36,610 nt of DNA from Methanobacteriota archaeon (GTDB lineage: Archaea > Thermoplasmatota > Poseidoniia > Poseidoniales > Poseidoniaceae), in NCBI GenBank assembly GCA_002719395.1, contig PBHM01000002.1, forward strand, positions 70,367-106,976, read 5' to 3'. Shown in pieces: positions 1-36,610 of the stretch (its first letter is position 1; each line of letters begins with the position of its first letter). The notes beneath the pieces were generated by a model that was not told the DNA's origin, did not search any database, and saw nothing but the letters and a program-made list of their open reading frames with translations. A program made the translations under genes and the position numbers.

Positions 1-279
1 GCTGCTGAAAAGGCACATAAAAGCATGGTTGAACTTGTCGAAGCGAATGAAGATCGCCATACTTCTTTTGTTGGATGGGAAGAAAAAAGAAGGAAACATA
101 CTTCACTCAGTGGGAAACTCACAACTGCCAAAAGATCCAGTGAAGAGGCGGTCAGATTTTGGCGAGGAACATTGGAAAAAGGACTTGAAGCACTGCTCAT
201 CGATGCGAAGCGTGTCGAAGAGGGTGGACAATCTACACTTTCACTGCGTAAAGAGAACAAAAGGAGTGAGGAAGAATGA
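1..279 (+). CDS. Coiled-coil protein, C-terminal end only (partial)
   Basis: An open frame runs from the first base to a TGA at 277-279, so the gene starts outside the window. The visible 92 residues are highly charged, rich in Glu, Lys and Arg, with heptad-like helical character and no membrane segment. The opening residues (AAEKAHKSM) resemble a stretch of the COG1340-type coiled-coil protein at 3284-4162 (AAQDAHELM), and the spacing of charged residues after it is similar, so the two may be paralogues. Its stop overlaps the start of the nucleotidyltransferase gene (ATGA at 276-279), which implies translational coupling. The function is unknown. A structural or scaffolding role beside the nucleotidyltransferase is inference only. 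Confidence 0.7.
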   Translation, partial: AAEKAHKSMVELVEANEDRHTSFVGWEEKRRKHTSLSGKLTTAKRSSEEAVRFWRGTLEKGLEALLIDAKRVEEGGQSTLSLRKENKRSEEE

Positions 280-2378
280 GTGAAATTTGTCCTACCACCG
301 GGTTCTCAAAAAAGTCCAAAGAAAGATGGCCATATCTTTGGGGGAAACTTACAAGTGGACAAAGTAACGAATTTCCGAACCAAGATTTAATTAAATCTAT
401 AGATAGAGGCATTAAAGAAGTGCTAAAAGTCAAGGATTCTTCGACTGGGGAAGAAAATCGACAAAATCTCATCAAACACTTGAGAAAAATTATTTGTTCT
501 AAAATTAAAGACGTCACTCTAGAAGCCTTTGGTTCAAGTCAATCAGGCCTATCACTGATTGGAGGTGATATCGATCTGTGTCTCAAGGTTCCAGATACGA
601 ATCCAAAACAGATACTTCGTCGCCTCAAAGGATTACTTGATGCACGAGGAATGGAACAGATCACTCTCATCTCCAAAGCGAGAATACCAATTATAAAATT
701 TCATGATCCTAAAAGTGGGTTTGATGTTGATATATCAATTAACAACAGTCTTGCTTTGCATAATACTGAATTATTATCTACATATGCTCAATTAGACCCA
801 GCCGTGAAAGATGCAATTTTAGCCGTGAAATATTGGGCTGTCCAAAGAAATATTGCCAATGCCTACCAAGGGACAATTTCCTCATACTCTTGGTCACTTT
901 TATCCCTCCAACACCTACAAGTCATGGAATCAATCAAACTACCAAACCTACAGTCATCTCAAAACCGTGAATTGATTACGATTGATAACCATGAATATGA
1001 TATTACCATCAACAAGGAAGTCCAAATAAACAAAATTGATATTGACGTGGGTGAAATTTTTGCTAAATTTATTTTCTTTTACGGACTTGAATTTGATTGG
1101 AGTAAAAAAGTGGTTTCAGTTAGAAATGGAATCCCAATGGAACGAAACGAAAAAGGATGGAGCTTACAAAAACCATCTGCTTCTGCTGCACACCACAGTG
1201 ATGATAAAAAATTGCGAATGGGTTCATACCATTTACCGATAGAAGATCCACTGGACACGGAAATTGATTTGGGGAGAGTACTCAAACCCGCAGGAGAATT
1301 AACAATCCTCAACGAGTTTTTAAGAGCGGCTTCAATGCTTAGCAAAGGAAAAAGTTTTGACGAAATTTGTGAAACCGTTGAGCCTCAACGTTTTGAATCC
1401 AAAAGCCCTGATGACTTGTTTGAAGATTTGCGAAACCTAAAGCCGCATGAGGTGAAAATTCTCCACGAAAATATACTGGATGATTTGTCAGTTGTTACAA
1501 AACGAATTGAAACCCTTGAATCTGAAAGATCGAGTGCGATTCGAATGGCAAAAGCCATGAGAGGAATTATCGAAGAGACTGGTGATATCAGGAAAAAACA
1601 CAAAGAAACCATCTTGTCCTTGAAAAGTCGAGGAAAGGAAATTGAATTAACCAAAAATAAAAGAGATTTAATCAATAAAAATATTGTTTTACCACTCCAT
1701 AGAATAGAGGAAGAACTTGTCAAGATTTATTCGCGCCTAACGGATTCTTTAGATTTGATGAGGGTTCAAACTTTGGAAAGGGAAAAAAGAGATTTCTCCT
1801 TTTTCTTCGAATTACAAAAAATGCATCACCAAGCAAAATCCTCCTCTGAATTACACCACAAGTACAACCAACTAAGGAAAGAACAAAGAAAAGATATCGA
1901 AAATCTTAGGAAATTTGAAAATGAGCACGATGAAGCTGCGAAAAATATTCTCGACCAAGAACCACTGCTCAAACAAGAAGATTTGGAAAACCGTCATGAC
2001 CGTTCTTGGGATAAAAGAGCAAATAAAATTACAATGATTTTGAGAAAAAGAAAAAAGGAACTCTACAAATTCAGAAGAGAAAAAGGAAGAATTGAGGCAT
2101 GGATGAGAATTGCACAAAAGAACAGTGCCAAAAGAAGAGGAAACAACAGGAACAAAAAGCATAGACCCACGTCACAAATAAGGGAAACTGTTGCTTCAGG
2201 TGGTTCGATAAGTCTGGGTGACCTCGATGCATTATTGAAATCAGGAGGTATTTCAAACCTCAACCAAAAAAATGATTCCACGCAAAAAAGACCTAAGAGG
2301 AAAAAAGGTAAAATGAAAAATCTCAATAATCTATCGCCGCATAGAGGTGAAAGAAACAAATACTCTCGAAAAGAATGA
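276..2378 (+). CDS. Cid1/Trf4-like terminal nucleotidyltransferase with long coiled-coil tail
   Basis: This 700-residue protein looks like a eukaryotic-type non-canonical poly(A)/poly(U) polymerase, which adds nucleotides to RNA 3' ends. The nucleotidyltransferase signature is at residues 86-101 (GSS, then GGDIDL), giving D98 and D100 as metal ligands and D152 (FDVDIS) as the likely third. The central domain follows the TUTase pattern: NNSLA at 156-160, KYWA at 185-188, GTISSYSW at 199-206. A PAP-associated segment holds VGEIFAKFIFFYGLEFDW (258-275) and IEDPLDTEIDLGR (322-334). At the place of the uracil-selecting His of Cid1 (H336) there is I330, so U-specificity is not predicted. Residues 380-640 are long charged coiled coils. 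Residues 645-659 (ISLGDLDALLKSGGI) resemble the C-terminal motif of COG1340 proteins. The tail is Lys/Arg-rich and may bind RNA. Archaeal CCA-adding enzymes share the first motif but not the TUTase central domain. Confidence 0.85.
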   Translation: MSEICPTTGFSKKSKERWPYLWGKLTSGQSNEFPNQDLIKSIDRGIKEVLKVKDSSTGEENRQNLIKHLRKIICSKIKDVTLEAFGSSQSGLSLIGGDIDLCLKVPDTNPKQILRRLKGLLDARGMEQITLISKARIPIIKFHDPKSGFDVDISINNSLALHNTELLSTYAQLDPAVKDAILAVKYWAVQRNIANAYQGTISSYSWSLLSLQHLQVMESIKLPNLQSSQNRELITIDNHEYDITINKEVQINKIDIDVGEIFAKFIFFYGLEFDWSKKVVSVRNGIPMERNEKGWSLQKPSASAAHHSDDKKLRMGSYHLPIEDPLDTEIDLGRVLKPAGELTILNEFLRAASMLSKGKSFDEICETVEPQRFESKSPDDLFEDLRNLKPHEVKILHENILDDLSVVTKRIETLESERSSAIRMAKAMRGIIEETGDIRKKHKETILSLKSRGKEIELTKNKRDLINKNIVLPLHRIEEELVKIYSRLTDSLDLMRVQTLEREKRDFSFFFELQKMHHQAKSSSELHHKYNQLRKEQRKDIENLRKFENEHDEAAKNILDQEPLLKQEDLENRHDRSWDKRANKITMILRKRKKELYKFRREKGRIEAWMRIAQKNSAKRRGNNRNKKHRPTSQIRETVASGGSISLGDLDALLKSGGISNLNQKNDSTQKRPKRKKGKMKNLNNLSPHRGERNKYSRKE

Positions 2379-2387
2379 GGAAGACAC

Positions 2388-2849
2388 ATGATTGAATGGG
2401 TTTCCGGCCCTTCTTTGAAAAGTCTTAGTGAAACTCATATTTCTTGCATACAAAATCTCTTCAAAAACGAAACTGGAGAACATTACATCCCCGATACGAT
2501 TCGTGCTTTACCGATTCCAATTTGGAAAGGAAATTTGATTCTTATTGACAAAAACACTCCAACTGATATTCACGGAGTATTTTGGTGCTTACGATTTAAT
2601 GAAAAAAGAGCGAGAGTCGTTGCATTTGTAATCGACCGAAAATTCCAGAGTCAAGGATTTGGAAGCATGGCATGGGATAGATTTGTAATGCATGCAAGAA
2701 CATTATCCATATCAGAGATTCAGTTAGAAGTTAGAGCAAATAATCAACGAGCAATCGAATTCTACCAGAAAAGGGGATTGAAAATCATAGGCAAACTTGA
2801 GAATTATTACTCAAGTGGCCTAGGATATGTCATGCAGGGAAAGATATAG
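2388..2849 (+). CDS. GNAT-family N-acetyltransferase
   Basis: This 153-residue protein has the acetyl-CoA binding motif A of the GNAT fold: VVAFVIDRKFQSQGFGSMAW, with the Q-x-x-G-x-G core at Q87, G90 and G92. It is followed by the usual NNQRAIEFYQKRGL segment (118-131) that ends the fold. It should transfer an acetyl group from acetyl-CoA to an amine, perhaps a protein N-terminus as in RimI-like enzymes, but the substrate cannot be read from the sequence. The ATG lies nine bases after the nucleotidyltransferase stop, and GAGGAAG just upstream is a fitting ribosome binding site, so the two genes are probably co-transcribed. The length is ordinary for a single-domain GNAT protein. Confidence 0.85.
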   Translation: MIEWVSGPSLKSLSETHISCIQNLFKNETGEHYIPDTIRALPIPIWKGNLILIDKNTPTDIHGVFWCLRFNEKRARVVAFVIDRKFQSQGFGSMAWDRFVMHARTLSISEIQLEVRANNQRAIEFYQKRGLKIIGKLENYYSSGLGYVMQGKI

Positions 2850-2879
2850 CAGAATAATCAAACACGGCAAAGTAATGCA

Positions 2880-3197
2880 ATGGGTGTGCGAGAAAGATTA
2901 TTGCAGGATTTAATTCAAATCGAAGGCGTCGGGTTATGTCAATTATGCGATCATGAAGGCTTTGTCATTCAAGCCTTACCAAAGGCAGATAATCAATTAG
3001 CAGGAACGCTACCAGGGCTTTTTGATTTTGGTGATCAAGATACGGTTACGATTTCTGGAACAAATGGATACTTACTCGTTAAAAAACTCGAAACAGGGCA
3101 CTATTTAGCGATTAAGGTTGACAATGACGTGAATTTAGGAAAAGTACGGGCGACTTTTCATGAATCTGCTAACAGACTTGTTGCCTTATTGCAATAA
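2880..3197 (+). CDS. Roadblock/LC7-like small protein
   Basis: The 105-residue protein has the layout of a roadblock/LC7 (MglB-like) domain: an opening helix (LLQDLIQIEGVG), a strand with LCDHEGFVIQA, a central helix, then paired strands (GYLLVKKLETGHYLAIKV) and a closing helix (LGKVRATFHESANRLVALL). Such proteins form dimers that regulate small GTPases or act as scaffolds. No GTPase gene is visible nearby, so the partner is unknown. It lies 30 bases after the acetyltransferase gene on the same strand. No clear Shine-Dalgarno sequence precedes its ATG, which could mean a leaderless or weakly initiated message. The family call rests on the fold pattern. Confidence 0.65.
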   Translation: MGVRERLLQDLIQIEGVGLCQLCDHEGFVIQALPKADNQLAGTLPGLFDFGDQDTVTISGTNGYLLVKKLETGHYLAIKVDNDVNLGKVRATFHESANRLVALLQ

Positions 3198-3214
3198 TAT
3201 CTGTCTTTCAAATG

Positions 3215-3223
3215 CATTAAAAG
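3215..3223 (+). promoter_or_regulatory. Possible archaeal TATA box upstream of the coiled-coil/purP pair
   Basis: CATTAAAAG sits about 60 bases before the ATG at 3284 in the 86-base gap after the roadblock-like gene. The sequence is A/T-rich and TATA-like, and the distance would leave a leader of roughly 30-35 bases carrying the AAGGTGAT ribosome binding site. A purine-rich BRE is not obvious. This is a by-eye call. Confidence 0.3.
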
Positions 3224-3283
3224 GGAGTTGTTCCACGGCCCGTTGTAGGATGCGGGAGTTATCCACACAAAGGTGATTATCTC

Positions 3284-4162
3284 ATGTCGGAATTTGAACA
3301 AGTGCTCGAAGAAAAACGAAAACTTGTTGACGAAAAAGCGACCAATTACCGAAATGTAAGAGACGACTGGAATGCGAAGACAAAGCAAGCTACCGCCACA
3401 CGCAACGAGCACAACTCTGAGGTACGAGAGCTTATCCAAAATGTGAAACAACAAAGGGAAATTCGAGAACAAATGAATGAAGTTGTTCGAGACATGAAGA
3501 GAGCACGTGCTGATGCAAACAACCAAGTTAAGGAAGCAAAGGCCAACTTAGAGGCTGCAAGAAAAGGCCCAAATTCTTCCGAACAATCTGAATCACGAGG
3601 GAAAGATAGACCAATGTCCGTTCACCAACTTCGCCGAAAAGCAAGAATGCTGGAAAACGACTTCGAGCAAGGTAAATACATGGGTAAGAAGGAAAAGCAA
3701 GTTATTGAACAAATCAAAAAAATCTATGCTGAAATCAAACTCAAAGAACAAGAAGAGTCTTCAAATGAAGACCTGAAAGAGGCTAGAGAATTATTGAAGA
3801 CAGCCATGGATGCTCAAGAAGCCGCTCACCTCGAAGTCCAAAAGGCAGCAAACGCTGCACAAGATGCACATGAACTCATGCTCCAATGGAATAAAGAAGT
3901 CGATCGCCAAAGAGAAAAGGCTGAGTCAAGTCATCGAAGCCTTCGAAGATCAAAAATTGAGGGTGATAAAGCCCATCACTTCTACATTGTGAGCCTTCGA
4001 TGTCTTCATTCCATACATGATATTCTCAGAGCAAGAAGAGGGCAAGCAGAGCGCTCACCATCAAAAGGCGCAAGAGTGGAAATTCAAGACCTCATGGCCA
4101 AATTGATGAGTGGAGAAACACTCTCAACCGAAGAACTCATGCAGCTTCAACGTAATGAGTAA
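3284..4162 (+). CDS. COG1340-type archaeal coiled-coil protein
   Basis: The 292-residue protein is almost entirely charged coiled coil with no membrane segment. It resembles the archaeal COG1340 family, sometimes misnamed phosphoserine phosphatase, through its long Glu/Lys/Arg heptads, the central block LRRKARMLENDFEQG and the C-terminal block LMAKLMSGETLSTEEL (about 270-285). The ATG is preceded by AAGGTGAT, a good ribosome binding site. purP follows ten bases after the stop, if its ATG at 4173 is used. The C-terminal block echoes residues 645-659 of the nucleotidyltransferase upstream, which suggests a shared tail module. The biochemical role of the family is not established. A scaffold function is inference. 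Confidence 0.8.
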   Translation: MSEFEQVLEEKRKLVDEKATNYRNVRDDWNAKTKQATATRNEHNSEVRELIQNVKQQREIREQMNEVVRDMKRARADANNQVKEAKANLEAARKGPNSSEQSESRGKDRPMSVHQLRRKARMLENDFEQGKYMGKKEKQVIEQIKKIYAEIKLKEQEESSNEDLKEARELLKTAMDAQEAAHLEVQKAANAAQDAHELMLQWNKEVDRQREKAESSHRSLRRSKIEGDKAHHFYIVSLRCLHSIHDILRARRGQAERSPSKGARVEIQDLMAKLMSGETLSTEELMQLQRNE

Positions 4163-4172
4163 AGGTGAAGAC

Positions 4173-5330
4173 ATGATTGAGCGAAGTGAAATCGCCACGA
4201 TTCTGGAGAATTATGAGCGCCTTCGATTACGGATTGGTGTCACCGCAAGTCACTCAGCGTTAGACATATGCGATGGAGCAATCGAAGAAGGGTTCTCTAC
4301 AGTTGCTTATTGTCAAAAAGGAAGGGAGAAAACCTACAGTGAATATTTCAAAACTCAGCGCACTGGTTCAGGAAGAGTGCGAAGAGGCATGGTCGACAAA
4401 GCCATCGTGATGGACAAATTTAACGATATTATGAATGAGAAGATGCAAAGCCAAATGCGAGATCGAAATGTAATTTACATTCCAAATAGATCCTTCTCAT
4501 CTTACAGTTCAATCGATGATATTGAAAATAATTTCAAAATTCCAATGTTTGGTAGCAGAAACATGCTAAGAATGGAAGAGAGAACAGAAGAACAAGACTA
4601 TTATTGGCTGTTAGAAAAAGCCGGTTTGCCTTTTCCCGAACCAATCGAAAACCCTGAGGACATTGATTGCTTGGTCATTGTAAAACTTCATCACTCTCAA
4701 AAGAAACTTGAACGCGGATTTTTCACCTGTGCTTCACACGAGGAATATGTAGAGAAAAGCCAAACGCTGTTAAAATCAGGGGTTATCGACCAGGAAAGTT
4801 TGAATGGAGCAAGAATCGAACGTTATGTGATAGGGCCTGTGTTCAATCTTAATTTCTTTTACAGTCCTCTAGAAGAGGATTTACCAAAGCTCGAACTCTT
4901 AGGTGTCGATTGGCGATTTGAGTCATCACTGGACGGCCACGTGAGATTACCTGCACCACAACAAATGACATTGCCTCAACACCAAATGATTCCAGAGATG
5001 ACCGTTGTTGGACATAATACTGCCACGATCAGAGAGTCATTGCTCGAAAATGCTTTTGCATTGGGTGAGAAATTTGTTAAAGCCAGTAAGGAACATTATG
5101 ACCCTGGCGTAATAGGGCCCTTCTGTCTTCAAACCTGCATCGATAAAGACATGAATTACAGCATCTATGATGTCGCACCTCGGTTAGGTGGCGGAACCAA
5201 TGTTCACTTGAACATGGGTCACCCATATGGTAACGCGACATGGAGAAAACCAGTATCAAGTGGGCGCAGAATTGCCATCGAACTGAGAAGAGCCGTTGAG
5301 CAAGACAGGCTATTGGAAGTTTTAACCTAA
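4173..5330 (+). CDS. purP: FAICAR synthetase PurP (5-formaminoimidazole-4-carboxamide ribonucleotide synthetase)
   Basis: This is the archaeal ATP-grasp enzyme that makes FAICAR from AICAR, formate and ATP in purine biosynthesis, in place of the bacterial folate-dependent PurH step. Recognisable segments are SHSALDICDGAIEEGF (26-41 from the chosen start) and, near the C-terminus, VAPRLGGGTN followed by HPYGN. These match the PurP signature and its nucleotide-binding end. Three in-frame ATG codons are possible (4110, 4155, 4173). I chose 4173 because GGTGA lies about eight bases upstream and the protein then begins right before the conserved region, giving 385 residues, close to family length. 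The first option would overlap the coiled-coil gene by more than 50 bases. PurP has paralogues in some archaea, so the exact reaction is likely but not certain. Confidence 0.85.
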   Translation: MIERSEIATILENYERLRLRIGVTASHSALDICDGAIEEGFSTVAYCQKGREKTYSEYFKTQRTGSGRVRRGMVDKAIVMDKFNDIMNEKMQSQMRDRNVIYIPNRSFSSYSSIDDIENNFKIPMFGSRNMLRMEERTEEQDYYWLLEKAGLPFPEPIENPEDIDCLVIVKLHHSQKKLERGFFTCASHEEYVEKSQTLLKSGVIDQESLNGARIERYVIGPVFNLNFFYSPLEEDLPKLELLGVDWRFESSLDGHVRLPAPQQMTLPQHQMIPEMTVVGHNTATIRESLLENAFALGEKFVKASKEHYDPGVIGPFCLQTCIDKDMNYSIYDVAPRLGGGTNVHLNMGHPYGNATWRKPVSSGRRIAIELRRAVEQDRLLEVLT

Positions 5331-5377
5331 CTTACTCAAAACCTAATAGTCCTTTCATTCTGGACAGATTGTTACAC

Positions 5378-7381
5378 ATGAACATGATGCTTCTTCTGTC
5401 ATTTCTGTTTTTCATGCTAATTTTTGCAGGTGTTGGACTTGCATCAATGCTGGTAAAACAAGACACGACCGATGATTATCTTGTTGCAGGAAGAGGCATG
5501 CACCCTGCACTTGCTGCATTATCTGCAGTAAGCACATGGAATTCTGGGTACATGTTCATTGGTTTCATCGGATTTACTTATGTGATGGGATATTCAGTCA
5601 TATGGATTGGTCTGGCATCTACCATTGGCCAGGTCATTGCATGGATGTGGTTGTATAAATTCATCCAAGAAGAGGGAAGAGAACGCGGTGTTCGTTCACT
5701 TTCATCCTTAGTATCGGATAAAGCGGGTTCCCCAGAAGCAAAACTGGCTGCTGTTTTGTCTGTCATGTTTTTGGCAGTATATGCTGCTGCTCAACTTACA
5801 TCTGGAGGAAAGGCTCTCTTCGTCATGATGGGATGGTCCGAATTGGTAGGGATTCTGATAGGTTTTGTTTTAGTAGTAGCCTATTGTTATGCTGGAGGCA
5901 TTCGGGCTTCCATTTGGACAGATGCAGCCCAATCGTGTGTAATGATTGTGGGTTCAACCATTTTGTGTTATGTGGCGCTTGATGCGGTAGGTGGCTTCTC
6001 AAACCTCGGAAGTGCACTTGAGTCCCAAGATCCTAATCTCACGAACATATTCCCATCTGGGCTTCTCTTTGGAGTCAGCATATGGATTGCTGCTTTCTTT
6101 TTGGGTGGTTTAGGAGTCGCAGGTCAACCACAAGTCGTTTCAAGGGTCATGACTCTTGAAACAGATGAAGACAGAGTACAAGCAATGATTTGGTTCTTTG
6201 TTTGGCAAACTCCATTCATTCTCTTGATGCTGATTGTGGGATGGTGCAGCCGCATTCTTTTCACCGCTTCTGATTTTGATCCAGAACTTGGCTTGCCAAG
6301 TATGGCCATGGAAACCATGCCAGCATTTGGAGTGGGGATGATTTTAGCATCAATTTTCGCAGCAACAATGTCCACCGCAGACAGTCAAGTTCTTGCGTGT
6401 ACAGCAGCAATTACCGATGACATCAAACCTGAATGGCGAGAAGACCACAAAACCACGAAAAAAGTCACCCTTGCTATGGCTGCTCTTGCAACAATAATCT
6501 CAATAGCCGGACTTTACATTCCTGGTGGTGATTCTGTGTTCAGTTTGGTTGTACTCGCAGTTTACGGCCTGGGAGGCATATTCATACCCTTGCTGACTAT
6601 TCGTTGGATGGGTTACAAACCGGACTCTAAGCATACGATTTCTATGATGGTTGCCGCTTTATCAGCTGTTATTTTCTGGCGGGTCACTGGATTGAATGTT
6701 CATGTCTTTGAATCCATACCTGCGATGACTGCCGCGTTTACCGTTCATTTTGTATATTGTGCATTCCGAGAAGAATCATCATCTCAGCCTTTTGGAAGAT
6801 TTACGATTTTGGATACACATAAGGAAAAGTTGAGAACTGGAGGTCTCGTTGTTTTGTTTTTGGTTGCAATGACCGAAACCGTATACGCCCTAAATTATCT
6901 TGAGGAAGAACCGACATCTGGAGGCGTTGGAACCTATGATGTTTCCACGAACCTTTCATTGATTCTTATCCACGAAGACACTGATTATTTTGATGATGGT
7001 GAATCGGTAAGAATCACCGCAAATACTAGTGAAATAAACCTTGATGGCAAGAACATCGTTGGCGCTATTTTAACTCTGGAATATGGAGAGGACGAAACGA
7101 GTAACGGCCCCACATGTGGATTACCCAATCAAGGTGATGCTGAACCCGACTCAATTTTAAGTCGAATCAGGTATGGTGAATCAAATCAATCTGCTACTGG
7201 AGAAAATCAAGAAGGTGAGGAAGCAAGTCATAATGTCAGCATCTCTTGGTACAACACTTCATTGAATGGAAAAGTAAGTGGACTGTCTGAATCTCAAATC
7301 ATTGAAGAATTGGACAGCCGAGGTGAGGGCACTGGAGAATATATGATACGTATCGAAGTTTCTGCTGAAAGCGGAGGATGA
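5378..7381 (+). CDS. Sodium/solute symporter (SSS family) with extracytoplasmic C-terminal domain
   Basis: The protein (667 residues from the ATG at 5378; a TTG at 5369 is also in frame) has about 13 hydrophobic helices in the LeuT-like arrangement of the PutP/SSS family. Early helices carry DDYLVAGRGMHP and STWNSGYMFIGFIGFTYV, and later ones AGQPQVVSRVM and TMSTADSQVLACTAAITDD, which are typical of the family. It should import a small solute with sodium. The substrate (proline, pantothenate, sugar and others are known) cannot be told. After the last helix (about residues 490-507) comes a hydrophilic domain of about 160 residues, probably outside the cell, rich in predicted beta strands and with one Cys. 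The frame ends at TGA 7379-7381, but protein-like sequence continues in frame to 7474, so the C-terminus may be truncated. Confidence 0.85.
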   Translation: MNMMLLLSFLFFMLIFAGVGLASMLVKQDTTDDYLVAGRGMHPALAALSAVSTWNSGYMFIGFIGFTYVMGYSVIWIGLASTIGQVIAWMWLYKFIQEEGRERGVRSLSSLVSDKAGSPEAKLAAVLSVMFLAVYAAAQLTSGGKALFVMMGWSELVGILIGFVLVVAYCYAGGIRASIWTDAAQSCVMIVGSTILCYVALDAVGGFSNLGSALESQDPNLTNIFPSGLLFGVSIWIAAFFLGGLGVAGQPQVVSRVMTLETDEDRVQAMIWFFVWQTPFILLMLIVGWCSRILFTASDFDPELGLPSMAMETMPAFGVGMILASIFAATMSTADSQVLACTAAITDDIKPEWREDHKTTKKVTLAMAALATIISIAGLYIPGGDSVFSLVVLAVYGLGGIFIPLLTIRWMGYKPDSKHTISMMVAALSAVIFWRVTGLNVHVFESIPAMTAAFTVHFVYCAFREESSSQPFGRFTILDTHKEKLRTGGLVVLFLVAMTETVYALNYLEEEPTSGGVGTYDVSTNLSLILIHEDTDYFDDGESVRITANTSEINLDGKNIVGAILTLEYGEDETSNGPTCGLPNQGDAEPDSILSRIRYGESNQSATGENQEGEEASHNVSISWYNTSLNGKVSGLSESQIIEELDSRGEGTGEYMIRIEVSAESGG

Positions 7382-7563
7382 GCAGGTTGTAATCATGAGG
7401 ATAATGGAGAAGAAATCGATTACACTTTGCACTTAATGATACTAGATTACGTTATTTCGCCTGTAAGTTCATGATTTCATCAAATTATTGCCTGATTTCC
7501 CTTGAACCAGTGTGCATTTCGGCTCATCCTTCAAAACTGAAAGGTTATCTTTTCTTTGAATTA
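7382..7563. other. Gap between convergent symporter and MBL genes
   Basis: The first 90 bases (7382-7471) read in frame with the symporter as 30 protein-like codons ending in TGA at 7472-7474. The remainder is A/T-rich, with a T-rich run near 7546-7558 that could end plus-strand transcripts. No RNA gene or repeat is evident. Confidence 0.5.
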
Positions 7564-8400
7564 TCATAACAGGAAAGTCATGCCTTGCTGAGCAATAAAC
7601 CAACCATTCTCATTTACCAGTTTGGCTTCTTGGCTATGCTGATCATAAAGAGGATTTGTGTGGTTGAGATGGATGAAACCTATATCTGGATCTCCATCTT
7701 GTTTAACGCCAAGAAGTTGAAGAGTGTCCTCGACAAAAGGATGAGGTATCTGTTCTAAATTGCGATGAGGTAATTCCTCACCTGACCAAAAAGTGCCATC
7801 GATAAGGGCGATATCGACCCTAAGTGATTTTAGCCATTCTTTCAATTCAAATCCCAATAATAGAGAAGGCCAATCGTCTAAATCTGGCAAATACAACAGA
7901 CTCTTATTTTCTCCTCTGATAATGAAACCATGCATATCCGAGAGTTCTGAGCGATGTGGGGCTGAAAATGGCACGATACATCCTCCGCCTATTGGAATTT
8001 GATCACCTTCTTGGAACTGATTAAGCACCACATTCTTCTCATCCACAAGAAATTTCCAAGATGGTGTTTTTTCAATTAAATCACCCATTGTGGACGAAAC
8101 ATAAAGTGGCACTTCATTTGTGGCGAGTACCTCTTTTCCCAGGAGACCAAGACCGTCTACATGTCCAAGATGGGCGTGGGTGATGAAAAGAGAATCAAGC
8201 ATGTCTTGATTCCAGATTTCCATTTGATGTACCATTGTTCTACTAGCATCAACCATATGCCTGTTCCCATTGTCATCGATAATTCCAATACCTGCCGGGT
8301 AGGCTTCATCTTTTACTTCGTGGCAACAGGATTTTTTACATCCAAGTTGTGGACGACCCCCATCTTGAGCAATCCCTAAAACGGTTACATTAATCGACAT
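7564..8400 (-). CDS. PqqB-like metallo-beta-lactamase-fold protein
   Basis: The 278-residue protein begins MSINVTVLGIAQDGGRPQLG and then has Cys21, Cys25 and Cys26, like the N-terminus of PqqB-type proteins. The metal motif is THAHLGHVDGLG at 74-85, with H75, H77 and H80. The HxHxGH form replaces the usual HxHxDH, as in the PqqB-like branch of this superfamily. Further His residues follow in SAPHRS and HLNHTNP. No other PQQ synthesis gene is present, so a hydrolase or oxygenase-like role of unknown substrate is safer than a PQQ role. The frame extends upstream to 8484, but that would overlap the TSP3 gene. The ATG at 8400 is five bases after the TSP3 stop and fits the family start, so the two are probably in one transcript. 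Confidence 0.75.
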   Translation of the reverse strand: MSINVTVLGIAQDGGRPQLGCKKSCCHEVKDEAYPAGIGIIDDNGNRHMVDASRTMVHQMEIWNQDMLDSLFITHAHLGHVDGLGLLGKEVLATNEVPLYVSSTMGDLIEKTPSWKFLVDEKNVVLNQFQEGDQIPIGGGCIVPFSAPHRSELSDMHGFIIRGENKSLLYLPDLDDWPSLLLGFELKEWLKSLRVDIALIDGTFWSGEELPHRNLEQIPHPFVEDTLQLLGVKQDGDPDIGFIHLNHTNPLYDQHSQEAKLVNENGWFIAQQGMTFLL

Positions 8401-8405
8401 CTCAA

Positions 8406-11400
8406 TCAAATCTTCCGAATCCACTGTCGAGAATACACATCTCTCACATAATGGCGCCCACTTGAAGGAGGATACTCCAACCATTCCTGACCATCTACAC
8501 GCATCTGTCCATTAATCGATATTGGAGGAGCAATGTCTTGAGCATAAGTATTCACAACAGGCATGAGGACGGGCATTGGAGGCATTGTTTGACCATACGC
8601 AGAAGGTTGGTTCAACCCACCGGACAATGAACTTGAATTTTTACTTGGCAAGAATAAACTCCCAATGATAATCAAGAACATAGCAATTAACAATACCAAG
8701 ACAAGTAAACCAATGGCACCATCTTCCTGACCTTCTGATTGACCAGATATGATGTTAGAAGGCATTTCCGTATTAGGGACCATTTCATCAGGACAGCCCA
8801 AATATCCAATAAAGGTAGATTTACCATAATCTTCAGGACAATCATCGGAATTATCGCCAAAATTATCTTTATCAAAATCAGACCATTCAGTGGAATCGAA
8901 AGGGAAATAATCAGCCCCTTGGTTAAAGTCGAAATTGATACTTTGCATAGGATCTGGCACTCCATCGCCATCCGAATCGAGGCAACCTATCATGATGATA
9001 GATGAATTACCGTTACGTGTGGGGCAATCATCAATCTCATCGGGAGATCCATCACCGTCAGTATCCAAATAATATCTCGAGTCTGCGGGAAAGTCATCAA
9101 TGAAATTAGCCCACCCATCACCATCACTATCGGTGCAACCATAAATTCCTAGTTGGTATGATGTTCCATCCCTCAATGGACATGCATCCTGATATTGTGC
9201 ACCTGGTAGAAACGAACCTGGCCAAGATGGGTCTCTATCAGTCCAGCTACTATTCCCCCAATTATCGCCATATCCATCTCCATCTTCATCATGCCATTGA
9301 GATGGATCTGTATCATTTGCATCAGCCCCTTGAGAAACAGAATAATCTTCATCTGGGTCGGACCATCCATCTCCATCAGAATCAATACAACCTAGACGGT
9401 CAAAACTTGAGTTTCCAAACGTATTTTTACATGCATCGGGGAGGTTACCAGATTCATTATCGCCGTATCCATCACCATCGATATCGGACCATTGTGTAGG
9501 GTCATTTACAAAATAATCCGGTTCTAACTCATCAGGTATTCCATCACCATCTGTATCGACACAGCCTATGAGTTGTATCGATGAATAGCCTTTTTCAAGC
9601 GGACAATCATCAATCATGTCTGCAATCTCGTCTCCATCAAAATCAGGACACCCATTATTCCCATATGTCGATGAATTGCCAGGTATAAGCCGACAATTAT
9701 CATTTGAATCATTGAAAGCATCATTATCGTCGTTCAAATCTTCATCAGCATCTCTGCAACCATCACCATCATTATCAGAACCATAGTCCGAAATCCACCA
9801 CTGCCTGAGCGGAGGGAATGATGTGAATGGACATGCATCATTGATGTCGAAGATACCGTCATTGTCATCGTCAATATCTTCTGGATGACTATCCTGACAT
9901 CCGTCATAATCATGATCTGTTGAAGAGTCGCTTGTCCAATTAAATGCTCCACCACGAGGACAATCATCGCCGTCATTATCTGTGATGCCGTCATTATCAT
10001 CATCATAATCACAAGCATCTCCTTGTTCATCTCTGTCCCAATTTTCTTGATTCACATTTGAAACGAAAGGGCAATTATCATTCTTATCAAGAACCGTATC
10101 CAGATCGGTGTCTAGATTACGACTGGGATCAATCTCCCAGACAAATAAATCAATACCATTCACACTTGTTATTGTTTGAGCACCCTTAGTTACTTGCTCT
10201 GCAAACGCTCCTGCGACACCTATGTTCCCATTTGATTGGTAATCGATTCCCAAGGATGTTTCATAGGAGTTACCTCCAAAAGATTCTGTCCAGCCCCAAC
10301 TTCCTGTACTCGTAATGGATGCAACAAATGCATCATCATTTCCTGAACTGGTAACAGTTTGCGATCCTAATGTAAGCGTACCTGCAAAGTTACCTGTCGC
10401 AAAAACGGTACCACTATCAGACACAGTAATTTTTTCTATTGAATCATCCGTTGATGCTTTACCACCAGAAATACCCCAATCAAATGCACCGTTATTGAAG
10501 ACTTTCATAACATGCATGTCATTTCCTCCACTCGAGGTTAAACTAATGCTTTGGGCATTAACTGAACCAGAAAAATAGCCTGAAAAGTATAGACTATCCT
10601 GACCATCAATCGCAAGGGAAAAGGATGCTACGAGATCACTATCACTACCTGATTTAGCGCCTGTAACCATGGTGGCAGTACCAAGTGAATTGTATTTGGC
10701 AAGGAAAGTATCGACAATGCCTATGCTATCAAATATAATTCCATCAACAGTGAATGCATCATACACATATCCTAACTGCCATATGTTCCCGCTTGAATCG
10801 ACTTTTACGTCTGTTGAAACCTCTTGGCCAATACCTCCAGCATTCTTAACAAAAATTATCGCTCCTGTCGAAGAACTAAGTTTTGCGATGTATACATCGT
10901 CATCTGTGCTTGTCACAGTTGTGCCATCGAAATCGGTTGTTCCAGTGTGTCCTCCTGTTGCAATTACATCACCAGTAGGAGTTAAATCGAGTCCAGTCAC
11001 AGAAACTGCCCCATTTTCAGAAATCGTATCAAATTGAGTTGCCCAAACCCAATTTCCATTTCCATCTAGTTTGGCGATAAATGAATCGGTTGAAAAATCT
11101 CCAATAAGCGTTGTAGATCCAAATGTAAGATTTCCAATCATGGTGCCTCCAACAATGATACCTCCATCGTCTGATGCCGTAATGCAACGAAATAGAGCGA
11201 TACCCTGAATCGCATTTGGTTGACTTGCCCACTGCCATTGCCCTGCATTGTTCACATATGCGACAAAAAGGTCGGGCCTGATGTTATATTGTGGTAAATC
11301 ATACGGGCTGTTTGCTTGAAGGGACTTTGAACCAAATGTAACCGTTCGATTCATGTCACCTGCTACAACCCATCCCCCATTGTAAGCAGCAATGCCCTGA

Positions 11401-11567
11401 GCATAAACATGGTAGGAGTCTGAAGCTGTTGCTAGAAGAACTGGTTCCGAATCAGCGTATTGTGTAGATTCATTTTTCAGTTCATCTGGTAAGGGGGTGA
11501 CCAAGAGACTTAACTGGACTGATAGTACGAGGATGAGGGAGACAATAACTACGCGAATGTTTCCCAT
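8406..11567 (-). CDS. Large surface protein: beta-propeller-like repeats, TSP3 calcium repeats, C-terminal membrane anchor
   Basis: The 1053-residue protein starts with a signal peptide or anchor (VVIVSLILVLSVQLSLLV). Residues about 45-480 hold repeating units of the form GSQTVTSSGNDDAFVASI with aromatic spacers, typical of SBBP/beta-propeller-like repeats. Residues about 483-928 hold thrombospondin type 3-like repeats (DTDGDGIPD, DSDGDGWSDPD, DDCP and similar), rich in Asp and with regularly spaced Cys, which bind calcium. A single strong membrane helix lies at about 950-976. The last 77 residues are cytoplasmic and end with an aromatic-rich segment (EWLEYPPSSGRHYVRD). The whole points to a calcium-stabilised cell-surface adhesin or sensor. 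It is the second-last gene of the RNA polymerase-led strand run, though the gap and content suggest its own transcription unit. Confidence 0.85.
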   Translation of the reverse strand: MGNIRVVIVSLILVLSVQLSLLVTPLPDELKNESTQYADSEPVLLATASDSYHVYAQGIAAYNGGWVVAGDMNRTVTFGSKSLQANSPYDLPQYNIRPDLFVAYVNNAGQWQWASQPNAIQGIALFRCITASDDGGIIVGGTMIGNLTFGSTTLIGDFSTDSFIAKLDGNGNWVWATQFDTISENGAVSVTGLDLTPTGDVIATGGHTGTTDFDGTTVTSTDDDVYIAKLSSSTGAIIFVKNAGGIGQEVSTDVKVDSSGNIWQLGYVYDAFTVDGIIFDSIGIVDTFLAKYNSLGTATMVTGAKSGSDSDLVASFSLAIDGQDSLYFSGYFSGSVNAQSISLTSSGGNDMHVMKVFNNGAFDWGISGGKASTDDSIEKITVSDSGTVFATGNFAGTLTLGSQTVTSSGNDDAFVASITSTGSWGWTESFGGNSYETSLGIDYQSNGNIGVAGAFAEQVTKGAQTITSVNGIDLFVWEIDPSRNLDTDLDTVLDKNDNCPFVSNVNQENWDRDEQGDACDYDDDNDGITDNDGDDCPRGGAFNWTSDSSTDHDYDGCQDSHPEDIDDDNDGIFDINDACPFTSFPPLRQWWISDYGSDNDGDGCRDADEDLNDDNDAFNDSNDNCRLIPGNSSTYGNNGCPDFDGDEIADMIDDCPLEKGYSSIQLIGCVDTDGDGIPDELEPDYFVNDPTQWSDIDGDGYGDNESGNLPDACKNTFGNSSFDRLGCIDSDGDGWSDPDEDYSVSQGADANDTDPSQWHDEDGDGYGDNWGNSSWTDRDPSWPGSFLPGAQYQDACPLRDGTSYQLGIYGCTDSDGDGWANFIDDFPADSRYYLDTDGDGSPDEIDDCPTRNGNSSIIMIGCLDSDGDGVPDPMQSINFDFNQGADYFPFDSTEWSDFDKDNFGDNSDDCPEDYGKSTFIGYLGCPDEMVPNTEMPSNIISGQSEGQEDGAIGLLVLVLLIAMFLIIIGSLFLPSKNSSSLSGGLNQPSAYGQTMPPMPVLMPVVNTYAQDIAPPISINGQMRVDGQEWLEYPPSSGRHYVRDVYSRQWIRKI
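8780..10120 (-). repeat. Protein-level TSP3 repeat region
   Basis: This stretch encodes tandem calcium-binding units with the D-x-D-x-D-G-x-x-D pattern. The DNA shows many short CATC/ATCACCATC-rich near-repeats on the plus strand because of the Asp-Gly codons. Units vary in length and sequence, so this is a coding repeat and not a DNA repeat array. Confidence 0.75.
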
Positions 11568-11606
11568 GAGACTATCGATTTACCGAAGCCAGATGAAACC
11601 TTCTGT

Positions 11607-12521
11607 TTAATGATGAAGTTGAGAAATATTTCCTGAAATTGGGTTAAATAGCCATTCATTCCCAAATTTATCTCTCAATCGAACGCAAAGGACCAGCGCT
11701 TCTTTCAAAACTTTATTCATTGATTCAAGATTAAATTTCCACCATCTCAAAAATGTACCACCAGTTTTCGATGGAGTTTGTATTCTTTCTGACAACAAGG
11801 ACTCATAGTCAATACTCTCAGGGCCTGTAAGTTCTAGAGAATCGAACAAAGGTTTGACATCAAGCAGTTCATATTCTGTTAATACATCAACTCTGTCAGT
11901 GACAAGTAACAGCCTTTTGATGTCTTTTGTATCATTAGGTCCTTGTAAGGTCCCCTGTATTACTTCTACCCTTGCTTTGAGAAGAACTGGCCTGCGGGAT
12001 TTTTGCTCTAATTGATTAAACTCAGTCTCTTCTATTTTTTTATTACCAGTCAATATTATCTGTGATTCTTCAGACATGAATATATCATTGAGAAGAGTTA
12101 TTCCATCAGTTTCAATGTTATTTGTTTCAATCGGTTGCTTTGCTTGCAAATAACCTGATAGATATGCTTCTCCAACCCTTTGTGCAAAGATTTCCTTGTC
12201 CCAAACACTAATTTTTGTTTGGCCATCTAAATCTTGGGATAAGTCCCTCAAATCAAACAACGTTGGCCTCATGCAAATGAGAAGATGTTTGCCTTTTGGC
12301 AAGCCATATCTCCATGAATTTATGGTATTGAGATCTAATGGAGCATATCCACTTCCGGCATGCCAAACATTTGTTCCCTTTTCTATTCCGTCCAAATAGA
12401 AAACACCTGGTTCAACAATCCGCATTTTCCACTTAATGATACCAGACAGGGAAGAAAGAGGATGTTGATTATCAACCTCAACATCAAGTGATTTCAGCAA
12501 ATCTTCTGCTGAAAAGGACAT
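11607..12521 (-). CDS. Protein of unknown function in the RNA polymerase gene run
   Basis: I do not recognise this 304-residue protein. It is soluble, mixed alpha/beta by appearance, without signal peptide, membrane helix or Cys clusters. Features that might help a search are GVFYLDGIEKGTNVWHAG (about 37-54), LLICMRPTLFDLRDLSQDL (80-98) and, near the C-terminus, TGGTFLRWWKFNLESM. The segment VWDKEIFAQRVGEAYLSGYL, a Trp-Asp pair before an amphipathic helix, is faintly like the opening of some nuclease-like archaeal proteins, but this is too weak to name. It follows rpl30e by 31 bases in the place where nusA and rps12 stand in many archaea, and it is not homologous to either by eye. Confidence 0.6.
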   Translation of the reverse strand: MSFSAEDLLKSLDVEVDNQHPLSSLSGIIKWKMRIVEPGVFYLDGIEKGTNVWHAGSGYAPLDLNTINSWRYGLPKGKHLLICMRPTLFDLRDLSQDLDGQTKISVWDKEIFAQRVGEAYLSGYLQAKQPIETNNIETDGITLLNDIFMSEESQIILTGNKKIEETEFNQLEQKSRRPVLLKARVEVIQGTLQGPNDTKDIKRLLLVTDRVDVLTEYELLDVKPLFDSLELTGPESIDYESLLSERIQTPSKTGGTFLRWWKFNLESMNKVLKEALVLCVRLRDKFGNEWLFNPISGNISQLHH

Positions 12522-12552
12522 AATGAGGCCAGTGCAAATTCAGTTATAGTGC

Positions 12553-12852
12553 TCACTGGATATTGCTTGGTAAACTCAAGAGTTCACTGTTTCCAGATTC
12601 GATAACTGAAACAGTTGAGATACTGAAAGGCTTTCCGCAGGCGACTCCAAGTTCACGATTTACCATCATTGTTTGATGAAAGAGAACTTCTGGGTGTCTT
12701 GCTTGTAAGGCCTTCATGAAGTCTTGAGGACAATTTGAGGCGAAAATTACGCATTTTACATCTCCTCTCGCACAAGCGTCTTCTGCTTGTTTTTGTCCAA
12801 AAAGTAGTTTTCCAGTTCCGATTGCATTTTTTAACTGACGACTTAAATCCAT
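12553..12852 (-). CDS. rpl30e: Ribosomal protein L30e (eL30)
   Basis: The 99-residue protein matches archaeal L30e: it begins MDLSRQLKNAIGTGKLLFG, continues CVIFASNCPQDF, and ends with the conserved ELGVACGKPFSIS segment. It is a component of the large ribosomal subunit with an L7Ae-like fold. The start at 12852 is chosen because GGAGGAGA lies just upstream. A further in-frame ATG at 12873 would put this Shine-Dalgarno inside the gene. It lies 44 bases after rpoA2, the normal place for L30e in archaeal RNA polymerase operons. Confidence 0.92.
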   Translation of the reverse strand: MDLSRQLKNAIGTGKLLFGQKQAEDACARGDVKCVIFASNCPQDFMKALQARHPEVLFHQTMMVNRELGVACGKPFSISTVSVIESGNSELLSLPSNIQ

Positions 12853-12896
12853 TTTTTCTCCTCCATACTCCAAATCATTTTCTCATGGATGAAATA

Positions 12897-17631
<4,735 letters not shown>

Positions 17632-17635
<4 letters not shown>

Positions 17636-20600
17636 CTTCGGTCCTCCAGTTCTAATCTCATGGCCACACCAAGGCTTTTCATTTCATCGAGAAGGAGTTT
17701 GAAAGCATAAGAGGTTTGTACCTTGTAAACTTCCGCACCGTCTCCATGAATTGGAGACACATATGTCCGACGTTTCGGATCAAACCAAGCGACGTGACCG
17801 GATTGAGCGCAGACAAACAAGTCAATTCCGTCAGACTCATCGAGTAAACGGTCTTTGATGACCATAGACGCACCATGTGCAATCAAACAATCACGTTCCA
17901 TCTCTCCGAATCTTAGACCACCTTGTCTTGCCCTACCTTCAGTAGGTTGACGAGTAAGAATTTGAACTCTACCTCGGCTTCTTGCATGTATTTTTCCAGA
18001 TACCATGTGGTGTAGTTTCTGGTAGAAGATACACCCGACGAAAATTTCAGCAGGATATTCTTGTCCAGTCTCTCCATTAATCATCTTTTCTCTGCCAGTG
18101 TGTCCAAACCCAGAACGAACCAATGCATCACGGAGGCTTTGTTCTTTTTCGTTTCCAAAAGCAGTACCATCGATGTACCTTCCTTCCATTGCGCCAACTT
18201 TGCCACCGATCATTTCTAGAACGTGAGCGACGGTCATTCGGCTTGGAATAGCGTGTGGATTGATGATGAGGTCTGGTATGGTTCCATCCCTTGTGAATGG
18301 CATGTCCTTCTCATCAACAAGTCGTCCAATTACTCCTTTCTGACCGTGACGGCTTGAGAATTTGTCACCAACTTCAGGAACTTTGTGACTTCGAACCATA
18401 ACTCGAATCAAGCGACCGCTATCGAGAGATTCAGTAACGTAGGCATTGTCAATCCAACCTTTTTCTCCATGCCTTACCAGCATTGATGATTCGCGTCTTT
18501 CTTGTGCTTGCAAGAACGAACCTGCTCCTGTTTCTTCCAAGAATCGAGGAGGACTGGTTTTCCCTACGAGTACGTCGCCACCTGTCAATTCGGTCTCTGG
18601 TATTGGTAATCCATCATCCTCAAGATGGCTGTACGCATCTGCTGGCTTCAGTCCTTTGACTTCTTCCAGTCCAGTACCAGGTACCTCAATTTCTTCAACT
18701 TGTCCACCTGGGAATCTTCTCCTTTCAGCGTTGTAAGTTCTGTAAAACGCAGAACGACCCATTCCTCTTTGAACACTGGAGCGATTCATGATGACGGCAT
18801 CTTGCATGTTGTATCCGTGAAGACTCATGATTGCAACAACAAAGTTTTGACCTCCAGGTCTCTCAAGGAAGTTCGTATGTTCCATTGCTTGAGTACCCAC
18901 AATCGAACGATGTGGGTAGTGCAGAACGTGGAGCCTTGTATCGGGCCTTAGCCTGTAGTTTGAACTTGGAAGACCAAGACTTTGTTTTACCATTGCAGTT
19001 CCACCAGTAACACGTGGTGTCGAATTGTGCTCAGGATACGGGATGAGACTTGCACAGACTCCTAGAACCAATTGAGGATCAATTTCTACATGCGTATGTT
19101 CCTTAGAATATTCTAGGGGGACTTCAATGATGGATTCTGCCCATTCCGAATTTGGAAGGCGAATTGTACATTTCAAGCGAGCTATTTCTGAACCTGGTTC
19201 TCCAAGATTGACCCATTCTACATTTTCGTGAGAAATCGGTCTACCAGCATGGTCTGCGCCCTCAGGAATGACTTCAGGTAGGCGATAAGGTCTTGGTGCA
19301 ATGAAGAGGTCTTCCTCTTCTTCTGCATCAACCCATTCGACGACACCCTCGTGTACCAAATCATTGAATGAAATTTCACCTTTTGCCACGCTCTCAAGAT
19401 GTTTAGGCGTAAGTCGTGGTGCACCATCATATAGAATCAAGAGAGGTCTGAGAATCCTTCCCTTATCGGTATTGATGAAAATATCACGATTTGGGGCATC
19501 ATACCTAATAGAAACTTCAGGCCTGATGGAACCCCTTCTTCGAGCGTTCTTGAATTGCGTCACCAGATTCTTACCTCGCTTGTGAACCCCATAAATATCA
19601 CCATTTACGTGAACACGGTCACCGTCGGTCCAGTCTTCGGGCTGGAAAACGTCCATTTCATCGAGTCTGCCTTTGATTTCGTATTCTGAAACAGCCTCAG
19701 AAACGTCAATCATCTGGGCTGCGTTCTTTACAAGTCCACAATTTTGCCCTTCTGGCGTCTCGTTAGGGCACAAACGCCCCCACTGTGTTGGGTGAAGGTC
19801 TCTGGCCTCAAAGTGTGGTTGACTTCTGACTAACGGACTTGTCACACGTCTAAGGTGTGAAAGCGCAGAGAGATAGGTTGTACGGTCTAATAGTTGGCTT
19901 ACACCGCTTCGCCCGCCGACCCAATTACCGGTGGCGAGCGCATGCATAATTTTGCTTGTCATAACATCAGGGCGAAGACAGGATGTAATCTTCAAATCTC
20001 TCTTTCTGTTATGATGTCTTTCCAGTTGATATTTCAGGTCTCTTGCAAGACCTCCCATTGAGACTCTAAACAAATCCTCAATCAAGTCCCCTGCGAGACG
20101 AACTCTTTTGTTCGCATAATGGTCTTTGTCATTGGGTTTGCCTTGAGTAATGGCCATCTCGAGAACTTGACGTACGATTCTACCCAAGAAAATGGCTTTC
20201 TTCTTTCGGTCATCGACTTCTTCATCATAGCGATCTCCCAGGTGAGGTAGAAGTTCACGGTCGAGTAATTGTTTTACACGTGCTTCCCTGTACTCTTTTT
20301 GTTGACCTGCAGCAAATTTCTTTTCGAGCCACTGATGAGCCTCAGCCATGTTATCTACGTCGTACTCTTCGTTATCTTTGACTTCGTTAATGTTTGCGAC
20401 GATGTACTTGAAAGTCTCAGTTGGACCGGCAATGGCTTGGAACAATTCCTGGTCGTTTTCAATACCGAGAGCTCTCATGAGCAATACTACAGGGATTGCT
20501 GTGGTTCCTGCTGTTGAAATTTTGACCATCAACATACCGTCTCTTCGCTTTTCGACAGTAAGTGGCTTCCTTGTTCCATCTTTTTGGGAGAATATTTTCG

Positions 20601-21255
20601 CAACTTCGGTTTGTTTTGTGTATCTTTTGTTGATTTCTACAGTCACTCTGTTTGGGGCAAGATCTTCCATCGATATGAGTACACGTTCGGTACCGTTGAT
20701 GATGAAATAACCGCCGGGGTCAAGTGGATCTTCACCTTGCTGAATCAATCGGGATCGAAGAAGCTTGCGATCTTCATCGCTGTTGTTGGGGTGAAGAACA
20801 CGACCTTGTTCGATATGCTGTGGGTGTAAATTACATCGAGCTGAACGAACCATAATCGGCATATTCCCTATTGGCACTCCTTTTTCAGGCGCCCCAGGTA
20901 CACCATTTCTCCAAATTGTGAAGTCAAGAGTTACTGGCGTCATATATGTTAATTTTCTTAGGCGGCACTCCATTGGAGTTGAAGGATGTTCGCTTCCGTT
21001 GGCTTCTCTAATGGTTGGATCACCGAGTTGTATGTTCTTGATTCGAATGACAACATCTTGGTCGATAACGTCGAGTTTGATAATACCACCATGAGCTGGG
21101 TCGATTTCCTCATCGGTTCCAACTCTGATATCTCGTACTATTTTTTCCATTCTAGATTGCGTCGAATCTCCGGACGGAATGCAATCATTATAAGATGCAA
21201 GCTGGTGATTAACTAAACTTCTTTCTTTGAAATATGCTCTGATAATTTCTTTCAT
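17632..21255 (-). CDS. rpoB: DNA-directed RNA polymerase subunit B (unsplit)
   Basis: The second-largest subunit is in one piece (1207 residues), unlike the B'/B'' split of many methanogens and halophiles. Conserved blocks are HLRRVTSPLVRSQPHFEARD (467-486), PNETPEGQNCGLVKN (497-511), HGYNMQDAVIMNRSS (813-827), DKFSSRHGQKGVIGRL, and, near the end, RQPTEGRARQGGLRFGEMER. The C-terminal clamp zinc site is degenerate. Where a CxxC pair is expected there is VCAQSGH (C1149), and the second pair is replaced by SPIHGD (1167-1172). A GAGGTGAT ribosome binding site precedes the ATG. rpoH ends 11 bases upstream. Confidence 0.97.
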
Positions 21256-21266
21256 GATATCACCTC

Positions 21267-21890
21267 TTAACTTCCCTCGACAATAAGTCTGTACGCATAT
21301 GTTTTACCAGAGGATGGCGATTTTCTGATGACCTTTACGACTCTATCAGTTAACCAACCTGCCGGCAAAGGAACATGATCTGGATCTTCGGCCGCTTTTT
21401 TGGCATCTTCTAATTCTCTCATTTCCTTAATGGTCTGAACAACAGGATCTGTAATGAGAATCTTTGGGAGAAGTTCCTTGGCAAGGCGGGTTTCGCCGGT
21501 TTCTGCATCCATTTGAATAAGTCCCCAAGGTGCCAATTCTTCTTCTTCCATTTCAACTGGGACAATCTCTTGATGTGGTACGAGATGGTGATTAAGTACG
21601 TTAAATTTGAACTTGGAATTCATGCTGTCATCATCATCATCAACGGCGGTTTTGCTGATGGTAACTTTCTTGGAGCGTCGCTTTTTTCTTCTCGCTCCAA
21701 TTTCTCCGAGTACATTCATTGTTAGTTGAAAAGCATCATCTTCTTTCGAAATACCCAAAGCAATTGCGACCTCATCCGAGGTCATGGCTTTGATATCGTT
21801 CATGTTTCTGTCCGTGGCCAATTTATGAGCCAATGTTTCCTCGACGCCCAACTCCATGAGGCGCTTTTTTGTAGCAGATTTGACAACCAT
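21267..21890 (-). CDS. rpoH: DNA-directed RNA polymerase subunit H with N-terminal extension
   Basis: The C-terminal part (95-207) is RpoH, the archaeal equivalent of Rpb5's C-terminal domain: FNVLNHHLVPHQEIV (96-110), LPKILITDPVVQTI (141-154) and VVKVIRKSPSSGKTYAYRLI (184-203). It is interrupted by extra residues at about 121-137 and 155-180. Normal RpoH has about 75-85 residues, and this one has 207. Residues 1-66 form an added domain beginning [18 protein letters not shown], followed by a basic stretch (RRKKRRSKK, 67-75) and an Asp run. The added domain matches the extension of RpoA''. It has helix-hairpin-helix-like features (LGVEETLAHKL, SDEVAIALGIS). The gene leads the polymerase operon and lies 50 bases downstream of tRNA-Lys. 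Confidence 0.93.
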   Translation of the reverse strand: MVVKSATKKRLMELGVEETLAHKLATDRNMNDIKAMTSDEVAIALGISKEDDAFQLTMNVLGEIGARRKKRRSKKVTISKTAVDDDDDSMNSKFKFNVLNHHLVPHQEIVPVEMEEEELAPWGLIQMDAETGETRLAKELLPKILITDPVVQTIKEMRELEDAKKAAEDPDHVPLPAGWLTDRVVKVIRKSPSSGKTYAYRLIVEGS

Positions 21891-21910
21891 TTTTTCACGC
21901 CCTCAAACCC

Positions 21911-21917
21911 AAAAAAA
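21911..21917 (-). terminator. T7 run after tRNA-Lys
   Basis: Seven consecutive T residues on the minus strand, 24 bases after the tRNA 3' end and 20 bases before the rpoH start. Oligo-T runs are the usual archaeal termination signal, so this could end or attenuate tRNA transcripts before rpoH. Confidence 0.45.
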
Positions 21918-21940
21918 CGTAGTCCTGAGGCTTTGTCAGG

Positions 21941-22014
21941 CGGGCCTGACGGGGTTCGAACCCGCGACCAACGGGTTAAAAGCCCGTTGCTCTACCTGAC
22001 TGAGCTACAGGCCC
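21941..22014 (-). tRNA. tRNA-Lys (anticodon UUU)
   Basis: The minus strand folds into a full cloverleaf: acceptor stem GGGCCTG/CAGGCCC, D arm GCTC...GAGC, anticodon stem ACGGG/CCCGT with loop CTTTTAA (anticodon TTT), variable region TGGTC, and T arm GCGGG-TTCGAAC-CCCGT with one G-U pair. The discriminator base is G, and CCA is not encoded, so it must be added. The loop has no sign of an intron. It is the first gene of the minus-strand run that continues into the RNA polymerase operon. Confidence 0.96.
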
Positions 22015-22052
22015 AACGTCTTAACTTGGGCTTTTCGGCCGACTTTCATGGA

Positions 22053-22062
22053 CTACATAAAC
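22053..22062 (-). promoter_or_regulatory. Possible TATA box for tRNA-Lys
   Basis: On the minus strand this reads GTTTATGTAG, an A/T-rich TATA-like element about 40 bases before the tRNA 5' end. That would leave a short 5' leader for RNase P removal. There is no second candidate in the 124-base gap to the divergent methyltransferase gene. Confidence 0.3.
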
Positions 22063-22138
22063 ACTTTGACGAAGACTTTCCATAGTTCTTCTCTGTAAGA
22101 CCATTCATTCTCCGTGGAGAAACAAGGTTGGAACGAAT

Positions 22139-23521
22139 TTGTATTTCGATGAAAGCGATACAATCAAAGAAATAGAATTGTTAAATCGTGAAAGCAAATC
22201 AATTGTTTGGGGCGTTCATCAGCAACATCATTTTATCATACCACCGACTGTTTATCCACCCCGTGAAGACACCACTCTCCTTGCAAATGAAATCACGAAA
22301 TTAGGACCTGGAAAAGGAAGGAAAGCGCTTGAGATAGGAAGTGGTAGTGGAGCGCTTAGCCTTATCATGTCCCAATTAGGGTGGAAAGTAGAAGCATGTG
22401 ATATTAATCCATATGCAGTGATGTCAACTAACTATAATTTGAAAAATGCTGGATTCGAAATTGTCTGTAGAGAAGGTGGACCCGGGCCTGATGGCATTCA
22501 ATGGGCTGCAAATGCTCCATATGACCTGATTGTTTGGAATACGCCCTACCTCTCCAGCGAAGATTACGCCAATCACTTAGGACCTCTGGAAGAGGCCGCA
22601 TTATCTGCAAATAGAGACATCAATCTAATGGAAATACTGATTCATCAGATTAACAAGCATCATCTTCTATCCAGAAATGGGCTTTTACTGATGCTGCATC
22701 AACAGAACCACACTCTTCTTGATATTGCTAGCCTCAATAGGATGGCATCCAGAAAATGTTCACGCAAAGTATTCGATGACGGTGAAGAAATCCAAGTTAC
22801 ATGTTTTTGGTACCCATGGCATAACAGTCTAATTGAACATGTAGAAAGCGTGGGTTCAACAAATCAAGCCCTTCTAGAAACTCAGGAAAAATTTGGATCT
22901 CACATGACAGCAAAGACTCAAACCATGGGCCGAGGGAGATATCAACGTACTTGGCTGAGCCCATCTGGTTCGTACTCTGGCTCGTGGATTCTTCATCCAG
23001 AATTGTCAATTAGCCCAGGACTAATCCAAATATTCGCAGGAATGTGTGTTATACGCTGCCTAAAGTCCTTTGAAGTCAATGATTTACATCAAAAATGGCC
23101 CAATGATATATTTTCAGATGAGGGGAAAATAGGAGGCATCCTCGTCGAATCCCAAAGTATAGGCAATCAGATGAAGGTTGTACTAGGCATCGGAGTCAAT
23201 CTTTCAAGTCACATGTCATTGAATGAGAAAGGCTATCCGCATGTGAAAAGTGAGGTAACGGTTGAATTTCACCAATTTGATGACAGGATACATGCTTATT
23301 TAGCGAGCATTTTTGAGTGTCGAAAAGAATTGCCCAAACCTGATTTCAAATTTCTTACTGAAGAGGCTTTTCAGTTAATCCGTACCTTTGGGATTCCAAT
23401 CTATAGAAATTTGGAGTGGCAGATTACAAACCTTACTCAGGATGGATTCCTTGTATTATCGAATGAAAACGAATCTCTGATTGTAAACGAAGGTGAAACT
23501 CTCGATTGGTCTAGGATATAA
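22139..23521 (+). CDS. Fusion: HemK2-like methyltransferase + biotin-protein ligase (BirA)
   Basis: The first 225 residues are a Rossmann methyltransferase of the HemK2/Mtq2 style: VYPPREDTTLL (39-49), the SAM-binding EIGSGSGALS (65-74), and WNTPYL (133-138) in the place of the catalytic NPPY. Residues about 233-460 are a biotin-protein ligase: the ESVGSTN start (236-242), GRGRYQRTW (264-272) for biotinyl-AMP, KWPND (319-323), and GKIGGILVES (329-338) with catalytic K330, then GIGVNLSS. It should biotinylate carboxylase carrier protein. The methyltransferase part may modify release factor or another protein, although the altered NPPY makes this uncertain. No in-frame ATG exists near the start, and a TTG at 22139 is used. 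I know of no standard enzyme with this domain pair. The last 11 bases overlap the convergent gene. Confidence 0.85.
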   Translation: MYFDESDTIKEIELLNRESKSIVWGVHQQHHFIIPPTVYPPREDTTLLANEITKLGPGKGRKALEIGSGSGALSLIMSQLGWKVEACDINPYAVMSTNYNLKNAGFEIVCREGGPGPDGIQWAANAPYDLIVWNTPYLSSEDYANHLGPLEEAALSANRDINLMEILIHQINKHHLLSRNGLLLMLHQQNHTLLDIASLNRMASRKCSRKVFDDGEEIQVTCFWYPWHNSLIEHVESVGSTNQALLETQEKFGSHMTAKTQTMGRGRYQRTWLSPSGSYSGSWILHPELSISPGLIQIFAGMCVIRCLKSFEVNDLHQKWPNDIFSDEGKIGGILVESQSIGNQMKVVLGIGVNLSSHMSLNEKGYPHVKSEVTVEFHQFDDRIHAYLASIFECRKELPKPDFKFLTEEAFQLIRTFGIPIYRNLEWQITNLTQDGFLVLSNENESLIVNEGETLDWSRI

Positions 23522-24089
23522 TCTCGGCTTCAAGCACATCGTCATTTTTTGCCTTCCTTGATTTCAAAAGAAACCCATACCCCAATAACAAGCCTCCGAG
23601 AGGATAAAGAAGCCAATCAAGGAAAAATGCTCTACTCACTGAAGTCTCCGCCTCTCCCTCATCTTCAAACTTAATTTCGAAAGTATAGGTGCCTCCTTCT
23701 CCCGCCTTGTACACAATGGTATTTTCAACTGGTTCTGGAACATTCATCGAAGTCTCGTCCATCGTGACGACCAGTTCAGTAAAGTTCCCTTCCCACTCCA
23801 GTTTAAACTCATCACCCCCGAACAGATTATACTCTAGGGTAACAGATGGCGATTTGCAAGACCCCGAAAGGTTGTCTGGAGCATAGGTCCATTCTCCTTC
23901 TTGTTCCTCACATATTTCAGCAGTGGTTCCAAACAAGATTGGTTCTTGCCATCCGTGGACGAAAAACGCAGCAGTGAGGATTGATGCTCCCACAAGAATC
24001 AGTACGTCAGTTGAGCGAACTGGAGGTGCCTCTCCTGAACCGCCCATGGCCGAGCCAATCCGTAAGAAAACATCAAACCAACGGTTCAC
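23511..24089 (-). CDS. Small membrane protein with extracytoplasmic beta domain
   Basis: The 192-residue protein has two membrane helices (about 28-46 and 157-176) around a roughly 110-residue outside domain. That domain carries two Cys (CEEQEGEW and GSCKSP) likely to pair, and alternating beta-strand sequence (FKLEWEGNFTELVVTMDE, GGTYTFEIKFEDE). The tail KSRKAKNDD would be cytoplasmic. No family is recognised. Proteins of this plan are common in marine group archaea, by my impression. Its start overlaps the end of the Pop5-like gene by four bases (ATGA), so they are translationally coupled. Confidence 0.75.
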   Translation of the reverse strand: MNRWFDVFLRIGSAMGGSGEAPPVRSTDVLILVGASILTAAFFVHGWQEPILFGTTAEICEEQEGEWTYAPDNLSGSCKSPSVTLEYNLFGGDEFKLEWEGNFTELVVTMDETSMNVPEPVENTIVYKAGEGGTYTFEIKFEDEGEAETSVSRAFFLDWLLYPLGGLLLGYGFLLKSRKAKNDDVLEAEIIS

Positions 24090-24376
24090 TTTTTTGATCT
24101 TTTGGAATCTTTTTTCAATCCGATTCGTTCTCTCACCAATCGTATTTTCCCGCTCGAGGTCAGTGTTTTGTGACCTAAACCATTGATATTTTTGAGAAGT
24201 TCCTCATAATTTGAAAGCGTAACCGAAAGAATGGCCCGATCGTTTTGAAATTGAATGAGTTTGGCACCGAGAGATGATAAATCTCGCCCCAGGCTTTTTT
24301 CTGTCGAACCTTCAATACATTGAAATCCAACCCAACGACGCTTTTCCCTCAAAGCCTTCGTGAGTTTTTTTGGCAT
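24086..24376 (-). CDS. rnp2: RNase P protein component 2-like (Pop5 family)
   Basis: About 96 basic residues. The opening LREKRRWVGFQ matches the Pop5 start (a ReKrRYi-x-F type block), and LGRDLSSLGAKLIQFQNDRAILS followed by the late TSSGKIRLVRER (about the SGTIrrvre block) fits the rest of the fold. Pop5 pairs with Rpp30 to activate the catalytic domain of RNase P RNA in tRNA 5' maturation. The family is short and divergent, so the call is probable only. The frame extends to a TTG at 24406, with ATG codons at 24382 and 24376. I chose the latter because the longer forms add a poorly conserved hydrophobic lead. The 4-base overlap with the membrane protein downstream is unusual for this gene. 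Confidence 0.6.
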   Translation of the reverse strand: MPKKLTKALREKRRWVGFQCIEGSTEKSLGRDLSSLGAKLIQFQNDRAILSVTLSNYEELLKNINGLGHKTLTSSGKIRLVRERIGLKKDSKRSKK

Positions 24377-24534
24377 ACCCATACCAACCAAGACATGTTT
24401 AAACAATTTTTGAATTGTATGCTACTTCGGCAGACATATGTGATAGAACATGAGATGCTTCTGCAAGTTGATGAGGCGAGAAGGTTTTCAACTTCATCCT
24501 ATTACCGCAATTCAAGGGAAGGAGCATATACAAC

Positions 24535-25878
24535 ATGAACAAGGTTGTTGACCAAGTTATCGAACAGAGTCTCAAAGAGCAACCTCTTTCGATCAAATCG
24601 CTTGTACAAAACTTACTTGCACGAAAAACACTCCCTCATCTTGCTTTTGTCATTCTGGCATGTACAGGGCTCCATGCTATTGTGAGAAATGGACAACATA
24701 CCATCGGAGGCGCTGGTTTCATGTCTTTAGGGTTAGGCTATTTTCTCACTGCAATGATGAGTAGAAACGAGACAGTTTCACTATGGATTAAACTCCCAGA
24801 TATGGCCAAAGACAAAAGACGCAGCATTGTTTCATTCTTTAAAAGTTTCAAAATATGTATATTCCCCGTTAGTCTTTCTAGTATAGTTTTTCTGATATTT
24901 TACATCCCAATGGCTCCGTGGTTGGAACAAATTTCAATGGCTCTAGGTCTTTTGTTCATATTGTGGTCCGTCGGACAAGGCCGGTCGTTCAAGGAAGCCG
25001 TTGAACAATGGCTCAAAGGGAAAATGAAACCGGGAAGTTTACACAACGGGAACCCCCGTAATAGTGCAATCTTCCAGTTGATCATCATACAGACAATTTC
25101 TTTCATTGGTGTTTGGATTGCAATCATTGCTTCAGAACTTTCAGAAATATCACTGATTGACGTGATTGCCAAAGGCGGCGTGTTTATTTTAGCATCTCTT
25201 TGCACTCAGTTGATTGTACTGAGATGGACACGTGATGTAAGATTGCTCGTAAGCAAGGAAAAAGGCTTAGCTTCTTTCTCTTTTCGATGGATGATTTTCT
25301 CCCAGTTATTTATCAATTGGCACCTTCTCTCGATTTACAGAAGATGGTGGCTAGACCCGAGCGATTTTGCAACCCTGTTAGAGGAATCAATTCTAATGGC
25401 TGTCACTGTTGTTTTGGCGATTTGGGCACTTACATCCAAATCAACCAAGTCAGGTACAGGAATAGTGGGAGAGCATAATGCTTTACCTCTCGGCATCGCT
25501 TTTGGATATTCTTATGCTGGTTCAGTATCCATGTTAACAGTGACATTTGAAGACATAAGAGGCGTCATGATGCTCGGGCACGCACTCACATTACTCACAG
25601 TTCTCATCATCATCAAGTCGACCATCAAATCGACCATCAACAGTTATGACGATACCCATGAAGATACCCAAAAACAAATCCCTGAACATAAACCAGACAA
25701 GTCTACAGAAGTTTCTTCCAATGATGAAGGACATGAACAAGAAGTTCAAGAGAAAGAGAATGACGAGGATTCTACAGAATCCAAAGAATTAGATTCATCT
25801 TCTGGAGACATTGGTGACAATGTTAACTGGGATTCGCCTAAGGAAAACATCGAAACAGATTGGGAGAATGAAGACTGA
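24535..25878 (+). CDS. Polytopic membrane protein with acidic cytoplasmic tail
   Basis: The 447-residue protein has about nine or ten hydrophobic helices between residues 33 and 365, for example TLPHLAFVILACTGLHAIV, IFQLIIIQTISFIGVWIAII and ESILMAVTVVLAIWALT. A hydrophilic tail of about 80 residues rich in Glu, Asp, Ser and Lys follows (NDEDSTESKELDSSSGD). No transporter or enzyme motif is recognised. The ATG is preceded by GGGAAGGAG, a strong ribosome binding site. It is transcribed away from the Pop5-like gene, and its stop abuts the convergent FtsZ-like gene by one base. Confidence 0.8.
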   Translation: MNKVVDQVIEQSLKEQPLSIKSLVQNLLARKTLPHLAFVILACTGLHAIVRNGQHTIGGAGFMSLGLGYFLTAMMSRNETVSLWIKLPDMAKDKRRSIVSFFKSFKICIFPVSLSSIVFLIFYIPMAPWLEQISMALGLLFILWSVGQGRSFKEAVEQWLKGKMKPGSLHNGNPRNSAIFQLIIIQTISFIGVWIAIIASELSEISLIDVIAKGGVFILASLCTQLIVLRWTRDVRLLVSKEKGLASFSFRWMIFSQLFINWHLLSIYRRWWLDPSDFATLLEESILMAVTVVLAIWALTSKSTKSGTGIVGEHNALPLGIAFGYSYAGSVSMLTVTFEDIRGVMMLGHALTLLTVLIIIKSTIKSTINSYDDTHEDTQKQIPEHKPDKSTEVSSNDEGHEQEVQEKENDEDSTESKELDSSSGDIGDNVNWDSPKENIETDWENED

Positions 25879-25879
25879 T

Positions 25880-26827
25880 TTAATCGGTTTCTTTTCCGCT
25901 TACAACTGCAACAACACGAAGTGTGGTGTGCAAGTCTTCTGATATCCTTGCTCCAAGAATAACCTGAGCATTTTGGTCCAATCGGGAAGTGAAAATATCC
26001 GCAACTTGACTCACTTGACTGACCGTCATACCCAATCCACCTTCAATTTGCAGGAGACATCCCGTCGCACCGAAGATATCAATTTCAGCAAGTGGAGCTC
26101 TCATTGCATTTTCAAAAAGAAGATCTGGTTCATTTGCATCTCCTTGGGCTACGAGTAGGGTAGATTTACCATCTTTACTCACAATGGCTTTGAGGTCCAT
26201 CATATCCAGATTTATGAGTCCCATCTTCATGAGAGTCCTCACCAAACCTTCGACAAACTCCTCAACCCACAAAGCACCCATGGTCCAATCCGAACCACGC
26301 TCACGTGCCTGCCAAGCAAGACGATCCAGAGATAAACGGACGCAGATATCACTCATTCGTTCAAGTTCTAGTAATCCTTCATTTGCAATTTCCCTTCTGG
26401 CTTTTTGCGATTCAAAAGGTTCTGCAGCCAAGGTAATGACAACAGAACCTGAACGTTTGGCTTGTCGGGCGAATTCCATCCCTGCACCTGTACCAGTCCC
26501 TCCACCAAGGCCGAGTAAAAGTATGACCAACTCAACTTCTTTGAGAAGCATCATTGAGGCTTTTGACAAATTTCTCATGCGCTGCTCACCCAGAGGTGGT
26601 AAACCAGCACATCCGTTTGCGTTAGACTCTGCGCCTAATTTAATCACATGTGCTTGCTTTGATAACTCAAAACTCGATTCATCAGCATCGATTAAAACAA
26701 GATCCACATCTGCATTCACGCGGAGATGTGCCTTGCTCGCCCAAGAACAACCAAGTCCACCGACGCCGGCAATCAGAATTTGGGCGCCCTCCATGGACAC
26801 CCTTGGGGAATACGGTTCATCAATCAA
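25880..26827 (-). CDS. Divergent FtsZ/tubulin-family GTPase
   Basis: The 315-residue protein carries the tubulin/FtsZ signature GGGTGTGAG (108-116) for GTP phosphates, an N-terminal glycine loop GVGGLG (21-26), and a T7 loop GLINLDMMDLKAI (203-215) in which the NxDxxD pattern needed for GTP hydrolysis between subunits is kept. It should form GTP-dependent filaments in division or cell shape. It is shorter than typical archaeal FtsZ1/FtsZ2 (360-400), lacks an obvious C-terminal linker and anchor peptide, and the first loop reads GVGGLGCSW in place of a GxGGxGxN form. It may be an FtsZ-like paralogue. Its ATG overlaps the stop of the TPR gene by four bases. Confidence 0.8.
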   Translation of the reverse strand: MIDEPYSPRVSMEGAQILIAGVGGLGCSWASKAHLRVNADVDLVLIDADESSFELSKQAHVIKLGAESNANGCAGLPPLGEQRMRNLSKASMMLLKEVELVILLLGLGGGTGTGAGMEFARQAKRSGSVVITLAAEPFESQKARREIANEGLLELERMSDICVRLSLDRLAWQARERGSDWTMGALWVEEFVEGLVRTLMKMGLINLDMMDLKAIVSKDGKSTLLVAQGDANEPDLLFENAMRAPLAEIDIFGATGCLLQIEGGLGMTVSQVSQVADIFTSRLDQNAQVILGARISEDLHTTLRVVAVVSGKETD

Positions 26828-27129
26828 TCGCGACCAATGTACCGTTGGTAACGGCGTCGAGCATCCCTAGCCCAAGAGTTGTCCGGTTCAAGTTCAAGCA
26901 CTTTGTTGTACAGTTCCACGGCTTTAGAAAAGTCAGAAAAATGGCGACCCATAAGATGCGCGAGATTATTCAAAGCCGGTATGCAATCGGGTTCTTCCGA
27001 AAGCATGTTGTTGAGTATATTTTCTGCCGTCCCCAAGTCAGCGCGTAACATTGCATCTTCTGCTTTTTCTAAATCTTCAAGTTGCTGTGAAGAGAGGTTG
27101 TAAATATTGTCAAAAGATGGTCCAGTCAC
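26824..27129 (-). CDS. Small TPR protein coupled to the FtsZ-like gene
   Basis: The 101-residue protein is helical, with two TPR-like units: LEKAEDAMLRADLGTAENIL followed by EEPDCIPALNNLAHLM, then DFSKAVELYNKVLELEPDNS. The last is a clear TPR (A-x-x-x-Y-x-x-x-L-x-x-x-P pattern). TPRs bind protein partners, and the 4-base overlap (ATGA at 26824-26827) with the FtsZ-like gene suggests the two proteins act together. Function beyond this is not known. Confidence 0.75.
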   Translation of the reverse strand: MTGPSFDNIYNLSSQQLEDLEKAEDAMLRADLGTAENILNNMLSEEPDCIPALNNLAHLMGRHFSDFSKAVELYNKVLELEPDNSWARDARRRYQRYIGRD

Positions 27130-27280
27130 GCATATTCCAAAAGGTAGAGGAATATGGAAGTTTTGCTTGTTTATAAGGGCAGAATTTAAATTGTAAAAAA
27201 GGACACTGAGGACAAAAATTCACCATCATCAAGGAACGTTCATAAGACACCTACAGGTGGGTTACTTTGCCGGTGCTAAG

Positions 27281-28126
27281 ATGCTTGCCAAAGGTCTCAA
27301 ATTTCGTAACATCATTGCCTTGGCTCTCATGGCAATGCTGCTCCTACGTTCGGTAGGAAAAGCCTACCCATCGGGTATCGCTGGACCTTACGACGTGAAC
27401 GGAGACGGAAGCATCGATGCTGAGAACGATTTGCTAGATGTTGCAAAAGAAGGATGTACGTGCCATAACGCAGTACCCACAAACTCTGTACAAATTATTC
27501 TTGATGATGTTCCTTTTTCATGGGTACCCGGTCAATCATATACCATGGTCCTGCAACTCATTGGTGGACCAGACATCAACAGCGCAAGTAATACAGGAGG
27601 ATTCTCAATGCGATCATCTGAAGGCTCATTCACCGGAGACATGATGACTCAAAACGGAGATGATGACGAAAAAACACTCACTCACACTCAAGCAGGGGCT
27701 ACAACCGATGATCGAAAATGGACCATTGTCTGGGATGCCCCCGCAGAAGGAGGAATAGGTGCCATACACTTCTGGATTACTGGAAATAGTGTTGATGGCT
27801 TGAATGGAAACGGTGGAGCAGATGTTTGGAACCAGCTTATTTTCTTCCTTACTGAAAGCGATGAAGACTCTGGACTTGGTACAAGAACACTCTTAGCTGG
27901 AGATGGAAATGTAGCCCCACCAGAACCAACAGAACAAGGCGTTCCCATTCACGAGATGGGGGCGCATTTGCGAGCTCATTGGCTTGGTCTACTCGGATTC
28001 CTCTCGGTCGTATTGGTCATTATTTTTGCTGGATTTATGCTCAGGTATGGATTCTCCTCATCCTATGAAGGCCGTAGTAACTTGTTGAGGTTAAGATACA
28101 AAGTTAACCGAAGAGGTGACCAATAA
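27281..28126 (+). CDS. Choice-of-anchor-V/reeler-like surface protein at head of the quinol complex cluster
   Basis: The 281-residue protein has a signal peptide (IIALALMAMLLLRSVGKAYPSG), an EF-hand-like loop (DVNGDGSIDAEND, about 39-51), then a CTCH motif (C59, C61, H62). A beta domain follows whose blocks GGFSMRSSEGSF, LTHTQAG, DRKWTIVWDAP and GAIHFWITGNSVDG match the choice-of-anchor-V or reeler-like pattern. A membrane helix is near 235-257, with a short basic tail. It stands first in a run with the Rieske and cytochrome b genes, with the stop overlapping the next ATG. The Cys-x-Cys-His is one residue short of the c-type heme motif, so electron transfer cannot be claimed. An in-frame GTG at 27257 is possible. 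ATG 27281, after GGTG, is preferred. Confidence 0.7.
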   Translation: MLAKGLKFRNIIALALMAMLLLRSVGKAYPSGIAGPYDVNGDGSIDAENDLLDVAKEGCTCHNAVPTNSVQIILDDVPFSWVPGQSYTMVLQLIGGPDINSASNTGGFSMRSSEGSFTGDMMTQNGDDDEKTLTHTQAGATTDDRKWTIVWDAPAEGGIGAIHFWITGNSVDGLNGNGGADVWNQLIFFLTESDEDSGLGTRTLLAGDGNVAPPEPTEQGVPIHEMGAHLRAHWLGLLGFLSVVLVIIFAGFMLRYGFSSSYEGRSNLLRLRYKVNRRGDQ

Positions 28127-28572
28127 TGCCCCGTGATAATGTAACTGAGTTGTTGCTCAAGGTTTCTCGAGGAGAAGTGAGTGTCGAAGACGCAAAGACC
28201 GCGCTTTCTGATGTTGAACTAACTGAAGACCAGTTGGAAAAGGCCATCGATCACGGTGTATTCAACACCGCAGAACCAGGGACAGTAATTTCAGCAAAAC
28301 TAGCACCCTCTGGAGGTTCATATCTAGCCATCTTCTTTTTCGGATGGGGTATCTTTTGGGTATGCTATTGGTCGTTTACCATGTTATATGGCCTATTCAA
28401 CAAGTGGGACCAGCAGCAACTTTCATTTCATCTTGCTATGACTTTGACAGTATTGATTATGATGGGTGTTGTTTACATGCGATTCATCCTACCTGACAAG
28501 GTCATTGTAAAGCATCGAGCGAACAAGTACATTCCAAAACACCAGAAAGACTGGCGAGATTACAAAATTTAA
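28126..28572 (+). CDS. Small two-helix membrane protein of the quinol complex cluster
   Basis: The 148-residue protein begins with a helical soluble part (residues 1-50, LLLKVSRGEVSVEDAKTAL). It then has two membrane helices (about 66-88, LAIFFFGWGIFWVCYWSFTML; and 101-120, LAMTLTVLIMMGVVYM), ending in a basic tail (KHRANKYIPKHQKDWRD). It lies between the reeler-like and Rieske genes, with a 1-base overlap upstream (TAATG) and 9 bases before the Rieske gene. An accessory or assembly subunit of the complex is inference from position. No family is recognised. Confidence 0.75.
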   Translation: MPRDNVTELLLKVSRGEVSVEDAKTALSDVELTEDQLEKAIDHGVFNTAEPGTVISAKLAPSGGSYLAIFFFGWGIFWVCYWSFTMLYGLFNKWDQQQLSFHLAMTLTVLIMMGVVYMRFILPDKVIVKHRANKYIPKHQKDWRDYKI

Positions 28573-28581
28573 GGTGATATT

Positions 28582-29424
28582 ATGGATATGAAACTTAGAC
28601 CTGCTCCTGTTAAATCATCAGATGGTGTTGATGTAACAGGAGAAACGGTGATGAATCGCCGCCAATTTCTTCGCTATGGATTCAACGCTGCGGCCGGTGT
28701 CCTCACTGCATCCTTGGGGACATTGGGATTTGCCTCTATCCTTATGCCGCCGTCTGCTGGTAGTGAAGGAAATTTATCAGTTCTATACTGGGCAAAGGGA
28801 AGAGAAGATGATGCATGGTACGGGCCAAAACACCTCCAACCCATGCTCAAGTCTGATTTTGAAGCTGAGGCTGCAAAATCCCAGATTGGCGTAGCGGGAG
28901 CACAAGGAGTCTGGAATGGAGTCCCTGTCAACGTCACTTATGTCCCCCACAGCAAAAACGCAGGCAAGCCACTGGTCAACAACGTCCCTCGATTCCAAAT
29001 GACTGAGGGTGTCGATGTAACCGGTAAGATTGTCGGTCATTTTGAAGATCTCTCAGACGCAGACCCAACTATCTTCCCAAGTGATGACATTGTAATGGTT
29101 TTCAGCCGTTGCACCCACCTTTGCTGTATTCCAGGCTGGCAATTAGTAGCTAACGACTATACCGAAGATACTTGGACACCAGGAACCGGTGACGACAAAG
29201 GTAGCAAATTGTTCTGTATTTGTCACTCCAGTCGATTTAATCCAACCGTGCTCGAAATGAATTCCAATACAAATAGATCCAACGGACAGAAATTCAACTA
29301 TGCTGGTATCGCCAGGTCAGGCGGACCAGCACCCATGGGTCTTCCACTGATTCCCGTTTCAGTCACTGACGATGTGATTGAAGGCATGACTACCTACCTA
29401 GATTGGTTAACATATTGTGATTGA
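28582..29424 (+). CDS. Rieske iron-sulfur protein (Tat-type)
   Basis: The 280-residue protein has a twin-arginine start (NRRQFLRYGF, 25-34) and one hydrophobic helix, the usual N-terminal membrane anchor of Rieske proteins. The [2Fe-2S] site is CTHLCC (177-182) and CICHSS (212-217). By comparison with bc1/b6f, C177, H179, C212 and H215 bind the cluster, C182 and C214 form the disulfide, and S217 is the conserved serine. Two deviations are Cys181 for the usual Gly and Ile213 for Pro, which could shift the redox potential. It takes electrons from quinol at the Qo site of the cytochrome b encoded next. It is the third gene of the cluster, with GGTGAT before the ATG. Confidence 0.93.
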   Translation: MDMKLRPAPVKSSDGVDVTGETVMNRRQFLRYGFNAAAGVLTASLGTLGFASILMPPSAGSEGNLSVLYWAKGREDDAWYGPKHLQPMLKSDFEAEAAKSQIGVAGAQGVWNGVPVNVTYVPHSKNAGKPLVNNVPRFQMTEGVDVTGKIVGHFEDLSDADPTIFPSDDIVMVFSRCTHLCCIPGWQLVANDYTEDTWTPGTGDDKGSKLFCICHSSRFNPTVLEMNSNTNRSNGQKFNYAGIARSGGPAPMGLPLIPVSVTDDVIEGMTTYLDWLTYCD

Positions 29425-29433
29425 GGCGATAAG

Positions 29434-30303
29434 ATGAGTACATTTTTCTGGGTTCTTTGGTTTTTCATAGCCTTCATCATAGTTCTTATTGCACTAACGC
29501 TGAGAAAAGAAAACGAGGAAATGCCTCGTCGAGAAATCCTCAGAGCAGTGGAAAGTTCCGGCAAAATGGGTGCTGCAGAACGAACATTCCTCTGGGTTTT
29601 CTCATTCCTTGATACTCGTTTCAGACTTCAGGATTACTGGAACATGAGCAAAGGCGCTTACTACAACATGCATCGACAGATGCCTCTCACACACGCTGAA
29701 AAGTATAAATTGAGGATTATTTGGTATTGGTATCCACTTTATTGCCTAGGAGGCATCTCTTTCCTGGCCTTCATCATATTGGTAATTACTGGAACCGTAC
29801 TTGGCATATATTACGTTCCTGGTGGAGAGGGCAGCGATCCCACGCCCGCATATGCCAGCATGCAATTTATCATGACTGAGTTGCCATTTGGATACATTAT
29901 CAGATCCGTTCACCACTGGACTACGCACTTTATGGTAGCGGCAGTATTTCTTCACATGTGCCGTGTGTACTTCACCGGTGCTTACCGCAACCCAAGGGAA
30001 CTTAACTGGCTCATTGGTGTTGCTTTGATGGCACTTACCATCGCCTTTGGCTACTCAGGATACTTGCTCCCTTGGGATTCACTGGCGTTTGGAGCCGCAA
30101 CCATTGGTATCAATATGGCCCTTTCAACACCTCTGATTGGGAAACAAATTGCTACACTCATGTTCGGCGGTTCTTCATTGAGTGGCGCGACTGTGACAAG
30201 AATGTACTTTGTGCACGTATTTATCCTACCTGTTGTGGTCACTTCATTGATTATCATTCACTTATTTATCGTATGGGTACAAGGCATTGCGGAGCCACAT
30301 TGA
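29434..30303 (+). CDS. Cytochrome b6-like subunit with heme c_n cysteine
   Basis: The N-terminal half of cytochrome b, as in b6f. Heme b ligands are H160/H174 (spacing 14) and H261/H276 (spacing 15; 15 is the b6f form). The segment PLYCLGGISF (101-110) aligns with the b6 segment around Cys35, the covalent attachment site of heme c_n (c_i), so C104 should bind it. QFIMTELPFGYIIRSVHHW, the RNPRELNW loop and SGYLLPWD also match b6. The first 70 residues are additional to b6 and begin with a membrane helix (5-24). It accepts electrons from quinol and moves them across the membrane. The subunit-IV half is the next gene, so the protein is split like b6/IV. Confidence 0.93.
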   Translation: MSTFFWVLWFFIAFIIVLIALTLRKENEEMPRREILRAVESSGKMGAAERTFLWVFSFLDTRFRLQDYWNMSKGAYYNMHRQMPLTHAEKYKLRIIWYWYPLYCLGGISFLAFIILVITGTVLGIYYVPGGEGSDPTPAYASMQFIMTELPFGYIIRSVHHWTTHFMVAAVFLHMCRVYFTGAYRNPRELNWLIGVALMALTIAFGYSGYLLPWDSLAFGAATIGINMALSTPLIGKQIATLMFGGSSLSGATVTRMYFVHVFILPVVVTSLIIIHLFIVWVQGIAEPH

Positions 30304-30316
30304 AGGAGAGAATATC

Positions 30317-33124
30317 ATGGGATTAATGGAAAATCTTGGTCGTGTCGCAGACACCTACATGGAAGAGAAGCAGCGTTTGCTCTCTGCTGAAAAGGAACGT
30401 GTTAGGGAAAGAATGGGTCATGGATTTTGGCCTCATGAGGTACTTAGAGATTCAATAATTTTCGCTTCGATTATGGCGACCTTGCTCTTCTATGCGTGGC
30501 TCATTCCACCACCTCTACATAGCGCCGCAGACCCATTCGCACAAGCGGGTTTCGTATTCCCCGATTGGTATGTTTTGTTTAGTTATGGATACCTAAGATG
30601 GGGAGAATACCTCCCACAATTTAACGTTCCACTCGGACCAGTTGGCGAATTTTTCGGCCAACCTGTATTCCCATGGAACGCTGCATGGTGGGGTGCTGCC
30701 CTTACTGGCATCCCAGTTATGATTCTAGCTCTACCTCCATTCCTTGGTGGGCGAGAAAAGCGACCTGTCGAAGATCCTTGGTTTGCATCGGCAGGAGCCA
30801 TCTATTTGGCTCACGTTTGGTTTATTTCTGTATTCAGTATCAACATCTTCTTAGAATTATACGGGAAAAATAGAGCGGATTACTGCAAATTGGACAGTCA
30901 TGGAGACCTCGTATGCGGAGTTCGTGAACCATGGGTTGCAGATTTGTTCAATAGTATTCCATGGGTCCTCACCGGTATTCTGGTATGGATTGTATTATAT
31001 TTCGGAGCCAGATGGATTTTTGTTAACGCTTGGGGAGCAAGATTTACGCCATCACACGGCAAGAAACTCATTGTTGGAGCATTCGCTTTAGCAACCGCAT
31101 TCACCGTAGTAACCTATCCTGTTTACGATAACGGATTCTGGGGAGCTAAAGGACTCAACACCATTGCCGATTACGATGCTCTTGAAGAAATGCGAACCCA
31201 ACCAATAGATGTTCATGTTCACGAGGAAAATGAATTTACTACGCAGTTTGGATATGATGACCTTATGGTACCTACGATGGCTTGGCTCGATTGGGAAGAT
31301 TATCAACCAACTCGGACTCATATCATCGACTTTTTGGATGTTAATGGTCACCAAGATAGCCAATCTGGGACCAATGCTGTTTCTTTCTCTGGAGATTATA
31401 GCGGTGAAGATAAGATCAGTGAAACCGGTACTTTTACCATCACTAATGAGCATTGGCCATCTGAACTCAAAACAGTACCCGTCGACGCTGCCTGTGAATA
31501 CCGCGTCGATTCATCATTCAGAAAAATCGGAGATGTACTCACACTCTCATACATCTCAAGCACGATGACCATCGCTAAATCTAGCGGCGAGGTTGTCACA
31601 ACTATTCATGACTGTGAAGGGTTAACAGGGGTCGAGTTTGAAGCAGGGACCTACACATATGATTTCTTGGTTGAATCATCAGGGGCACTTGCTGCAAACA
31701 GTTCTATCGAAGTTGAAGCAACCATGGACATCAAGGCTTACCAACCACTTCTCACCTATCTTGACAGCGCTCCAGCTGCACTCGCAGGTCACAGTGTGAA
31801 CCTGAGTAGTTCTTCTGAACTCGCTGAAGCAGCGGGCTCATTTAGTGTCGTAGAAAATCCAGGATATCACGTAAACCCGATGGCATTGGATGCAAAACTG
31901 ATCTATGCCATGTTCATTCCATGTATCACTTTCGGAGCACTCGTATTTGTCCTTCTAAGGTCAATGGCGCGAGGATACGAATTTGAAATGAACAAATGCT
32001 ATGGATGCGATTTGTGCGATGATGCCTGTCCAGTGCGCCTCTTCAACGGAGGAGACAAACTCAACATCATCTACAACTCATGGAATAACGAAGATGATGG
32101 CGTTCCAATGTATTCATGTCTTACCTGCACAGCGTGTACCAACGCCTGCCCTCAACTTGTAGACTATGATTCATATGTAGATATTCGAAGAAGTCTCATC
32201 GTTGGTGCTCCGCAAGCCGAAATCCCACATACTGCCCTACAAGCTGTCCTTGCTGCCGAGGCTGAAGCAGAGGCTGATGAGCAGTTCTTGAGTGTTGAAG
32301 AACTAGAAATTGATTCAAACGTAGGATATTATCCAGGATGCGTTGATTACCTCGACCAAGAGATGGTTTTCAGCCACTTGAATGAGGGTTCCATGAATCT
32401 TGGTGACACCACGAACGCTGCCTTCACATTGTTTGAAGAGATGAATCAAGAAGTCACCTACCTAGGCCGTGACTTCCTCAAGTGCTGTGGACACGACCAA
32501 AAGTGGCAGGGTCTAACCGAAGTCTTTGAAAAATTGAAATCATATAACCAAAAGAAATTGGAAGCATCTGGAATAGACACTTTGGTCTCAAGTTGTGCCG
32601 AATGTTTCCGAACCTTCGCTCGAGATTACGAATTAGATGGTATCAAAGTCATGCATACAACTGAATATCTAACTGAGAACGGATTCAAACCCGATCTCAA
32701 AGCAGATCATGAAGTTACGGTGACTTACCACGACCCATGCAGGCTTGGAAGACAAATGGGCATTTACGATGAGCCAAGAGATCTACTTGGTGATGTCGAG
32801 GGAGTTAAACTCGTAGAAATGGAACACCATGGTGAAGATGCAATGTGTTGTGGAGTATCGAGTATGATGTCTTGCAACGAAAATGCTCGCTCGCTAAGAG
32901 TCGCTAGAATGGAAGAGATAAGAGAAACTGGAGCAGACATGATGATTACATCCTGTCCAAAATGTGTATCACACTTTGAATGTCTCAAATTTGAGGGTGA
33001 TGAAAAATACGATATCGAAATTTTGGATGTCGTAAGTTTCCTTGCCAAGCAGGTTGAGGCAAGCAAATCCAAGGCAAAAGACGTAATTTCTCCTTCCATT
33101 CAATCAGAAGAAGTTTCGGCTTGA
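30317..33124 (+). CDS. Subunit-IV-like cytochrome b domain fused to HdrD/GlpC-like Fe-S domain
   Basis: A 935-residue fusion. Residues 40-180 resemble b6f subunit IV, with Qo-site PDWY at 82-85 and three helices. Two more helices (about 217-238, 251-270) lead to an extracytoplasmic domain of about 255 residues with C393 and C433, then a sixth helix (528-550). The cytoplasmic part has two 4Fe-4S motifs (C561/564/567/571 and C601/604/607/611) and two CCG domains: C674, CCG 723-725, C760/C763, and C808, CCG 844-846, C880/C883. The second is the canonical CX35CCG form of heterodisulfide reductase HdrD and GlpC. The topology works: both domains fall on the expected sides. It may couple quinol to a cytoplasmic electron carrier or thiol/disulfide. 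Start ATG 30317 follows GGAG; the frame opens at 30287 inside the b6 gene. Confidence 0.9.
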   Translation: MGLMENLGRVADTYMEEKQRLLSAEKERVRERMGHGFWPHEVLRDSIIFASIMATLLFYAWLIPPPLHSAADPFAQAGFVFPDWYVLFSYGYLRWGEYLPQFNVPLGPVGEFFGQPVFPWNAAWWGAALTGIPVMILALPPFLGGREKRPVEDPWFASAGAIYLAHVWFISVFSINIFLELYGKNRADYCKLDSHGDLVCGVREPWVADLFNSIPWVLTGILVWIVLYFGARWIFVNAWGARFTPSHGKKLIVGAFALATAFTVVTYPVYDNGFWGAKGLNTIADYDALEEMRTQPIDVHVHEENEFTTQFGYDDLMVPTMAWLDWEDYQPTRTHIIDFLDVNGHQDSQSGTNAVSFSGDYSGEDKISETGTFTITNEHWPSELKTVPVDAACEYRVDSSFRKIGDVLTLSYISSTMTIAKSSGEVVTTIHDCEGLTGVEFEAGTYTYDFLVESSGALAANSSIEVEATMDIKAYQPLLTYLDSAPAALAGHSVNLSSSSELAEAAGSFSVVENPGYHVNPMALDAKLIYAMFIPCITFGALVFVLLRSMARGYEFEMNKCYGCDLCDDACPVRLFNGGDKLNIIYNSWNNEDDGVPMYSCLTCTACTNACPQLVDYDSYVDIRRSLIVGAPQAEIPHTALQAVLAAEAEAEADEQFLSVEELEIDSNVGYYPGCVDYLDQEMVFSHLNEGSMNLGDTTNAAFTLFEEMNQEVTYLGRDFLKCCGHDQKWQGLTEVFEKLKSYNQKKLEASGIDTLVSSCAECFRTFARDYELDGIKVMHTTEYLTENGFKPDLKADHEVTVTYHDPCRLGRQMGIYDEPRDLLGDVEGVKLVEMEHHGEDAMCCGVSSMMSCNENARSLRVARMEEIRETGADMMITSCPKCVSHFECLKFEGDEKYDIEILDVVSFLAKQVEASKSKAKDVISPSIQSEEVSA

Positions 33125-33387
33125 TCATCTTCTTCCATACCTTTAATCTCATAGTTTGAAGGAAATAAAGCAATTAATGTTCCACCGACTAAGCAAGCAA
33201 GGCCCCAGCCAAATGATTGACTTACAAACATAAGTTCTAAGGAAATAGCCACGAGTAAGAGTCCACCAATATTGGATACCCAAACCAATGTTTTGAATGT
33301 TGAAAGTGAAACTCCTGTAGTTTTACCTGTCCGTTTAGGGCCAAATTCTCCACCAAATCTCAACGCTTGCTTTTCTTCGTCATCCAT
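33100..33387 (-). CDS. Small two-helix membrane protein
   Basis: The 95-residue protein has two hydrophobic helices (about 33-53, LVWVSNIGGLLLVAISLELM; and 57-75, FGWGLACLVGGTLIALF) and charged ends. It is not recognised. It begins five bases after the ferredoxin stop, with the Shine-Dalgarno-like GGTGAT before the ATG, so it belongs to the ferredoxin/GshA/AsnB run. The end overlaps the convergent cytochrome b-Fe-S gene by 25 bases. Confidence 0.65.
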   Translation of the reverse strand: MDDEEKQALRFGGEFGPKRTGKTTGVSLSTFKTLVWVSNIGGLLLVAISLELMFVSQSFGWGLACLVGGTLIALFPSNYEIKGMEEDDQAETSSD

Positions 33388-33392
33388 TCATA

Positions 33393-33725
33393 TCACCTAT
33401 CAATCATTTCTATCGCATCTGTCGGACAAGCCAATACACATAATCTGCAACCTGTACAAGCATCCCTGATGATTTTTGCCTTCCTATTTGAGGGGACTTG
33501 CATAAGCGGAGAGGCTACGTCTTTGAAATAGAGTTCAATGGCTTCATCATCACATACAATCGTGCACTGATCGCAGCCAATACACAAGGATTCGGTAACC
33601 CAAGCAACCGTCCCATCACCACCTTTGATGCTTGCCTGTTTCTCTCCACGCTGCTTGGCTAAACTCAAAGCAATTTTTTTGGCTTCCTGTTCCCGCCTTT
33701 TGGAAAGTTCATCTGGTGAAGTCAT
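33393..33725 (-). CDS. Two-cluster [4Fe-4S] ferredoxin
   Basis: The 110-residue protein has two bacterial-type 4Fe-4S motifs: CIGCDQCTIVC (C48, C51, C54, C58) and CTGCRLCVLACP (C90, C93, C96, C100). They are separated by a longer than usual spacer (59-89), and an N-terminal helical extension of 40 residues is rich in Lys and Glu. The first motif has Asp-Asp in place of Cys-Pro after its last Cys. It should carry low-potential electrons in the cytoplasm. Its ATG overlaps the gshA stop by four bases. A partner is not visible, though the Fe-S fusion protein on the other strand ends close by. Confidence 0.88.
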   Translation of the reverse strand: MTSPDELSKRREQEAKKIALSLAKQRGEKQASIKGGDGTVAWVTESLCIGCDQCTIVCDDEAIELYFKDVASPLMQVPSNRKAKIIRDACTGCRLCVLACPTDAIEMIDR

Positions 33726-34945
33726 GATAACACACCCCCATCACGAGGTTGTTGGCTTCTGATTTGTAGTTCTCTTCCCATTGCAAGCATGGACAATTCA
33801 GCAACAAGTTCGTGCCAATTTCTGGCTCGTGCCGTTAAAATTTCATCTACCTCTGTTCGATTGGCGAAAACTGAACTTGGTGAATTTAGATTATCTTGGT
33901 CTGATTTTTTCTTATTCATCCTATAGAACCAAGATGCAGCCTGACCGTCCACCAAATAAACTACGGGCTCAACAGTATGGTCATTGAACCTCATGGCAGT
34001 TGGTACACCTTCCTGTATCAAGAAGTTTTCAACTTTTGAACCACTTTTGGAATACATCAATTTCTTCATTTTCCTATTCGATAAGTTGAGTAATTCCTTT
34101 CCTTCTGAAAGAACCAAAATACCCAACCCGTATGTTCCTCTATCATTTTTGAGGAATACAACAGGTTTGCGATTAATGCCTAATGTCTCATATTTTGATT
34201 GTATTTTCCCAATGAAAGCATCAATTTCAGATGCAAGTCTGATACGACAAGAGTCTTCATCAAGACATTTATCCTCAGAAACGAACCAATCTGCCATCAA
34301 ATGCCACGGATCAATATCCAACAATAAAGCCATTTGGTTTGTGTAGTATTCTAAAGCCTCAAAGTGCTCAGATTTTCGACGAAGATGCCAGCCCATAGCA
34401 GGGTCCGGAGTCACATTCATCTCAGAAATCCCAGGAAGTATTCCCCCCGAAAGGTCATTATTCAGTAAAATAAGATCTGGTTGTTTTCCATCGACGAGAA
34501 GTACATCATCAATCGATTCGGTTTTGTTTAATACCAAAGGGCCGCTCAAGCCGTGAAGGTCATCAAAATCTGACAATTCTGGCGACCCAACCGTACATTT
34601 GTAACCTGCTGAGATAACAAGTTCTTGAATCGCTTTTACATTCTCTATATATGCCTGATTTCTGGAATGACTCTCAGGATAGAGATGAACCCACTGACAA
34701 TCAGGATTTTGACGGCGAATGTGTTCTGAAAGTAATCTGGCCAAGTCGTCTTTCTCATCTTCATTTACATTATTGAATCCGGCAGGAAAGTGATTTGCGT
34801 CAACGACAGCCACTTTCCAATCAGCATCACGAATGTCTACACTTCCGTAAATTGGCAAAGGGATCTCAGCTCTTTTTTGTGCAAACCATGCCTCAATTTC
34901 AGGCCTTTTTTGCTCAATAATATCGTGAAGTAATGGATGATTCAA
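33722..34945 (-). CDS. gshA: Glutamate-cysteine ligase (PF08886 type)
   Basis: The 407-residue protein has the signature of the PF08886 glutamate-cysteine ligase: PIYGSVDIRDADWK (31-44) followed by VVDANHFPAGFNN (47-59), and the later KNDRGTYGLGI (266-276), an ATP-grasp-like phosphate loop. The reaction joins glutamate and cysteine to gamma-glutamylcysteine, a thiol antioxidant and glutathione precursor. No glutathione synthetase is in the window, so gamma-glutamylcysteine may itself be the thiol, as in haloarchaea that use a different GshA family. It overlaps asnB by four bases and the ferredoxin by four, so it is the centre of a coupled operon. A related amino acid ligase with another substrate remains possible. 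Confidence 0.8.
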   Translation of the reverse strand: MNHPLLHDIIEQKRPEIEAWFAQKRAEIPLPIYGSVDIRDADWKVAVVDANHFPAGFNNVNEDEKDDLARLLSEHIRRQNPDCQWVHLYPESHSRNQAYIENVKAIQELVISAGYKCTVGSPELSDFDDLHGLSGPLVLNKTESIDDVLLVDGKQPDLILLNNDLSGGILPGISEMNVTPDPAMGWHLRRKSEHFEALEYYTNQMALLLDIDPWHLMADWFVSEDKCLDEDSCRIRLASEIDAFIGKIQSKYETLGINRKPVVFLKNDRGTYGLGILVLSEGKELLNLSNRKMKKLMYSKSGSKVENFLIQEGVPTAMRFNDHTVEPVVYLVDGQAASWFYRMNKKKSDQDNLNSPSSVFANRTEVDEILTARARNWHELVAELSMLAMGRELQIRSQQPRDGGVLS

Positions 34946-36610
34946 ACAATCACCTCATCAAGCAAATCTACCATCGACTTTTTCTTCTTCATGCGACCTT
35001 CATCGAGAATGTGCTGAGCCACAAATAAACCGTAACCAATTGAGATTTCTGGCATACTAACCAATAATTCACCAACATCACCGGATTGTAAAGCAAGTTC
35101 GGTCGCTCTGGGTTTTAGTTCATCAATCCAGGTATCAATGATGGTTGGAGATGTGGCTCTACCCGCTGGAAGTTTTGGTCGATGAACGATTTCTTTGGGT
35201 AAATTCGTGAGATTAGCCGCTTCACGTAACGCCTTCTTTTCAAGGCCATTTTCTGGCAATCGCAACGACATTGGAAGATGATTTGACATCTTTCGATGAG
35301 CACTTCCCAAAAATGGAACTCTCACCTCCAAGCCATGAGCCATGGAATGTCTGTCGACCAATCGCAATTGAAAGTTTGTTAATTGTCCATGCTTCATTTC
35401 AAATTCTAAAAAGTCCTTCAGACTTTTCGTATGTATGTCGGGGGTATGGCTTTCATTCCACCATTCTTCGCCTTCTAAACCATGTAATTGAAGATCCATT
35501 TTACTAAGCCGATGATTGACCAAATCCCTGTGACCATTCAAATCCGTGTATCGTGGATACCCGGCGTGAAGCTCATCTGCTCCTTGCCCACATAGGCCAA
35601 CAGTAACCTCCTTAGACATCAATTGAAACAATGGCTGAAAGAACATCACGGTAAAATCAAGGTCTTCTCCATGCCAAGACATGTCGGTTACCCAAGTATC
35701 TGCATCTTCTGTTTGAATAATCTCTTGGTGATGTTCCATATCAAGGGTTGAGGCTACAAGTTCTGCGGCTTTCCAATCAGGATTATCTTCATCTTCAGCG
35801 ACAGTCCAACATTTTGGAATTGGTTGTGACGCTCTTTGAGCGGCCTCTTCAGCAACGGCTGATACCAAACTACTGTCAAGTCCACCTGATAGTACGATAC
35901 CAACCGGTACATCGGACATCAAGCGTTGCTGAACACTGGTCACAAAAGTCTCCAATAATTCTTCAGGACCTGACCACCCCGATTGTGGAGTCAAAGAAAC
36001 GTGTTCAAACATTGCAGTATCAATTAATTTGGGTTTACCAGATTCCATGGACCAAATCTCAACCGTTCCCGGACGCACTTGACAAACACCCTTGAGTAAG
36101 GAGGTCCCATCAAGTGGGTACTCCCATGCCAATCGAGCCTTCAAAGCAAGTGAATCGATTTGGGGTACATGACCTTCATGTGCTCGAAGAGCCTTGAATT
36201 CACTTGAAAACAGAAGTGTATCATTTACAATCGTTCGACAGAGTGGTTTGATACCCATTGTATCTCTTGCCAATATTAATTGTTGGTGCTTTGAATCCCA
36301 CAGCGCAAAAGCAAACATGCCTTCAATTTGTTTTAGCCATGAAGCATGATCTCTTGCAGAACCACCAGCAAATTTCTCGTGAAGTGATAAAATGGTCTCA
36401 GAATCTCCTGCTGTTCTGTAACTGTATGACGATGATCTCAGATCAAGATAATTGTAAATCTCTCCATTTACGACTAGAGTAGAACCATGGTCGGATTCAA
36501 TCGGTTGGTTTGAGCCCTCTAAATCTACAATCGCAAGACGTGCATGAGCGAGTCCACACTGTTCATCCAACCAAATATTTTGACCGTCTGGACCTCTGTG
36601 TTGGTGAAAT
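34942..36610 (-). CDS. asnB: AsnB-like glutamine-dependent asparagine synthetase/amidotransferase (N-terminus cut by window)
   Basis: The open frame reaches the window edge. The first visible residues include HQHRGPDGQN, then CGLAHARLAIVD, so only the catalytic Cys2 and a few dozen residues are missing. The glutaminase domain shows VNGEIYNY and ARDTMGIKPL. The synthetase domain shows the PP-loop LSGGLDSS and GQGADELHAGYPRY, then VRVPFLG. It makes an amide using glutamine ammonia and ATP, normally asparagine from aspartate. Its position in one run with glutamate-cysteine ligase (overlap ATGA) suggests the substrate could be a carboxyl group of a peptide or modified amino acid instead. The frame opens in the window at a TTG (36570), which is not the true start. 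Confidence 0.9.
   Translation of the reverse strand, partial: FHQHRGPDGQNIWLDEQCGLAHARLAIVDLEGSNQPIESDHGSTLVVNGEIYNYLDLRSSSYSYRTAGDSETILSLHEKFAGGSARDHASWLKQIEGMFAFALWDSKHQQLILARDTMGIKPLCRTIVNDTLLFSSEFKALRAHEGHVPQIDSLALKARLAWEYPLDGTSLLKGVCQVRPGTVEIWSMESGKPKLIDTAMFEHVSLTPQSGWSGPEELLETFVTSVQQRLMSDVPVGIVLSGGLDSSLVSAVAEEAAQRASQPIPKCWTVAEDEDNPDWKAAELVASTLDMEHHQEIIQTEDADTWVTDMSWHGEDLDFTVMFFQPLFQLMSKEVTVGLCGQGADELHAGYPRYTDLNGHRDLVNHRLSKMDLQLHGLEGEEWWNESHTPDIHTKSLKDFLEFEMKHGQLTNFQLRLVDRHSMAHGLEVRVPFLGSAHRKMSNHLPMSLRLPENGLEKKALREAANLTNLPKEIVHRPKLPAGRATSPTIIDTWIDELKPRATELALQSGDVGELLVSMPEISIGYGLFVAQHILDEGRMKKKKSMVDLLDEVIV

Follow-up and report, generated by a model that had tools for sequence, protein, structure and literature searches.

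A b6f-type complex III of Poseidoniales with a covalent cytoplasmic iron–sulfur arm, a possible ferredoxin:quinone reductase

With which partners does a complex III exchange electrons when its subunit IV is fused to an HdrD-like iron–sulfur module? This question is raised by a 935-residue chain encoded in the window, a stretch of 36,610 nucleotides from a genome of the Poseidoniales (Marine Group II, MGII), an order that earlier work ranks first in abundance among the planktonic archaea of ocean surface waters. Both an "MGII specific" complex III and an orphan RnfB are known from papers on this group: Tully 2019 described cytochrome b and Rieske proteins without a canonical complex III, and an orphan RnfB that was left unplaced (PMC6336850), while the main text of Rinke 2018 is silent on both. 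These two gaps in the MGII respiratory chain can now be placed in one conserved complex. Our best explanation, to which we give a probability of roughly one half, is that a b6f-type complex III with a built-in cytoplasmic wire would work as a ferredoxin:quinone reductase with inward electron flow. None of the papers found by a full-text literature search, in which subscription journals are thinly covered and may hold one, describes a subunit IV–Hdr fusion, in line with the initial annotation, which had regarded the fusion as undescribed.

Anatomy and distribution of the fusion protein

The fusion is the last gene of a five-gene operon:

27257–28126, + strand: choice-of-anchor V protein (Reeler-like beta-sandwich) with a C-terminal membrane anchor and a GCxCH motif (NCBIfam NF041895, 8.9e-19)
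28126–28572, + strand: small two-helix membrane protein, a conserved operon member with a homologue in the haloarchaeal operon too
28582–29424, + strand: Rieske [2Fe-2S] protein with a twin-arginine signal and the boxes CTHLCC and CICHSS (TIGR01416, 1.7e-7, below its cut-off)
29434–30303, + strand: cytochrome b6 (PF00033, 8.8e-43), with Cys104 (YCLGG) for heme c_n
30317–33124, + strand: fusion protein of 935 aa (subunit IV, outside domain, two [4Fe-4S] motifs, two CCG domains)

This gene order was found at all loci of the window's order with enough flank. Wherever the flank of an inspected order genome was long enough, an FtsZ-family gene (25880–26827, − strand in the window) adjoined the operon. 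Elsewhere in the window, 276–2378 (+) encodes a 700-aa protein with MTPAP-like and PAP_assoc domains (a non-canonical poly(A) polymerase of the eukaryotic type), unusual in an archaeon, and 22139–23521 (+) a single chain in which a Small-methyltransferase domain is fused to a biotin/lipoate ligase domain.

The fusion gene is a single unbroken frame of 935 codons from an ATG at 30317 to a stop at 33124, with AAGGAG about a dozen bases 5' of the ATG; a scan for a promoter gave matches at chance level. Its parts, all on the + strand, are as follows:

30317–31036, + strand: subunit IV part (residues 1–240), with helices E–H and the PDWY Qo motif, assigned through a homology chain to PF00032
31127–31894, + strand: outside domain (residues 271–526), weakly Ig-like, with two invariant Cys, present in the window's order only
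31985–32155, + strand: two [4Fe-4S] motifs (residues 557–613; Fer4_8, 3.5e-7)
32327–32617, + strand: CCG domain 1 (CCG1, residues 671–767), with a complete Cys set in the window protein
32720–32977, + strand: CCG domain 2 (CCG2, residues 802–887), also complete

The subunit IV part scored 0.041 with PF00032, below the Pfam cut-off, and a haloarchaeal homologue scored 1.4e-9; the assignment was hence made by homology to this haloarchaeal member of the family. The PEWY-type Qo motif is present as PDWY. In alignments, the heme-ligand His of cytochrome b6 are conserved (20 sequences) and both Rieske boxes are present. The CCG family (PF02754) matches the fusion twice (6e-24). The cubane cysteines form two CX2CX2CX3C motifs (561/564/567/571 and 601/604/607/611), followed by the cysteines of CCG1 (675, 723/724, 760/763) and CCG2 (808, 844/845, 880/883). 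Hydropathy analysis detected six helices, the first four of the cytochrome-b C-terminal type and two more at 251–269 and 528–546, separated by about 255 residues. The domain between them matches no Pfam family and shows a weak Ig-like (SpyCatcher-type) similarity. An AlphaFold model of the whole fusion (18-row alignment) was poor outside the CCG domains. Together, frame, Pfam matches, cysteines and hydropathy bear out the architecture first read from the DNA, namely one 935-residue chain with a PDWY motif, six helices, a 255-residue outside domain, two [4Fe-4S] motifs and two CCG domains, and we regard this anatomy and its conservation as nearly certain. The encoded proteins thus show a predicted quinol-oxidising core (Rieske, cytochrome b6, subunit IV) with a covalently attached 2[4Fe-4S]-2CCG arm.

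Subunit IV has four helices (E–H) and the two extra helices are paired around the outside domain, so that the Fe-S part is predicted to be cytoplasmic in four- and six-helix forms alike. The arm very likely lies on the cytoplasmic (n) side, and the proposal of a b6f-like complex with an HdrD-like Fe-S arm in the cytoplasm is upheld by this topology and by the b6f-type core genes. The same proposal had set the arm beside heme c_n: Cys104 of cytochrome b6 is indeed present in the window, and many homologues from Marine Group III have Ser in its place, indicating that the arm does not depend on the heme c_n cysteine.

The possibility that the fusion is an assembly artefact was ruled out, as full-length homologues occur in independent genomes throughout the order at 57–97% identity. 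Among relatives from the two families of the window's order, 59/59 gave a fusion match; in the phylum sample, a strong match was obtained for 124 of the 128 order genomes, a weak match alone for three and a fragment for one. Nearly all of these genomes are drafts, and the single-contig genome G011 carries an intact fusion. Other Thermoplasmatota lineages have simpler or split versions, and four forms could be distinguished. Form (a), which has no arm, occurs in Halospeciosus flavus and several Thermoplasmata/Euryarchaeota MAGs (L075, L080, L081, L084); its subunit IV stops at Y-x-x-x-LN-x-x-Y, the point at which the fused forms run on into the first ferredoxin Cys. In form (b) the arm is shared between two genes (subunit IV plus 2[4Fe-4S], then CCG), as at every locus seen in Marine Group III, which belongs to the same class as the window's order, and at L077. 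Form (c) is a single chain without the outside domain (L078, L057), and form (d), with the outside domain, is that of the window's order. Outside Thermoplasmatota the distribution was followed by one scan for short conserved subunit IV motifs. In a tree, those subunit-IV-linked CCG modules of forms (b) to (d) that were included make up one clade (100/100), apart from the other HdrD-like proteins of the phylum in the same tree, suggesting a probable single origin of the arm. For cytochrome b6 the tree is weak at its base and does not tell whether form (a) is ancestral or the product of loss.

Partners on the two faces of the complex

No recognisable cytochrome f is encoded in the operon, and the place of the p-side acceptor appears to be taken by the choice-of-anchor V protein. 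In relatives of form (a) the first gene of the operon encodes a cupredoxin (PF00127, 1.3e-11 and 3.6e-6) on a C-terminal anchor resembling that of the choice-of-anchor V protein. Since this cupredoxin sits on a similar anchor at the same gene position, the choice-of-anchor V head probably replaces it, and the protein is probably a candidate p-side electron acceptor in cytochrome f's place. Its GCxCH motif occurs without variation in the operon homologues (16/16 and 12/12), and CcmF/CcmC-type cytochrome c maturation genes were found in 20/20 genomes. The motif is also found in large choice-of-anchor V proteins away from the operon, so that heme binding at GCxCH is suggested tentatively. The 12 order genomes surveyed encode 3–6 choice-of-anchor V proteins each, several of 600–900 aa, with GCxCH in each of those inspected. 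The AlphaFold model of the operon protein had a pLDDT of 65 and no informative PDB match. It is therefore unsafe to say, as was done earlier, that cytochromes f and c are not encoded here, given a GCxCH protein at the cupredoxin position and the CcmF/CcmC-type genes in all 20 genomes; with a p-side acceptor candidate heading the operon, that statement is probably wrong in spirit.

On the cytoplasmic face, two genes beside the fusion point to the nature of the partner:

33100–33387, − strand: small two-helix membrane protein that accompanies the RnfB-like ferredoxin
33393–33725, − strand: RnfB-like 2[4Fe-4S] ferredoxin (TIGR01944, 6.4e-12)

In 15/18 order genomes both genes are found at most 1.5 kb from the fusion, on either strand. 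Against a ferredoxin wire, the RnfB-like gene is often on the opposite strand and is not found within this distance in the remaining three of the 18. The Marine Group III operon is longer, its genes overlapping or abutting those of two further products, an RnfB-like 2[4Fe-4S] protein and a small membrane protein. There the N-terminus of the RnfB-like protein is fused to a flavodoxin (PF00258, 7.5e-27) at six loci (L062, L064, L065, L067, L069, L072) and to a 2[4Fe-4S] ferredoxin at five (L060, L063, L066, L068, L070). Since these two carriers of low potential classically stand in for each other, the swap between them indicates the kind of partner that meets the arm. Such a swap is possibly a pattern of iron limitation. 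These carrier fusions, with the RnfB-like neighbour in the window's order, lend independent support to the initial proposal of a link to a ferredoxin pool, and the arm is probably a wire to the ferredoxin/flavodoxin pool. The RnfB-like protein of the window's order is probably the orphan RnfB of Tully 2019 (PMC6336850). In another family, the fusion is followed directly by the gene of an HdrA-like protein that has an MvhD domain (PF02662, 1.4e-17), suggesting that more than one kind of donor or acceptor can meet the arm in the cytoplasm.

Carrier proteins tied to the operon in this way argue against an arm that would be a redox sensor or a structural element tuning complex III with no net electron exchange. 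The loss of a CCG1 cysteine in some lineages and the existence of the armless relatives fit such a role, yet the aligned sequences retain the cysteines of the cubane motifs and of CCG2, and we consider it most improbable.

Wire or catalyst, and the direction of electron flow

The solved structure closest to the CCG domains is EtfD (Foldseek 8e-11; profile 2e-28), followed by HdrB (profile 1e-9), and the NCBIfam neighbours of the arm include TfrB, LdhH, GlpC and GlcF. The likeness to HdrD and GlpC that had been noticed holds for HdrD; the homology is nearer to TfrB, EtfD and HdrB-type CCG modules than to GlpC. The closeness to EtfD and these neighbours would suit a soluble flavin dehydrogenase (of the ETF, lactate, glycolate or glycerol-phosphate type) that feeds the arm, as for other CCG proteins. 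No dehydrogenase gene is present in the conserved neighbourhood, however, and the genome encodes a separate EtfD-like protein (G000:C1:13876-14841, L002) with a NarI-like membrane part, 2[4Fe-4S] and two CCG domains with CPHC and CT, making a donor of this kind very unlikely for the fusion. CCG matches similar to this EtfD-like protein recur across the order. The fusion has neither the EtfD-type CCG1 (CC to CT, CPHC), showing KCCG and CAEC instead, nor a NarI-like membrane part in its own chain, its membrane part being subunit IV.

EtfD takes up electrons from ETF and delivers them, by way of its CCG and cubane clusters, to heme b and menaquinone; its CCG domains hold a linear [3Fe-4S] cluster and a closed noncubane cluster and serve as a relay only, since Thr stands in for one Cys and the second cluster is closed by a His (PMC13083937). 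Wherever CCG1 could be read in a Marine Group III homologue, it is degenerate. In most of these homologues CC has become CS (KCSG), with Ser at the position of the EtfD Thr and of the linear [3Fe-4S] cluster, which argues for a wire there and against a catalyst; the rest of them and L077 lack the last CCG1 Cys (CAEG). As the CCG1 cysteine was lost in two ways, disulfide catalysis at two clusters is not a conserved function.

The window's order differs in having kept all ten CCG cysteines, and the sets are complete in two other families too. These complete CCG1 and CCG2 sets tell against the wire reading and make catalysis possible in this order. The arm might then be a disulfide reductase whose two noncubane clusters cleave a cytoplasmic disulfide (e.g. 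of gamma-glutamylcysteine) with electrons from cytochrome b6; as a precedent, such a module is fed by a membrane cytochrome b in HdrDE. Next door lies gshA for glutamate-cysteine ligase (33722–34945, − strand; PF08886, 6.7e-99), paired with an asparagine-synthase-like gene (asnB). This pair is a separate unit whose adjacency to the operon is not universal and does not hold in several genomes. Moreover, the arm modules carry an invariant Glu in the CxxC of CCG1 (CAEC in the window) at a position taken by Gly in HdrB and, in EtfD, by the His closing cluster D2. The Glu is shared with other HdrD-like proteins of the phylum; it was hence inherited and is not an adaptation specific to the arm. An HdrE-type membrane partner is not seen either, the arm's membrane partner being cytochrome b6/subunit IV. 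With CCG1 degenerate in Marine Group III, FlpD/MvhD partners of HdrA found in 0/20 genomes of the window's order and gshA in another gene pair, the thiol/disulfide link put forward at first is weakened, and we hold a disulfide reductase to be quite unlikely.

If the arm is a wire to the ferredoxin/flavodoxin pool, the direction of flow has to be considered. Genes for 2-oxoacid:ferredoxin oxidoreductase were found in 20/20 order genomes. NuoD was present in 15/15 genomes tested (order genomes 5/5), while NuoF (the 51 kDa NADH subunit) was found in 1/20 order genomes and in 1/7 of Marine Group III. The MGII complex I has been called a canonical NADH dehydrogenase (PMC6336850), a description to be set beside this single NuoF in 20 order genomes. 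With 2-oxoacid:ferredoxin oxidoreductase in every genome and a complex I mostly without its NADH module, ferredoxin is a main carrier to be reoxidised. A ferredoxin-centred metabolism favours, and does not prove, inward flow, and, as a point against it, complex I could also oxidise ferredoxin by itself. The potential of ferredoxin (about −400 mV) is far more negative than that of menaquinone (about −80 mV), so that reduction of the Qi site from the cytoplasm is downhill.

For inward flow, we propose that the RnfB-like ferredoxin would dock on the arm, whose cubane and CCG clusters would carry electrons from reduced ferredoxin or flavodoxin to heme bH/c_n and to the quinone at Qi; the complex would act as a ferredoxin:quinone reductase. 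Through the Qo site it would become a ferredoxin:cupredoxin/cytochrome oxidoreductase with energy conserved, the Rieske electron passing on the p side to the choice-of-anchor V head or cupredoxin and then to an oxidase. The AlphaFold model gives no arm-to-heme bH/c_n distances, because the membrane/Fe-S junction has a mean pLDDT of 53. We put the chances of inward flow being the main direction at about even.

The same anatomy and the same carriers would also serve outward flow, in which quinol electrons would be bifurcated at Qo, with Rieske receiving the high-potential one and ferredoxin or flavodoxin the low-potential one, by way of bH/c_n and the arm. For such flow from quinol to ferredoxin, the cost would be met by the high-potential branch at Qo; with menaquinol, the overall reaction is near balance by textbook potentials. 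The HdrA-like protein with an MvhD domain encoded next to the fusion in some relatives belongs to the partner set of bifurcating Hdr, yet HdrA/MvhD was found in 0/20 genomes of the window's order. Moreover, an electron moving to the cytoplasmic side opposes the membrane potential, and reduced ferredoxin is already supplied by 2-oxoacid oxidation. Outward flow as such seems unlikely, and inward flow from ferredoxin appears at least as likely as the outward splitting of quinol electrons. We also entertain, tentatively, a reversible two-sided complex III in which Qo bifurcation is coupled to the low-potential ferredoxin/flavodoxin pool via the arm. If this were true, O2-driven quinol oxidation would make low-potential reductant, or such reductant would enter at Qi, and energy coupling of a third kind would stand alongside flavin-based bifurcation and the plain Q cycle.

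Comparison with known systems

The core shares with b6f-type and haloarchaeal bc complexes the split cytochrome b (b6 plus subunit IV), the heme His, the PDWY-type Qo motif, the Rieske boxes and the heme c_n Cys, and with the armless archaeal relatives the gene order (p-side head, small membrane protein, Rieske, b6, subunit IV). It differs from b6f-type complexes in the 2[4Fe-4S]-2CCG arm of subunit IV, in the extra outside domain (window's order) and in the lack of a recognisable cytochrome f.

Mycobacterial EtfD (9ojn; PMC13083937) likewise has a membrane-bound 2[4Fe-4S]-2CCG module that feeds a quinone site via heme b; unlike the complex described here, its membrane part has five helices and one b heme, with no Rieske protein, and its partner is ETF. 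HdrD/HdrDE and HdrBC of methanogens share the order of the Fe-S module and the CCG Cys pattern, the window fusion having 2[4Fe-4S] followed by two complete CCG motifs as in HdrD/HdrB, and HdrDE also has a membrane cytochrome b as partner. HdrE is, in contrast, a NarI-type cytochrome b and not a Qo-site complex, the CoM/CoB context is absent for the fusion, and CCG1, unlike that of HdrD/HdrB, is not conserved in the Marine Group III homologues of the arm.

The fourth comparison is with RnfB and the ferredoxin-dependent cyclic flow via b6f. The rest of Rnf is missing in MGII (PMC6336850), and entry of ferredoxin electrons at heme c_n is a standing proposal for cyclic flow (PMC9342900). Shared with these systems are an RnfB-like 2[4Fe-4S] protein at the complex and a proposed entry at the n side/heme c_n. 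The ferredoxin–b6f link of chloroplasts is transient and debated, whereas the arm of the window's complex is covalent; the arm would thus be a covalent, testable version of the n-side ferredoxin entry to b6f that has been argued for decades in cyclic flow.
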